Below the pieces are notes generated by a model. The model was given only the letters and a program-made list of their open reading frames with translations. It did not search any database and was not told the DNA's origin. Below, one piece after another: positions 1-56,111 of a stretch of 56,111 nucleotides of DNA. The position numbers and the translations under genes are program-made. Within the stretch, counting starts at the first letter, position 1, and every line of letters starts with the position of its first letter. Source of the stretch: Bacillota bacterium (lineage in GTDB: Bacteria; Bacillota; Limnochordia; Limnochordales; DUMU01); contig DUMU01000038.1 in NCBI GenBank assembly GCA_012839805.1, positions 1 to 56,111 of the forward strand. Reading direction: 5' to 3'.

Positions 1-512
1 CCCAGGACATGGACCAGGCCCATGACGGTGCCGATGATCCCCATGGTCGGTGCATATCCGCCTGCGGTCTGGAAAACCCGGGCCGAGCGGGTGACCTGAT
101 CTTTGTAGAGCTGGGTATCCGTGCGCAAGAACGCCTCTATCTCCTTTGAGTCGGTACCGTCCACCAAAAGCGCGATCGTCTGCCGAAGGAAGGGGTCCGT
201 GACCTGCTCGAGCTGCTCCTCGAGGGCCAGAACGCCCTGGCGCCGGACGATCTCCCCGAACTCGAGGAGCTGGCGTGCTACTTCCTTCTGGTGAGGGGTC
301 CCTTTACCGAACGCCAGGAGGAGTACGCCCGGCAAACGCCGGAGTTCGTGGAATCCGTGGCTCATGACCGTTGCTCCCAGGGTGCCCCCGGCTACGATGA
401 TGAGCGCAGAAAGACTGAAAAGTCCTCCCGCCCCGCCTCCTTCGAGGAAAAGGGCGGCCGCCAGGGCCAGAAGGGAGATGAGAAGCCCTCCGATGGTAGT
501 TATCGCGAGCAA
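1..512 (-). CDS. motA: Flagellar motor stator protein MotA (partial)
   Basis: Proton-channel stator subunit that, with MotB, drives flagellar rotation at the inner membrane. About 170 N-terminal residues are visible; the family is usually about 260 aa, so the C-terminus and probably motB lie beyond the left edge. Two membrane segments occupy roughly residues 1-22 and 34-52, a cytoplasmic stretch follows (E/R/K-rich, about 60-145), and the visible end carries the family motif APTMGIIGTVMGLVHVL at the third membrane segment. The start chosen is TTG at 512 because a strong AAGGGGG Shine-Dalgarno sits 7-8 nt upstream; no ATG in frame fits the conserved N-terminus better. ylbJ lies 75 bp upstream on the same strand. 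MotA rather than TolQ/ExbB is favoured by the long cytoplasmic region before the APTMG motif. Confidence 0.9.
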   Translation of the reverse strand, partial: MLAITTIGGLLISLLALAAALFLEGGGAGGLFSLSALIIVAGGTLGATVMSHGFHELRRLPGVLLLAFGKGTPHQKEVARQLLEFGEIVRRQGVLALEEQLEQVTDPFLRQTIALLVDGTDSKEIEAFLRTDTQLYKDQVTRSARVFQTAGGYAPTMGIIGTVMGLVHVL

Positions 513-587
513 CGTCTGCTCCCCCTTGTGCTGCGTTCCTTGGTAATGATCGGCGCGAGAGGGGAAATCAAACAGGGGGGGAGAAGG

Positions 588-1976
588 CTACCGGCGAGGT
601 CCGGACGGGAGAGGGCGGCAGGTGGGGCGGGGAGCAGACCGGGCCTGGTGCCACCGCCTCCGGCCGGGAGAGGGGCGACGGGAGGAAGCCAGCGCGAGAA
701 GTACCAGCAAACCGAAAGCTAGCGCGGGTGAGCCGAAATACGTCGCCGGCCAGTTTCGCAGGCCGGCGAGCCAGGTGAAGACGGATCGTACCCAGGGAAT
801 CTCCGGTACAAAGCCGATACCGGTCAGGGTGAGGGAGACCTCCGGCGGCAGCAGCCGGTAGCCGGCGGCCAGGAAAACCGCGGCGAGGAGCGCGTGGGTT
901 AGCCGGGCAAGGGCATAAGGTCCCATGCGCAGGTCGGTTCCGTAGACTATGCTTGCTACTTGCCCGTGCACCGATAGCCCGCTCCAGGCGATGATGGCGC
1001 TTGCCACCACCAGGCGGTCGAGGAGCGGGCTGGGCAAAGCTGCCGCCTGGGCGGTGCCAATGTCCAATTCCAGCAGGCCGGCGATTACCGGAGGAGCGAG
1101 GTCCGGATCGATGCCGGCCGCTTGGAGCAGCATGGCGACCGGCCAGGCGATGCGACGCAGCAGGCCGCTGCGCAGCAAAAGGGCGGAGAGCACGGAGAAG
1201 AACATGATGAAACCGCCGATCCGCAGCAGAGTATTGATGGACTCCTGTACCGAGTCATTGAGAAGCGCGCCCAGGGTCCGCCCGTCCTCTTGCCGGGCGC
1301 GTTGCATGGCGCCGAACGCGCGCCTGATCCAACCGGAGGAGGGCGATGGGGAGACCCGCGCGATACCCCTCTTGCCACCGGCCGGCGCCGGCCCATCGGC
1401 CACCGCCCTCCGCCCGCGGGTCCCATGGAAGCGGAAGAGCACTCCGACAGAGAACGCGGAGAGGTAGTGGGCGGCGGCGAGCAAAGCCCCCAGGTCGGGC
1501 CGGCCGAACATCCCCACGGCGACGGCACCCAGGATGAAAAGAGGGTCGGCGGTGTTGGTAAAAGCCAGGAGCCGCTCGCCCTCCACCCGCGAGCAGAGAC
1601 CCTGGCGGCGGAAGCGCGCGGTGATGACCGCATCCATGGGATATCCGGCGGCCAGGCCCATGGAGAGAGCGAAGGCGCCCACGCCGGGCACGTTGAAGAC
1701 CGGGCGCATGAGTGGCTCGAGGAGTACCCCGAGGAAATGGACCACACCAAAGGCAAGGAAAAACTCGGACAGGATGAAAAACGGGAGCAACGAGGGAAAG
1801 ACGATCTCCAGGAAGATGTGCAGGCCATCTCGGGCCGCCTCCACGCCGGTGTCCGGGTAGGCGATGAGGAGCCCGGCGAGAAAGGTAACCAGAGTGGCAA
1901 GAAGGAGGTTCTTGACGTGGCGCGCCCGGCGACGCCAGAAGCTCCGGGCGCGGACCGCGAGCGGGCCGGCCGGCAA
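588..1976 (-). CDS. ylbJ: Sporulation integral membrane protein YlbJ
   Basis: Multi-span membrane protein of the nucleoside-recognition/YlbJ family, required for proper spore formation in Bacillus (established for the family). About 462 aa, somewhat longer than the roughly 410 aa Bacillus protein. Visible family signatures are VFPSLLPFFILSE near residues 50-65, GLAAGYPMDA near 100 and the repeat gate region GLLELDIGTAQAA in the second half, with about eight hydrophobic segments. The start chosen is TTG at 1976, preceded by AAAGGAG with a 7-nt spacer; longer in-frame readings to 2357 run under the divergent ktrB gene and lack a ribosome-binding site. The C-terminal 30 residues are Arg/Pro-rich and not conserved. 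Its presence is one of the main pointers to an endospore former. Confidence 0.88.
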   Translation of the reverse strand: MPAGPLAVRARSFWRRRARHVKNLLLATLVTFLAGLLIAYPDTGVEAARDGLHIFLEIVFPSLLPFFILSEFFLAFGVVHFLGVLLEPLMRPVFNVPGVGAFALSMGLAAGYPMDAVITARFRRQGLCSRVEGERLLAFTNTADPLFILGAVAVGMFGRPDLGALLAAAHYLSAFSVGVLFRFHGTRGRRAVADGPAPAGGKRGIARVSPSPSSGWIRRAFGAMQRARQEDGRTLGALLNDSVQESINTLLRIGGFIMFFSVLSALLLRSGLLRRIAWPVAMLLQAAGIDPDLAPPVIAGLLELDIGTAQAAALPSPLLDRLVVASAIIAWSGLSVHGQVASIVYGTDLRMGPYALARLTHALLAAVFLAAGYRLLPPEVSLTLTGIGFVPEIPWVRSVFTWLAGLRNWPATYFGSPALAFGLLVLLALASSRRPSPGRRRWHQARSAPRPTCRPLPSGPRR

Positions 1977-2070
1977 GGGCGTTCTCCTTTCCGTGAGCGA
2001 GAGATTCGGCAAATGCTTATGCGCCGCAGGTCTCGAGTAGATGCGGGGACCGGGTGCGCCCCCGCCTGTC

Positions 2071-2099
2071 TTGCCGCGGCTCGCTGCTAATGATATGTT
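2071..2099 (+). promoter_or_regulatory. Possible sigma-A promoter for the K+ transporter gene
   Basis: TTGCCG at 2071-2076 and TATGTT at 2094-2099 are separated by exactly 17 bp, each matching four of six consensus bases. It lies in the divergent region between ylbJ and ktrB, about 38 bp before the chosen ktrB start. Seen by eye only; in GC-rich DNA such partial matches are common. Confidence 0.3.
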
Positions 2100-2136
2100 C
2101 AAACTTAATGTCTCGAGGGTAGAGAGGCGACGCGCC

Positions 2137-3570
2137 ATGTCTCGGCAAGAGCGTTCGCACCGGCCGCCATGGGCAGCGACCTGGAGCCCTGCCCGGATCA
2201 TCGTGGTGGCGTTTGCGGTCGTAATCCTCCTGGGAGGCATCCTGCTTTCACTCCCCATCAGTGGGCGTGACGGCAAACCGGTGGGCTTCCTCGACGCGCT
2301 CTTCACCGCCAACTCCGCGGTTTGTGTTACCGGGCTGGTAGTGGTGGATACGGCCACGGCCTACTCCAACTTCGGCCAGCTGGTGGTGATGCTGCTGATC
2401 CAGGTGGGCGGCCTCGGTATAGCGAGCGCCGCCAGTATTGCCCTGCTCATCGGGCGGCGTATCACGTTGCGGGAGCGGATCCTTCTTCAAGAGTCCCTGG
2501 GTCAGGAGACATTGCAGGGGATCGTGCGGCTCACTCGCTATATCCTGCTCACCACCCTGGTCGTAGAGGCGACCGGAGCGATGCTCCTCGCCTGGCGGTT
2601 CGTCCCCCTGTGGGGCTGGAAGCGGGGGCTGGCCACCGCGGTCTTCCACGCCGTTTCGGCGTTTAACAACGCGGGGTTCGATTTGATGGGAGGCTTCCGG
2701 AGCCTGACCGGGTTTGCTACCGACCCGTTCGTCCTCCTGGTCATAGCGGGCCTTTTGATTACCGGAGGCATCGGGTTTCCGGTCATTCTCGACCTGCACC
2801 GCTGGCTTTCGCGGCGGATCGGCCCCCTGCGTCGTCCCGCTGCCACCACGGTGCTTTCCGCGGGGAGCAACGGTGAACGGCATGAAGGGCGTCTCCTGCT
2901 CCACACCCAGGTGGTGCTGGTCGTGACCGCGGCCCTGCTGGTGGTGGGCACGGCTTTGATCCTTCTGCTGGAATGGAGAAATCCCGCCACGCTGGGCGTG
3001 CTCTCTTTACCTGACCGGCTGGTCAACGCCTTCTTCCAGGCGGCTACCGCGCGCACGGCCGGGTTCAACTCGCTCCCGATCGGGAGTCTGACTCAAGGGG
3101 CCCTGGTGATCCTGGTTATTCTCATGTACATCGGGGCCTCACCTGCCTCCACGGGCGGCGGTATCAAGACCAGTACCTTTGCCGCCATCGCCCTGGGCCT
3201 GCGAGCGACCATCCGCGGGTCGGCGGATGTCACCGTCTCCGAGCGGCGTCTCGTGCGAGGAGTCCTGGACCGGGCCGTAGCCATCGCCATGCTGGCCCTG
3301 GGTCTCGTGGTCACGGTTTCCATCTTGCTGACCGTAACGGAGCGGAATCGTTTCTCCTTCCTCGCAGTGCTCTTCGAGACAACCTCCGCCTTCGGCACCG
3401 TAGGGCTGTCGACCGGTATTACGCCCGAGCTCAGCCCGGCCGGCCGCCTGCTCATCATGCTCACCATGTTCACCGGGCGGGTGGGGCCGCTCACCTTTGC
3501 CACCGCGCTGGCGGCCCGGGAACGGGCGGTATCGGTTCACTATCCGGAGGATTCGGTGATCATCGGATGA
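2137..3570 (+). CDS. ktrB: KtrB/TrkH-family potassium channel subunit
   Basis: Membrane pore subunit of a K+ uptake system of the Trk/Ktr/HKT superfamily. About 477 aa, close to Bacillus KtrB (about 445 aa) and lacking the longer N-terminal region of proteobacterial TrkH. Four pore-loop signatures are visible in order: NSAVCVTGLVVVD (about residue 60), NNAGFDLMGGF (about 180), TARTAGFNSL (about 305) and SAFGTVGLSTGI (about 420), the selectivity-filter repeats of the family. ATG at 2137 is chosen because it begins a basic N-terminus just before the first membrane segment; an in-frame ATG at 2095 and a reading from 2041 lack a Shine-Dalgarno. No KtrA/TrkA RCK gating subunit is adjacent, so the partner is presumably encoded elsewhere. 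Transcribed divergently from ylbJ. Confidence 0.9.
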   Translation: MSRQERSHRPPWAATWSPARIIVVAFAVVILLGGILLSLPISGRDGKPVGFLDALFTANSAVCVTGLVVVDTATAYSNFGQLVVMLLIQVGGLGIASAASIALLIGRRITLRERILLQESLGQETLQGIVRLTRYILLTTLVVEATGAMLLAWRFVPLWGWKRGLATAVFHAVSAFNNAGFDLMGGFRSLTGFATDPFVLLVIAGLLITGGIGFPVILDLHRWLSRRIGPLRRPAATTVLSAGSNGERHEGRLLLHTQVVLVVTAALLVVGTALILLLEWRNPATLGVLSLPDRLVNAFFQAATARTAGFNSLPIGSLTQGALVILVILMYIGASPASTGGGIKTSTFAAIALGLRATIRGSADVTVSERRLVRGVLDRAVAIAMLALGLVVTVSILLTVTERNRFSFLAVLFETTSAFGTVGLSTGITPELSPAGRLLIMLTMFTGRVGPLTFATALAARERAVSVHYPEDSVIIG

Positions 3571-3637
3571 ACCTTCTCCGCCCAAGGTGGTCGGATGGCG
3601 GTATAATCGTAGGCGAGGTCGAGGTGAGGCCGCACCT

Positions 3638-5410
3638 GTGCATTCTTTACGCCTGATCTTCCGTTTCGTGGCGCCCTACCGGGCCCGGCTGTACGGGGCC
3701 TTGCTACTCCTGCTTGCCAGCACCGGGCTGGCCATGGTGGGGCCGGAGATCCAGCGGTTGATCGTAGACCGGGCCATCATCGGTGGTAAGACCCGCCTCC
3801 TCTTCCCGCTCCTTACGGCCCTGGTGGCGGCGGCGCTCGGACGGGGCGTCGCTCTCTTTTTCCGGGGCTACCTCCAGGAGTGGGTGGGACAGCGGGTCGT
3901 CTACGATCTGCGCCACCGCCTGTATGCCCACCTTCAGGAGCTGAGCCCCGCCTACTATGCCCGCACCTATACGGGCGAGATCATGAGCCGGGTGACGGGC
4001 GACGTGGAGCGGGTTCGCCAGTTCGTGACCAGCGGCGTCGTGGACTTGCTCAACTCGGTGCTCACCTTTGGCTTCGTCAGCATCATCCTGTTCAGGATGA
4101 ACTGGCAGCTTACCCTGGTTACCCTCAGCATCTCCCCCCTTTTGGCCATCACGGTATTGCGCTTCGATCGCCGTATCCGCCCGGCCTGGCGAGCCATCGA
4201 GAGGCAGGCAGGGGTCCTGAGCACGGTGATTCAGGAAAGCCTGGCCGGGGTGCGCGTGGTGAAAGCGTTTGCCCGGGAGCCCTTCGAGGTGGAACGTTTC
4301 CGGCGGGAGAGCGAAGGCTTTGCGGATACCCAGGTCCGGGCCGCCCGCATCTGGGCGCATTCGTTTCCCCTGATCGAGTTCCTCACCGCCTTGAGCTGGG
4401 TACTCCTGGTGGGAGTGGGCGGCCGGCAGGTGGCCCTCGGCCGCATGACGGTGGGTGAACTCGTTGCTTTCAATGGGTACCTCTGGAGTCTGATCTGGCC
4501 GATCCGAAACCTGGGATGGCTGGTCAACCTTTTTGAGCAGGCGAGCACCGCCTCGGATCGGATCCTCGAAATCCTGAACGCTCCCGTCGACATCCAGGAG
4601 CCCCCGCATCCGGTGAGACTGCGGGTGAAGGGGGAGATCAGGTTCGAGAACGTTTCGTTCAAGTATGATGAAGAAGCTTACGGCGACCACGCTCTCCGTT
4701 CACCGGGGCTTTTCGGGTTCAACCTTACCGTTCATCCGGGTGAACGGGTAGCGGTAGTAGGGCCGACCGGCTGCGGCAAGACGACGGTGGTTCACCTGCT
4801 CCTGCGGCTTTACGACCCGCAGACCGGGCGAATCCTGATCGACGGGGTAGACCTCCGGGAGCTCGACCTGGTGACCTATCGCCGGCAGGTGGGGGTGGTC
4901 CAGCAGGAAACGTTTCTCTTCTCGACCTCCATCAAGGAGAACATCGCTTTCGGGCGGCTTTCCGCCACCGACGAGGAGATTCGCGAGGCGGCCCGGCTGG
5001 CCCAGGCCGACCGGTTCATCGAAAGACTCCCCGATGGTTACGAGACCGTGGTGGGAGAACGCGGGGTGGGCCTTTCCGGAGGCGAGCGGCAGCGGGTGGC
5101 CATCGCGCGGGCCTTGTTGATGAACCCGGCCATCCTCGTCCTGGACGACCCCACAAGCAGCGTGGATGCGGAAACGGAGGCGGAGATCCAGGCGGCGCTG
5201 CGCCGGTTGATGCAGGGGCGGACGACCCTGATCGTGTCGCAAAGGGTCTCGGCGGTGCGGGACGCCGACTGGATCGTGGTGCTGGACGAAGGCCGTATCG
5301 TGCAGCAGGGCCGGCATGAGGAGCTGATCAACCAGCCGGGCGTCTACCGGCGGCTGTTCGCGCCGCAACTGGGCCTGCCGGCCGGGGAGGAGGCGGCAGC
5401 ATGCCGGTGA
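3638..5410 (+). CDS. Heterodimeric ABC exporter, subunit with degenerate ATPase residues
   Basis: Half-transporter with an N-terminal six-helix ABC exporter membrane domain (about residues 10-310) and a C-terminal nucleotide-binding domain. Walker A is GPTGCGKTT and the signature is a canonical LSGGERQR, but the catalytic Glu after Walker B is Asp (ILVLDDPTSS) and the switch His is Gln (IVSQRVSA). It therefore resembles the non-catalytic partner in exporters such as BmrCD and TM287/288. The next gene overlaps by 10 nt and supplies the partner. GTG at 3638 (GAGGTGAGG upstream) is chosen because the protein then begins VHSLRLIFRF, the usual ABC start; a longer GTG start at 3587 adds 17 residues. 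A perfect TATAAT at 3602-3607 lies just upstream, without a clear -35, and would only fit the shorter start. Substrate unknown; multidrug-like by family. Confidence 0.9.
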   Translation: MHSLRLIFRFVAPYRARLYGALLLLLASTGLAMVGPEIQRLIVDRAIIGGKTRLLFPLLTALVAAALGRGVALFFRGYLQEWVGQRVVYDLRHRLYAHLQELSPAYYARTYTGEIMSRVTGDVERVRQFVTSGVVDLLNSVLTFGFVSIILFRMNWQLTLVTLSISPLLAITVLRFDRRIRPAWRAIERQAGVLSTVIQESLAGVRVVKAFAREPFEVERFRRESEGFADTQVRAARIWAHSFPLIEFLTALSWVLLVGVGGRQVALGRMTVGELVAFNGYLWSLIWPIRNLGWLVNLFEQASTASDRILEILNAPVDIQEPPHPVRLRVKGEIRFENVSFKYDEEAYGDHALRSPGLFGFNLTVHPGERVAVVGPTGCGKTTVVHLLLRLYDPQTGRILIDGVDLRELDLVTYRRQVGVVQQETFLFSTSIKENIAFGRLSATDEEIREAARLAQADRFIERLPDGYETVVGERGVGLSGGERQRVAIARALLMNPAILVLDDPTSSVDAETEAEIQAALRRLMQGRTTLIVSQRVSAVRDADWIVVLDEGRIVQQGRHEELINQPGVYRRLFAPQLGLPAGEEAAACR

Positions 5411-7206
5411 GGCGGCTCGAAGAAGAAGAGCAGTTCGCGGCCGACTTCAACGCGGGTTACTTCCGAAGGCTTCTCGGGTATGCGTGGCCCCATCGCCGGT
5501 CGCTCCTGGTGGTATTGCTCCTCATGCTGGTGGGGGCGGTCGTCGGCCTCGCCACCCCCTACGTCATGGGCCTTGCGGTCGACACCTACATTGCCCGGGG
5601 CGACCTTACGGGACTCGCCTGGCTGACCCTGGGCTACCTGGCACTCAACGTCGTGGGATGGGGCGCGTTCACCGTCCGCACCGGGCTTCTTTCCCGGGTC
5701 GGCCAGCAGATACTCCACTCGCTCCGGATGGACCTTTTCCAGCACATCCATACCCTCGGATTCGACTTCTTCGACGGGCGTCCGGTGGGAAAGATCCTCA
5801 CCCGGCTCACCAACGATGTAAACGTTTTGAACGACTTGCTGACGAACGGCCTGCTCTCACTCCTCATCGAGCTTTTCAACCTGGTAGCCATAGTGGTGCT
5901 CCTGGTCAGCTTGAGGTTGGATCTGGCCCTGGTATCATTTGGCATCGTACCACCCCTGGTCATGCTCGCGTTCCGGCTCCGACCGCGGATCCGGGACGCA
6001 TACCGCCGGGTGCGTACCCGCCTTTCCATCCTGAACGCGGCCTTGCATGAGGGGGTGAGCGGGGTGCGGGTTTCCCAGATCTTCGCTCGCCAGGAAGAAA
6101 ACCTTCGCCGTTTCGACGAACTCAACCGGACCAACCTGGAAGTCAACCTGGCGGCCGCCCGGCTCAATCTCCTCTTCGGGCCGCTGGTCGAGCTCACCGG
6201 GGCGGCGGGCACGGCGGCGGTGATGGGTTACGGGGCATACCTGATCGGGCGGGGTCAGATGAGCATCGGTATGCTGGTGGCCTTCCTCGGGTATCTGGGG
6301 CGCTTCTGGGGCCCCATAAGTACGCTGAGCAACTTCCATAACCAGCTGCTCTCGGCCATGGCCTCGGCCGAGCGGGTCTTCGAGATCCTCGACTACCCGC
6401 CCCAGGTATCCTCGGCTCCGGGTGCGCCGGAGCTTCCCAGAATCCGCGGAGAAGTGGATTTTGACCATGTCACCTTCGGCTACGAGCCGGGCCGGCCCGT
6501 GCTCCACGGCTTCACCCTGCACGTCGCCGCCGGCGAGATCGTGGCGCTGGTCGGCCCGACCGGGGCGGGGAAGTCCAGCATCATCAGCCTGATCAGCCGC
6601 TTTTACGACCCCTGGGAGGGGGCCATCCGGCTGGACGGCCACGACCTGCGGGAGGTGGATCTGGCCTCGGTTCGCCGGCAGATCGCCATCGTTCTCCAGG
6701 AGAACTTCGTTTTCTCCGGCACCGTCTTCGACAATATCCGTTACGGCCGGCTGGAGGCGACCCGGGAGGAAGTCATCGCGGCGGCCAAATTGGCCAATGC
6801 CCACGTCTTCATCGAACGCCTGCCCCAAGGCTACGATACGGTTCTGGCCGAACGGGGCGCCAACCTATCCCTGGGCCAGCGCCAGCTCCTTGCCTTCGCC
6901 CGGGCGATCCTCGCCGATCCCGCGATCCTGGTGCTGGACGAAGCGACTGCCTATATCGATACCGAGACCGAGCGCCTGATCCAAAGCGCTCTCGATCGGC
7001 TGCTCCAAGGCCGGACCTCGTTCATCGTGGCGCACCGCCTGGCCACCATTCGCCGGGCGCACCGAATCGTCGTGATCGAGGGGGGACGCATCGTGGAAAT
7101 GGGGACCCACGAGCAGCTGCTGGCGCTGCCGGGCGGCAGGTACCGGGCGCTTTACGAGACCCAGACACAGCTGGGGAAGGCCGGAGAGAGGGTCTTAGCC
7201 TCGTGA
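5401..7206 (+). CDS. Heterodimeric ABC exporter, catalytic subunit
   Basis: Second half-transporter, 601 aa: membrane domain about residues 20-325, ATPase domain about 350-595. Walker A GPTGAGKSS, Walker B ILVLDEATAYID with the catalytic Glu, and switch AHRLATI are all intact, whereas the signature is LSLGQRQ instead of LSGGQ. This is the reciprocal pattern to the upstream subunit: the functional site would combine this Walker A/B with the partner LSGGE, and the degenerate site the partner Walker A/B with this LSLGQ. ATG at 5401 overlaps the upstream gene by 10 nt and the stop overlaps yigZ by 4 nt, so the pair is translationally coupled. Exports an unknown, probably amphipathic, substrate. 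Confidence 0.93.
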   Translation: MPVRRLEEEEQFAADFNAGYFRRLLGYAWPHRRSLLVVLLLMLVGAVVGLATPYVMGLAVDTYIARGDLTGLAWLTLGYLALNVVGWGAFTVRTGLLSRVGQQILHSLRMDLFQHIHTLGFDFFDGRPVGKILTRLTNDVNVLNDLLTNGLLSLLIELFNLVAIVVLLVSLRLDLALVSFGIVPPLVMLAFRLRPRIRDAYRRVRTRLSILNAALHEGVSGVRVSQIFARQEENLRRFDELNRTNLEVNLAAARLNLLFGPLVELTGAAGTAAVMGYGAYLIGRGQMSIGMLVAFLGYLGRFWGPISTLSNFHNQLLSAMASAERVFEILDYPPQVSSAPGAPELPRIRGEVDFDHVTFGYEPGRPVLHGFTLHVAAGEIVALVGPTGAGKSSIISLISRFYDPWEGAIRLDGHDLREVDLASVRRQIAIVLQENFVFSGTVFDNIRYGRLEATREEVIAAAKLANAHVFIERLPQGYDTVLAERGANLSLGQRQLLAFARAILADPAILVLDEATAYIDTETERLIQSALDRLLQGRTSFIVAHRLATIRRAHRIVVIEGGRIVEMGTHEQLLALPGGRYRALYETQTQLGKAGERVLAS

Positions 7207-7853
7207 ACTCGTCCGGCTCTTTCCGGGCCGTGCTCTCGCCTGCCCGGGCGGAGCAGGTGGTGCGGCGGTCGCGGTTTATCGGTTACGCCTGGCCGGCGCG
7301 GGATTTCGAGGCACTGGAGGCGGCCCTCGCCCGGGTGAAGGCCGAGTCTCCCGGCGCGACCCACGTCTGTTTCGGGGCGGTGGTCGGAGGAGGACCGGCG
7401 GGAGCGGCGGTGGAGCGGGCGAGCGACGCCGGTGAACCGGCCGGGACCGCAGGCCGCCCCATCCTGGGGGTAATCCGGCAGCGGGGGTTGGTGCAGACGG
7501 CGGTGGTGGTGGTCCGGTACTTCGGCGGAGTACTACTGGGAGCTCCGGGTCTGGTGAGGGCCTACGCCGGGACTGCCGCTTTGGTTTTGGACCGGGCTCC
7601 GATCGGAGTCTTCCGGCCGTTTGTGGTCTGGGAGTTGCGGGTGCCGTACAGCCTCTGGGGGCCGGTCTCCGCGCTCTGGCAAGGCCGGCCGGGGGTGCAG
7701 GTGGGCAAGGTGGCCTACGGTGAGGAAGTCCGAGTCGAACTGGCGGTAGCAGAAGAAGAGAGCGCCGAGCTCGCCTCGCAAATCGCCGGGCGAAGCGGGG
7801 GTACGGTCATGCCGGTGGAAGGAGGAGTCCGTTGGCTACCGGCCGGGAATTAG
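7203..7853 (+). CDS. yigZ: YigZ/IMPACT family protein
   Basis: 216-aa protein of the UPF0029/IMPACT fold. The N-terminal domain shows the family order: RSRFIGYAWP, THVCFGAVVG, a DAGEPAGTAGRPILGVI motif and VVVVRYFGGVLLGAPGLVRAY (the highly conserved RYFGGxxLG..GLxRAY core). The C-terminal half is the smaller ferredoxin-like domain. A Gly/Ala-rich insertion (VVGGGPAGAAVERAS) precedes the DxGEP motif. GTG at 7203 overlaps the ABC subunit stop, and its own 3' end overlaps the next gene by 22 nt. Family members influence translation or stress kinase signalling in eukaryotes; the bacterial role is not firmly established. Confidence 0.88.
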   Translation: MNSSGSFRAVLSPARAEQVVRRSRFIGYAWPARDFEALEAALARVKAESPGATHVCFGAVVGGGPAGAAVERASDAGEPAGTAGRPILGVIRQRGLVQTAVVVVRYFGGVLLGAPGLVRAYAGTAALVLDRAPIGVFRPFVVWELRVPYSLWGPVSALWQGRPGVQVGKVAYGEEVRVELAVAEEESAELASQIAGRSGGTVMPVEGGVRWLPAGN

Positions 7854-9085
7854 CCGCGCGAATCACGCTGCGAGTGCGGGCGGGACAGCTCCAGCTGGTG
7901 GTGGGGCCCCGGGCCGTCTACGTCTTCGACCGGCGGGGGCGTCTTATGCGCGCGGCCCGCGATGGGCACGCCTTCGCCGTGGGCCTGGACAACCGGGTGC
8001 TGGAGAAGTGGGATTCGTGGAGGGCGGGGAGGCGCATCCGGGAACGGCGCCGGCTCGAGCCGGGGGAGTGGGCCCCGCTCCGGCAGGCGGCCCGCGAAGC
8101 GGCCCGGCAGGCGGCCCGTGCCATGGGCCGGACGCCCGGCCCGGGGGTGGGCCAGGAGGCAGTGGCGATCTACGCCGAGGGGCTCCCGTTGCGGGAGATC
8201 GCGGAATGGCTGGAGCGGGCAGCCGGTTACGGAGAGGAGCTTTGGCAAAGGGACGCCCGGCTTTTTGCGCAAGTTTACAGCCCGGTCTCCATCATGCCCC
8301 CGGATCAGTACGGTTCCCTCGTGCTCCAGGCCACTCTCGGCTGCTCGTACAATCGCTGCACGTTTTGCACTTTCTACCGGGACCGGGTTTTCCGGATCCG
8401 AAGTCCGGAGCAATTCCGGCTTCACGTGCAGGCAGTTCAAGAGCTTCTGGGGGAGGGTATCCAGGCGTACCACCAGATCTTTCTCGGCGATGCGAACGCG
8501 CTGGTGGCTCCTCTCCCGCTATTGCTCGAGCTCTTTGCCATAGCGCGGGAGGCACTGCCGCATGTGGCCAATCCGGCGATAGCTTCGTTCCTCGACGTTT
8601 TCACCGGCAGGAAGAAAGGGGCGGAGGAGTTCACCCAACTGGTCGCCCGGGGCTTACGCACGGTCTACCTGGGGGTCGAGTCGGGGAGCCCCGAGGTGCT
8701 GAAGTTTCTCAATAAGCCGGGCGGACCGGAGGCGGCGGAGGCGGTGGTAACGGCTTTGAAAGCGGCGGGGGCGGCGGTGGGGTTGATCTTCCTGGTCGGG
8801 GCAGGGGGGAGGAAGTTCCGGGAGAAGCACCGGGAAGAGAGCCTCGGGCTGGTGGCCCGCCTTCCTCTGGACGTCCGGGATGTGGTCTACCTTTCTCCCC
8901 TGATCGATGCCGGGGCGGAGGAATACCGGAGGGCGGCGGCGAATGCCGGGGTGGAAGAGCTTACGGAAGAGGAGATGGAGGAAGAGTTGCACCGTTGGGT
9001 AGAAGAGATGACGGCTTCAGGAGCCCGCTCCGGCAGGGGCAGAATCAGGGTTACCCTTTACGACATTCGGGAATTCCTGTACTGA
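7832..9085 (+). CDS. Radical SAM protein of unknown substrate
   Basis: 417-aa protein with the radical SAM cluster motif CSYNRCTFC (CxxxCxxC) near residue 171-179, followed by [19 protein letters not shown], a typical SAM-binding/barrel motif, near 275-290. The first about 160 residues form an unusual Arg/Ala-rich N-terminal domain with no motif I recognise. It starts at TTG 7832, which follows GGAAGGAGGAG with 4 nt spacing; this site lies inside the end of yigZ, so translation is coupled. No B12-binding domain and no C-terminal Fe-S cysteine cluster are visible. The reaction cannot be assigned from sequence alone. Confidence 0.85.
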
Positions 9086-9131
9086 GCAGACCAATGGAGT
9101 AGCACCGGACACAAGACAAGGAGGAGTCGAA

Positions 9132-10202
9132 GTGGACGCTACGCTGGAACTCTTGCGTGAACTCACCGAAGCTCCGGGACCTTCGGGATTCGAAGGCCCG
9201 GTCCGGAGCCTGCTGCGCCGTCAGCTGGAACCGCTCGGACGGGTCAGCACGGACCGCCTGGGGTCGCTCATCGTCGAGAAGCCGGGAAGCTCGGCTTCGC
9301 CCAAGGTGATGATTGCCGGCCACATGGACGAGATCGGTTTCGTCATCACCTCCATCACCGATGAGGGATTTCTGCGCTTTCAAACGGTGGGGGGGTGGTG
9401 GGAACAGGTGATGCTGGCCCACCGGGTGGTGGTGTTGACGAAAAAGGGAGAGGTGCCCGGAGTCATCGGCGCCAAGCCCCCCCATATCCTGCCGCCTGAC
9501 GAGCGCAAGAAGATGGTAGAGAAGAAGGACATGTTCATCGATATCGGGGTATCCAGCCGGCAGCAGGCGGAGGAGATAGGCGTGCGGCCAGGCGACCCGG
9601 CGGTGCCGTTCGGGCCTTTCACGGTGATGGGTAACGAAAAATACCTGATGGCCAAGGCCTGGGACGACCGGATCGGGTGTGCGGTGGTGGTCGAGGTATT
9701 GCGCCGCCTGCAGGGCGAGCCCCATCCCAACACCGTCTTCGGCGTGGCTACCGTTCAGGAGGAGGTGGGGTTGCGGGGGGCCCAGACCAGCGCTTACGCC
9801 ATCGCTCCCGACGTGGGATTCGCGGTGGACGTTTCCATCGCCGGGGACACGCCGGGCATCCGCCCGGAAGAAGCCCAGTCCAAGCTGGGGAAGGGGCCGG
9901 CCATTATTCTGTACGACGCCAGTATGGTTCCGCACCGCGGCCTCCGAGATCTGGTGCTGCGGGTGGCCGAAGAAGAAAAGATACCGATCCAGTATGATTC
10001 GCTTTCGGGCGGCGGAACCGATGCCGGCAGGATCCACATGGTGCACCGGGGCGTTCCGTCGGTGGTGTTCGGGATTCCCGCCCGCTACATCCACTCCCAT
10101 CAGAGCATCATCCACCGGGACGACTTCGAGAGCACCGTGCGACTGTTGCTGAACGTTATCCGGCGACTGGACCGGGAGACCGTGGAGAAACTCGAGCCGT
10201 GA
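9132..10202 (+). CDS. M42-family metallo-aminopeptidase
   Basis: 356-aa cytoplasmic dinuclear-metal aminopeptidase of family M42 (tetrahedral TET-type assemblies in characterised members). Motifs in order: [10 protein letters not shown] near the N-terminus, [10 protein letters not shown] (metal His/Asp) near 65, [10 protein letters not shown] (bridging Asp) near 178, [10 protein letters not shown] (catalytic and metal Glu) near 210, [11 protein letters not shown] near 232 and a C-terminal [11 protein letters not shown] with the last metal His. GTG at 9132 follows AAGGAGG with good spacing. The family also includes enzymes once annotated as endoglucanase M; peptidase is the better call. Stands between the radical SAM gene and thyX in the same orientation. 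Confidence 0.93.
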
Positions 10203-10260
10203 GCGGGGAAGACGTGGGAATGGCCGGTAAGAGCCGGAACCAACAGCGGGTGGATGAACC

Positions 10261-11007
10261 ATGGCAATATTGCACAAGCCCCAGGTGGTATTGATAGGCT
10301 GGACCGACTTCCGGCAGCCGGAGGAGTATGCGTGGCAAACCGATACCGCGCGTGCCGGGGAGAAGCTCATCGAGTTCGCGGGGCGCATGTGTTACCAGTC
10401 CTGGAACAATCCTTCCGGGCGCACCAACCGCCAGTACATCGAAAACCTTCTCCGCCAGGGGCATTTGAGCGTGCTGGAGCATGCCCAGGCCTCCTTTGCC
10501 ATCAGCGGGATCTCCCGCTCCTGCTCCCACGAACTTGTCCGTCATCGCCACTTCTCGTTTTCCCAGATGTCCCAGCGTTACGTAGCGGAAGACGAGGCGA
10601 ACTTCATCGAGCCGGAGGTGATCGCCTCCGATCCCGAGGCGCATGCCATATTCATGCAGGCAGTCGAGGCTTCGGCCGAGGCTTACCGTCGACTGAACCA
10701 ACTTCTGGAGCGGCGCCTGGCCTCCCATCCCGACCGGCTGGAACGCCGTAAACTCGCGCGCCAGGCCGCCCGGGCGGTCCTGCCCAACGCCACCGAGACC
10801 CGCCTCGTGATGAGCGGCAATTTCCGTGCCTGGCGCCACTTCCTGCGCTTGCGGGGAAGCCGGCACGCGGAGGCGGAGATCCGGACCCTGGCTCTCGAGA
10901 TTTACCGGCAACTGCTGGAGCTTTCGCCGGCGGCCTTCGGAGACTTTGAAGAGGTCGAGGGGGAGGACGGGGTGATCGAGCTGCGCACGCCCAACCCGGC
11001 GGAGTAA
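10261..11007 (+). CDS. thyX: FAD-dependent thymidylate synthase ThyX
   Basis: Makes dTMP from dUMP using methylene-tetrahydrofolate, FAD and NADPH. The 248-aa length is typical. The diagnostic RHRx7S motif is intact as RHRHFSFSQMSQRY from Arg94 to Tyr107, and the downstream substrate Arg/Gln segment FRAWRHFLRLRGSRHAEAEIR is present near 185-207. ATG at 10261 has a weak upstream signal (GTGGATGAACC). The flavin-dependent form is common in anaerobes and thermophiles. The gene ends 47 bp before the convergent ferredoxin-NADP reductase; no strong terminator is visible there. Confidence 0.97.
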   Translation: MAILHKPQVVLIGWTDFRQPEEYAWQTDTARAGEKLIEFAGRMCYQSWNNPSGRTNRQYIENLLRQGHLSVLEHAQASFAISGISRSCSHELVRHRHFSFSQMSQRYVAEDEANFIEPEVIASDPEAHAIFMQAVEASAEAYRRLNQLLERRLASHPDRLERRKLARQAARAVLPNATETRLVMSGNFRAWRHFLRLRGSRHAEAEIRTLALEIYRQLLELSPAAFGDFEEVEGEDGVIELRTPNPAE

Positions 11008-11054
11008 AGCCGGGCCACGGCCCCATGCGTCCCGCCGGGCGTCCACCCCTTTCA

Positions 11055-12041
11055 TCACCACTTCATGCTGCTCGAGTGAAGGGGCGTGCGAACCTGGGGA
11101 TTGATGTGACGGCGGGCGGCCGCCACCGCGGTAGCCACTTCGCCGAAACCGGTGGCGATCAGTTTCACCTTCCCAGGATAGGTGACAACGTCGCCCGCCG
11201 CGTATACCCCGGGCAGGTTGGTAGACATATCGCTACGCACTACGATGGCGTTGTCGTCCATGTCCAGGCCCCAGGACCGCAGAAGGCTGACGTCGGGCAC
11301 GAAGCCCAGGGCCAGGACGATCTCGTCGACGGGCAGCCGGGTTTCCTCTCCGGTCTGATTGTTGTAGATAATAGCTGCGGTCACTCGCTCGTCGCCTTCG
11401 ATCGCTCGCAACTCGTGGAAAAGGCGGACGTCCACCGAAGAAGAAAGGAGTTGTTCTACACTCTCTTCCAGGGCTCGGAACTGGCCTCTCCGGTGGATGA
11501 GGGTGACGCTGCGGGCCAGGGGCTCAAGGCTCAAGGCCCAATCGACCGCGGAATCGCCCCCGCCCACGATGAGCACTCTTTGCCCGCGGAAACGCTCCAG
11601 CTGAGGAACGGTATATTGGAGTCCCTTACCTTCGAACCGGTCGGCGCCGGGGAGGGCGAGCCGGCGGGGAGTAAAGGCGCCGGCTCCGGTGGTAACGATG
11701 ACCGTGCGCGTAGGATATTCGCCCTGGGCGGTGGTGCGCAGGATATAGGTGCCGTCCGGCTGTGCTTGGAGCTGCTGAACCGTTTCCCCCGTGCGCACGT
11801 CGTAGAGGAAGCGGGACGACTGGGCGAGCAGCTGGTCGACCAGGTCCCGAGCCCGTACGGCCGGGAAGCCCGGGACGTCATAGACCATCTTTTCCGGGTA
11901 GAGAGCGGCCAGCTGGCCTCCCAACTCGGACAGGCTTTCGATAACCCGGGTGGAAAGACCTACCATGCCGGCGTAGAAAAGACCGTACAGGGCGACCGGC
12001 CCGCCGCCTACAAAGGTTACGTCCACCATTTCCGCGCGCAC
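11055..12041 (-). CDS. Ferredoxin-NADP+ reductase, YumC type
   Basis: Flavoprotein that transfers electrons between ferredoxin and NADP(H). It has the thioredoxin-reductase fold: FAD motif VGGGPVALYGLFYAGM at the N-terminus, NAD(P) motif IVGGGDSAVDWAL near residue 158 and the FAD closing motif GVYAAGDVVTYPGK near 280, but no redox CxxC, which separates this family from thioredoxin reductase. The C-terminal HSSSM tail also fits the YumC group. The start is set at GTG 12041: AGGAGG lies 7 nt before it, while ATG at 12047 is only 1 nt from that site. Convergent with thyX and followed upstream by a tiny membrane ORF on the same strand. Confidence 0.93.
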   Translation of the reverse strand: MRAEMVDVTFVGGGPVALYGLFYAGMVGLSTRVIESLSELGGQLAALYPEKMVYDVPGFPAVRARDLVDQLLAQSSRFLYDVRTGETVQQLQAQPDGTYILRTTAQGEYPTRTVIVTTGAGAFTPRRLALPGADRFEGKGLQYTVPQLERFRGQRVLIVGGGDSAVDWALSLEPLARSVTLIHRRGQFRALEESVEQLLSSSVDVRLFHELRAIEGDERVTAAIIYNNQTGEETRLPVDEIVLALGFVPDVSLLRSWGLDMDDNAIVVRSDMSTNLPGVYAAGDVVTYPGKVKLIATGFGEVATAVAAARRHINPQVRTPLHSSSMKW

Positions 12042-12074
12042 GAGCATTCCTCCTAGCCGATACGAGTCTTTCCC

Positions 12075-12170
12075 TCACGCCCCCAGCGAGGTAACGATAC
12101 GAACCAGGAGGCCGAGAAGGATCAAAAATCCCAGGAAACCCCAAAACCAGCGTCGCTGAGTTTTCGTCAT
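12075..12170 (-). CDS. Small single-span membrane peptide, 31 aa
   Basis: Unrecognised 31-residue ORF starting MTKTQRRWFWGF and containing one hydrophobic segment (about residues 10-27) after a basic N-terminus, so positive-inside orientation is expected. ATG at 12170 is preceded by AAGAGG with about 8 nt spacing. It sits 33 bp upstream of the ferredoxin-NADP reductase on the same strand and could share its transcript. The charge plus helix layout argues for a real peptide, but its length means chance cannot be excluded. No function assigned. Confidence 0.5.
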   Translation of the reverse strand: MTKTQRRWFWGFLGFLILLGLLVRIVTSLGA

Positions 12171-12356
12171 GGTGTCATCCTCTTGCCTGCGCCGGTGATT
12201 GCTCGCCTGCGTCCCATTGTACGGAAAAGCCGCTGGTGGGATCAATCGGGCGGAGGAAAAAAGGAAGGGGTGACGTAGGATTATGACGAGATGTGGTCTG
12301 CGTCCACGATTTGGGGTAGAATGCACCGGGGCGGTAACAGGGAGGGAGGAGCGCAC

Positions 12357-13553
12357 GTGATCGACAGAGAGAAAAGCAAAGTCGCGGCCTTTGCCCGCCG
12401 GCTCGGCCGGGAAGCACCCGCTTTGGGCCGGAGGGAGGGTAGCGATCTGGAGAAACCCGATCCGGCCTCCGTCCGTTCCATCGTAGTTTGGATCCTGGCT
12501 CCTCTCGGCGACACGATATTCGCCTTGCCGGCGCTGGCCGCGCTGCGGGCTGCCTTTCCCCGGGCCGAGATCACCGGTGTGGCGTGGAACTCCAACCGCG
12601 ACCTCCTCGAGACGAGCCCGTTCCTGGATGACCTGATCGTTTGCGGTAGTTCGGCTGATCTCCCCCGGGCTCTGGCCGTCGTTCAGAGCCGGCCGGTGGA
12701 TCTGTCGATCGGCCTGAGCAACATTGGATCGTACGTGTGTGCCTTCCATACGGGCGTCCGGCGGGTGGGCTTTCACGCCGAGGGACTCCGGTGGCTATGG
12801 GATTACACGTTCTCGGAGAACCTGGAGGGGCATGCCATCGATTACTGCCTCTCCGTGGTCGAATCGCTGGGGGTGGACGTCAGGGAGGCCGACCGCCAGC
12901 CGCAGGTGGTGCTGACCCCGGGCGACCACGCGTGGGCGGAAAGCTGGTTGGCGAGGCAACGGTGGGAGCAACCACCGCCGGAGACGTCCTTGATTGCCGT
13001 TCACCCGGGGGGGAGTCATTTCTCCGCCAAACGCTGGCCACTTTTACGTTTCTCCGAACTCATTACGAGGCTTCACGCCGACCCCGCCCGCCAGGTGGTG
13101 ATCATCGGTGGGCGGGACGACCGCCGCCTGGGAGAGATCATATCGCGTCACGTGCGCCATCCGCGCCGTCCGTGGATCGCAGCCGGCGAGGCGCGGATCC
13201 GTCAGACCGCCGCGCTGCTCGAGCGCTGCGACGTGATGGTAGGAAACGACTCCGGCCCCCAGCATCTGGCCGCGGCGGTGGGGACCCCGGTGGTGGCCCT
13301 CTTCGGGCCGACTTCGCCCACCAACTTCCGGCCTTACGGGGATAGACACGAAGTGATCTGGAAGGGTGACCGGCTTGCTTGTAGCCCGTGTTTTCGGTTT
13401 TTGGGAGGACTTCAGCAGTACTGGCCCCGCCGGCTCCGTCCCGGCTGCCGGCTGGAATGCATGCGCTCGATCACGGTAGAGGACGTGCTGGGGGCTGTCG
13501 AACGAATTCTCGGCGCTCGGGTGACCGCGGGGGCCCACCATGAGCATTCCTGA
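12357..13553 (+). CDS. Glycosyltransferase family 9 (ADP-heptose:glycan heptosyltransferase type)
   Basis: GT9-family enzyme of about 398 aa with the GT-B fold of LPS heptosyltransferases (WaaF/RfaF type). Visible: APLGDTIFALPALAALRAAFP in the N-lobe acceptor region, AVHPGGS near the interdomain boundary, and NDSGPQHLAAAVGTPVVALFGPTSP, the ADP-heptose-binding signature, near 295-320. A long N-terminal extension (about 40 aa) precedes the fold. GTG at 12357 follows GGGAGGGAGGAG. The downstream hldE-type kinase and nucleotidyltransferase genes make an ADP-heptose donor likely; the acceptor is unknown. A TAGAAT -10-like element lies about 35 bp upstream without a clear -35. Confidence 0.88.
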   Translation: MIDREKSKVAAFARRLGREAPALGRREGSDLEKPDPASVRSIVVWILAPLGDTIFALPALAALRAAFPRAEITGVAWNSNRDLLETSPFLDDLIVCGSSADLPRALAVVQSRPVDLSIGLSNIGSYVCAFHTGVRRVGFHAEGLRWLWDYTFSENLEGHAIDYCLSVVESLGVDVREADRQPQVVLTPGDHAWAESWLARQRWEQPPPETSLIAVHPGGSHFSAKRWPLLRFSELITRLHADPARQVVIIGGRDDRRLGEIISRHVRHPRRPWIAAGEARIRQTAALLERCDVMVGNDSGPQHLAAAVGTPVVALFGPTSPTNFRPYGDRHEVIWKGDRLACSPCFRFLGGLQQYWPRRLRPGCRLECMRSITVEDVLGAVERILGARVTAGAHHEHS

Positions 13554-14685
13554 GACCCGGCAGTGGCGGCGGGGCATCTTCGCCTCGGTCGTCCTCGGCA
13601 TTTTCGCGCTGCTGGCCATCGTCTATGTCACGAGCGGTCGTGATCTCGCGAGCGTAGTCCGGAATGCCACCCTGCTATCGCTCGTCCTGGGGGCGGCCTT
13701 CATCGTGACGGCCTGGCTCATGCGGGCGGTCCGTTTTTGGCTGCTCCTGCGCCGGATCGGCCGGAGGGCGCGAATTTTCTCCCTGTTGCAGATTTACCTT
13801 GCCACCACCTTCCTTTCACACGTCACGCCGTTCACCACCGGGGGGTTGCCGCTCCAAGTCTATCTGCTTTCCAAGCGACACGGTCTTACGCTGGGAGAAG
13901 CCACGGCGGTCACCGGCCTCGACTCCCTGATCAACACCCTGGGGGTACTGGTACTCATCCCTCTCCTCGCGGTTTGGGGTTCGGCGCTCACCGCCCGCCC
14001 GGAGATCCGGGCCGGCCTACAGCTTCTTGGGGTACTGCTGGTGGGGGCGGCCGGCCTCGGCGCATACCTCTTGTTTTTCCGTCCCAGCTGGAACGGGGAG
14101 GCGTGGCTCCGGCGCCAGGCGGAACGGCTCCGCCCGGGAAGAACCCGGAATGCCGTCTTGAAGCTGGCCGGGGGGCTGGGAGAAGAGTGGCGCTCCTTCC
14201 GGCAGGCTCTCACGGTCTACGGCCGCTTATCCTTCGTGGACCTGGTACCGGTCGTAGTGGTCACCTTCCTTTACTGGGCCGCCTATTTCGGCGTGGCCCT
14301 CGGGGTCCTGTGGGGTATGGGGGTCTTTCCTGCCTGGCAGGCGGTGCTCACGAGCCAGATCGTTTTCAACGTGCTCCAGCCTCTCGCTCCCACTCCCGGC
14401 GGCAGCGGGGCGGCGGAGTGGGGGATGGCGGTGCTCTTCCGGCACCTCGTTCCCCGGGAGCAGCTGGCTACTTTTGTTGCGGTCTGGCGACTGTTTACGT
14501 TCTACAGCAGCCTTACCCTGGGAGGCCTGTCGGCGGCCCGCCTGCTCGCGCCTTACCCGGCGAGGGCCGGTGGAGGAGGGCAGCCCGAGCCCCTCGACGG
14601 GTACCGGCGACCGGTCGACGTTACGATCGAGGAGAGGACCGGGAAAGAGAGAACGGCGGAAGGAGTCGAAGTTCGACATGGGTGA
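13540..14685 (+). CDS. Flippase-like integral membrane protein (UPF0104/MprF N-domain family)
   Basis: 381-aa polytopic protein with about seven or eight hydrophobic segments. The family pattern FLSHVTPFTTGGLPLQVYLLSKRHGL near residues 90-110 and PLAPTPGGSGAAEWGM near 285-300 matches lysylphosphatidylglycerol synthase membrane-domain proteins, some of which translocate lipid-linked molecules. No aminoacyl-transferase domain is present. It overlaps the heptosyltransferase end by 14 nt and the heptose kinase start by 8 nt, so it belongs to the heptose operon and may move or modify a lipid-linked heptose glycan; this is inferred from context. Confidence 0.82.
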   Translation: MSIPETRQWRRGIFASVVLGIFALLAIVYVTSGRDLASVVRNATLLSLVLGAAFIVTAWLMRAVRFWLLLRRIGRRARIFSLLQIYLATTFLSHVTPFTTGGLPLQVYLLSKRHGLTLGEATAVTGLDSLINTLGVLVLIPLLAVWGSALTARPEIRAGLQLLGVLLVGAAGLGAYLLFFRPSWNGEAWLRRQAERLRPGRTRNAVLKLAGGLGEEWRSFRQALTVYGRLSFVDLVPVVVVTFLYWAAYFGVALGVLWGMGVFPAWQAVLTSQIVFNVLQPLAPTPGGSGAAEWGMAVLFRHLVPREQLATFVAVWRLFTFYSSLTLGGLSAARLLAPYPARAGGGGQPEPLDGYRRPVDVTIEERTGKERTAEGVEVRHG

Positions 14686-15826
14686 ATGGTGGGAGGGATT
14701 GTTGACCCCGTCCGGACGTTTCGTGCCCGGCTCGTTTCGGCGCCTGATTCAACAGTTAGAGAACCGGACGGTCCTGGTCATCGGGGACGTGGTGGCCGAT
14801 CGTTACCTGGTCGCCCATCCGGAGCGAATCAGCCGGGAAGCACCGGTACTCATACTCCGCCAGGAAGACGAGTATGTGGTGCCGGGGGGGGCCGGAAACA
14901 CCGCGCATAATCTGGCGGCTTTGGGCGCCAGGCCTATACTGGTCAGCTGCATCGGGGAGGATGCCGCCGGGGAAGCCCTGGCGAGATCGCTGGAGGACTG
15001 CGGGGTATCCACGGAAACGCTGGTAAGGATAAGCGATAGGCCGACCTTCACGAAGACCAGGGTGCTGGCGGGAGACCGCCAGGCGGTGCGCCAGCAGGTC
15101 GTGCGGATCGACCATGGAGTGAGTCACCCGGTCGATGAGGCCGCCGCCCGCCGGTTGCGGGAATTCTTCCTGGAGGCTTTGCCCCGGTGTGAGGCGGTGG
15201 TCTTCTCCGACTACGGGCTGGGCGTCCTGGGTGATGATCTCATCCGGGAGGGGCTCGAGAAGGTCCGGAGGGCAAAAGTTCCCAGCGTGGCTGACTCCCG
15301 TTACCGCCTGCTGGCATACGTGGGGGTGGGGTGTGCCACTCCCAACCAGGTGGAATCGGAACAGGCTCTGGGCCGGGTCTTTCAAACCGAGGCCGAGGTG
15401 GAGGCGGGAGGTTTTGCACTGCTGGAACGATTGGGATCAGAAGCCCTCATCATGACCCGAGGGGCGTTGGGCATGGACCTTTTCCGGGCGGGGGAGCGAG
15501 TTCACATCCCCGCCGTCAACCCGGTCGACGTCTTCGACGTGACCGGGGCCGGCGATACGGTCACCGCCACGCTGGCTTTAGCGCTGGCCGCAGGAGCCGA
15601 GTGGGTGACGGCCGCCTCCCTTGCTAACCTGGCGGCAGGTCTGGTGGTCCGGAAGATGGGGACCCGAACGGTTACCCGTGGGGAGTTGCTCGGTTTTCTC
15701 GACCTTTGGGTGCGGGAAGCAGAAGCGAACGCGACGGCTCATCCTGAGGCCGGGAACTCGACCGGGTCGGCCGCACCACTTTTGGGCGGCGAGCCGGCCG
15801 GCAAGAGGAAGGAAATCGCGGGATGA
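14678..15826 (+). CDS. hldE1: D-glycero-beta-D-manno-heptose-7-phosphate kinase
   Basis: PfkB-family sugar kinase equivalent to the N-terminal domain of HldE (RfaE domain I), making heptose 1,7-bisphosphate. The core begins LVIGDVVADRYLV; PGGAGNTAHNLAALGA is the sugar-binding glycine motif, and DVTGAGDTVTATLALA near residues 287-302 is the anion-hole/catalytic motif with its Asp. The 382-aa protein has about 60 extra residues at the ends, including an Ala/Glu-rich tail. ATG at 14678 has AAGGAG 12 nt upstream and no better in-frame start. A 4-nt overlap couples it to the nucleotidyltransferase gene, so the two HldE activities are encoded separately here. Confidence 0.92.
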   Translation: MGEWWEGLLTPSGRFVPGSFRRLIQQLENRTVLVIGDVVADRYLVAHPERISREAPVLILRQEDEYVVPGGAGNTAHNLAALGARPILVSCIGEDAAGEALARSLEDCGVSTETLVRISDRPTFTKTRVLAGDRQAVRQQVVRIDHGVSHPVDEAAARRLREFFLEALPRCEAVVFSDYGLGVLGDDLIREGLEKVRRAKVPSVADSRYRLLAYVGVGCATPNQVESEQALGRVFQTEAEVEAGGFALLERLGSEALIMTRGALGMDLFRAGERVHIPAVNPVDVFDVTGAGDTVTATLALALAAGAEWVTAASLANLAAGLVVRKMGTRTVTRGELLGFLDLWVREAEANATAHPEAGNSTGSAAPLLGGEPAGKRKEIAG

Positions 15827-16350
15827 AAACCACTCGGATGTGGGAGGATCTCGAATCCCGGGTCATCCCCGCACAGGCGGCAGCCGAGGAGGCGAAGGCC
15901 TGGAGACGCGCCGGCGAGATCGTGGCTTTTACCAATGGCTGTTTCGACCTGCTCCACGTGGGCCATCTCCTTCCCTTCCTGTGGGCCAGGCGGCTCGCCG
16001 ATCACTTGATTGTGGGCCTGAACGACGACCGGTCGGTCCGGAACCTGAAAGGCCCGACCCGGCCGATCCTGCCGGAGAGGGACCGGGCGCTCATGTTGGC
16101 CGCGTTACGCATGGTGGACCGGGTGGTGCTCTTTTCCGAGCCGACTGCAGATCGGCTGCTTTGGACCCTCAAGCCCCATTTCTACGTCAAAGGCGGCGAC
16201 TACCGCCTGGCGACGCTCCCGGAAAAGGAGACGGTACTGGCCACGGGGGTGCGGGTAATCTTTGTGCCGCTCGTACCCGGGCACTCGACGAGCGGGATCA
16301 TTGCCCGGATCGGCGACGGCCGCCGGGAGGACCGAGCTGCCACGCGGTAG
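15823..16350 (+). CDS. hldE2: D-glycero-beta-D-manno-heptose 1-phosphate adenylyltransferase
   Basis: Cytidylyltransferase-like enzyme equivalent to the C-terminal domain of HldE (RfaE domain II), forming ADP-heptose. 175 aa, usual for the stand-alone form. TNGCFDLLHVGH with the HxGH nucleotide motif (His45, His48) is intact, and the downstream KGGDY and STSGIIARI motifs match. ATG at 15823 overlaps the kinase stop by 4 nt. GmhA, GmhB and the HldD epimerase are not in the window, so the pathway is incomplete here. Its stop abuts the convergent zinc-finger gene with 1 bp between. Confidence 0.93.
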   Translation: MKTTRMWEDLESRVIPAQAAAEEAKAWRRAGEIVAFTNGCFDLLHVGHLLPFLWARRLADHLIVGLNDDRSVRNLKGPTRPILPERDRALMLAALRMVDRVVLFSEPTADRLLWTLKPHFYVKGGDYRLATLPEKETVLATGVRVIFVPLVPGHSTSGIIARIGDGRREDRAATR

Positions 16351-16351
16351 G

Positions 16352-17218
16352 CTACCGCTGGCCCGTAAACGGGAACATGAAAGGTGTTGCGGGTTCAATA
16401 GTGAAACCCGGAGGCGGTGGCGGGTCCTTTACCGTTGCCTGCCAGATCGTCATCAACAAGGCCCAGGCCAGGTCGGGGTGGCGACTCCGGGATGACAGAA
16501 CGAAGACCATGGGCCAGTTGGGGGCACGACGAACTCCGTAAACGTGATCCCCGAAGTGGAAAGCCAGCTCGGCCAGATCCGTACGTCCCTGCCGGGCGAG
16601 CTCTTGTATCCGTTCATCCAGGGGCATCAGCGCTTTGGCGTCGACGTAGGCCTGGATGAAGCTAGGAGGCAGGGCGAACACGTCAACCGGCTCCTGGGTG
16701 CCCACCATTATGGTCAGTTTCTGGTAGTAAATGGCATTAGGGATCGCCACCACGTCCACTTGCACGCCGGGATGCTTCTTCTTGAACTCGGCTGCCAGGG
16801 TCTCGTAGCGCTTCCCCTCCCACAGGGTGATAGGTACGGCCAGGGTGAGGCGGGGAGGGCTGCTCGCAGGGGGCGAACCAAAGGTGCGTGAGAGGAGGAA
16901 TCCGATAAGAAGAAGCACGAGGAGAATCGAGGCAGAAAGCAAGCCCTTTTGGACCCGGCTAAGACGCTGCCAGAAAGAGGAAGGGACGGCGGCGGTCTCC
17001 GGGGCAGGCCGGGGTGGCAGGCGAACGGCCTCGGCCACCTGCGGGCAGCCAGGGCGCGCGCAGCCGCCCTTCTCCTGCCAGCAAGAGACATGGTGGGGCG
17101 AGCGACAGCGCGGGCAGATGACCGCCTGCTCGCCGGGCTGAAGGGGCCGGCCGCAAAAGATACACTTTTGACCGGCCAGGTGGCTGTCGGTGACAAGCTC
17201 GATTTTCTCCTGCGCCAT
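16352..17218 (-). CDS. RING-like zinc finger / transmembrane / mini solute-binding fusion protein
   Basis: Unusual 288-aa architecture. Residues 19-58 form a RING-like zinc finger: CIFC (19-22), CPRC (35-38), then HH (42-43), Cys46, Cys53 and Cys58, the cross-brace spacing of prokaryotic RING-type domains. A Pro-rich linker and one membrane helix (about 92-110) follow, then about 170 residues resembling one lobe of a type 1 extracellular solute-binding protein (LAAEFKKKHPGVQVDVVAIPN, then HPDLAWALLMTIW). Normal binding proteins are about 400 aa, so the second lobe is largely missing. Predicted topology puts the zinc finger in the cytoplasm and the binding lobe outside. ATG at 17218 is in a GGGAGCAGACGCCC context. 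Function unknown; a membrane sensor or scaffold is speculation. Confidence 0.75.
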   Translation of the reverse strand: MAQEKIELVTDSHLAGQKCIFCGRPLQPGEQAVICPRCRSPHHVSCWQEKGGCARPGCPQVAEAVRLPPRPAPETAAVPSSFWQRLSRVQKGLLSASILLVLLLIGFLLSRTFGSPPASSPPRLTLAVPITLWEGKRYETLAAEFKKKHPGVQVDVVAIPNAIYYQKLTIMVGTQEPVDVFALPPSFIQAYVDAKALMPLDERIQELARQGRTDLAELAFHFGDHVYGVRRAPNWPMVFVLSSRSRHPDLAWALLMTIWQATVKDPPPPPGFTIEPATPFMFPFTGQR

Positions 17219-17239
17219 GGGCGTCTGCTCCCCCGGTTC

Positions 17240-17293
17240 ATTATAGTACGGGTGGGAATGCGTTCGGATTGGCCGGGGAAATCATGGTATGAT
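17240..17293. promoter_or_regulatory. Divergent -10-like elements
   Basis: On the minus strand a perfect TATAAT (plus-strand positions 17240-17245) stands 22 bp before the zinc-finger gene start. On the plus strand TATGAT at 17288-17293 precedes the MBL-fold gene; the best -35, TTCGGA at 17263-17268, leaves a 19-bp spacer. Neither has a strong -35, so these are candidates only. Confidence 0.3.
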
Positions 17294-17375
17294 ATTGGCG
17301 AGTGAACATGGCTATCCTGCCGGGCAGAAGAAGAGGTGGAGGCAGATGCCGGGGCGGGAAAGACGGAGGGTGGGA

Positions 17376-18176
17376 GTGCGGATGCGGTACTGGCTCTGGC
17401 GGGGTTCGGCGGTGGTGGCGGCGGGCTTGGAGCTCTTGGCCGGGCAAGGCGCCAGGGCGGCGGCCACCACACCTGATTCGTTCACTCTCACCTGGTTGGG
17501 TCATGCGGCGTTCCTGATACAGGCCGGGGAGGAGACCGTCCTCATTGACCCGTTCGGTTCGGGCCTGGGCTATCCCGTCCCTTCGGTGACGCCCGACGTG
17601 GTGGTAATCACCCATGAACATTTCGACCACAACGACCTGCGGGGGGTCAAGGGGAAGCCGCTGATCCTCAGGGGAATCGACCCCCAGTCCGGCAACTGGC
17701 AGGAAATCTACTACGAAGGCAAGCGCATCGCGATTCGGGGTGTTCCCGTCTACCACGACGATCAGAGGGGGAAGGCACGGGGAAAGAACACCGTGATCGT
17801 GTTGACGGTGGGCGGTGTGCATATCGTTCATCTGGGGGACCTGGGACATTTACTCACCGATGACCAGGTCAAGGCCATCGGCCGGGTCGATGTCCTGCTC
17901 ATTCCGGTCGGGGGACACTTCACGGTGGACGGCCGGACGGCGGCGGCGGTGGCGGAGCAGCTGCGCCCCCGGGTGGTTATCCCCATGCATTACAACAACG
18001 GTACGGCGGCCATGCGGTCGTGGCCGATTACGGATAGCAAGCCCTTTGTTGACGCGATCCGTACCAAGGCGAAGGTACGCTACGATTTAGGGCCATCCGT
18101 CAAGATTGAGGCCGGCTCGTTACCTTCTGAAACTAGCGTATGGGTGCTGCGGCCGCCGAACGGGACCGGGAAATAG
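17376..18176 (+). CDS. Exported MBL-fold metallohydrolase
   Basis: Metallo-beta-lactamase fold hydrolase of about 266 aa, similar to the UPF0173/UlaG-like branch. Metal motifs: TWLGHAAFLIQ at the fold start, HEHFDHND (HxHxDH) near residue 85, HLGDLGH near 152 and a late IPMHYNN His. The N-terminus (VRMRYWLWRG then a hydrophobic run ending QGARAA) looks like a signal peptide, which is atypical for this branch and suggests action outside the membrane. GTG at 17376 is chosen for the GGAGGG 5 nt upstream; ATG at 17346 and 17382 are alternatives. Transcribed divergently from the zinc-finger fusion. Substrate unknown. Confidence 0.83.
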   Translation: MRMRYWLWRGSAVVAAGLELLAGQGARAAATTPDSFTLTWLGHAAFLIQAGEETVLIDPFGSGLGYPVPSVTPDVVVITHEHFDHNDLRGVKGKPLILRGIDPQSGNWQEIYYEGKRIAIRGVPVYHDDQRGKARGKNTVIVLTVGGVHIVHLGDLGHLLTDDQVKAIGRVDVLLIPVGGHFTVDGRTAAAVAEQLRPRVVIPMHYNNGTAAMRSWPITDSKPFVDAIRTKAKVRYDLGPSVKIEAGSLPSETSVWVLRPPNGTGK

Positions 18177-18267
18177 CGAGACCTCAAGACCTCCGATTGT
18201 TTGGTTCGATCGCCATCTTTTCCTAGGGCCTAACTCATTCGTTTCGCAGCTGGTAAAGCGCCTGAAT

Positions 18268-18300
18268 GGCAGGTATACCCTGCCCGTCCCCGGAGGGGAC
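18268..18300 (+). promoter_or_regulatory. Two adjacent perfect hairpins before ftcD
   Basis: GGCAGG-TATAC-CCTGCC (18268-18284) is followed one base later by GTCCCC-GGA-GGGGAC (18286-18300). Both stems are perfect, six base pairs each, and end just before the ribosome-binding site of ftcD (start 18318). The first could also be a protein operator. No downstream T-run is present, so they are not intrinsic terminators. Confidence 0.4.
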
Positions 18301-18317
18301 AGCAGGAGGCGGTAGGA

Positions 18318-19280
18318 GTGCAGCGCTGGGTAGAGTGTGTACCCAATTTCAGTGAGGGTCGCCGGCAAGAGGTATTGGAGGCGATCGCCGGGGCAATGCG
18401 GGAGGTTGCCGGGACTCACCTGCTGCATATGACTGCGGACCCCGATCACAACCGGGCGGTTTTCACCATCGCCGGGGAGAAGGAACCGGTGATGGAGGCG
18501 GTGCTGAGAGCTTGCCGCGTAGCGGTATGCGAGATCGACCTGCGCAGGCACCAGGGGGTTCATCCGCGGATCGGCGCGGTCGACGTAATACCTTTCGTGC
18601 CGGGCCCCGGGGTGAGAGTGGACGAATGTGTCCGGTTGGCGGAGGAAACCGGGAAAAGGTTGTGGGAAGAGTTGCAGCTCCCGGTCTACCTCTACGGCCT
18701 GGCGGCGAGGACGCCGGCCCGGCGACGCCTCGCCACCATCCGGCGGGGTGGGTTCGAAGCGCTCAGGGCCGAGATCGGCCAGCCGGAGCGACATCCCGAC
18801 ATAGGCGAAGCCAGGTTGCACCCCAGTGCGGGTGCGACCGCCGTAGGAGTTCGCAGGCCACTGGTCGCCTTCAACGTCATCCTGGGTACTGACCGGTTGG
18901 AGGTGGCACAAGAGATCGCCCGGCGGGTTCGGGAAACGGGGGGCGGGCTGGTGGGAGTTCAGGCCCTGGGCCTTCCTCTTGCAAGCCGCGGTCGGGTGCA
19001 AGTATCCCTCAACCTGCTCGATCCGGTTCGAACGCCTCCCTACCGTGCCGTAGAGCTGATCAGGACCGAGGCCGCCCGGTATGGGGTGGCGGTCGTCGAG
19101 TCCGAGCTGGTGGGGCTGGTCCCGCTCCGCGCGGTGCTGGCGTCGGCTGCCTATTACCTGGGGCTCGAGAAACTCGAGCCAGAACAGATCTTGGAATGGA
19201 ACATAGCCCATGTACTGGGCGAGGGGAGCACACAATTGCAGTGGAGGTGGCCAGATGGAACTGGGAACGCTGGAAGATGA
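18318..19280 (+). CDS. ftcD: Glutamate formimidoyltransferase
   Basis: Transfers the formimino group of N-formimino-glutamate to tetrahydrofolate, the last step of one histidine-degradation route. The 320-aa length matches the stand-alone transferase; the cyclodeaminase domain is absent. Typical starts are visible: VECVPNFSEGR, then DPDHNRAVFTIAG, HQGVHPRIGAVDVIPFVP, YLYGLAA, and LHPSAGATAVGVRRPLVAFNV. GTG at 18318 follows GGAGGCGGTAGGAG. No other hut gene is nearby, so a role in one-carbon supply is also possible. The 3' end overlaps the HEAT-protein gene by 26 nt. Confidence 0.94.
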   Translation: MQRWVECVPNFSEGRRQEVLEAIAGAMREVAGTHLLHMTADPDHNRAVFTIAGEKEPVMEAVLRACRVAVCEIDLRRHQGVHPRIGAVDVIPFVPGPGVRVDECVRLAEETGKRLWEELQLPVYLYGLAARTPARRRLATIRRGGFEALRAEIGQPERHPDIGEARLHPSAGATAVGVRRPLVAFNVILGTDRLEVAQEIARRVRETGGGLVGVQALGLPLASRGRVQVSLNLLDPVRTPPYRAVELIRTEAARYGVAVVESELVGLVPLRAVLASAAYYLGLEKLEPEQILEWNIAHVLGEGSTQLQWRWPDGTGNAGR

Positions 19281-20526
19281 GTTCCGCCGGGAGCTTGCCA
19301 ATCTTGCCGGGGCGCCTCTGACCGAGGAGCAGGTCGCCCGGGTGATCGACTACGCGCTTCGTTCGGGCAGGACGAAGGACTTCCTGCGCGTCCTGGACGA
19401 GCAGTCGCCTCCCTTGAGGGGGCTCCTCTACGGACGGCTCCTCGCCCAACCCTTGAGCCGGGGCGGTCTGCAGGCCCTGGAGAAGCATTTCCGTACGGCG
19501 CTGGCCCGGGGGCGCTGGGAGGAGATCGCGCAGGTATTCGTGGGGACAACCGATCCCCGGGTTGCCCTGGGACTGGTGCGAGTACTGGCCAGTACCGGGG
19601 ACCAGCGCCTGGTGGAAGCACTGGTCCAGTTGCTGGACCGGCTGCCGGCGGAGGTGGCGGGGGAAGCCTTCCGGCGCGCGCTCCACAGCGGCGACGCCCG
19701 CCTGCAGCTCCTGGCCGTCAACCTCATGAGCCGCACGGAGCAGGCATCGCTTTTGGATGAGCTCTTTCGTTTCTACCTGCGCCTCGACCCGGCTCGTGAC
19801 GAGAAGCTGCGCCTCAGGACGCGAGAGGCTTTCCTGGCCCTGGTGGACCGGCTGCCCGAGGAGGAGGTGGAGGAAAGGGTAAGGCGTTGGCTCCGGGACG
19901 AGCGCCCGGGGGCGAAGCTCCTGGCGGTGGCTGCCATCCAGCGGCGCGGTTCGGCTCACCTCGTGCCCGAGCTGGTGCGGCTCGTCCTGGTCGACGCCAA
20001 GGTTCGCACTCAGGCGGCGGTGGCCCTCACCGCGCTGGAGGGAGCCCGGCTGGTGGAGTTCGATCCGGAGTCCGCCCCGGGAGAGGGAGTGCGGCAAGTA
20101 CTGCACCGGGCCCGGAGGGAGCCGCTGCGGAAGTTGCTTTATCAATTCATGCAGAGTGAGAGTGCGGTCCTGCGGGAGATCGGGGTCAAGTTCCTGATGA
20201 CCATCGGTCCGGAAGGAGAGGACCTGCCACTTCTCTATCGGCTGGCGACCGAAGAACGGGTGGCACCGGTGAGAGGAGCGGCGTTGCGGGCGCTGGTGAG
20301 GCTGGATCCGGCACGCGCCGTCGATGCGCTGGTGCGGGTCCTCACCGACCGGGCCGTCCTTCCCGGCAGTTCCCTAATGGAGACGGTTCACGAGATACTG
20401 GCACGGGACCTCTCGGAGGAGTTGCGGGAGCGGGTCATCCAGGAGACCGAAAGGGTGCGGAGGGAGCAGGAACGGGTCCGCGAGCGTTTTGCCGGGGAGG
20501 CGGAAGCCTGGCGGGAGCCGCTTTGA
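19255..20526 (+). CDS. HEAT-repeat protein of unknown function
   Basis: About 423 aa of predicted all-helical sequence with repeating HEAT-like units of 30-40 residues (for example AKLLAVAAIQRRGSAHLVPELVRLVL and APVRGAALRALVRLDPARAVDALVRVL). No signal peptide, catalytic motif or membrane segment; the C-terminus is a charged Glu/Arg coiled-coil-like helix. ATG at 19255 follows GTGGAGGTGGCCAG inside the end of ftcD; an earlier in-frame start at 19210 is less likely. Probably a protein-interaction scaffold. Partner not evident. Confidence 0.75.
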   Translation: MELGTLEDEFRRELANLAGAPLTEEQVARVIDYALRSGRTKDFLRVLDEQSPPLRGLLYGRLLAQPLSRGGLQALEKHFRTALARGRWEEIAQVFVGTTDPRVALGLVRVLASTGDQRLVEALVQLLDRLPAEVAGEAFRRALHSGDARLQLLAVNLMSRTEQASLLDELFRFYLRLDPARDEKLRLRTREAFLALVDRLPEEEVEERVRRWLRDERPGAKLLAVAAIQRRGSAHLVPELVRLVLVDAKVRTQAAVALTALEGARLVEFDPESAPGEGVRQVLHRARREPLRKLLYQFMQSESAVLREIGVKFLMTIGPEGEDLPLLYRLATEERVAPVRGAALRALVRLDPARAVDALVRVLTDRAVLPGSSLMETVHEILARDLSEELRERVIQETERVRREQERVRERFAGEAEAWREPL

Positions 20527-20608
20527 TTCCTATTGCCTACCACCTTGCAGGGTTTTGTGGCTTCATGCCGAACTTTCCCTGAGGATGGCCCCGAAGGGAG
20601 GATCGGGC

Positions 20609-20818
20609 ATGAAGGGATATCACGCCGGCCTTATCCCGGCGGTGGACAGGGAAGTGTTACGGCGGAAATTCTTTAGCCTGCTCGAAAGCGATCGGACATC
20701 GCCGGATTTCCTCCGCCTCTACGACGAGGTGGACCATCTCCTCGAAAGGGTATTGATGGAGCATACAGAAGACGAGATGGCCGGATCGGCTGGGGCCAGG
20801 CGCCGGGCGACCGGCTAG
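20609..20818 (+). CDS. Small hypothetical protein, 69 aa
   Basis: Unrecognised soluble ORF beginning MKGYHAGLIPAVDREVLRRK and rich in charged residues, with a predicted helical middle (LRLYDEVDHLLERVLMEH). ATG at 20609 is preceded by GGAGG with 8 nt spacing, better than the longer in-frame reading from 20489, which would overlap the HEAT gene. It lies 75 bp before the exonuclease gene in the same orientation and may be co-transcribed. No cysteine cluster or membrane segment. Confidence 0.6.
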   Translation: MKGYHAGLIPAVDREVLRRKFFSLLESDRTSPDFLRLYDEVDHLLERVLMEHTEDEMAGSAGARRRATG

Positions 20819-20893
20819 GCGGGATTCTTGAGGGATTGGAGGCACGGTTCGGCGGCTTCTAGAGGGGTCTGGAGGCGATAGAGCACGGAGGTA

Positions 20894-21454
20894 GTGGTAT
20901 TCGACGTCGAAACGCAGCGGGCCTTCGACGAGGTGGGCGGACGGGCTCACATCGAGCGCCTCGGGCTTTCGGTCGCGGTTCTCTATAGTACGCGAACGCG
21001 GGAGTTCCATGCCTATCGGGAGCAAGAGGTGGAGGCGCTCCTGGCTGCGCTTCGCCGTGCCGACCTGGTGGTCGGTTTCAATACCATTTCCTTCGACTAC
21101 CGGGTGCTGAGGCCATACGCGGGGCAGGATCTGGCGGCCGTTCTCCCCACCCTTGACATACTGCAGGAAGTTCAGCGGGAATTGGGTTTCCGGTTGAGCC
21201 TGGACCATCTCGCGCGGGAAACCCTAGGGGTAGGTAAGAGCGGAGACGGGCTGCAGGCGATCCGCTGGTTCCGCGAAGGACGCTGGGACGACCTGGTGGC
21301 TTATTGCCGTCAAGACGTAGAAGTGACCTGGAATCTCTTCCGCCATGGCTGGCGGGAGGGCGTTCTCTACTGGCGGGATCGCCAGGGAGTTCGTCACCCG
21401 CTCCGGGCCGGGTGGAGCATTCATCGAGAATGGGCAGAGGCTCTGGCGGGCTGA
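20894..21454 (+). CDS. RNase H-like (DEDD) 3'-5' exonuclease-like protein
   Basis: 186-aa ribonuclease H-fold protein. DEDD-type acidic residues are visible: FDVET (Asp4, Glu6), FNTISFDYRVL (Asp near 62) and AYCRQDVEVTWNLF (Asp near 142, with the YxxxD spacing of the third exonuclease motif). Related to YprB/RNase D-like families. GTG at 20894 is the only in-frame start after an upstream TAG; GGAGG lies just 2-3 nt before it, closer than usual. The TGA stop (21452-21454) is in the same reading frame as the helicase that follows, with no intervening frame change. The pairing suggests helicase-assisted RNA or DNA degradation, an inference from context. Confidence 0.8.
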   Translation: MVFDVETQRAFDEVGGRAHIERLGLSVAVLYSTRTREFHAYREQEVEALLAALRRADLVVGFNTISFDYRVLRPYAGQDLAAVLPTLDILQEVQRELGFRLSLDHLARETLGVGKSGDGLQAIRWFREGRWDDLVAYCRQDVEVTWNLFRHGWREGVLYWRDRQGVRHPLRAGWSIHREWAEALAG

Positions 21455-21499
21455 AGATCCGAGCTGGCCAGGAGCACTGGGAAGGGACGACCGGCGAGG

Positions 21500-23806
21500 C
21501 TGGAGACATACCGTGGGTTCACGCTCGACCCGTTTCAGGCCGAAGCAATTGCTCTGGTCGAGAAGGGCGCTTCGGTCCTGGTGGCCGCGCCCACCGGCAC
21601 GGGGAAGACCTTGATCGCGGATTTCGTGGTGGAACACACCTACCATCGTGGTGGCCAGGTCATTTATACTGCTCCGATCAAGGCGTTGAGCAATCAGAAG
21701 TTCAAGGAGTTCAAGGGATTGCTGGGAGAGGCGGCGGTGGGGATCATCACCGGGGATGTGGTTTTCCAACCCGATGCCCCGGTGCGGGTGATGACTACCG
21801 AGATCTTTCGCAATCTCTTGCACTTGGACCCGGCGCGTCTTGGCGGCGTGGCTTACGTCATCTTCGACGAAATCCACTGGCTGGCGGACCCGGAGCGGGG
21901 AAGCGTTTGGGAGGAATCGCTCATCTTCATGCCCCCCGGGATGAACTTCCTCGGGTTGTCGGCCACCGTTCCCAATGTGGATGAACTGGCGGCTTGGATC
22001 GAATTCGTCCAGGGACGCCCCGTCCGGGTGGTCAAGCACGGGGAAAGGGCCGTTCCCCTGGAGCACCGCTACTTCGAGATTAAACGGGGCTTCTGCAATT
22101 ACGAGCAGCTGAAGCGGAGCTGGGAACGGGGGCGCAAGAGGGCCCGGTACGCGGTGGCATCGGAGGGTAGGGTCGATCTTTTTCCCCACACCACCCACCT
22201 TGAGCTCATCATGGCTATGGGGCGCGATTACCTCCCCTGTCTTTTTTTCACTTTCAGCCGGCGCAAGTGCGAAATCAACGCGGCCGAGCTGGCCGAGCTG
22301 GAAGATTACCTGGCCCCGGAAGAGAAGCAGGAAGTCGAAGAGGTGATCGACACCGTTCTTCGCCGCTACGGGGTGCGGGAGCGGGCGGTACCCGGTTTTG
22401 CGGGACTGAAAGCGCTGCTTTTGCGGGGGATAGCCTATCACCACGCGGGACTCCTGCCGGTGGTGAAAGAGGTGGTGGAGACCCTCTTCGAACAGCGCCT
22501 GATCCGGGTGCTCTATTGCACCGAGACCTTTGCGGTCGGCCTCAACTTCCCCTGCCGGACGGTTTGCTTCGATGCTCTTACCAAGTGGGACGGCCGGGAG
22601 TTCCGGGCCCTCACCCATGCCGAGTACTTCCAGATGGCCGGTAGGGCGGGACGGCGGGGAATCGACGAGAAAGGGTTCGTGTTCGCGGTGGCAGACCTCA
22701 ACTGCTTCGATCCCTCCGTCGTACCTGACTACCGGGAGGAGAAGATCGAGCCGCTGGTAAGCCGGTTCACTCTATCCTACAACACGGTACTCAATCTGAT
22801 TCGCAAATACAGCCCGGATGAGATCCACGACGTCCTGCACAAGAACTTTGCGGCCTACCAGTTACAGGCCGAACGTCGAGCGCTGGAGACGGAGCTGGCT
22901 CGGATCCGGGGCTCGGATGGGGTAGGGGCCGGGCCGTGCGAGGCATTCGGTACCGAACGTTGTCCCCTGGTATACGCACGGCTTAAACAAGAGGCCGAGG
23001 AGCTGCAGGAGCGCTTGAAGAGGGGACGCCGGCGCGCCGGGCGGAGCGGCCGTAGCGCCATGTTGGCCGTCGAGTACGAGCAAACCCGTCACCGGCTGCA
23101 GGAGATCAAGACCATGTTAGCGGGGCTGGACTTGCGGGGATGCAGCCAGGCTGAACTGGTGGCTTGCCGGCAGGAGGAACGGCGGCGGCGAGAGGAGGAA
23201 AAGCGAGTGGGAGAGCTTCTCTCCCGCCTTGCTGAACTGGAGGCCAAGGACCGCTTCGTGGAGGAGTTCGAGGATCGCCGGCTTCTGCTCTCGGCCATGG
23301 ACTACGTTCGCGACGATCAGCTCACGGCGCGAGGCCAGTTTGCCTCCCGGATCCATACGCAAGAACTCGTGGTCACCGAGCTATACTTTGCCGGCCTTTT
23401 TCACCAGCTGGACCCGGCGAGGTTGGCCGCCCTGGCGGTCTCCATCGACTACGAGCCCCGGCGAGGGGACCCGCGCGTGCCCGATCGTTGCCTGGATCTC
23501 GGCAAGATCATCCCCCACCTTCGCTGGGTGGAACGGATGGAACTCGAGTTCGTGGGGGCAAGCAGCGTGCGTTTCCAGGATGACCTGGCCCAGCTAGCCT
23601 ACGAATGGGCCCAGGGCAAGACCTTCACCGACCTGCTCAAAGGCATTCCCATCGACCCGGGTGACGTGGTGTTCGCCTTCCGGCGGGCCATCGATCTCCT
23701 GCGCCAAGTCCGCGTGGCATGCGGAGATGACGATCCGCGCGGGGCGAGGCTCGCGAGCGAGGCCATCCAGCTACTCGACCGGGACGAGGTGGCGGTCATC
23801 TTGTAG
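21500..23806 (+). CDS. Ski2-like DExH helicase (start codon non-canonical)
   Basis: Superfamily 2 helicase of the Ski2/Mtr4/HelY type, about 768 aa. A Q-motif-like YRGFTLDPFQAEAI precedes Walker A APTGTGKT; also seen are TAPIKALSNQKF (Ia), TTEIFRNLL (Ib), the DEIH box, LSATVPN (III), VGLNFP (V), QMAGRAGRRG (VI), a coiled-coil arch-like region and the DSHCT-like C-terminus ending GDVVFAFRRAIDLLRQV. The conserved N-terminus extends upstream of the first canonical start (GTG 21581, inside the Walker A strand), yet only CTG codons (21464, 21500) occur between it and the in-frame TGA at 21452. I set the start at CTG 21500, just before ETYRGF; read-through from the exonuclease or a sequence error are alternatives. 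The 3' end overlaps the convergent CBS-ACT gene by 11 bp. Confidence 0.85.
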   Translation: METYRGFTLDPFQAEAIALVEKGASVLVAAPTGTGKTLIADFVVEHTYHRGGQVIYTAPIKALSNQKFKEFKGLLGEAAVGIITGDVVFQPDAPVRVMTTEIFRNLLHLDPARLGGVAYVIFDEIHWLADPERGSVWEESLIFMPPGMNFLGLSATVPNVDELAAWIEFVQGRPVRVVKHGERAVPLEHRYFEIKRGFCNYEQLKRSWERGRKRARYAVASEGRVDLFPHTTHLELIMAMGRDYLPCLFFTFSRRKCEINAAELAELEDYLAPEEKQEVEEVIDTVLRRYGVRERAVPGFAGLKALLLRGIAYHHAGLLPVVKEVVETLFEQRLIRVLYCTETFAVGLNFPCRTVCFDALTKWDGREFRALTHAEYFQMAGRAGRRGIDEKGFVFAVADLNCFDPSVVPDYREEKIEPLVSRFTLSYNTVLNLIRKYSPDEIHDVLHKNFAAYQLQAERRALETELARIRGSDGVGAGPCEAFGTERCPLVYARLKQEAEELQERLKRGRRRAGRSGRSAMLAVEYEQTRHRLQEIKTMLAGLDLRGCSQAELVACRQEERRRREEEKRVGELLSRLAELEAKDRFVEEFEDRRLLLSAMDYVRDDQLTARGQFASRIHTQELVVTELYFAGLFHQLDPARLAALAVSIDYEPRRGDPRVPDRCLDLGKIIPHLRWVERMELEFVGASSVRFQDDLAQLAYEWAQGKTFTDLLKGIPIDPGDVVFAFRRAIDLLRQVRVACGDDDPRGARLASEAIQLLDRDEVAVIL

Positions 23807-24512
23807 CCTTCGGGCTGCTCCCATTTTGAACCACCACGTGCAATACCTTGAACCCGGCCTGGTCCAGCGCGTCTACCACCCGGCCCGGCTCGGTGGTGGC
23901 CACGCGCAAGACCACTTGCCCCAGGCCTTCCTCAGGTTGGATGGAACTGCCCGGAGAGCCGGCGGGGATCGGGGGAGCGGTGGCGGCGGGGAAGGTTGCA
24001 ACGCTGATGATGTTGATCCCGAGGGCGCTCACCGCCCGGGTGATCTCGGCCAGCACCCCGGGCCGATCGGAGGCCGCGACGGTTATACGGCTCCCGGGCC
24101 GGCGGAGCCCCATCATGTCCACCAGCGCATCGAAGAGGTTCGTTTCGGTGACGATCCCGACGAGACGCCCCCCGTCGATGACGGGAAGGCCGGCGATGGC
24201 ATGCTCCCGCATCAGCACCGCCGCCTCTTCGATGGTGGTATCGGGGCGGACGGTCACTACCTCCCGGCTCATTACGTCGCGCACCTGCATTTTGGCAAGG
24301 AGGTAATTCATCTCGAAGACCGAGAGCGTGGTGGCCGGCGAGGGACTCACCCGTACCAGGTCGGTTTCGGTGACGATACCTACCAGCTGATCGCCCCGCA
24401 GGACCGGAAGCCGGCGGACTTTGTGGCGGCGCATGATGTCCAGGGCTTCCAGCACCGAAGTCTCTTCGCGGATCGTGATCGGATTGGGGGTCATACGATT
24501 GGCAACGAACAT
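23796..24512 (-). CDS. CBS-CBS-ACT domain regulatory protein (AcuB-like)
   Basis: About 238 aa with two CBS domains (about residues 4-58 and 77-135, each with the LPVL/LPVI...LVGIVTE pattern) and a C-terminal ACT domain (about 140-230, DRPGVLAEITRAVSALGINI). The layout matches AcuB-like proteins, which bind adenine nucleotides and small effectors; the target is unknown. An insertion (AATAPPIPAGSPGSS) interrupts the ACT domain. ATG at 24512 follows GGAGGTGA with proper spacing; a GTG three codons earlier overlaps that ribosome-binding site and is unlikely. Divergent from lon and convergent with the helicase. Confidence 0.86.
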   Translation of the reverse strand: MFVANRMTPNPITIREETSVLEALDIMRRHKVRRLPVLRGDQLVGIVTETDLVRVSPSPATTLSVFEMNYLLAKMQVRDVMSREVVTVRPDTTIEEAAVLMREHAIAGLPVIDGGRLVGIVTETNLFDALVDMMGLRRPGSRITVAASDRPGVLAEITRAVSALGINIISVATFPAATAPPIPAGSPGSSIQPEEGLGQVVLRVATTEPGRVVDALDQAGFKVLHVVVQNGSSPKATR

Positions 24513-24593
24513 GACGGTCACCTCCGGACGGAACTTCGTTCAGCCGCCAATCTTTCCTGCCAGATGGTATGCTTTCTGCCAGCAGGGCGGGAT

Positions 24594-24627
24594 GCGCTCC
24601 GGGGGGGAGCGCGGGGCGATGACGCCC
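24594..24627. promoter_or_regulatory. Two small hairpins in the divergent CBS-ACT/lon region
   Basis: GCGCTCC-GGGGG-GGAGCGC (24594-24612) is closely followed by GGGCG-ATGA-CGCCC (24614-24627). The stems are perfect but GC-rich sequence gives such hairpins often. They lie in the 5' regions of both genes. No CIRCE, CtsR or HAIR operator was seen upstream of lon. Confidence 0.25.
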
Positions 24628-24697
24628 GCCGGGGGTTGGACGGTCACCACCGGGCCGGAGGGCCTTGCCTGGACCGGGTACAAGGGCAGCGTTACAA

Positions 24698-24703
24698 TAT
24701 AAT
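24698..24703 (+). promoter_or_regulatory. -10-like element upstream of lon
   Basis: A perfect TATAAT within TTACAATATAATG stands about 80 bp before the lon start. The nearest TTG-type -35 (TTGCCT at 24665) is 27 bp away, too far for a standard sigma-A promoter, so it may use another factor or be chance. Confidence 0.3.
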
Positions 24704-24784
24704 GACGCGGCCGGATAGGCCCGATACGATACCAAGCGGCCAGAAGTTCGCCGGCAGTGGTGAGCCGGGTGGAATGAGAGCGGA

Positions 24785-27559
24785 ATGAGAGTAGAGAATG
24801 CTCGTTCGCATACGAATCTGCCTTGTGAGTTCACCCCCAGCGTCGCCGGGGGATCGGTCGGGAGTGAAGTACCTCCACCGGCCGGGCCGGGCGTTGCCGA
24901 CGATGCGGGAGAGCCTGGTAACCCGGGCGGGGGCGGCCCGCGAGCACCCGGGGCCGCCGGGGCAGCAGATGCGGCGGAGGTAGGGGCGGCAGAGGAAGCG
25001 GGAGAAGCAGCGGAAGCCTTGGGAGCGACGGGAGCGGCAGGAGCGGCGGGGCAGCCGGGAGGCGGGGGGGCCGCCGGCGCGCCGGGTGATGGAGTGGCGG
25101 CACCGGCAAATCTGGTGGAGGCGCCGGTACTCCTGCTTCCGGGCCTCGTGGTCATGCCCGGAATGACCGCGCCGCTTCACGTTACGCAAGCCCGGGCGCT
25201 GCGGGCCATAGGAGACGCGGTGCGAAGCGGGAAGGGAGTACTGCTTCTCTTTCCCCGCCCGCCCGAAGAGGCGGAAGACCCACGCTTTCCCGAGGAGTTG
25301 CGCCCGGAAGAGTCGGTAGGTCTGCTCGCGCATATTGAACGGATCGCTCCGGCGGAGGAGGGCGGCCAACAGGTAATAGTTGAAGGCGTAAGCCGGGTGC
25401 GCATCCTCCGGAAGACCCAGGATGAGCCCTATTACCGGGCGGCTGCGCTCCCGGTCGAGGTTGAGGAGGAGTTGACACCGGCCGTCCAGGAGAAGATGAA
25501 CCGGCTGGTGGCCGCGATCGAACTCTACGTGGAGCTTACCCCGGGGATTCCCAGCGGTATCGCGACCTACATCCGCGGGCTCACCAGTCCCGGGCAGCTG
25601 GCCGACCACGTGGCTTTCGTGCCCGAACTGGACTTTGCGCGCCGCTACGCACTCCTTGCCGAGTTAGATCCGCTGGCGCGCCTGGAGCGGGCGACGCAGT
25701 ACATGCAAGAGCAAGTGGAGCGAGCTCAGATCAGGGCCCACCTGCGGGAAGAGGTGAAAGCCAGCGTCGAGCAGCAGCAACGCCGGCATCTCTTGCGCCA
25801 GCAAATGGAAGCCATCCGCAAGGAACTGGGCGAGGAAGACCCCGAGATGGCAGTGATCAACGAACTGAGAGAGAAGCTGAAGGCGTCGGGGATGGGGCCG
25901 GAGGTGCTGGCCAAGGCAGAGCGGGAGTTGAACCGCCTGGAGCATTACGGTCTACACTCGCCGGAGTCGGGCGTGATCCGCAGCTACGTGGAGTGGCTGG
26001 CCGAGTTGCCCTGGGACCGGCGCACCACCGATCAAATGGATCTTGCTCAGGCCGCCCGCATCCTTGACGAGGATCACTACGGTCTGGAAAAGGTGAAGGA
26101 ACGTATTCTCGAATACATCGCCGTACGGCACCTGGCGGGGCGGAATCTTCGTTCACCCATACTCTGCTTCGTGGGGCCACCCGGGGTGGGCAAGACCAGT
26201 TTGGGCCGTTCCATCGCTCGGGCCCTCGGGCGCCAGTTCGTACGGGCATCCCTGGGAGGGATCCACGACGAGGCCGAAATTCGGGGTCACCGGCGCACCT
26301 ACGTGGGGGCGTTGCCTGGCCGCATCATCCAGGGAATCAGGAACGCAGGCACCAAAAACCCCGTCTTCATGCTGGATGAGGTAGACAAAGTAGGAGTCGA
26401 CTTCCGGGGCGATCCGGCGGCCGCACTCCTCGAGGTCCTGGACCCCGAGCAGAATTTCGCTTTCAGCGACCACTACCTCGAGGTACCCTTCGACTTGTCA
26501 GAAACTTTCTTTATCACTACTGCTAACGTTCTCGACACCATACCGCCGGCGCTCCTCGACCGGATGGAGGTAATCCGTATACCGGGCTACACGGAAGACG
26601 AGAAAGTGGAGATCGCCCGTCGGTTCCTGATTCCTCAAGCCGTGCGGGAAAACGGGCTCGAGTCCGCGGGCGGACTGGAAGTGGAAGAGGGGGCCGTCCG
26701 GCGTATCATCCGGGAGTATACGCGGGAGGCGGGGGTGCGGGGGCTGCAGCGGGAGCTCGCGCGCATCGCCCGCAAGCGGGCCCGCCAGGTGGTCGAAGAA
26801 GGTGCGAGCGAAGCCGGGGTCGTCCGGGCGGAGGACTTGACGGCCCTTCTTGGCCCGCCCAAACTGCTTTTGCCGCAAACGGTGGAAGAGGACACCGTGG
26901 GCGTCGCGGCGGGGGTGGCCGTAACCGAAGCCGGGGGCGAGGTCCTGTACGTGGAGGCGGCGGTCATGCCGGGGAAGGGTAACCTAACCCTCACCGGGCA
27001 GCTGGGCCAGGTGATGCAGGAGTCGGCGCAGGCGGCCTACACTTACTGCCGGTCCCATGCCGCCGAGCTCGGGATACCCGTAGCGCGGTTTGAGCGGATC
27101 AATGTGCACATTCACGTTCCCGCGGGCGCCGTACCCAAAGACGGTCCCTCTGCCGGGGTGGCCATGGTGACCGCCCTGGCCTCCGTCCTCACGGGGCGCC
27201 CGGTTCGCCACGAGGTGGCCATGACGGGCGAGATCACGTTGCGAGGGAAAGTTTTGGGGGTAGGGGGTATCAAGGAAAAGGTCCTCGCCGCGCACCGGGC
27301 GGGACTGAAAGTTTTCCTCCTGCCCGAGGCCAACCGGGTCGAGCTGGACGAGCTTCCGGCCCAGGTACGGGAGGAGATCCAGGTACGTACCGTGAGCTCG
27401 GTAGAGGAGGTGCTGGCGGCGACCCTGCTGCCGGCCCGGGCCAAAGGGAGGGCGAGCGGCCATGGTCAGAGCCAGCGCGAGGGCCAGCGCGAAAGCCAGG
27501 GCCAGGGTCAGAGGCAGAGGAGGAAGCGGAAGGAAGATCGTGAACGGGCCACGGCCTGA
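24785..27559 (+). CDS. lon: ATP-dependent Lon protease with low-complexity N- and C-terminal extensions
   Basis: AAA+ serine protease of the LonA type. 924 aa against about 775 for Bacillus LonA. Order: a Gly/Ala/Pro/Glu-rich segment (about 20-110) with no recognised fold; the LON substrate domain (LLLPGLVVMPGMTAPLHV onward); a coiled coil (about 310-370); AAA+ with Walker A GPPGVGKTS (about 464-472) and Walker B VFMLDEVDKV; and the protease domain with catalytic Ser789 in PKDGPSAG and Lys in GGIKEK. The last 35 residues are a Gln/Arg/Gly/Ser dipeptide-repeat tail. ATG at 24785 has a modest GAGCGGA upstream. Transcribed divergently from the CBS-ACT gene, with ymfF following 110 bp downstream. 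Confidence 0.95.
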   Translation: MRVENARSHTNLPCEFTPSVAGGSVGSEVPPPAGPGVADDAGEPGNPGGGGPRAPGAAGAADAAEVGAAEEAGEAAEALGATGAAGAAGQPGGGGAAGAPGDGVAAPANLVEAPVLLLPGLVVMPGMTAPLHVTQARALRAIGDAVRSGKGVLLLFPRPPEEAEDPRFPEELRPEESVGLLAHIERIAPAEEGGQQVIVEGVSRVRILRKTQDEPYYRAAALPVEVEEELTPAVQEKMNRLVAAIELYVELTPGIPSGIATYIRGLTSPGQLADHVAFVPELDFARRYALLAELDPLARLERATQYMQEQVERAQIRAHLREEVKASVEQQQRRHLLRQQMEAIRKELGEEDPEMAVINELREKLKASGMGPEVLAKAERELNRLEHYGLHSPESGVIRSYVEWLAELPWDRRTTDQMDLAQAARILDEDHYGLEKVKERILEYIAVRHLAGRNLRSPILCFVGPPGVGKTSLGRSIARALGRQFVRASLGGIHDEAEIRGHRRTYVGALPGRIIQGIRNAGTKNPVFMLDEVDKVGVDFRGDPAAALLEVLDPEQNFAFSDHYLEVPFDLSETFFITTANVLDTIPPALLDRMEVIRIPGYTEDEKVEIARRFLIPQAVRENGLESAGGLEVEEGAVRRIIREYTREAGVRGLQRELARIARKRARQVVEEGASEAGVVRAEDLTALLGPPKLLLPQTVEEDTVGVAAGVAVTEAGGEVLYVEAAVMPGKGNLTLTGQLGQVMQESAQAAYTYCRSHAAELGIPVARFERINVHIHVPAGAVPKDGPSAGVAMVTALASVLTGRPVRHEVAMTGEITLRGKVLGVGGIKEKVLAAHRAGLKVFLLPEANRVELDELPAQVREEIQVRTVSSVEEVLAATLLPARAKGRASGHGQSQREGQRESQGQGQRQRRKRKEDRERATA
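27464..27517 (+). repeat. In-frame hexanucleotide repeat in the lon tail
   Basis: Nine consecutive hexamers, all in codon phase, vary around GGYCAG/AGCCAG/CGCGAR and encode Gly-Gln, Ser-Gln and Arg-Glu dipeptides. Order: GGTCAG, AGCCAG, CGCGAG, GGCCAG, CGCGAA, AGCCAG, GGCCAG, GGTCAG, AGGCAG. It looks like a degenerated simple-sequence expansion outside the conserved protease fold. Confidence 0.7.
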
Positions 27560-27669
27560 GGGTAGACGGCGAGCCGGAAGCCGCCCCGGTGGCAGCAACC
27601 GGGGACGAAAAGGTGCCGGGCGGCAAAAGCGGCGGGCGTGGTGAAAGCAGGGAAGAGAGGGGAATGCAC

Positions 27670-28965
27670 ATGGAGGAGTCCGGTTTCGTGGTGCAGGAAA
27701 TGGGCCCGGGGGTAACGATGTACGTGTGGCCAACCCGGCAGTTCAAAACGGTCAGTACCCGGGTGGTCCTGCATCACCCGCTGGGGGAGGACGCGACGGA
27801 GACTGCCCTGGTGCCGCAGGTCCTGTTGCGGGGTAGCGCCCGCTATCCGACAACCCAGGCCCTGGCGCGGCGCCGGGAAGAGCTCTTCGGGACCGAGCTG
27901 GGCGCAGACGTCAGCAAACTCGGGCGAGATCACCTGGTCTGGGTGGGGGTGGGGGGGATCAGCCCGCGGTTTGTCGGCGCCGGCTCGAGACTCCTGCGGG
28001 ATCAGTTGGAACTCCTCGCGGAAGTGCTCTTCCACCCCCGGGAGGTAGGCAGTGGCCGTTTCGATGAGGAGTACACGCGGCAAGAAAAGAATGTGCTGCG
28101 TCAGAAGATCGAGCGGCTCATCAACGAAAAGCGCCGTTACGGGATGTTCCGTCTCTACCAAGAAATGTGCCAGGGAGACCCTTTCGCCATCCACCGGCTC
28201 GGGAGGCTGGACCGGATCGAATCCATTACTGCCGAGGGGCTTTTCCAGCACTACCGCGAGATCCTTGCTGAGAGTCCGGTGAGCATTTTCGTCGTCGGAC
28301 CGGTGGACCCCCAAGAGGTGCAAACCGCGATCCAAAACCTCTTTCCGTGGTCGAAAGAGGGGAGACAATCGCTTTTCGCGGCCGGCCCCTATACCCCGAA
28401 GCCCAATGGAAAGCCTCGAACCGTCCGGGAGGAGCAGGAGGTCAACCAGGCACTCCTCTACCTCGGATACCGGACCGGCATAACCTTCGCCGACGAGCGC
28501 TACCCGGCCCTTTCCCTCTATTCCGGGATTCTGGGGGCGTTTCCCCACTCCAAGCTCTTCATACAGGTTCGGGAGAAAGCGAGCCTGGCTTACTTCGCCT
28601 TCTCCCAGCTCGAACCCACTATGGGGCTGATGGTCACCAGCTGCGGCATCGACCCGGCCAATTACGAACGGGCTCTCGACTTGATGCGGGCTCAGGTGGA
28701 GGCCATGGCCCGCGGGGAATTCAGCGATGAGGAGATGGCCGCGGCCCGGGCGAGCCTGCGCACCGGCTTGCGTTCGATCTACGACTCACCCGATGCCCTG
28801 GTAGATCGCACCCTGCTCGGAGTGGTAAACCGGCGGCTGCGCCCGCCGGAGGAGATGATCGCGGCCCTGGACCGGGTGACGAAGGACGACATCGTGGAGG
28901 TTGCGCAGCAGGTAGAGCTCGACACCATATACTTCCTCACCCGGCGGGAGGGGGGCCAGGCATGA
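27670..28965 (+). CDS. ymfF: M16-family peptidase homolog without zinc motif (EF-P modification-associated YmfF)
   Basis: About 431-aa M16 (insulinase-like) fold protein. At the place where active members have HxxEH, this protein reads VPQVLLRGSARYPT, so the zinc site is missing; the C-terminal substrate-clamp region (REKASLAYFAFSQLEP and LRTGLRSIYDSPDALVDR) is conserved. Together with the next gene it forms the two-subunit arrangement known in Bacillus, linked genetically to the 5-aminopentanol modification of elongation factor P. ATG at 27670 is preferred over 27664 because GAGGGG lies 7 nt upstream. A 4-nt overlap joins it to ymfH. Confidence 0.85.
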   Translation: MEESGFVVQEMGPGVTMYVWPTRQFKTVSTRVVLHHPLGEDATETALVPQVLLRGSARYPTTQALARRREELFGTELGADVSKLGRDHLVWVGVGGISPRFVGAGSRLLRDQLELLAEVLFHPREVGSGRFDEEYTRQEKNVLRQKIERLINEKRRYGMFRLYQEMCQGDPFAIHRLGRLDRIESITAEGLFQHYREILAESPVSIFVVGPVDPQEVQTAIQNLFPWSKEGRQSLFAAGPYTPKPNGKPRTVREEQEVNQALLYLGYRTGITFADERYPALSLYSGILGAFPHSKLFIQVREKASLAYFAFSQLEPTMGLMVTSCGIDPANYERALDLMRAQVEAMARGEFSDEEMAAARASLRTGLRSIYDSPDALVDRTLLGVVNRRLRPPEEMIAALDRVTKDDIVEVAQQVELDTIYFLTRREGGQA

Positions 28966-30287
28966 AAGCTCTGAAGGAAACGATCATCCAAAGCCATACG
29001 GTACTGGATGAGAAAGTGTACGGGCGGCGATTGGAGAACGGGTGCCAGCTCTTCGTTTGGCCCAAACGGGGGTTCACCAAAAAGTTTGCCGTTTTCTCCA
29101 CCCACTATGGCTCGATCGATAGCCACTTCATTCCCCCGGGGGCATCGGAGGTGGTACATGTTCCCGACGGGATCGCTCACTTCCTGGAGCACAAGATGTT
29201 CGAGGAAGAGGAGGGGTCCGTCTTCGACCGGTTTGCCCGGTTGGGAGCCTCGGCGAACGCCTATACCAACTACACGAATACTACCTATCTTTTCTCGTGC
29301 ACCGATCGCTTCGAGGAAAACCTGCGTATTCTGATCGACTTCGTCCTGCACCCGTACTTCACGGACGAGAACGTAGAGAAAGAGAAAGGGATCATAGCGC
29401 AGGAGCTCCAGATGTACCGGGACATGCCCGACCAGCGGGTTTACCGCAACCTCCTGGAGGCGTTGTATCAAGTTCACCCGGTGCGGCTGGAGATCGGCGG
29501 GACGGTAGAGTCTATCCAAAAGATCACCAAGGAGCAGCTTTATACTTGCTACAATACCTTCTATCACCCGAGCAACATGGTCCTGGTGGCGGTGGGCGAC
29601 GTCGATCCCGAAGCCACGCTGGACCTTGCCGAACAGGAGATCATGAGCCGTCGCCCCGAGTTTAAGGGCGACATCCGGCGGGTCTATCCGGATGAACCTC
29701 CGGCCGTAAAGGAAAAACGCCGGGAGGAGAGGATGCCGGCAGCGCATCCCATATTCTACCTCGGCATCAAGGATGTTGAGACGGGTAAAAAGGGAGAGGA
29801 ACTGGTGCGGCGGGAAATCGCGATGGATCTTCTTTTGCACCTGCTCTTCGGCCGCAGCAGCGACCTTTTTGCCGCGCTCTACGAAGAAGGTTTGATCAAC
29901 GACGACTTTGGAGCCGGTTATGCGGCCACCCCGAGCTATGCTCACGTAATCGCCGGCGGTGAGACTCCCGACCCTTCCCGCCTCGAGGAACGGATCTGGC
30001 AGGGGATCGAGGAGCGCCGGCGCCGGGGGGTGGAGGCGGAGGAGCTCGAGCGGGTCAAACGCCGGTTCCTCGGCCAGGCCAGCGCCCAGTTCGACTCGGT
30101 AGAGTTCATCGCCAACGCGTTTTCGAGCCTTTACTTCCGGGGGGTTCACCTGCTTTCCTACCGTGATCTCATTCCCGAGGTGGGGCTGGATGACGTGGGA
30201 GAGCTGCTGGAAAAGGTGCTGCGCCCGGAGATGGCGGCGGTATCCATCATTTGGCCGAGCGGCAACGGGAAGGTAGATCAGGGCTGA
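28962..30287 (+). CDS. ymfH: Zinc peptidase M16 family (EF-P modification-associated YmfH)
   Basis: 441-aa catalytic partner. The inverted zinc motif HFLEH (His73, Glu76, His77) is intact, with the third ligand expected in VEKEKGIIAQELQM about 75 residues later, and the Tyr-rich SANAYTNYTNTTYLF segment matches the family. ATG at 28962 overlaps ymfF by 4 nt, implying equimolar expression. As in mitochondrial processing peptidase, one active and one inactive subunit are expected to form the working chamber. efp itself is not in the window. The stop is 2 bp before the glpA-glpB start. Confidence 0.9.
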   Translation: MKALKETIIQSHTVLDEKVYGRRLENGCQLFVWPKRGFTKKFAVFSTHYGSIDSHFIPPGASEVVHVPDGIAHFLEHKMFEEEEGSVFDRFARLGASANAYTNYTNTTYLFSCTDRFEENLRILIDFVLHPYFTDENVEKEKGIIAQELQMYRDMPDQRVYRNLLEALYQVHPVRLEIGGTVESIQKITKEQLYTCYNTFYHPSNMVLVAVGDVDPEATLDLAEQEIMSRRPEFKGDIRRVYPDEPPAVKEKRREERMPAAHPIFYLGIKDVETGKKGEELVRREIAMDLLLHLLFGRSSDLFAALYEEGLINDDFGAGYAATPSYAHVIAGGETPDPSRLEERIWQGIEERRRRGVEAEELERVKRRFLGQASAQFDSVEFIANAFSSLYFRGVHLLSYRDLIPEVGLDDVGELLEKVLRPEMAAVSIIWPSGNGKVDQG

Positions 30288-30289
30288 GC

Positions 30290-33200
30290 ATGTCAAGCAA
30301 GCAAACGGCAACGGTCGTTGTGATCGGGGGTGGGGCGACGGGGGCGAGCACCGCGCTGGCCCTGGCCGAGCTGGGTATCCGGGCGGCGCTGGTCGAACGG
30401 CGGGACTACGCTGCCGGAACCTCCGGCCGCAATCATGGGCTGCTCCATAGCGGCGCCCGCTACGCGGTCAAGGACCCGCAGGCGGCTTTGGAATGCTGGC
30501 CGGAGAACCGGCGCCTGCGGCAGCTCTTTCCCGAATGTGTCGACCCTTGCGGAGGGCTCTTCGTGGCCCTTGACGAGCCGGATGAGGCGTATCTTTCCGA
30601 GCTCGAGCGCGCCTGTGCGGTGCTGGGGATACCGGCCCGGCGCGTTAGCGGGCAGGCGGCCCGGGAGATGGAGCCGGCGCTTTCGCCCCGGGTGCGGGAC
30701 GCGCTGGCCGTTCCCGATGCGGCGGTCGATCCCTTCCGGCTGGTGGCGACCATCGCCCGGGCGGCCGCGGCGGCGGGGGCTGTACTCATGCCGGGCTACG
30801 AGGTAGTGGAGATGGTCCCGCCCGAGGGGGCGGGCGGGAGCGGCAGGTGGCGGCTCCGGCTCGCCCCGCAGGGGGAGATCGAGGCGGAGGCGGTAGTCGA
30901 TGCCGCCGGCCCCTGGGCGGCGGAGGTGGCCCGCCTGGCCGGGGTCCGGCTGCCCCTGGAGCTGTCGGCGGGGGCGCTCATCGTCTACCACAGCCGCCCT
31001 GTGCAGCGGGTGATCAACCGGGCCCGGCCGCCGGGTGACGGGGACATCCTGGTGCCGGGGGGGCCGGTGCTGGTGGCCGGGACGACCGCCCGGCCGGTTC
31101 CGCTCGACCGGCCGGAACTCCTGGATCCACCGGGACTGCGGGCCGAACCCGAAGAGATCGGCCTGCTGCAGGCCGAGGCCGAGGCCATGCTGCCGGTGCT
31201 CGCCTCGGCCCGGCGCCTGCGGGCCTTTGCCGGCATCCGGCCCCTGGTAGGTAGTCTGACCGCCCACGGCGGCGTGGGTGAAGGCAAAGGCCAGGCTGGA
31301 GATAAAGCCGAAGACCGGGGCTGGGGCGGAAGTGAAGGCGAGGGTAGAGGTGAGGGTGGGGGTGGCAGTGGCGGTGGCGGCGAGGGCCAGCGGTTGCCGG
31401 TTGGCCCCGGGAAGCGGCAACGGGAGCAGACCCGCGATTTCCGCGTCTTTACTCCGGATGAACTCTCTGCTCCTCCCGGCTTTTATGCGGTCGTCGGGGG
31501 GAAGCTCACGACCTGCCTGCTCATGGGGGAGGCGGCCGCCCGCCAGGTTGCGAAGGGGCTGGGAATAGCAGCTCCGCCCGGACGATGGGTGGGACAGAGC
31601 CAGGGTCAAAGACCCGGCCCGAAGCGGGTCTGTACCCCTAAGCCCTGGTGGCAGCGGGCGGCCGGGGAGGCAGAAGATGAGGCTGGTCGGGCCATAATCT
31701 GCGAATGCGAGTGGGTGAGCCGGAGAGACCTTGAGGCTGAACTCGCCGCGAGCTTCGCCCGGGACGGCTTCGCGGGAGCCCGGCGCCGGCTCCGCCTGGG
31801 AATGGGGGGCTGTCAGGGAACCCAATGCAGCCTGGCCCTGCCCGGCGTGGCCTGGGAGGTCCTTTCCGGCGAAGAGTCCGGCGAAGAGGCGCAGATGCGC
31901 GCCGTCGCCCGGATCCAGCAGGCGTGGCGGGAGTTCGTCGGTTCACGCTGGGCCGGGGTGGCCGCCCTCGGGGCAGCGGCGGAGTGGAACAGCTTCCGGC
32001 AGGCGGAACAAGCATATCTCGTTTACACGGAGCTTTTGGGAGTCGCCCCTGCCGATTACGGATTCCCGGGCGCAGGCCTCCCGCTTCCGGCTCCTGCGAA
32101 AAGGGAGGAAAGCAGCAGTTCACGTAAAGGGGGGGGCGGCGGCGGGGAGGAGCTGGAGGCCGAGGCCGAGCTGGTGGTGGTAGGTAGCGGGCTCGCGGCC
32201 TATGCGGCGGCCTGGGCGGCGGCCGCGGGAGGCGTCGACACGCTGCTCATAGCCGGAGGAGAAGGGGATTGGGCGCGCTTTTCCGGGGTTTTCTCCGGGC
32301 TCCTGGCAACCGGCGGCGCCAGGGCCGAACCCCCGGGCTTTTCCGAGCTTTCGAAGATAGCTCCCTGGGTGGCGGCTCCCGGCGGCACGGAATTTAAACT
32401 GCCCACCGCCCTGGGCACGGTCCGGCGGGGCGATCTCGTTCCCGGCTGGTTCACGGCGGCCGACCTATCCCGTCCCGAACCCCTGCTCCTCGTGGAGTGG
32501 AGCGAGCTCCCGTTTTTCCCGGGCCGCTGGGCGGCGGCGGCGTTGCGGTACGCAGCCCGGAGCGGGGCGGCCGGGGAAGAGAAGCCGGCAGTTCATGGGG
32601 TTAGCTTGCGGCTGCAGGATGTCTTCGGGACGGCCTGGAAGCGTGTGGTGGCAGTAGACGGGGCTTTCCCCGGGGTGAACTGGCGAGCGCTCGGCCACTT
32701 GCTGGAGATCCCCGGGGGCGCCGAGAAGCTCGCCTCGTTTCTGGTAGCCCGGATAGAAGAGGGCGCGGCCGGCCCGGAGGTGCGGGCGGCGAGGCGGGAA
32801 GGCCGCCTGCGGGTGGGCCTACCGGTATTAGGACTGGACCGGGTCGAAGAGGTCCGCGGCCGGCTCGAGAAAGCTCTGGGTGGTCTCCCGGTGGCGGAGA
32901 TCGTGGGGCTTCTGCCGGCTCCGGGGGGGCTTCGCCTGCACGGGCGGCTCGCACGCAAGCTGGCGGAGCTGGGAGTTCGCATCGAAACCGGCTGGGAAAT
33001 CGCCGGGGTGGAAGAGGCAACCCCGGCGACGGGGGTGGTGATAACCGGGCGGGCCCGCGGCAGCAGGATTCCGGTACGGATCAGGGGTGAGCGGGTTCTC
33101 CTGGCTACGGACCTTACCAGTCCCCCGCCGGGCTGGGGCGGCCCGTGGCCGCTCCCGGCGTATGACACCGTCGCCTTGGCGGGAGCGGCAGCTTGGGCGG

Positions 33201-33331
33201 CCCGATCCGAGAGGCCGGAGCCGGGGACCTGGCACGCTGCTCTGTGGCAGAGCGGTTACGGGGCCGGGTGGGAGGCGGTCGCGGCCCTGCGGGGTGAAAG
33301 AGCGGAGGAGCATCGATGGGAAGCGGTTTGA
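30290..33331 (+). CDS. glpA: Anaerobic glycerol-3-phosphate dehydrogenase, fused GlpA-GlpB
   Basis: A 1013-aa protein that joins two subunits usually encoded separately. Residues 1-450 are GlpA-like FAD oxidoreductase (VVVIGGGATGASTALALAELG at 8-28, GGLFVAL, FYAVVGGKLTTCLLMGEAAA); about 465-525 is a BFD-type [2Fe-2S] domain with CECEW and CQGTQCS cysteines; about 620-1013 is GlpB-like with a second nucleotide motif VVVGSGLAAYAAAWAA and a C-terminal GYGAGWEAVAAL. Two low-complexity inserts interrupt it: Gly/Glu-rich about 327-380 inside the FAD domain, and GQSQGQRPG before the BFD domain. ATG at 30290 follows AGGG. The next gene is glpC, overlapping by 16 nt, so the complete G3P-to-quinone enzyme is encoded here. 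Confidence 0.9.
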   Translation: MSSKQTATVVVIGGGATGASTALALAELGIRAALVERRDYAAGTSGRNHGLLHSGARYAVKDPQAALECWPENRRLRQLFPECVDPCGGLFVALDEPDEAYLSELERACAVLGIPARRVSGQAAREMEPALSPRVRDALAVPDAAVDPFRLVATIARAAAAAGAVLMPGYEVVEMVPPEGAGGSGRWRLRLAPQGEIEAEAVVDAAGPWAAEVARLAGVRLPLELSAGALIVYHSRPVQRVINRARPPGDGDILVPGGPVLVAGTTARPVPLDRPELLDPPGLRAEPEEIGLLQAEAEAMLPVLASARRLRAFAGIRPLVGSLTAHGGVGEGKGQAGDKAEDRGWGGSEGEGRGEGGGGSGGGGEGQRLPVGPGKRQREQTRDFRVFTPDELSAPPGFYAVVGGKLTTCLLMGEAAARQVAKGLGIAAPPGRWVGQSQGQRPGPKRVCTPKPWWQRAAGEAEDEAGRAIICECEWVSRRDLEAELAASFARDGFAGARRRLRLGMGGCQGTQCSLALPGVAWEVLSGEESGEEAQMRAVARIQQAWREFVGSRWAGVAALGAAAEWNSFRQAEQAYLVYTELLGVAPADYGFPGAGLPLPAPAKREESSSSRKGGGGGGEELEAEAELVVVGSGLAAYAAAWAAAAGGVDTLLIAGGEGDWARFSGVFSGLLATGGARAEPPGFSELSKIAPWVAAPGGTEFKLPTALGTVRRGDLVPGWFTAADLSRPEPLLLVEWSELPFFPGRWAAAALRYAARSGAAGEEKPAVHGVSLRLQDVFGTAWKRVVAVDGAFPGVNWRALGHLLEIPGGAEKLASFLVARIEEGAAGPEVRAARREGRLRVGLPVLGLDRVEEVRGRLEKALGGLPVAEIVGLLPAPGGLRLHGRLARKLAELGVRIETGWEIAGVEEATPATGVVITGRARGSRIPVRIRGERVLLATDLTSPPPGWGGPWPLPAYDTVALAGAAAWAARSERPEPGTWHAALWQSGYGAGWEAVAALRGERAEEHRWEAV
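31269..31420 (+). repeat. Gly/Glu-coding low-complexity insert in glpA
   Basis: A purine-rich stretch built mainly of GGNNNN hexamers in codon phase, encoding alternating Gly-Glu, Gly-Lys, Gly-Gln and Gly-Gly dipeptides. It lies where GlpA homologs pass directly from the substrate region (IRPLVGS) to the final FAD-binding segment (DFRVFTPDE). No conserved fold is expected; probably an exposed loop. Confidence 0.6.
31592..31609 (+). repeat. Short GGACAG-AGCCAG-GGTCAA hexamer run in glpA
   Basis: Three consecutive in-phase hexamers encoding GQSQGQ, between the FAD and BFD domains. They are the same units, in the same codon phase, as the longer run at the 3' end of lon 4 kb away. Confidence 0.6.
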
Positions 33332-34731
33332 GCGTCGCGGGGAATCTGGCGGCCCTCCTTAACGCCGACGTTTGCTGGCGCTGCCAAGCATGTATGGCCG
33401 CCTGTCCTCTGGTCGGGGTATTACCGCATTATGCAGGGCCGAAGCGGCTCGGGCCGGACCTGTGGCGGCTCCAGCAGGCAAGCAGTGACCTCCGGCAGAA
33501 GGCGGCCATGGGCCCCGACCTGGACCTTTGCCTCGGCTGCCGGCGCTGCGACGTGGCTTGCCCGGCGGGCGTCGAGCCCGCCCGGCTCATCGCCTTGAAC
33601 CGGCTTTCGTTCTCCCACCGACATCACAAAAGCACCGCGGTAAGGGACTGGTTGCTGGGCCACCCGACCTGGCTGGGTCGACTGGGCACGACGTTCAGCC
33701 GGGTAGCGAACCCGCTCTTGGGGCAGGCGTCCACCCGTGCCCTGCTCCACCACGTAGCCGGGATCAGCGGCGAACGCCGCTTGCCACCCTTTGCCCCGGT
33801 TCGCTTTTCGAAACTTTACCCTGCCACTTCGCCGCTGGAAGTCGCAGGAAAAGGGTCGCCGGCGGAGAAGCACGCGGTAGAGCAATCGGTAGAACGCCCG
33901 GCGGGGCAGGGGGAAGGGGAACCGGCAGGGCAGCCGGTGGCGCGGGTTCTCTTCTTCCCGGGGTGCCAGGTGGAGTATTACGAACCGGATCTGGGTGAAC
34001 GGGTAGTGGCCGCCTTGCGAAGCCTGGGGGTCGAGGTGGCGGTGGACGAGCCCTCTTGCTGCGGCTTGCCGGCCATCGCCAATGCCTGGCCGGCCGTGGC
34101 CAGGCGCCAGGCGGAACGGAACGTCGAACGGCTGGCCGCCTGGATCGAGCAAGGGTTCGACGTGGTCCTGGCTTCCAGTTCCTGCGGGCTCACCATCCGG
34201 ACTGACTATACCGGGCTCGGGCTGGTGCGGGAAGAGCTGGCCGAGAAAGCACGGCTCGTGGCGGAACACGTGTTCGACCTTGGCGAATACCTTCTGCAGC
34301 TGGAACGGCGGATAAGCCGGGCGACCGGCCGCCGGGTACGGGTCGTCCCCAAACCCGAGGGAGAGATCGGGAGCGAGACGCTGGCTTATCACACCCCGTG
34401 CCACACCGTCGCCCGGGGGGAGGGGCGGCCGTGGCTCGAACTCCTTCGCCGCCTGCCGGGGATGCGGGTGCTGGACCTGCAGGCCGGTTGCTGCGGGATA
34501 GCCGGAACGTATGGCCTCAAACGCGAGAAGTATTCGGTGAGCCGGGAGGTGGGCGAAGGACTTCGCTCGGCCCTGGTGGCGGCGGGGACACCCCCGGTGG
34601 CGACCGAGTGTGAAACCTGCCGCCTGCAGATCCGTGACCTCGTACCGGGAGCAACGGTGGCCCACCCCCTAGTTTTGCTGGGCAGGTTGCGTTGGGAAGA
34701 AAGAGCCGGAGATCCCGCCGGAGGAGAGTGA
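33316..34731 (+). CDS. glpC: Anaerobic glycerol-3-phosphate dehydrogenase subunit C
   Basis: 471-aa Fe-S subunit that passes electrons from GlpA/GlpB toward the membrane quinone pool. Two ferredoxin-type 4Fe-4S motifs are near the N-terminus (CWRCQACMAACP, residues 20-31, and CLGCRRCDVACP, about 72-83), followed by two CCG cysteine-rich domains (FFPGCQVEYYEPDLG with EPSCCGLPAI; YHTPCHTVARG with AGCCGIAGTYG). A Gly/Glu/Gln-rich stretch (about 180-210, PAGQGEGEPAGQ) separates ferredoxin and CCG parts. ATG at 33316 lies 16 nt inside the end of glpA-glpB. Confidence 0.94.
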   Translation: MGSGLSVAGNLAALLNADVCWRCQACMAACPLVGVLPHYAGPKRLGPDLWRLQQASSDLRQKAAMGPDLDLCLGCRRCDVACPAGVEPARLIALNRLSFSHRHHKSTAVRDWLLGHPTWLGRLGTTFSRVANPLLGQASTRALLHHVAGISGERRLPPFAPVRFSKLYPATSPLEVAGKGSPAEKHAVEQSVERPAGQGEGEPAGQPVARVLFFPGCQVEYYEPDLGERVVAALRSLGVEVAVDEPSCCGLPAIANAWPAVARRQAERNVERLAAWIEQGFDVVLASSSCGLTIRTDYTGLGLVREELAEKARLVAEHVFDLGEYLLQLERRISRATGRRVRVVPKPEGEIGSETLAYHTPCHTVARGEGRPWLELLRRLPGMRVLDLQAGCCGIAGTYGLKREKYSVSREVGEGLRSALVAAGTPPVATECETCRLQIRDLVPGATVAHPLVLLGRLRWEERAGDPAGGE

Positions 34732-34755
34732 AGAAACGAGGAGAGTGAAGAATCC

Positions 34756-35556
34756 ATGGAAGGACCGGAGTTTTCCTCCCGTCGTACCGACCCTGGCTGG
34801 GAAGTATACGAAAGCTTCGCGCGCCTTTCGCCGAATGCCCTGGCCGGCGGCCCAAGTGAGCAAGAGCGGCTGGAGAGGGTTCACAAACTGGCCCGCCTGA
34901 TCGACCAAACGCTCCTGCGTCCCGAGGCGACGCCGGCCGAAATCGACGCCTTCGCGGCCGCGGCCCGCCGTTACCCGTATGCTGCTCTTTGCGTCCAGCC
35001 GGTCTTCGTGGAACGGGTGCGAAGAGCGCTGGTGGGTACGCCCATCCAGACCGCGGTGGTGGTGGGTTTCCCCCACGGGGCACTACCTGCCTCTTTGAAG
35101 GCGGCGGAGGCACGGGCCCTGGCCGAGGCCGGAGCGCAGGAGTTCGACATGGTGATTCACGTGGGATCCCTTCTCGCCGGTGACGATGACGAGATAAGGC
35201 GCGAGGTGGAAGCGGTCGTGCAGGCAGTCGCCCCCCGGCCGGTAAAGGTTATCCTCGAGTGTGCCTACCTCAACCGGGAGGCGATGATCCGCGGGGCAGC
35301 TGCGGCCGTCGAGGCCGGGGCGGCTTTCGTGAAGACCTCGACGGGGTTTGGGCCCGGGGGAGCGCGCGTCGAAGACGTCCGCCTTCTGAGAGAAGTGGTG
35401 GGAACGCGAGCCGGAGTCAAGGCTGCCGGTGGAATCCGCAATCTCGCCTCGGCCCTGGCCATGTTGCGGGCAGGCGCGGACCGGATCGGCACGAGCCACG
35501 GCGAGTCCATCCTCGAGGAAGCGCTCCGGGCGGATCAGGCAGCAGGAGGGTTTTGA
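34756..35556 (+). CDS. deoC: Deoxyribose-phosphate aldolase
   Basis: Class I aldolase that splits 2-deoxyribose 5-phosphate into acetaldehyde and glyceraldehyde 3-phosphate. 266 aa; the Schiff-base lysine is Lys193 in FVKTSTGFG, with EFDMVIHVG (Asp131) and VKAAGGIR supplying the other catalytic residues. About 45 extra residues precede the usual IDQTLLRP start and look non-conserved. ATG at 34756 has GAGGAGAG upstream. Located between glpC and rnhC; the product glyceraldehyde 3-phosphate links loosely to the glycerol genes. The stop overlaps the rnhC start by 1 nt (TGATG). Confidence 0.95.
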   Translation: MEGPEFSSRRTDPGWEVYESFARLSPNALAGGPSEQERLERVHKLARLIDQTLLRPEATPAEIDAFAAAARRYPYAALCVQPVFVERVRRALVGTPIQTAVVVGFPHGALPASLKAAEARALAEAGAQEFDMVIHVGSLLAGDDDEIRREVEAVVQAVAPRPVKVILECAYLNREAMIRGAAAAVEAGAAFVKTSTGFGPGGARVEDVRLLREVVGTRAGVKAAGGIRNLASALAMLRAGADRIGTSHGESILEEALRADQAAGGF

Positions 35557-36317
35557 TGGGAAACGGTGCCCCGGGTGAAGGGCCGGGTGAACGCTGGCCG
35601 AGGCTCGGGAGCGATGAGGCGGGTAAAGGGGATTACTTCGGCCCGCTGGTGGTAGCCGCGGTGGCGGTGGCCGGGCCCCCAGAGGCGGAAGCGCTGCGTT
35701 CGGCCGGGGTGACGGACTCCAAACGTTTGGGCGACGCTCGCTGCCGGGAGCTTTCGGTTTGGATCAAAAAGAGTTTTCCCCATGAGGTCGTGGAGATTTC
35801 GCCTCGCCGGTACAACGAACTCTATGATCAGATGGGCAATCTCAATCGGATCCTGGCCTGGGCCCATGCCCGGGCGGTGGAGAACCTGCTCGGGAGTATC
35901 GAGCGGGAGTGGGCGGGGCTTTCGCCGGAGATCGTGGTGGTGGTGGATCAGTTCGCGCCGGTGGCCGTGCTCGAACGGGCTCTCTTTGCCCGGGCGCGGC
36001 AGGTACGAGTGATTCAGCACCCCCGCGCGGAAGCAGCACCGGAGGTGGCCGCCGCGTCGGTGCTGGCCCGGGCAAGGTTCTTGGAGAGCCTGGCCAGGCT
36101 GGGAGAGAAGTGGGGGATCAAGTTCCCCAAAGGAGCGGCGCACGTGCTGCCTGTCGCTCGCGAACTTTACGCCCGAGAAGGGGAGGAAGCGCTGCGGGAG
36201 ACGGCGAAATGGCACTTCCGGACCACCGAACAGTTGTTGGTGGAGGTTGGCCAGAGGCCATGCCGGACGGCTGGGTCGAGCGGGAACTCGTCGAAGAGGG
36301 GCAAACCTGCTGGCTGA
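35556..36317 (+). CDS. rnhC: Ribonuclease HIII
   Basis: Type 2 RNase H that cleaves RNA in RNA:DNA hybrids. GSDEAGKGDYFGPLVVAAV carries the catalytic Asp20 and Glu21; VTDSKRL follows and the third acidic region is in VVVVDQF. RNase HIII is identified by the GKGDYFGP form instead of the HII motif, although the N-terminal TBP-like substrate domain (about 80-90 aa in Bacillus) is absent; 253 aa. ATG at 35556 follows CAGGAGGG and overlaps the deoC stop. The Ser/Gly/Lys tail from about residue 235 runs under the next gene for 58 nt and is probably unstructured. Confidence 0.9.
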   Translation: MGNGAPGEGPGERWPRLGSDEAGKGDYFGPLVVAAVAVAGPPEAEALRSAGVTDSKRLGDARCRELSVWIKKSFPHEVVEISPRRYNELYDQMGNLNRILAWAHARAVENLLGSIEREWAGLSPEIVVVVDQFAPVAVLERALFARARQVRVIQHPRAEAAPEVAAASVLARARFLESLARLGEKWGIKFPKGAAHVLPVARELYAREGEEALRETAKWHFRTTEQLLVEVGQRPCRTAGSSGNSSKRGKPAG

Positions 36318-37180
36318 GGGAGAGGCGGCAGGAAGGCGGAGCCCTCTCCCTGGCCCGGGCTTTTGCCGTCCTACCTCCTCCTGAGCGGCTCTACTCCCAC
36401 CTTCGCCTGGTTTACCGGATCGGGCCTTGGCGGGAAGCCCGCCTGGTGAAGGATGGGATCAACAACCTGTGGCACCTTGCCCGGGAGTCTCGCTGGAGGC
36501 CCGAGGCGCAAAGAGTGCTGGCCGCCATTGCCCATCGAGACCTGCTGGAGCTATCGCGACGGGGTGCCGGCCCTTTTGACCTCCTGGCCTTTTTCCGGCC
36601 GGAAGAGGCCCTTTTTCTCGACCTGGAGACTTGTGGCCTTTCCAGCACCCAGCCCCTCTTCCTGGTGGGGGTGGCTTTTGCAGAAGGCGCCGACCTGGTG
36701 GTGCGGCAGTACTTGGCCCGATCCTACGAAGAGGAAGCAGGGGTGCTGAAAGCGGTGGCCAAACTCCTGCCCCGGTTTTCCCTGGTATTCTCCTATAACG
36801 GTCGTTCCTTCGACCATCCCTTTTTGCGGCAGCGAAGTCTCATCGTTCAGGAGCCCCTGGATTGGAATCCCTGGCACGTCGATCTTCTTTTCTTCACCCG
36901 CCGGCGCTTTGGAGCCTACCTGCCCGATTGCCGGCTCTTCACCGTGAGCCGGATGGTCCTCGGCCAGGCCCGGGAGGACGACCTCCCCGGTAGCCTTGTT
37001 CCTGAGCTTTACCATCGCTTTGTAGCCGAGGGTGATTGGCTGATCATCGAGCCGGTGCTGCGGCATAACGACGCGGATCTGATGGCAATGATCGCCCTCT
37101 TCCAAGAGCTGGCTTCCGGTGCCGCCGCCGGGCCGGGCGCGTCTGGTACGGCGGCGGTGGCAGGTGCGGTGGGGAAATGA
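36260..37180 (+). CDS. YprB-like ribonuclease H-fold protein
   Basis: 306-aa protein with an RNase H-like/DnaQ-type core: ALFLDLETCGLS (DxE motif near residue 118), FSYNGRSFDHPFL near 180, the Asp-containing HVDLLFFTRR segment, then HNDADLMAMIALFQ near the C-terminus. It matches YprB-like proteins, which are usually about 400 aa with a C-terminal TPR region; here that part is missing and the end is a Gly/Ala-rich tail. ATG at 36260 is the first in-frame start after the family boundary, with a GGAGG 13-16 nt upstream. It overlaps rnhC by 58 nt and the methyltransferase by 4 nt. Confidence 0.85.
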   Translation: MPDGWVERELVEEGQTCWLRERRQEGGALSLARAFAVLPPPERLYSHLRLVYRIGPWREARLVKDGINNLWHLARESRWRPEAQRVLAAIAHRDLLELSRRGAGPFDLLAFFRPEEALFLDLETCGLSSTQPLFLVGVAFAEGADLVVRQYLARSYEEEAGVLKAVAKLLPRFSLVFSYNGRSFDHPFLRQRSLIVQEPLDWNPWHVDLLFFTRRRFGAYLPDCRLFTVSRMVLGQAREDDLPGSLVPELYHRFVAEGDWLIIEPVLRHNDADLMAMIALFQELASGAAAGPGASGTAAVAGAVGK

Positions 37181-37848
37181 AAGAACAGGCCGGTGAAAAG
37201 CCAAAACGTACGCCAGCCCGTCAGGCTGAACAGTACTACTCCCCCCACCCGGTAGCGGCGAGTCACCCCCGCCTCATCCGGTTCACTTTCCGGCAACAGG
37301 AGTTCGTCTTTCTCACCGGCAGCTCGGTCTTTTCGAAAGGCCACGTCGACCCGGGTACGGAACTCCTGCTTTCGACTCTGCCCTTGCCACTCTCGGGCCG
37401 GGTGCTCGACCTGGGCTGCGGCTACGGGCCGATCGGAATCGTGGTCGCGGCTGTGAGCCCCGCGGCTTTAGTGACCATGGTGGACGTGAACGAACGGGCG
37501 GTGGCTTTGGCCCGGGCGAACGTGGTAAAGAACAGCCTCCCGGCCGGTATGGTCGAGGTCGTGGCGGCGGACGGGAGCGAGTTCCTGGTCCGGGTCGCCG
37601 GCGAGGGCACGGGCTTCGACTATGTCCTGACCAACCCTCCAATACGAGCCGGCAAGGAAGTGATTTTTCGCTGGATAGAAGGCGCTCGGGCGGCCTTGAA
37701 GCCTCAGGGCGAGTTCTACCTGGTGGCCCGGACGAGCCAGGGTGCGAAAAGCTTTTTTGCTCACATGCAACAGGTTTTCGGCCCTTCCCACTGCGCCCTC
37801 GTCGAACGGGGTGGGGGCTTTCGGGTTCTGCGCGCCAGCCGGGCGTGA
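37177..37848 (+). CDS. Class I SAM methyltransferase, RsmC/YbxB-like
   Basis: 223-aa Rossmann-fold methyltransferase. SAM-binding motif I is VLDLGCGYGPIGI near residue 76, motif II MVDVNERAVALA follows, and the catalytic NPPIR (TNPPIRAGK) near 152 is typical of RsmC-type 16S rRNA (guanine-N2) and YbxB-like enzymes. The early HYxS-like segment QYYSPHP and FLTGSSVFSKGHVD, a family hallmark before the SAM domain, are present. ATG at 37177 overlaps the YprB-like gene by 4 nt. rRNA guanine is a likely but unproven target. Confidence 0.88.
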   Translation: MKEQAGEKPKRTPARQAEQYYSPHPVAASHPRLIRFTFRQQEFVFLTGSSVFSKGHVDPGTELLLSTLPLPLSGRVLDLGCGYGPIGIVVAAVSPAALVTMVDVNERAVALARANVVKNSLPAGMVEVVAADGSEFLVRVAGEGTGFDYVLTNPPIRAGKEVIFRWIEGARAALKPQGEFYLVARTSQGAKSFFAHMQQVFGPSHCALVERGGGFRVLRASRA

Positions 37849-37901
37849 ATAGGAGTTAGGGGTTTCCTCATTCTTCCGCCCGGGACCGGTGAAATGGCGC
37901 A

Positions 37902-38666
37902 ATGAAACGCGTTCTCCCCGTGGGTCGCCATGGTTGCGTCGTCTTCATAACCCTTCATCGTCGCCAGGTTTATCTTCCTTTCCTGCTCACCCTGGCCATA
38001 GCCTCGGTCTATGCCCTGAGCCGGCAGTATTCCGTTCCGGCGATGCTGGTAGCCCAGGCCGACGTGTTGCAAAAGCGGGTGATTGCGGTGGACCCGGGCC
38101 ATGGTGGCCCCGATCCCGGCGCCCGGCGCGGGGGATTAGTGGAGAAGGAGCTGGTGCTGGATATCGCCTTTCGCCTCGAAAAACTGTTAAAGGAGGCGGG
38201 AGCCGAGCCGCTGCTCACCCGCCGCACCGACGACGAATTGGCGGACGGCCACCAGATCACGACCGACAAAGGGGACGAGCTCTCCCGCCGGGCGGAGATC
38301 GCGAACCGGGCGAACGCCCAGATCTTCCTCAGCGTCCATGCCAATGCCTTTCCCGAAGAGCGCTGGTTCGGGGCGCAGGTCTTCTACCAGCGAGGGTCGG
38401 TGGAGGGGAAGCGCCTGGCCGAGGCCATCCAGGCCGAGCTGGTCCGGCTGCTCCCTCCCAACCGGCGCCGGGCGCTGGCCGGGGATTTCCGGGTACTCCG
38501 GGAAGCAAAGATGCCGGCGGTGATCGTGGAAGTGGGCTTCCTTTCGAACCCCCAGGAGGCGGCGCGGCTGGCCGATCCAGGCTACCGCCAGCGGCTGGCC
38601 GAAGCCATCTTTTCTGGCCTCATTCGCTACTACCGCGGCCTGCCTTCCCCACCGGCAGCAAGCTGA
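37902..38666 (+). CDS. cwlD: N-acetylmuramoyl-L-alanine amidase CwlD
   Basis: Amidase_3 family enzyme (254 aa, close to Bacillus CwlD) that removes stem peptides during spore-cortex synthesis to start muramic-delta-lactam formation (established for CwlD). An N-terminal membrane or signal segment (about 19-38) precedes VIAVDPGHGGPDPGA (zinc His), GLVEKEL (zinc Glu), SVHANA (zinc His) and the catalytic-Glu region VIVEVGFLSNP. ATG at 37902 has only a weak GGTGA signal 12 nt upstream. Adjacent to murA, another wall gene, in the same direction. Confidence 0.9.
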   Translation: MKRVLPVGRHGCVVFITLHRRQVYLPFLLTLAIASVYALSRQYSVPAMLVAQADVLQKRVIAVDPGHGGPDPGARRGGLVEKELVLDIAFRLEKLLKEAGAEPLLTRRTDDELADGHQITTDKGDELSRRAEIANRANAQIFLSVHANAFPEERWFGAQVFYQRGSVEGKRLAEAIQAELVRLLPPNRRRALAGDFRVLREAKMPAVIVEVGFLSNPQEAARLADPGYRQRLAEAIFSGLIRYYRGLPSPPAAS

Positions 38667-38721
38667 AGGGAATCGGGTTCTCCGCGCCGAAAGCCACGAG
38701 GTAGAGCACGTCTTGCGGGGG

Positions 38722-40125
38722 ATGATGGCCGTGGAGCAGGGACGGTGGCGGGCGGGGGCAGGAAGGCTGCGGATCGAGGGCGGGTTCCCCCTCCAGGGGC
38801 GGATAGTCATAAGTGGAGCGAAGAACTCGGCGGCGGCTATCCTGCCCGCGGCCACGCTGGCCGAAGAGCCCAGTTTCCTGAGGCACGTGCCCATGATCGC
38901 CGACGTGGACGTGCTACTCCAGATCCTGGAGACAATTGGTTTTTCTGCTCGAGTTAAACCGGCCGTGGCGGCGGATGAGGGGCCGGTGGTGGCAGACGTC
39001 GGGCCGGGCTGGGAGGTGGAGGTCCGGCAAGCGGCCGAGCGACCGGGTATTGTTCCCCATGAACTGAGCAAGAAGCTCAGGGCCTCCATTCTTTTCCTCG
39101 GGCCGCTCCTTGCCCGGTTCGGCCGGGCGCAGGTGGCGCTGCCCGGCGGGTGCGACATCGGGTCACGGCCCATCGACCTTCACCTCAAGGGCCTCGCCGC
39201 CATGGGGGCGGACATCCGGGTCGAGCACGGCTTCGTGATTGCCGAGGCTCCGGGCCGGCGCCTGCACGGTGCTGAGATCTACCTCGATTTTCCCAGCGTA
39301 GGCGCGACCGAGAACCTTATCATGGCCGCGGCGCTGGCCGAGGGGCAGACCGTCATCCATAACCCCGCCAAAGAGCCGGAGATTGTGGACCTCGCTACCT
39401 TCCTCAACTCCATGGGGGCACAGGTGCGGGGTGTGGGTACCGACCTGATCCGGGTGAATGGTCAAGAGCGGCTCTACGGCGCCGCGCACACCCTGATCCC
39501 GGACCGGATCGAGGCCGGCACCTACCTCCTCGCGGGCCTGGCCAGCGGGGGAACGATCCGCATTGAGAACGTCATCGCCAAGCACCTGGAAGCGGTGGTG
39601 GCGAAAGTGCTGGAGACCGGGGCCGAGCTGGAGGTTACCGAAGACGCCATCGTGGCCCAAAGCCCCGGGCGACCCCGGGCGGTGCAAGTGACCACCATCC
39701 CCTATCCCGGCTTTCCTACCGATTTGCAGCCACAGTTCACCGCCTACCTGCTGCGAGCCGAGGGGACGAGCGTAGTTCACGAGCGGGTTTTCGAAAACCG
39801 CTTCCGTCACGTGGACGAACTGAAGCGCCTGGGCGCCTCCATCAAGTGCGACGGTCACACCGCCGTCATCGACGGCGTTCCGCGTCTTACGGGCGCTCCG
39901 CTGCTAGCTTCCGACCTGCGCATGGCCGCCGCGCTCCTCATCGGGAGCCTCTCCGCGGAGGGGGTCTCCATTATCCAGGGCGTGGAGCACCTGCTGCGGG
40001 GATATGAAGATCCCGTGGGGAAGCTGGTCCGGGCCGGGGCGCGAGTGGCCATGATCGAAGGGGAGGATGGAGAAGAGGCCTGGGCCCGGCTGTGGTCCCG
40101 GAGGCAGGCGGCGGAAGGAGTCTGA
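38722..40125 (+). CDS. murA: UDP-N-acetylglucosamine 1-carboxyvinyltransferase
   Basis: First committed step of peptidoglycan synthesis: transfers enolpyruvyl from PEP to UDP-GlcNAc. The nucleotide-binding start ISGAKNSAAAILPA (Lys/Asn near 33) and the PEP-loop PGGCDIGSRPID are present, with the catalytic Cys144, so fosfomycin sensitivity is predicted by family knowledge. About 25 residues are inserted before that loop (AVAADEGPVVADVGPG). ATG at 38722 follows CGGGGG; TTG 38713 and ATG 38725 are alternatives. The final codons and stop form part of the downstream ArgR box 1. Confidence 0.96.
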   Translation: MMAVEQGRWRAGAGRLRIEGGFPLQGRIVISGAKNSAAAILPAATLAEEPSFLRHVPMIADVDVLLQILETIGFSARVKPAVAADEGPVVADVGPGWEVEVRQAAERPGIVPHELSKKLRASILFLGPLLARFGRAQVALPGGCDIGSRPIDLHLKGLAAMGADIRVEHGFVIAEAPGRRLHGAEIYLDFPSVGATENLIMAAALAEGQTVIHNPAKEPEIVDLATFLNSMGAQVRGVGTDLIRVNGQERLYGAAHTLIPDRIEAGTYLLAGLASGGTIRIENVIAKHLEAVVAKVLETGAELEVTEDAIVAQSPGRPRAVQVTTIPYPGFPTDLQPQFTAYLLRAEGTSVVHERVFENRFRHVDELKRLGASIKCDGHTAVIDGVPRLTGAPLLASDLRMAAALLIGSLSAEGVSIIQGVEHLLRGYEDPVGKLVRAGARVAMIEGEDGEEAWARLWSRRQAAEGV

Positions 40126-40159
40126 ATATTAACGCGGAGATATTGCATGATTATGCAGC
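40121..40159. promoter_or_regulatory. Tandem ArgR operator (two ARG boxes)
   Basis: Two 18-bp boxes, 40121-40138 and 40142-40159, are separated by 3 bp, so their centres are exactly 21 bp apart, the known spacing of paired ArgR boxes. Against WNTGAATWWWWATTCANW, box 1 has a perfect left half (TGAAT-ATTA) and a weak right half; box 2 is the palindrome TGCAT-GATT-ATGCA, with one mismatch in each half. They stand directly upstream of the argCJBD-carB operon and overlap its -35 element. Confidence 0.75.
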
Positions 40160-40171
40160 CGGTGCTATACT
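40143..40171 (+). promoter_or_regulatory. Arginine operon promoter
   Basis: TTGCAT (40143-40148) and TATACT (40166-40171) are separated by exactly 17 bp; the -10 matches five of six bases. The -35 lies inside ARG box 2, so ArgR binding would block polymerase. Transcription would start near 40178, leaving a leader of about 80 nt to argC. Confidence 0.65.
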
Positions 40172-40257
40172 GGCCGCAACGCGTTCACTCGGGCCTGGTA
40201 GGAGGCGGTAGCCGGATCGGCCGGGCGGGTGGAGAGGGCCCGAAGAGGGGGATAGAG

Positions 40258-41322
40258 TTGAACCGAGTCCGAGTTCGGGTGGCAGTCGTGGGCGCTTCGG
40301 GATACGCCGGGGCGGAGTTGATCTCGCTTCTTGCCCACCATCCCGGGGTGGCTGAACTGCACGTGATCTCCCGCCAGCATGCGGGGGAGCCGGTGGGGAA
40401 GGTTTGGCCGCATCTGGTTCACCGGGAGGATCTCCTTTTTGAACCGCTTGCTTCCGAAGAGCTTGCCGCGTCCGTAGATTGTATCTTCGGATCGACACCG
40501 GCGGGGGCAGCCCGGGAGCTGGCGGTGCCGGCCGTCCGGCACGGCGTCCGGTATATCGACCTGGGAGCGGATTTCCGGTTGCACGACCCGGATCTTTACC
40601 CGCGGTATTACAAGTTTAGCCACGAAGGCGAGGCACTATCGCTTCTCGGTGAGGCGGTTTACGGGTTGCCGGAAGTTCACCGGGAGGAGATAAAGCAGGC
40701 CCGGGTGGTGGCCAATCCCGGGTGTTACCCGACGGCCGTTTTGCTGGGGCTGGCGCCTCTCTTGCGCCACGGGCTGGTGGCCCGGGACGGGAGGGCGGTG
40801 CAGGTGGCGGCCCTGTCGGGGGTAAGCGGGGCGGGAGCCACCCCGGCCGCCGGGTATCATTTCCCGGAGATGACGGAAAACGCCCGGCCCTACCAGGTGG
40901 CCACCCACCGGCACACGCCCGAGATGGAGCAGGAGGCGGCAGCCCTGGCGGGGTATGCCGTACCTTTTACCTTCGTACCGCACCTGATCCCGGCCAGCCG
41001 CGGGATCCTGGCCACCTGCTTCGTCCCGCTGGAAGAGCCGCTAAAGGCCGCCAGGGCGCTGGAGCTCTATCGGGAGACGTATCGGGGTGAACGGTTCGTC
41101 CGGGTGCTGGGAGAGGAGGCCTTGCCGCAGATCAAGGCGGTGGCCGGTAGCAACTTTTGCGACGTTACGGTTCGTATGGCGGCGGACGGGAAGACGGCGG
41201 TGGTACTCGCGGCCATCGATAACCTGCGCAAGGGGGCCGCGGGGCAGGCGGTTCAGAATTTCAACCTGATGTTTGGCTGGCCGGAAGAGACGGCGCTCAC
41301 CGGGTATCCGCTGTTTCCGTAA
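40258..41322 (+). CDS. argC: N-acetyl-gamma-glutamyl-phosphate reductase
   Basis: Third step of ornithine synthesis, NADPH-dependent. 354 aa: NADP motif VAVVGASGYAGAELISLL at the N-terminus, YIDLGADFRLHD near 100-110, and catalytic Cys156 in NPGCYPTA; the C-terminal HRHTPEMEQE carries the conserved His. TTG at 40258 follows AGAGGGGG with 7 nt spacing and gives a family-like N-terminus (NRVRVRVAVVGASGYAG); an earlier in-frame start at 40147 would translate the promoter and operator. First gene of the arginine operon. Confidence 0.96.
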   Translation: MNRVRVRVAVVGASGYAGAELISLLAHHPGVAELHVISRQHAGEPVGKVWPHLVHREDLLFEPLASEELAASVDCIFGSTPAGAARELAVPAVRHGVRYIDLGADFRLHDPDLYPRYYKFSHEGEALSLLGEAVYGLPEVHREEIKQARVVANPGCYPTAVLLGLAPLLRHGLVARDGRAVQVAALSGVSGAGATPAAGYHFPEMTENARPYQVATHRHTPEMEQEAAALAGYAVPFTFVPHLIPASRGILATCFVPLEEPLKAARALELYRETYRGERFVRVLGEEALPQIKAVAGSNFCDVTVRMAADGKTAVVLAAIDNLRKGAAGQAVQNFNLMFGWPEETALTGYPLFP

Positions 41323-41397
41323 CTGGTGGCCGCCCGGCCGGCCGGGGGCGATCAAGGTTAGGCAGCGGCTCGGGGTAAGAGGGGTGGGGGAAAGAGA

Positions 41398-42642
41398 GTG
41401 GAAGCAGAGCAGTTGCACGTGGCGGGAGTGGAGCGGCTGGAGGCCGGCATCACCGTGGTTCGGGGCATCCGCGCGAGCGGGGTCCACGCGGGCTTGAAGA
41501 AAAAGCGGCGCGACCTGACGCTGATCGTATCGGACGTGCCGGCGGTGGCGGTGGGGACTTTCACCACCAACCAGGTGAAGGCGGCACCGGTGCTGGTGAC
41601 GCAGGAGCGGGTGCGGGGAGAAGGCAAGGGCCGGGCGCGGGCGATCGTCTGTAACAGCGGCAACGCCAACGCCTGCACCGGGCCGCAGGGCGAGGCCGAT
41701 GCCCGGGCCATGGCGGCGGCGGTGGCCCGGGGCTTGGGCATCGCCGAGGACGAGGTGCTGGTCGCTTCCACCGGGGTCATCGGCCTGCACATGGACATGG
41801 ACAAGGTGCGGGCCGGGATCGAGGCGGCACTCCGGGAGCTTTCCACCAGCCGGGAAGCTGCAGCGGCAGCCGCCGAGGGAATCATGACCACCGACACCGT
41901 GCCCAAGGAGGTAGCCGTCCGCTTCCGTATCCACGGGTATGAGTGTCGTTTGGCAGGCATTGCCAAAGGCTCGGGTATGATCCACCCCAACATGGCCACT
42001 ATGCTGGCCTTCCTGGTTACCGATTGCGCGGTCGCCCGGGAAGAGCTGGACCGGGCGTGGCGGGAAGTGGTGGGAAAGACGTTCAACCAGGTGTCGGTGG
42101 ATGGAGATACCAGCACCAACGATATGGCGCTCTTGCTGGCCAACGGCCTGGCGGGCAACCCGCCCCTCGCCGCCGGCGACCCCGAGCTTGCGGTCTTCAA
42201 AGAAGTCCTGGAGTACGGGGCCCGGGAACTGGCCCGGCTGATCGCCCGGGACGGCGAGGGGGCGAGCCGGCTGGTGGAAGTGCAGGTGGAAGGGGCGGGA
42301 AGTGACGAAGACGCCCGGCGCATCGCCCGCAGCATTGTCCGTTCCAATCTGGTCAAGGCGGCCATCTTCGGCGAGGATGCCAACTGGGGACGCATCATAT
42401 GTGCGGCCGGTTATGCGGGAGTGCCCTTCCGCCCCGAAGGGGTGGACATCTACCTCGGAGACGTGCAGGTGTGCCGGCAAGGCGCTGCCCTTCCCTTCGA
42501 TGAGGAGGCAGCTTCCGAGGTTTTGCGCCGTCCGGAGGTACGAATCAGGGTCGTGCTGGCCGAAGGGCAGGGATCGGGTGTGGCGTGGGGATGCGATCTG
42601 ACCTACGATTACGTCAAGATCAACGCCAGTTACCGGACTTGA
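41398..42642 (+). CDS. argJ: Bifunctional ornithine acetyltransferase/N-acetylglutamate synthase
   Basis: Recycles the acetyl group from acetylornithine to glutamate, and in the bifunctional form also uses acetyl-CoA. 414 aa; self-cleavage occurs before the nucleophile Thr201 in KGSGMIHPNMATMLAF, giving alpha and beta chains. FNQVSVDGDTSTNDM and CNSGNANACTG are further hallmarks. GTG at 41398 follows GGGGGAAAGA; 75 bp separate it from argC. Presence of argC-J-B-D implies the cyclic acetyl pathway. Confidence 0.96.
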   Translation: MEAEQLHVAGVERLEAGITVVRGIRASGVHAGLKKKRRDLTLIVSDVPAVAVGTFTTNQVKAAPVLVTQERVRGEGKGRARAIVCNSGNANACTGPQGEADARAMAAAVARGLGIAEDEVLVASTGVIGLHMDMDKVRAGIEAALRELSTSREAAAAAAEGIMTTDTVPKEVAVRFRIHGYECRLAGIAKGSGMIHPNMATMLAFLVTDCAVAREELDRAWREVVGKTFNQVSVDGDTSTNDMALLLANGLAGNPPLAAGDPELAVFKEVLEYGARELARLIARDGEGASRLVEVQVEGAGSDEDARRIARSIVRSNLVKAAIFGEDANWGRIICAAGYAGVPFRPEGVDIYLGDVQVCRQGAALPFDEEAASEVLRRPEVRIRVVLAEGQGSGVAWGCDLTYDYVKINASYRT

Positions 42643-42667
42643 GAATCACGCCAAAGGGGGCATCGTC

Positions 42668-43555
42668 GTGCAAAGTTCCGTGGAGAAGGCCGGGATACTC
42701 GTCGAAGCGCTACCCTACATCCGGACGTTCGCCGGTAAGACGTTCGTCATCAAGTACGGCGGCCACGCGATGGAAGATCCCGAACTCAAGCGGGCGGTGG
42801 TACTCGACGTCATCTTGCTCAAGTACGTGGGGGTCCATCCGGTAATAGTCCACGGCGGGGGTCCTGAGATCACCGCCATGCTGGAGCGGCTGGGCAAGAA
42901 GTCCGAGTTCGTGGCGGGCATGAGGGTCACGGATGCCGAGACGATGGAAATCGTTCAGATGGTGCTGGTCGGGAAGGTCAACCAGGAACTGGTGGCCCTC
43001 ATCAACCGTTACGGGGGGCGCGCGGTAGGCTTGTCCGGGATCGACGGCAATCTGATCGTGGCCCGCAAGCACCAGATGACCCCCGAGGAAGCGGCCGCCG
43101 CCGGTGGCTCGAAAGATCTGGGTTATGTGGGCGAAGTAGAGGCGATCAATCCGGCGGTAGTTCACCTGCTGTCACAGGCCGGTTACATTCCGGTCGTCTC
43201 GTCGGTCGGGGCGGGGCTGGCCGGCGAAACTTACAACATCAACGCCGACCTGGTCGCCGGTGAACTGGCCGCTGCCCTCGGAGCCGAGAAGCTCATCATG
43301 TTGACGGACGTGGAGGGAATCTTCGAAGACCCGAATGATCCGGATTCGCTTATCTCCGCCCTGCAGATGGAACGGGCGAGCCGCATGATCGAAGAGCACC
43401 GGATCCAGGGGGGAATGATCCCGAAGGTGCAGGCCTGCGTGCGGGCGCTGGCCCGGGGGGTGTCGCGGGCGCATATCATCGATGGGCGAAAGCTTCACTC
43501 GCTGCTTTTGGAGATTTTCACCGACCGCGGGATCGGCACGATGGTCATCGGTTAA
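42668..43555 (+). CDS. argB: N-acetylglutamate kinase
   Basis: Phosphorylates N-acetylglutamate, often the arginine-inhibited step when argJ is present. 295 aa with VIKYGGHAM near residue 27, VIVHGGGPEI near 60, YNINADLVAGELAAALGAEKLIMLTDVEG near 180-205, and the C-terminal GGMIPKVQACVRAL. The N-terminal helix (SVEKAGILVEALPYIRTF) is of the type found in arginine-sensitive hexameric enzymes. GTG at 42668 follows AAAGGGGG with 7 nt spacing. Confidence 0.97.
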   Translation: MQSSVEKAGILVEALPYIRTFAGKTFVIKYGGHAMEDPELKRAVVLDVILLKYVGVHPVIVHGGGPEITAMLERLGKKSEFVAGMRVTDAETMEIVQMVLVGKVNQELVALINRYGGRAVGLSGIDGNLIVARKHQMTPEEAAAAGGSKDLGYVGEVEAINPAVVHLLSQAGYIPVVSSVGAGLAGETYNINADLVAGELAAALGAEKLIMLTDVEGIFEDPNDPDSLISALQMERASRMIEEHRIQGGMIPKVQACVRALARGVSRAHIIDGRKLHSLLLEIFTDRGIGTMVIG

Positions 43556-43682
43556 GACGCCGGCAAAGGTTACGGGACCAATCGGCCGCTGGCGTTGCCA
43601 AGCTTAGGCGGGCGGCCGGCGACCGACCGGCACCGGCAGCCCGCATCGGCGACGGGCGGCTGGCAAGAGGAGTGGGTTCCGA

Positions 43683-44924
43683 ATGGAGAGCGTTGAGACC
43701 TTGAAAGAAGCCTTGACGGGGAGTGCCGAGATCATCGCCCGGTCGGAAGCCCACGTGATGAAGACCTACCGCCGTTACCCCGTCGCGCTGGTACGGGGAG
43801 CGGGTTGCCGCGTCTTCGATGCCGAGGGCCGAAGCTACCTGGACTTCGTGGGCGGGATCGCGGTGGCGGTGGTAGGGCACTGCCATCCCAGGGTGGTGGC
43901 GGCCATCCAGGAACAAGCCGCCCGGTTGATCCACACCTCCAATTTGTTCTACACTGAGCCCCAGGCTGCCCTGGCCGAGCGACTCGCGGCCCTCTCGGGC
44001 TTGGAACGAGTCTTTTTTGCCAACAGCGGTACCGAGGCGGTGGAGGCAGCGCTGAAGCTTGCCCGTCGTTACGCGGCCAGCGTGCGACGGGAGGAGGGGC
44101 GGCGGAAGATCGTCTCCGCGTTCAACTCCTTCCACGGGAGGACGCTCGGAGCACTGGCTGCCACCGGGCAGGAAAAGTACCACCGCGGGTTTGAACCGCT
44201 ACCGGCCGGCTTCGAGTATGTGCCGTACAACGACCCGGCGGCACTGGAAGCAGCCGTGGATGAAAAGACGGCGGCGGTAATCCTCGAGCCGGTGCAGGGC
44301 GAGGGCGGGGTGATCCCGGCCACGCCCGAGTATTTGCAGGCGGCAAGGCGCGTGACGCAGGCACGGGGGGCACTTCTGATCTTGGACGAGGTACAAACCG
44401 GGCTGGGGCGGACGGGATGGATGTTCGCTCACGAACGGGCCGGTATTCGGCCCGATATTCTTACCCTGGCCAAGGGGCTGGGCGGGGGAATGCCGATAGG
44501 GGCCATGTTGGCCACGGAGGAGGCGGCCCGGGGTTTTGAACCGGGGAGCCATGCCAGCACCTTTGGCGGCAACCCGCTGGCCTGCCGCGCGGCCCTGGCC
44601 GTACTGGACGTCATTGCCGAGGAGCGGCTGGTGGAGGCGGCCCGGGCGCGGGGAGAAAGGCTCCTGGCGATGTTGCGTGAGCTGGTGCGGTGCCATGGCC
44701 TGAAGGAGGCCAGGGGTGTGGGCCTGATGTTGGGAATCGATCTCGGGCGACCGGTGGCGCCGCAGGTGGTGGCGGCCGCCCGGGAGCAGGGGCTTTTGAT
44801 CAACGCCACCGGACCGGAGACGCTACGGCTCCTGCCCCCGCTCGTGGTGGGCGATGAAGAAGTGGACGCAGCAGTGGCCGCGCTGGATCGGGCGCTGGCG
44901 GCGGTGATGGGGACGAAGGGTTAG
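43683..44924 (+). CDS. argD: Acetylornithine aminotransferase
   Basis: PLP-dependent class III aminotransferase converting N-acetylglutamate semialdehyde to acetylornithine. 413 aa: [17 protein letters not shown] is the cofactor phosphate loop, [16 protein letters not shown] contains the ring-stacking Asp, and the Schiff-base lysine is Lys264 in [18 protein letters not shown] at 43683 follows AAGAGGAG at about 11 nt. A 127-bp gap after argB holds no ORF or terminator that I can see. Confidence 0.96.
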
Positions 44925-44979
44925 AGACGTTGGGGGGGCCCGGGCCGGGCATGAGCTCCGAGATCCGCGCGGATGACGG

Positions 44980-47900
44980 ATGGGCGGGGACGAGGCCGGG
45001 GCTCCGGGCGACGAGGTGGTTTACGTGCCGAAGGATCCAACGCTTCGCCGGGTGATGGTGATCGGCTCGGGGCCGATCGTCATCGGACAGGCGGCTGAAT
45101 TTGACTATGCCGGGACTCAGGCGTGCCGGGCGTTGAGGGAGGAAGGCCTTGAGGTCATCCTGGTTAACAGCAACCCGGCTACGATCATGACCGACCTCGA
45201 GATGGCAGACCGGGTCTACCTCGAGCCGCTCACCCCCGAGCATGTCGAGAAGATCCTGGCCAAGGAACGGCCCGACGGGTTGCTACCCACCCTCGGGGGG
45301 CAGACCGGGCTCAACCTGGCTTTTGCCTTGGCCCGCCAGGGGGTATTGGATCGCCTGGGGGTACGACTCCTGGGCACGCCCCTTTCCGCCATCGAGCGCG
45401 CCGAGGACCGGGAGCTTTTCAAGGAGACGATGCTCTCCATCGGGGAACCCGTTCCGGAGAGCCAGATCGCGCAGAACGTGGACGAAGCCCTGGCTTTTGC
45501 CGAACACATCGGGTATCCGGTCATCGTTCGCCCTGCCTATACGCTGGGCGGCTCGGGGGGCGGGATCGCCCATGATGCCACCGAGCTGCGGGAGATCTGT
45601 ATCCGGGGACTGCGCCAGAGCCTGATCCACCAGGTACTGCTCGAAAAGTCCGTGGCCGGCTGGAAGGAGATCGAGTACGAAGTAATCCGGGACCAGGCCG
45701 ACAACTGCATCACCATCTGTAACATGGAAAACCTCGACCCCATTGGGATCCACACCGGCGATAGCATCGTGGTCGCCCCCAGCCAGACCCTGACCGATCG
45801 GGAGTACCAGCTCTTGCGGAACGCGAGCCTGAAGATCATCCGGGCCCTGGGAGTGGCCGGCGGCTGTAACATACAGTTTGCCCTCGATCCCGCGAGTGAA
45901 CGTTACTACGTGATCGAGGTCAACCCCCGGGTGAGCCGCTCCAGCGCTCTGGCCTCCAAGGCTACGGGCTACCCCATCGCCCGGGTCGCCGCCAAAATCG
46001 CGGCCGGGCTTACCTTGCCGGAGATCAAGAACGCGGTCACCGGGAAAACCACCGCCATGTTCGAGCCGGCCCTGGATTACGTGGTCGTCAAGTTTCCCCG
46101 CTGGCCGTTCGATAAATTCGCCTCGGCCAACCGGATGCTGGGCACGCAGATGAAGGCGACCGGAGAGGTCATGGCCATCGACCGGAGTTTCGAAGGGGCG
46201 CTCATGAAAGCGATCCGCTCCCTCGAGATCGGGCTCGACAGCTTCGAGTGGCCGGGCGTGCGCGAGATGAGCGACGAGATGCTGCGCCGGCGCCTGGCGC
46301 AGGCCGAGGACGACCGGCTCTTCGTTCTGGCCGAGGCCTGCCGCCGGGGTATGACGACCGCAGAGATATACGGGCTAAGCAAGGTTGATCCGTGGTTTAT
46401 CGAAAAGATCCGCGGCCTGGTGCAGTTCACCGGAGAACTGGCCGGGCTTGGAGAAGAGGTACGCCGGCTCGTGGCGCAAGCTTCCGGCTCATTGCCTCTG
46501 AGCCGGCCGCACCAAGGGGGGCAGGTGCGCGAGGGGAGCGGCGGCGACGAACGAAGCACCGGCGGCGAGGGGGGCATGGTTGACGAACAGCGCAAGGTGG
46601 AAAGTCGCCTGGCGGGGGCGCTGGCCCGGGCCAAGCGCTGGGCGGTGGCCGATTCCTACCTCGCGCGGCTGTGGGGGGTGGACGAGCTCTTCGTCCGCCG
46701 CTTGCGCCGGCAATTGGGTCTCGTCCCCGTCTACAAGCTGGTGGATACCTGCGCCGCCGAGTTCGCCGCGGTCACCCCGTACTACTACTCCACTCTCGAA
46801 TGGGAGGACGAAGCTCCTCCCACCGGCCGGCCCAAAGCCATCGTCCTCGGTTCGGGGCCCATCCGCATCGGGCAGGGTATCGAGTTCGACTACTGCTCGG
46901 TGCATTCGGTGTGGGCTCTGCAGCGGGCCGGGGTGGAAGCCATCATTATCAACAACAACCCGGAGACCGTCAGCACCGACTTCGATACCGCCGACCGCCT
47001 TTATTTTGAACCGCTCACCGTCGAGGACGTGCTCAACGTAGTCGAGAAAGAAAAGCCGATGGGGGTAGTGGTTCAGTTCGGAGGCCAGACGGCCATCAAC
47101 CTCTGTGAACCGCTCCACCGGGCCGGTGTGCCCATTCTCGGCACTCCTCCCGATGCGATCGACATTGCCGAGGATCGGGAGAGGTTCGCCCGGCTCGCGT
47201 CCAGCCTCGGTATTCGTCAAACCGAGGGCGCCACGGCCACCTCGATCGAAGAAGCCATGGGCATAGCCCTCAAACTCGGCTTTCCCCTGGTGGTCCGCCC
47301 CTCGTACGTGCTGGGCGGGCGTGCCATGGAGATAGTTCACAATGATACTGAACTTCTTGAGTACATGAAGTTTGCCACCCAGGTGTCGCAGCGGCACCCG
47401 GTGCTGCTCGACCGGTATCTGGCCGGCAAGGAAGTGGAGGTCGACTGCATAGCCGATGGCGAGACGGTGGTCATCCCCGGCATCATGCAGCATGTGGAGC
47501 GGGCCGGGATTCATTCCGGCGACAGCTTTGCGGTTTTCCCGCCCTTCAGCCTGACGGAGCGGGAGAAAGAGACCATCGTGGACTACACTCGCCGGCTGGC
47601 GATCGCTCTCGGCGTGAAGGGACTGATGAACGTTCAGTATGTGGTAGTGGACGGCGAGGTTTACGTGCTCGAAGTGAACCCCCGGGCGAGCCGGACGGTT
47701 CCCTTCCTGAGCAAGGTGACAGGAGTACCGATGGTGGAACTCGCTACCCGGGTGATGCTGGGGCAGAAACTGAAGGAACTTGGGTACAGCGACGGTGTCC
47801 TTCCGCCACCTCCTTTCTACACGGTGAAAGCACCGGTGTTCTCCTTTGAGAAGCTTGGGCTGGTTGACGTAAGTCTTGGGCCCGAGATGAAGTCCACGGG

Positions 47901-48477
47901 TGAGGTGCTCGGGCTGGGCAGGACGCTGGAAGAGGCATTGTACAAGGCCCTGGTGGCTGCTTCGGGACCGCTGCCGGAGGGAGGCGCGATCCTGGCTACG
48001 CTCGCGGACAAAGACAAGCAAGAAGGGGTTCCGCTGGTAGCAGAGCTCGCCCAGCTGGGATTCAGCGTTTACGCGACCACGGGAACGGCCCGGGCCTTGC
48101 GGGCGGTGGGCGTGCCCGTTACCGAACTCGCCAAGATCGGGGAAGGCCACCCCACCGTGCTGGACTTGATTTACGAGGGTAAAGTGAATCTCGTGGTCAA
48201 TACCCCCACCCGGGGGAAGATTCCGGTTCGCAGCGGCTTCCAGCTGCGCCGGGCCGCCACCGAACTGAAGATCCCGTGCCTTACTTCCCTTGACACTTTC
48301 CGAGCTCTGGTACGGGTGATGAAAGAGCGGGCGGTACGCCGGGGGAGTGAGGCCGGGGCGAGGGACGGAGTTGCCGGCATGGATAGTGCCGGCTCCCTGG
48401 TTTCGGAAGAAGTCCTCTCTCTTGGCGATTATCTGGAGATGCTGCGCAAACCGGAGGTCCATGGCGTTCATGCTTAA
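44980..48477 (+). CDS. carB: Carbamoyl-phosphate synthase large subunit
   Basis: Makes carbamoyl phosphate for arginine and pyrimidines. Two homologous ATP-grasp halves are visible: [22 protein letters not shown] and [19 protein letters not shown], each followed by PxxGGQT motifs ([22 protein letters not shown]), and a C-terminal MGS allosteric domain ([14 protein letters not shown]). At 1165 aa it exceeds the usual about 1070: a charged Gly-rich loop lies between halves (about 505-545) and the C-terminus is extended by about 40. ATG at 44980 has no strong ribosome site; GTG at 45019 is closer to the conserved start. The small subunit gene carA is not adjacent. Confidence 0.95.
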
Positions 48478-48492
48478 GGCGTTCATGCTTAA
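48463..48492 (+). repeat. Perfect 15-bp tandem duplication at the carB stop
   Basis: GGCGTTCATGCTTAA occurs twice head to tail (48463-48477 and 48478-48492); the first copy carries the carB stop codon. A third partial form (AGCGCTTAACGCG) follows. Probably a slippage duplication that duplicated the stop region without changing the protein. Confidence 0.9.
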
Positions 48493-48527
48493 AGCGCTTA
48501 ACGCGTAGGCGAGAGGGGTGATCGATC

Positions 48528-49268
48528 TTGATCCGGGTGACGGTGTGGAATGAGTTCCGCCATGAGAAGATGGAGCCGCGAGTCGCGGCCGTGTATCCCG
48601 AAGGGATCCATGGGGCGATAGCCGCCGGGCTCAAAGAGCACGGATTCGCCGTGCGTACAGCCACCCTGGATGAACCCGAGCACGGTTTGAGTGAAGAGGT
48701 ACTCGGCGAGACCGACGTGCTGACCTGGTGGGGACATATCGCCCACCATGAAGTGAGGGACGAGGTCGTGGAGCGGGTTTGGCGGCGGGTGGTCAGGGAC
48801 GGGATGGGGCTCATCGTCCTGCATTCGGGGCATTTCTCAAAGATTTTCACCCGGCTGATGGGGACCACCTGCACGCTGCGCTGGCGGGAAGCAGCCGAAC
48901 GGGAACGGGTTTGGACCGTCGCCCCCGGTCACCCGATTGCCGAGGGCGTTCCCGCCTACTTCGAAATTCCCCATACCGAAATGTACGGGGAGCCTTTCGG
49001 GATCCCCCAGCCGGATGAACTGGTCTTCATTAGCTGGTATCAGGGCGGCGAGGTTTTCCGTAGCGGGTGCTGCTTCCGGCGTGGTCGCGGCCGCATCTTC
49101 TACTTCAGCCCGGGCCACGAGTCTTTCCCCATCTACCGCCAGCCCGAGGTGATACGAATCATCGCTAACGCCGTTCGCTGGGCGAACCCGACCCCGGTGA
49201 CCCCGGGCAAGCTGGACTGGGACAACGTGCCTCCCCTTGAGCCCCTGCCGGGCTGGCATCACTCATAG
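48528..49268 (+). CDS. ThuA-domain protein
   Basis: 246-aa protein of the ThuA-like (class I glutamine amidotransferase-like) fold, related to trehalose-utilisation proteins. [63 protein letters not shown] and [16 protein letters not shown] are typical. No nucleophilic Cys at the glutaminase position. TTG at 48528 follows GAGGGGTG. It takes the position after carB where argF sits in Bacillus. Role unknown, perhaps sugar metabolism. Confidence 0.88.
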
Positions 49269-49374
49269 AGCCCGAGCACGGCAGAAGCGGCTCCGGGCCG
49301 TTGCACGACGGCGAGAACAAGGCCGGCGGCTCTAGGCCCTCGCACGGCAGCGACCGCTCTATCGCTTCCCGGCC

Positions 49375-49962
49375 CTATCGTTCATCAAACCCGATCCAGG
49401 TCACTTTCTCCTTCATTTCAGGATCCTGGCGGGCCGGAGGATCGGGCAGGCCGTCGGGATATCCCAGCGGTGTGGTGGCCACGATCTCCCACTCCGAGCC
49501 GATGGAAAACATTTCCCGGAGCCTGGCTTCCTCGGCCAGCGGGCCGGTCATCCAACAGGTTCCCAAGCCCAAAGCGGTGGCGGCCAGCATCAGATTTTCC
49601 AGGGCGGCCGACGTGCTTTCCAAACTGCTTTTGACGCGGCCGGGATCGTCACCCCGGTAAGTCAGCGCGATGATGACTACCGGAGCTTTGCCCAGCGTAT
49701 GAGCCCACGCGAGCCGGCGTTCCTGATCCGGCGTACGCCGATCGGCGGGGGGCATGCCCCGTTCAACGATCTGCCCGTAAAGCCGGGCAAACTCATCTTT
49801 TTTCGCTCCCCGAGCAACAATGAAATGCCAGGGCTGCGTGTTCCGGGCAGAGGGCGCCCAGTTAGCAGCTTGCAGCACCTTCTCGATCTCAGAGATAGGT
49901 ACCTCGTCTGGCTTATACTGGCGGATGGAGCGACGCCGCCTTATCGCTTCGAAAACCTCCAT
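49375..49962 (-). CDS. Nitroreductase family protein
   Basis: 195-aa FMN-dependent NAD(P)H oxidoreductase-like protein. RRRRSIRQYKPDEVP at the N-terminus, NWAPSARNTQPWHFIV near 34-50 and GLGTCWMTGP near 132 are the standard FMN-binding motifs. ATG at 49962 has GAGGGG about 10 nt upstream. Physiological substrate cannot be read from sequence. Convergent with the ThuA gene; the 106-bp gap holds GC-rich imperfect repeats but no clear terminator. Confidence 0.9.
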   Translation of the reverse strand: MEVFEAIRRRRSIRQYKPDEVPISEIEKVLQAANWAPSARNTQPWHFIVARGAKKDEFARLYGQIVERGMPPADRRTPDQERRLAWAHTLGKAPVVIIALTYRGDDPGRVKSSLESTSAALENLMLAATALGLGTCWMTGPLAEEARLREMFSIGSEWEIVATTPLGYPDGLPDPPARQDPEMKEKVTWIGFDER

Positions 49963-50090
49963 GAAATCTATCCCCTCGGTCCCTGCAAAAGTCGGGCCAC
50001 TTCCGGCTGCCGGAATGGCCCGCTCAACGCCACTCCTTCTGCTGCAGTTTTACCACAAATCCGGGGGCGAAATCATCTGCCGGGACGACT

Positions 50091-50570
50091 CTAACCCGTC
50101 AAGACTCCGGCCACGAGGGTTGTTAACAGGATGAGCAACGTTACGAATCCATACCAACCCACCCTGGCGTTGGCGGACAGGAAGGTCACGTAGCTCGTTT
50201 TGCCACGGCTCAGCTCTTCAGCTTTGGCCATAGCCAGCATGGCGGCACGGTGGATTAGCCCGGTGAGCAGAAAAGCGATCAGCCCCAGGAGCTGCATCAT
50301 GAAGAGAGGAAGACAAGTGAGATCGAACAGGGGTAGCCGGCTCGCCCAGGTCTGGGCCAATCCACTGAGAACGGTAAGACCTCCTCCCACCATGATCGCC
50401 CAGTTGAGTGTAACCGATGCCCGGAGGAGCGCCCGGACGGCATCGGTTCGCCCCTGCTCGGCGGACCGGGCCGCCAGGGTGACCAGCACCAGCAAGGCGA
50501 GCACCCCGCCCAGCCATAACGCCCCACCCGCCAGGTGAACTGCGAGCATCACCACCAGCGTCAGGCCCAT
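50091..50570 (-). CDS. Small CopD/DUF2269-like integral membrane protein
   Basis: 159-aa protein with four hydrophobic segments (about 4-28, 55-75, 85-105, 135-157). MLAVHLAGGALWLGG near the start, with His in the first helix, resembles CopD-like and related heme- or copper-associated membrane families, but the match is short. ATG at 50570 follows GGAGAGGAGCAC, excellent; longer readings to 50969 lie under rarA. A divergent region of 235 bp separates it from rarA; only weak promoter-like elements are visible there. Function uncertain. Confidence 0.75.
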   Translation of the reverse strand: MGLTLVVMLAVHLAGGALWLGGVLALLVLVTLAARSAEQGRTDAVRALLRASVTLNWAIMVGGGLTVLSGLAQTWASRLPLFDLTCLPLFMMQLLGLIAFLLTGLIHRAAMLAMAKAEELSRGKTSYVTFLSANARVGWYGFVTLLILLTTLVAGVLTG

Positions 50571-50805
50571 GTGCTCCTCTCCTTTCACCCACCCCCTTCC
50601 CCCGCGTTTCACCGTGCCCGTCCCCTCCACACTTCTATATGGGCGGAAAGGCTCTGACAGAACCGCCGTGGCTCCTCCTACGGCTGCCCTGTCCAATGGC
50701 AGTAATGGTATCATTCCGGAGGGGCGAGATGGTGGGGATGGGTGGAGCGGGCGCGGACCGGAAGGTAAGGGCGAACGGCGGCATCGCCGGTGCGGGGTGA
50801 CGAGC

Positions 50806-52197
50806 ATGGATCTTTTCGAGTATGGATCAAGGGCGGGGTCAGCGGACGAACCGCTGGCTTTCCGCATGCGGCCGCGCTCCCTCGACGAGTTCGTGGGGCA
50901 GGAGGAGATCGTTGGGCCGGGGCGGCTTCTCCGGCGGGCGATCGAGGCCGACCGGCTTTCCTCCCTCATCTTCTACGGGCCGCCGGGTACGGGGAAAACT
51001 TCTCTTGCTTACGTTATTGCCGGCCACACGGGGGCAGAGTTCGTTTCGCTCAACGCGGTGACGGCCGGCGTGGCCGAACTGCGGCAGGTGATCGAGGCGG
51101 CCCGGGAACGCAGGAAGTTCACGGGAAGAAAGACGATCGTACTCATTGATGAGATTCACCGGTTCAACCGGGCGCAACAGGATGCGCTGCTGCCGGCGGT
51201 GGAGGCCGGAGTCATCACGCTGATCGGTGCGACCACGGAGAATCCCTTCTTTTCGGTGAACTCGCCGCTCCTCAGCCGGGCGATGCTCTGTCGCCTGCGG
51301 CCACTCCGCCGTGAGGAGTTGCGGACGGTGCTCATGCGAGCGATTGCCGACCCGGAGCGGGGGCTCGGTGGCATCCGGCTTGAGATCGCCCCGGAGGCGT
51401 TGGAGCACTGGATCGACGTGGCCGCGGGGGATGCGAGGCGGGCGCTGAACGCGCTGGAGCTGGCCGCGCTGACCACGCCGCCTGACCCCGATGGGGTGGT
51501 CCGGATCACGCTGGAGGTGGCGGAAGATTCGATCCAGCAGCGGGTGTTACAGTACGATCGCCAGGGTGATAATCACTACGACACGATCTCCGCGTATATC
51601 AAAAGCCTGCGGGGTAGTGACCCCGACGCGGCCATCCACTACCTGGTGCGGATGCTGGAGGCGGGCGAGGATCCGCTCTTCATCGCCCGGCGGCTGATGA
51701 TCCAGGCGGCGGAGGACGTGGGAAACGCCGATCCGCAGGCGCTGGTGGTGGCGGTGGCGGCCAGCCTCGCCGTGGAGCGGGTGGGTCTCCCGGAGGGTGC
51801 GATACCCCTCGCCCAGGCTACCGCGTATGTTGCCTGCGCTCCGAAGAGCAACGCCAGCTACGTGGCCCTGGCCCGGGCTCAGGAGGACGTGCGGCAAGGG
51901 AAGGTGGGGCCGGTGCCGGTTCACCTGCGGGACGCCAACTACCCGGGGGCTGCCCGGCTCGGTCACGGCAAGGGATACCTTTATCCGCACGACTTTCCGG
52001 GGCATTTCGTGGTTCAGCAATACCTCCCGGACCTTCTGGCCGGCCGCCGGTATTACGAGCCCACCGAAAACGGGTACGAGGCCGAGATCGGCCGGCGGCT
52101 TGCCGCCTGGCGGCAGGCGGCATCCACGGGCGTGCCGCGCCCTTCCGGCGAGATGGGCGGACCATGGGGAAGTGCCAAGAACGACCAGCAGCAGTGA
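50806..52197 (+). CDS. rarA: Replication-associated recombination protein RarA/MgsA
   Basis: AAA+ clamp-loader-like ATPase acting at stalled forks. 463 aa: RPRSLDEFVGQEEIVGPG, Walker A GPPGTGKTS (58-66), IVLIDEIHRFNRAQQDALLP (Walker B and sensor helix, about 101-120), GATTENPFF (sensor 1) and the MgsA C-terminal domain with YDRQGDNHYDTISAYIKSLRGSDPDAAIHYL. ATG at 50806 is preceded by GGGGTGA; GTG 50797 is possible. The last 40 residues are Gly/Pro/Ser-rich and not conserved. Ends 24 bp before the GT4 start. Confidence 0.95.
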   Translation: MDLFEYGSRAGSADEPLAFRMRPRSLDEFVGQEEIVGPGRLLRRAIEADRLSSLIFYGPPGTGKTSLAYVIAGHTGAEFVSLNAVTAGVAELRQVIEAARERRKFTGRKTIVLIDEIHRFNRAQQDALLPAVEAGVITLIGATTENPFFSVNSPLLSRAMLCRLRPLRREELRTVLMRAIADPERGLGGIRLEIAPEALEHWIDVAAGDARRALNALELAALTTPPDPDGVVRITLEVAEDSIQQRVLQYDRQGDNHYDTISAYIKSLRGSDPDAAIHYLVRMLEAGEDPLFIARRLMIQAAEDVGNADPQALVVAVAASLAVERVGLPEGAIPLAQATAYVACAPKSNASYVALARAQEDVRQGKVGPVPVHLRDANYPGAARLGHGKGYLYPHDFPGHFVVQQYLPDLLAGRRYYEPTENGYEAEIGRRLAAWRQAASTGVPRPSGEMGGPWGSAKNDQQQ

Positions 52198-52221
52198 GGC
52201 AGCCGAAGGGAGAGGAGTCCG

Positions 52222-53454
52222 CTGCGGATCGGCGTTTTCACGGATAGCTATCGCCCTTACTTGAGCGGGGTAGTCAGGGTGATCGAGACCTCCTCCGCAG
52301 AGCTCGTCCGGCGGGGCCACGAGGTTTTCATCTTTGCGCCGGGCTATGGGGCAAGCGATGACGGCCGGATTCCGCCCGTGGGCGGCCGCCCGGCCGAGAG
52401 GGGGAGCACGCGCCCGGCAGGCGACGAACCCCGGGCCTCAGAACCGTTCATCTACCGGTTTCCTTCCCTGGCCGCGCCCAACTACCCTAGTTTTCGCATA
52501 CCCATTCCCGTCCGTCCGGGCTTAAGCCGTTTCGTAGCGGGGCTCGGGCTCGATGTTATCCATTCCCACACCCCGTTCGTGCTGGGGCGGGTGGCCCGTT
52601 CCCTCGCCCGGCGGCTCCGAGTCCCCCTGGTCTTCACTCACCATACTCTCTACCACGAATACGTTCACTACGCGCTCTTCGCCCGCCGGGTGGCCCGCTG
52701 GTGGGTGTGGCACCACGTGGCGCGTTATTGCCGTGACGCCGATCTGGTCATCGCCCCCAGCGAGGCCGTCGCCCGGCAGGTGCGAGAGGGGTATGGCGTC
52801 CGCACGCCGGTCGAAGTGATACCCAGCGGTGTCGACCTGCGTTTGTTCGAGGCAAGCGAACGGGACCGCGGGTGGCTCCGAAGGACGTTCGGCCTGCCGC
52901 CCCCAAGCCGCCTTTTGGTGAACGTCGGGCGGCTCACGCTGGAGAAGAACCCCGGTCTGCTGCTTTCGGCGTTTGCCCGGCTGGCGGCCGAGGAGGCTGA
53001 TGCGTATCTGGTTCTGGTGGGGGAGGGGCCGGAGCGGCCGACCCTAGAACGACGAGCCTTCGAGCTCGGATTGGCCAAACGGGTGGTCTTTACCGGTCGG
53101 CAGCCGCCGGAGCGGGTCGCGGACGCGCTCCTGGCCTCGGATCTTTTCGTGATCACGTCGTACACCGAAACCCAAGGCCTGGTCGTGGCCGAAGCCCTGG
53201 CGGCCGGATTACCCGTAGTCCTGGTCGATTCACCGCCACTCATGGAAACGGTTCGGGACGGCGTAGAAGGCCTGGTAGTCCCCGGCGAGGCCCAGGCGTT
53301 GGCGGCCGCCTGCCGGCGCTTGCTAAACGACCCCGAGCTTCGTCGCCGGATGAGCAGCGCGGCCCGGGAACGAGCCCGGGAACTCAGTCTGCCCGTCGCC
53401 GTCGATCATCTGCTGGCCGCCTACGAGCTGGTCGTGACGCTGCGAACTTCCTGA
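52222..53454 (+). CDS. Glycosyltransferase family 4 (CTG start inferred)
   Basis: GT-B fold glycosyltransferase of about 410 aa. The family N-terminus RIGVFTDSYRPYLSGVVRVI and ALLASDLFVITSYTETQGLVVAEALAAGLPVV (the C-terminal EX7E donor motif) are present, with VNVGRLTLEKNP between. The first canonical start, TTG 52261, lies inside the conserved start; upstream only CTG at 52222 (LRIGVFTDS) is available before an in-frame stop, and it has GGGAGAGGAG at correct spacing. I therefore set CTG 52222. About 45 residues of Gly/Arg/Pro insert occur near 55-75. Likely builds a lipid- or wall-linked glycan; sugar unknown. Confidence 0.88.
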   Translation: MRIGVFTDSYRPYLSGVVRVIETSSAELVRRGHEVFIFAPGYGASDDGRIPPVGGRPAERGSTRPAGDEPRASEPFIYRFPSLAAPNYPSFRIPIPVRPGLSRFVAGLGLDVIHSHTPFVLGRVARSLARRLRVPLVFTHHTLYHEYVHYALFARRVARWWVWHHVARYCRDADLVIAPSEAVARQVREGYGVRTPVEVIPSGVDLRLFEASERDRGWLRRTFGLPPPSRLLVNVGRLTLEKNPGLLLSAFARLAAEEADAYLVLVGEGPERPTLERRAFELGLAKRVVFTGRQPPERVADALLASDLFVITSYTETQGLVVAEALAAGLPVVLVDSPPLMETVRDGVEGLVVPGEAQALAAACRRLLNDPELRRRMSSAARERARELSLPVAVDHLLAAYELVVTLRTS

Positions 53455-53501
53455 CGGCGGGTCGGCGTGCGAGACTCCGGCAGGCCGCCGCCGGCGCTAG
53501 G

Positions 53502-53801
53502 CTAGATCACCTCGACCTCGAAGCCGGTCACCTGGGCGCCGTGGCGCTCGGCGGCAGCTTCGACAAAGCGCAGAACATCGTCCAGGACCTGCCGGGCCGT
53601 GGACTCCTGCCCGCTTACGACGGCGATTCCCAGTTCCGCCAGGGTGTGATGGTCCTGGGCGTTGGTCTCGGCGATCGCTACGGCGAACCGGGACCGTGCC
53701 TGCCCGATAACGCTCTGGACCACGGATCTTTTATCTTTTAAGCTGCGAGCGGTGGGAATGCGAATGTAGACCACGGCTCGCGCCACGGGGGGCAACCGCA
53801 T
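53502..53801 (-). CDS. DUF503 (YlxP-like) protein
   Basis: 99-aa protein with the DUF503 pattern: VVYIRIPTARSLKDKRSVVQSVIGQARSRFAVAIAETNAQDHHTLAELGIAVVS. In many Bacillota the family gene stands by ribosome-maturation genes and a ribosome link has been proposed; here it stands alone. ATG at 53801 is preferred because GGAGGAAGG precedes it; GTG 53816 would put that site inside the gene. Convergent with the GT4 gene over 47 bp. Confidence 0.9.
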   Translation of the reverse strand: MRLPPVARAVVYIRIPTARSLKDKRSVVQSVIGQARSRFAVAIAETNAQDHHTLAELGIAVVSGQESTARQVLDDVLRFVEAAAERHGAQVTGFEVEVI

Positions 53802-54276
53802 AAGTCCTTCCTCCACGGGATCTGAGTCCGGAAACGTGGGAGCAGCGGGAAAAGGCCGTCCTGCAGCGCACAGGCCATTACCAGCCGCGAGCCCATCGTA
53901 ACATGTCGTCGGGCCGGAAGCGAGATCAGGTCGTCAAGAACCCACACTTGCAGGGGAGGTCGCCGGACCGCTCAACGCCCCGACCTTGAGGCGTCGGGTT
54001 GAAATAAGTCGGCCGGCGCAGAAGGAATTGGGCCGGTTCGTGCCGAATCACCGCCGCTGGAAAGGTTTCCGGAAAGCTTTTTACACCTGATCCCGCGCCA
54101 GTTCCCCGGAAAGCATGGCGGTGCTGCCATCCTCGCGGTACCGGGCTGTGCTCAACCCGTCCTGACTGTGGAGGGGGGTGAGGTTGGCTCTTCGCGCACC
54201 GATCGGAAGAGAGTGGCGGTTAACTCGTTGGGGGTAGGCGGGTAGCGACCCACTTTCAACTAGGGAGGGTAAACCG
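53802..54276. other. 475-bp region without a convincing gene
   Basis: It lies between the minus-strand DUF503 gene and the solute-binding gene. Contents: a stem (CCCGAC/GTCGGG, 53979-53998) followed by TTGAAATA, resembling a single CRISPR-type repeat; a TTTCCGGAAA palindrome followed by GCTTTTT (about 54068-54082), a weak terminator-like element; and AGGGAGGG, the ribosome site for the following gene. Short ORFs on both strands have no motif. The region may be decayed or recombined. Confidence 0.5.
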
Positions 54277-55539
54277 ATGAATAGATTCGTTGGTCTCCTC
54301 ACGGGCATTCTCCTGGTTGCGATGCTGACTGGTGTACCCGCGGCTGCCAAAGTGACCCTTACTTTCATGCATTGGGAGCCGGCGGAGTTCGGGATGGAGG
54401 AGTCTATAGCCCGTTTTGAAAAGGCGAATCCCGACATTGACGTAGAGATCGTAACTGCTGGGGCCGGGGAAATCAACGAGAAACTGCTAGCCAGACTGGC
54501 CGGCGGTTTGCCGGTTGATGTGTTCTACGTGCACGCAGACCAGTTCCTTACATATCAAAGGCAGGGGCTGTTGCTGGACATCACGGATTTCATCAAGAAC
54601 GATCCTATGCTAGGCAGGCCTGATTATTTCCTCCCGCTGGAGCAGCGGCGGTCTACGGTCAACGGCAGGTGGTACGCGATTGGATCATGCTGGGTGATAG
54701 TCGCCACGTACTATGACCCGCAGGCCGTAGAAGAGGCAGGACTGCGCATCCCTTCGTTAACCGCATCCTCTTACTGGACCTGGAAACAATTTGCAGATAT
54801 GGCAGTTAAACTGACGAGAAGAAAGCCCGACGGGACTATAGAAAGGTACGGTGTCACGATTCCCTTGTGGTATGTGCCCGTCTCTTCGTTTCTTGCCTCT
54901 AACCGCGCGGGCTTCCTCAGCCCTGATGGTACAAAATGCATCCTCGATCAGCCCGAAGCAATAGAGGTGCTTAATGCTCTGGGCCAGTTGCAGAGCACTC
55001 TAAAAGCCTCACGATGGGGTTGGCCGCGAGACCTCTACGATGGTACAGCAGCAATCTCAATCGATGGCACCTGGGCCACTTCTTTTGCCTTTGCCAACAC
55101 CGGGTTTCCGTTCCGTGTAGCGCCTTTGCCGGTCTTCAAGGTGCCCGCGACCCACGCGCAGGCACATTACCATGCAATCTACGCAAAAACCAAATATCCG
55201 AAGGAAGCCTTCCGGTTGCTCAAGTTCCTAACTTCAGAAGACTACCAGGTCGACAAGGTTCGCAGGGGTGTCTGGTTGCCCAGCATCCGTCCCTTGATCA
55301 CCAAGCTGGACGAACTTGAAGACAGGAACCTCATGCCTCGCGGGTACCTGCGAGAGATGGTCTTCTACCTCGAGAGGGCCGGATTCACGGTACAGGAGCC
55401 TCCCGGTTTTGGCGAAGCAATGGCTCCTTTCTGGGACAATGTGGGTTCCATCTGGTCCGGAGAGAAGGACGCGAAGCAATTGATGGATGCCATCGTACCA
55501 ACCATAAACGCCCTTCTGAAGTCTAAGCGCGGCGAGTGA
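54277..55539 (+). CDS. Extracellular sugar-type solute-binding protein
   Basis: 420-aa type 1 solute-binding protein of the CUT1 sugar ABC class. Signal peptide about 1-24 (MNRFVGLLTGILLVAMLTGV then PAAA) with no lipobox cysteine, so not a typical Gram-positive lipoprotein. VTLTFMHWEPAE, FEKANPDIDVEIV, PVDVFYVHADQF and FRLLKFLTSEDYQ are family hallmarks. ATG at 54277 follows AGGGAGGG with 8 nt spacing. Codon use (AGA, ATA, AAA, CTT) is clearly less GC-biased than the rest of the window, which suggests transfer or a different history. No permease gene is visible before the right edge; a strong terminator follows. Confidence 0.9.
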   Translation: MNRFVGLLTGILLVAMLTGVPAAAKVTLTFMHWEPAEFGMEESIARFEKANPDIDVEIVTAGAGEINEKLLARLAGGLPVDVFYVHADQFLTYQRQGLLLDITDFIKNDPMLGRPDYFLPLEQRRSTVNGRWYAIGSCWVIVATYYDPQAVEEAGLRIPSLTASSYWTWKQFADMAVKLTRRKPDGTIERYGVTIPLWYVPVSSFLASNRAGFLSPDGTKCILDQPEAIEVLNALGQLQSTLKASRWGWPRDLYDGTAAISIDGTWATSFAFANTGFPFRVAPLPVFKVPATHAQAHYHAIYAKTKYPKEAFRLLKFLTSEDYQVDKVRRGVWLPSIRPLITKLDELEDRNLMPRGYLREMVFYLERAGFTVQEPPGFGEAMAPFWDNVGSIWSGEKDAKQLMDAIVPTINALLKSKRGE

Positions 55540-55553
55540 GCATGCAGGGTTGA

Positions 55554-55610
55554 CCAAGGCGCGGAGGAACCCTTTCGTCCCTCCGCGCCTTGGCGCCGGT
55601 CCGCCTTTTT
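55554..55610 (+). terminator. Rho-independent-like terminator after the solute-binding gene
   Basis: Perfect 14-bp inverted repeat CCAAGGCGCGGAGG (55554-55567) and CCTCCGCGCCTTGG (55580-55593), with a 12-nt loop. The T-run TTTTT (55606-55610) is 12 nt past the stem, further than usual, but it is the strongest stem in the window and fits the gene end 15 nt upstream. Confidence 0.8.
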
Positions 55611-55679
55611 CCCGATCCCGCGTAGAAGTCGCGAGGGCTGCCTTTGGTCAGGAGAAGGTCGCACGAAGGAGATTCTCAT

Positions 55680-55991
55680 ATGGGCAACTCAACGGGGAAG
55701 GTAGCTACCGCCCTCATTCTGATCGCCGCTCTTGGGTTTGGCGCGCTGCCGCTTTCCCTTGGGGTTGCACGCGGAAGCGGGATCCCTCCGGGGGCGATCA
55801 AGATTCAGGGCGAAGAAGCAGTGGCAGGTAACATCGGCAGCGACCCGAACGGGCAGGAAGGAGCGTATGCCTGGACCGACCATCACCGGGCTCGTTCCAG
55901 CATAACTTATCGAATTGTCGTAGAGACTGCCGGCTTTTACACCTTTGCCTTCCGCTATAGCGCCGGATCGGTCGGCCAGCCCAGGGTGAAG
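55680..55991 (+). pseudogene. Secreted CBM6/35-like carbohydrate-binding gene, truncated by IS insertion
   Basis: ATG at 55680 follows AAGGAG with 8 nt spacing. A signal peptide (about 1-30, MGNSTGKVATALILIAALGF) precedes a beta-rich segment that resembles CBM6/35/malectin-like modules: AIKIQGEEAVAGNIGSD, ITYRIVVETAGFYTFAFRYSAGS. Codon 104 (ending 55991) is followed by the left end of an IS3-like element, and reading on gives 12 foreign codons to TAA at 56028-56030. Intact relatives are normally large polysaccharide-active or cell-surface proteins, so most of the gene was lost or continues beyond the element. Confidence 0.75.
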
Positions 55992-56111
55992 TGGACCCAG
56001 AAAACTGGGCACCGATCAGGGCCGTTTTAAGTTATAACTGAGCCATGAGGAAGAGGTATTCGCCAGAGTTCAAAGCCAGGGTTACGCTCGAATTGATCCG
56101 GGAGGAGAAGA
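55992..56111 (+). mobile_element. IS3-family insertion sequence, left end
   Basis: The presumed left inverted repeat begins TGGACCCAGAAAACTGGG at 55992 and includes a CCCAG-AAAA-CTGGG hairpin. An orfA-type transposase start follows at 56045. The element continues past the window, so its right end, target duplication and completeness cannot be checked. Confidence 0.75.
56045..56111 (+). CDS. IS3-family transposase OrfA, N-terminal fragment
   Basis: Starts MRKRYSPEFKARVTLELIRE, the usual helix-turn-helix beginning of IS3-family OrfA proteins, which bind the element ends. Only 22 codons are in the window. OrfB with the DDE catalytic domain would follow outside, normally made by -1 frameshifting. 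Confidence 0.8.
   Translation, partial: MRKRYSPEFKARVTLELIREEK

What the first reader, a model, noticed from the sequence alone, without database searches (positions are those of the whole stretch)
16352..17218. RING-like zinc finger joined through one membrane helix to a one-lobe solute-binding domain
The gene encodes a CIFC/CPRC/HH/C/C/C cross-brace finger, a Pro-rich linker, a single TM helix and about 170 residues resembling one lobe of a type 1 binding protein. I know of no standard family with this order. The layout suggests an extracytoplasmic sensor coupled to a cytoplasmic zinc domain, or a membrane scaffold.
Basis: partly seen in the sequence, partly recalled or inferred. Interest (0 to 1): 0.7.

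Follow-up and report, generated by a model that had tools for sequence, protein, structure and literature searches.

The report
RING finger, membrane helix, half sugar-binder
A little-studied group of two-membraned Bacillota carries a conserved membrane protein that joins a predicted inner zinc RING finger to exactly one half of a sugar-binding protein predicted to lie outside the membrane; the layout is real, and its job is still inferred.

Summary
On the minus strand (17218 to 16352) the window encodes 288 aa: an eight-ligand RING-type zinc finger (Prok-RING_1), a Pro-rich linker, one membrane helix, and lobe 1 of a cluster-1 sugar solute-binding protein (SBP) with lobe 2 cut out. The joint is not an artefact: 56 of 73 genomes of the class Limnochordia carry it in one open frame, all zinc ligands are invariant in 36 sequences, and dN/dS is about 0.1. 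AlphaFold gives a confident RING and a confident single lobe (Z 17; 2.3 A over 142 residues to one SBP). In other Bacillota the same one-lobe domain occurs without the RING, as a lipoprotein, in an envelope operon (csaB, tarA-like, transketolase, [lobe], S41 protease; with ftsEX and a PcsB-like hydrolase in one genus). This supports an outside location for the lobe. No E2-like enzyme was found in Limnochordia, so ubiquitin ligation is unlikely. Best reading: a bitopic envelope adaptor or sensor, laid out like TcaA (inside zinc finger, one helix, outside domain), whose outer lobe docks a partner or glycan without Venus-flytrap closure. The architecture is near certain; the mechanism is inferred (about 0.45).

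The parts
16352..17218 (-). whole gene, 288 aa
17228..17234 (-). likely ribosome-binding site GGGGGAG, 9 nt before the ATG
   Evidence: sequence
17042..17173 (-). RING-type zinc finger, aa 16-59; ligands C19 C22 C35 C38 H43 C46 C53 C58
   Evidence: Prok-RING_1 E 4.8e-12; ligands invariant in 36 sequences; RING folds in PDB
16958..17041 (-). Pro-rich linker, aa 60-87, low confidence in the model
16883..16957 (-). single membrane helix, aa 88-112
   Evidence: hydrophobic stretch and predicted helix
16619..16855 (-). first block of SBP lobe 1, aa 122-200
16508..16618 (-). variable loop and stitch where lobe 2 is missing, aa 201-237; P233 invariant, Y227 nearly so
16433..16507 (-). return strand and helix of SBP lobe 1, aa 238-262
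16355..16432 (-). C-terminal tail, aa 263-288, partly unstructured

Best explanation
A bitopic membrane adaptor or sensor of the cell envelope. Shown by sequence and prediction: an N-terminal RING-type zinc module, one membrane helix, and a single extracytoplasmic-type SBP lobe whose partner lobe has been removed in one piece. Inferred: the RING lies in the cytoplasm and the lobe outside. With only one lobe it cannot trap a solute by closing, so it most likely works as a fixed docking surface for an envelope partner (a protein or a glycan polymer), while the RING, not acting as a ubiquitin ligase, docks a cytosolic partner. In layout it works like S. aureus TcaA (inner zinc finger, one helix, outer domain).
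For: Conserved in 56 of 73 Limnochordia genomes under purifying selection. Lobe fold: the listed Foldseek and VIA hits of the whole model are sugar-type SBPs, Z about 16-17, 142 residues at 2.3 A to 6jb0. 11 of 12 full-length SBPs align in two collinear blocks with about 160-200 residues skipped between them, i.e. lobe 2. The same lobe exists as a lipoprotein with lipobox cysteine in eight genomes of other Bacillota, in a conserved envelope operon, which places the lobe outside. The RING recurs on other membrane proteins: RING-helix only; RING-zinc ribbon-multipass; RING-helix-TPR and RING-helix-other in Wallbacteria and Riflebacteria. TcaA layout: PMC10328498.
Against: No partner is known. 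In Limnochordia the gene mostly stands alone among housekeeping neighbours on the other strand, so context gives no partner there. Positive charges flanking the helix do not decide topology (3.0 before, 2.8 after). The envelope operon belongs to the RING-less form only, and the tree cannot tell whether both one-lobe forms share one origin. No full-length FtsX match was found in Limnochordia.
Confidence: 0.45

Rival explanations
1. Accessory or brake of sugar ABC importers: the lone lobe 1 docks on importer permeases (the normal partner of SBP lobes) and competes with full SBPs or tethers the importer, while the RING recruits a cytosolic factor.
For: The lobe derives from sugar SBPs. Genomes with the gene hold more SBPs than those without (median 25 versus 8 matches, p 4e-5; by family 11 versus 5, p 0.01).
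Against: SBP-rich G004 lacks the gene, and SBP-poor G061, G054 and G060 have it. No importer gene was recognised next to it. The lipoprotein form lies in an envelope operon, not an importer operon.
Confidence: 0.25
2. Membrane chaperone or protease adaptor: the outer lobe holds clients or feeds a membrane or S41-type protease, the RING being structural.
For: An S41 C-terminal protease lies near the lipoprotein form in both families. 16 of 36 homologs end in G-(x)-F, a hydrophobic tail.
Against: The lipoproteins lack that tail, and no protease was recognised beside the gene in Limnochordia.
Confidence: 0.15
3. Membrane-bound E3-like ligase of a bacterial ubiquitin-like system, analogous to eukaryotic PA-TM-RING ligases.
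For: Closest solved RINGs include RMR1 and RNF13. Prokaryotic RINGs were described in such systems (recalled from Burroughs 2011, not readable here).
Against: No E2 (UQ_con) in 73 Limnochordia genomes, while the same search finds one in G158, outside the class. The only Prok-JAB match in the window genome is below cut-off; by its length and position it is probably RadC (inference).
Confidence: 0.05
4. A degenerate SBP relic kept by accident.
For: Loss of lobe 2 alone would look like decay.
Against: Purifying selection, 56 genomes, compact confident fold.
Confidence: 0.02

Closest known systems
Prok-RING_1 (PF14446)
   Same: The finger passes the family cut-off; eight ligands invariant
   Different: Here fused to a helix and an SBP lobe; no E2 found in the class
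Cluster-1 sugar solute-binding proteins (SBP_bac_1, PF01547)
   Same: Lobe 1 fold and sequence
   Different: Lobe 2 and the C-terminal part missing; no flytrap possible; anchored by a helix, not a lipid; not in a recognised importer operon
TcaA of Staphylococcus aureus
   Same: Zinc finger inside, one membrane helix, large outer domain (PMC10328498)
   Different: No TcaA family among the Pfam matches at E up to 1; eight-ligand RING; outer part is an SBP lobe
Eukaryotic PA-TM-RING proteins (RNF13, RMR1)
   Same: Outer recognition domain, one helix, inner RING; among the nearest RING structures (PMC4021871)
   Different: Order reversed, PA domain absent, no E2 partner found

Membership tests
Prok-RING_1 (PF14446) | profile score above the curated cut-off | tested here: met
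   46.1 bits against 29.1
Prok-RING_1 (PF14446) | eight zinc ligands and RING-type fold | tested here: met
   ligands invariant in 36; predicted fold nearest to solved RINGs, Foldseek E 5e-3, VIA Z up to 6.5, a modest score for a small domain; zinc itself not tested
Cluster-1 solute-binding protein | profile score above the curated cut-off | tested here: met
   43.2 bits against 26, but positions 10-77 of 307 only
Cluster-1 solute-binding protein | two lobes with a ligand cleft between them | tested here: not met
   lobe 2 absent in sequence and model
TcaA | inner zinc finger, one helix, outer domain | tested here: inconclusive
   order and helix predicted; sidedness inferred from the lipoprotein forms
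TcaA | TcaA-type outer domains | tested here: not met
   the outer part matches SBP families above cut-off and SBP structures
PA-TM-RING | PA domain, helix, RING in that order | tested here: not met
   RING comes first; the outer part is an SBP lobe
RING E3 ligase | works with an E2 enzyme | tested here: inconclusive
   no UQ_con in 73 genomes, found in G158 by the same search; divergent prokaryotic E2 families not searched

The most novel reading that the evidence does not exclude
The one-lobe SBP is a separate, previously unnamed envelope recognition module of Bacillota, used in two anchored forms: a lipoprotein in a wall and S-layer operon (with FtsEX and PcsB in one genus), and a RING-helix transmembrane receptor in Limnochordia, part of a wider bacterial set of RING-helix-variable outer domain receptors.
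Probability: 0.35. Interest if true: 0.75.

Novelty: new variant of a known kind. Interest (0 to 1): 0.52.

Why it matters
Solute-binding proteins are textbook two-lobed traps. A conserved form reduced cleanly to one lobe, anchored either by lipid or by a RING-bearing helix, suggests the lobe was reused for something other than solute capture. It also gives a bacterial RING a conserved transmembrane setting where no E2 was found, so what RINGs do outside ubiquitin systems becomes testable.

Tried and rejected
Gene context in Limnochordia: housekeeping genes in the annotated examples. Rfam and tRNA scans of the window: nothing. Promoter and terminator scan: nothing. Plasmids: no match. Positive-inside rule: undecided. 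Tree of one-lobe forms against full SBPs: 106 columns, unresolved; AU test rejects neither grouping. FtsX in Limnochordia: only partial, weak matches. Assembly artefact and pseudogene: rejected. Literature: no paper found on this architecture; the 2011 prokaryotic RING survey is not held. VIA and Foldseek on the whole model listed SBP chains only, so the RING was modelled alone. TcaA families and PA domain were not listed among the matches seen.

Full report
What is there. The gene runs on the minus strand from 17218 to 16352 and encodes 288 residues. Pfam finds Prok-RING_1 at aa 16-54 (E 4.8e-12) and SBP_bac_1 at aa 138-204 (E 6.7e-11), both above cut-off; the SBP match covers only the first quarter of the profile. 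No NCBIfam model matches. It is the only Prok-RING_1 gene found in its genome.

Is it real. The window belongs to a bacterium of the class Limnochordia, judged by its nearest named relatives; these are diderm Bacillota (PMC11456536). Counting rows, 56 of 73 class genomes carry finger, helix and lobe in one open frame, and one genome of another class, G238, does too. Eight ligands are invariant in 36 sequences. dN/dS is 0.08-0.11 in five pairs.

One lobe. AlphaFold on the 36-row alignment gives mean pLDDT 84.8, about 95 in the lobe and about 90 in the finger. VIA-align matches model residues 120-288 to sugar SBPs at Z up to 17.3, with 2.3 A over 142 residues to 6jb0. With a profile of the family, 11 of 12 full-length SBPs from these genomes match in two collinear blocks separated by about 160-200 residues in the SBP and about 10 in the profile (the second blocks score weakly one by one, their shared position is the evidence). 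So lobe 2 is missing as a unit, and the stitch carries the invariant P233.

The finger alone. Modelled apart (pLDDT 84.2), it resembles solved RINGs best: RMR1 and RNF13 in Foldseek (E 5e-3); RNF38, ZNRF1 and RNF13 in VIA (Z 6.0-6.5). These are modest scores for a 64-residue domain.

Where it recurs. In six genomes of one genus and two of another family (L143-L149, L231) the lobe occurs without a RING, as a lipoprotein of about 170-190 residues. The neighbours are csaB, a WecG/TarA-type glycosyltransferase, split transketolase, then the lobe; an S41 protease follows, with ftsE, ftsX and a PcsB-like M23 protein in between in the first genus and a polysaccharide deacetylase after it in the second family. 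Seven of those eight genomes have no Prok-RING_1 match; G158 has one elsewhere, beside a JAB-like frame read by eye. The lipobox places the lobe outside the membrane, by established knowledge of lipoproteins.

How it works. A lone lobe cannot close on a solute. The best-supported reading is a bitopic adaptor: lobe outside as a docking surface, RING inside as a protein-binding module. The location and the docking are inferred. The TcaA layout is the nearest described parallel (PMC10328498). A ligase role is unlikely: no UQ_con in 73 genomes, with a positive control in G158, though divergent E2 families were not searched.

What is not settled. Topology by charge, partner, ligand, and whether both one-lobe forms share an origin.

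Noticed in passing
L143-L149, L231: RING-less one-lobe SBP lipoproteins in a conserved csaB, tarA-like, transketolase, S41 protease operon; ftsEX and a PcsB-like M23 gene in one genus only.
   Followed up: partly
L104-L111, L113, L118-L120: Second Prok-RING protein: RING, mostly a zinc ribbon, then several hydrophobic segments (read by eye).
   Followed up: partly
L114-L117: Short RING proteins of 117-154 residues that end just after one membrane helix, in genomes that also hold the long form.
   Followed up: no
L062, L064, L066, L063: RING-helix-TPR-like proteins in Wallbacteria and a RING-helix-other protein in Riflebacteria (read by eye): same layout, different outer domain.
   Followed up: partly
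C-terminal ends of the rows of alignment A2: 16 of 36 homologs end in G-(x)-F, often after Pro and hydrophobic residues; unexplained.
   Followed up: no
window 12291-16350: LPS heptose genes: heptosyltransferase, flippase-like protein, split hldE kinase and adenylyltransferase.
   Followed up: no
L234: G158 has a short RING frame beside a JAB-like frame, and an E2-like match on the same contig about 30 kb away.
   Followed up: partly
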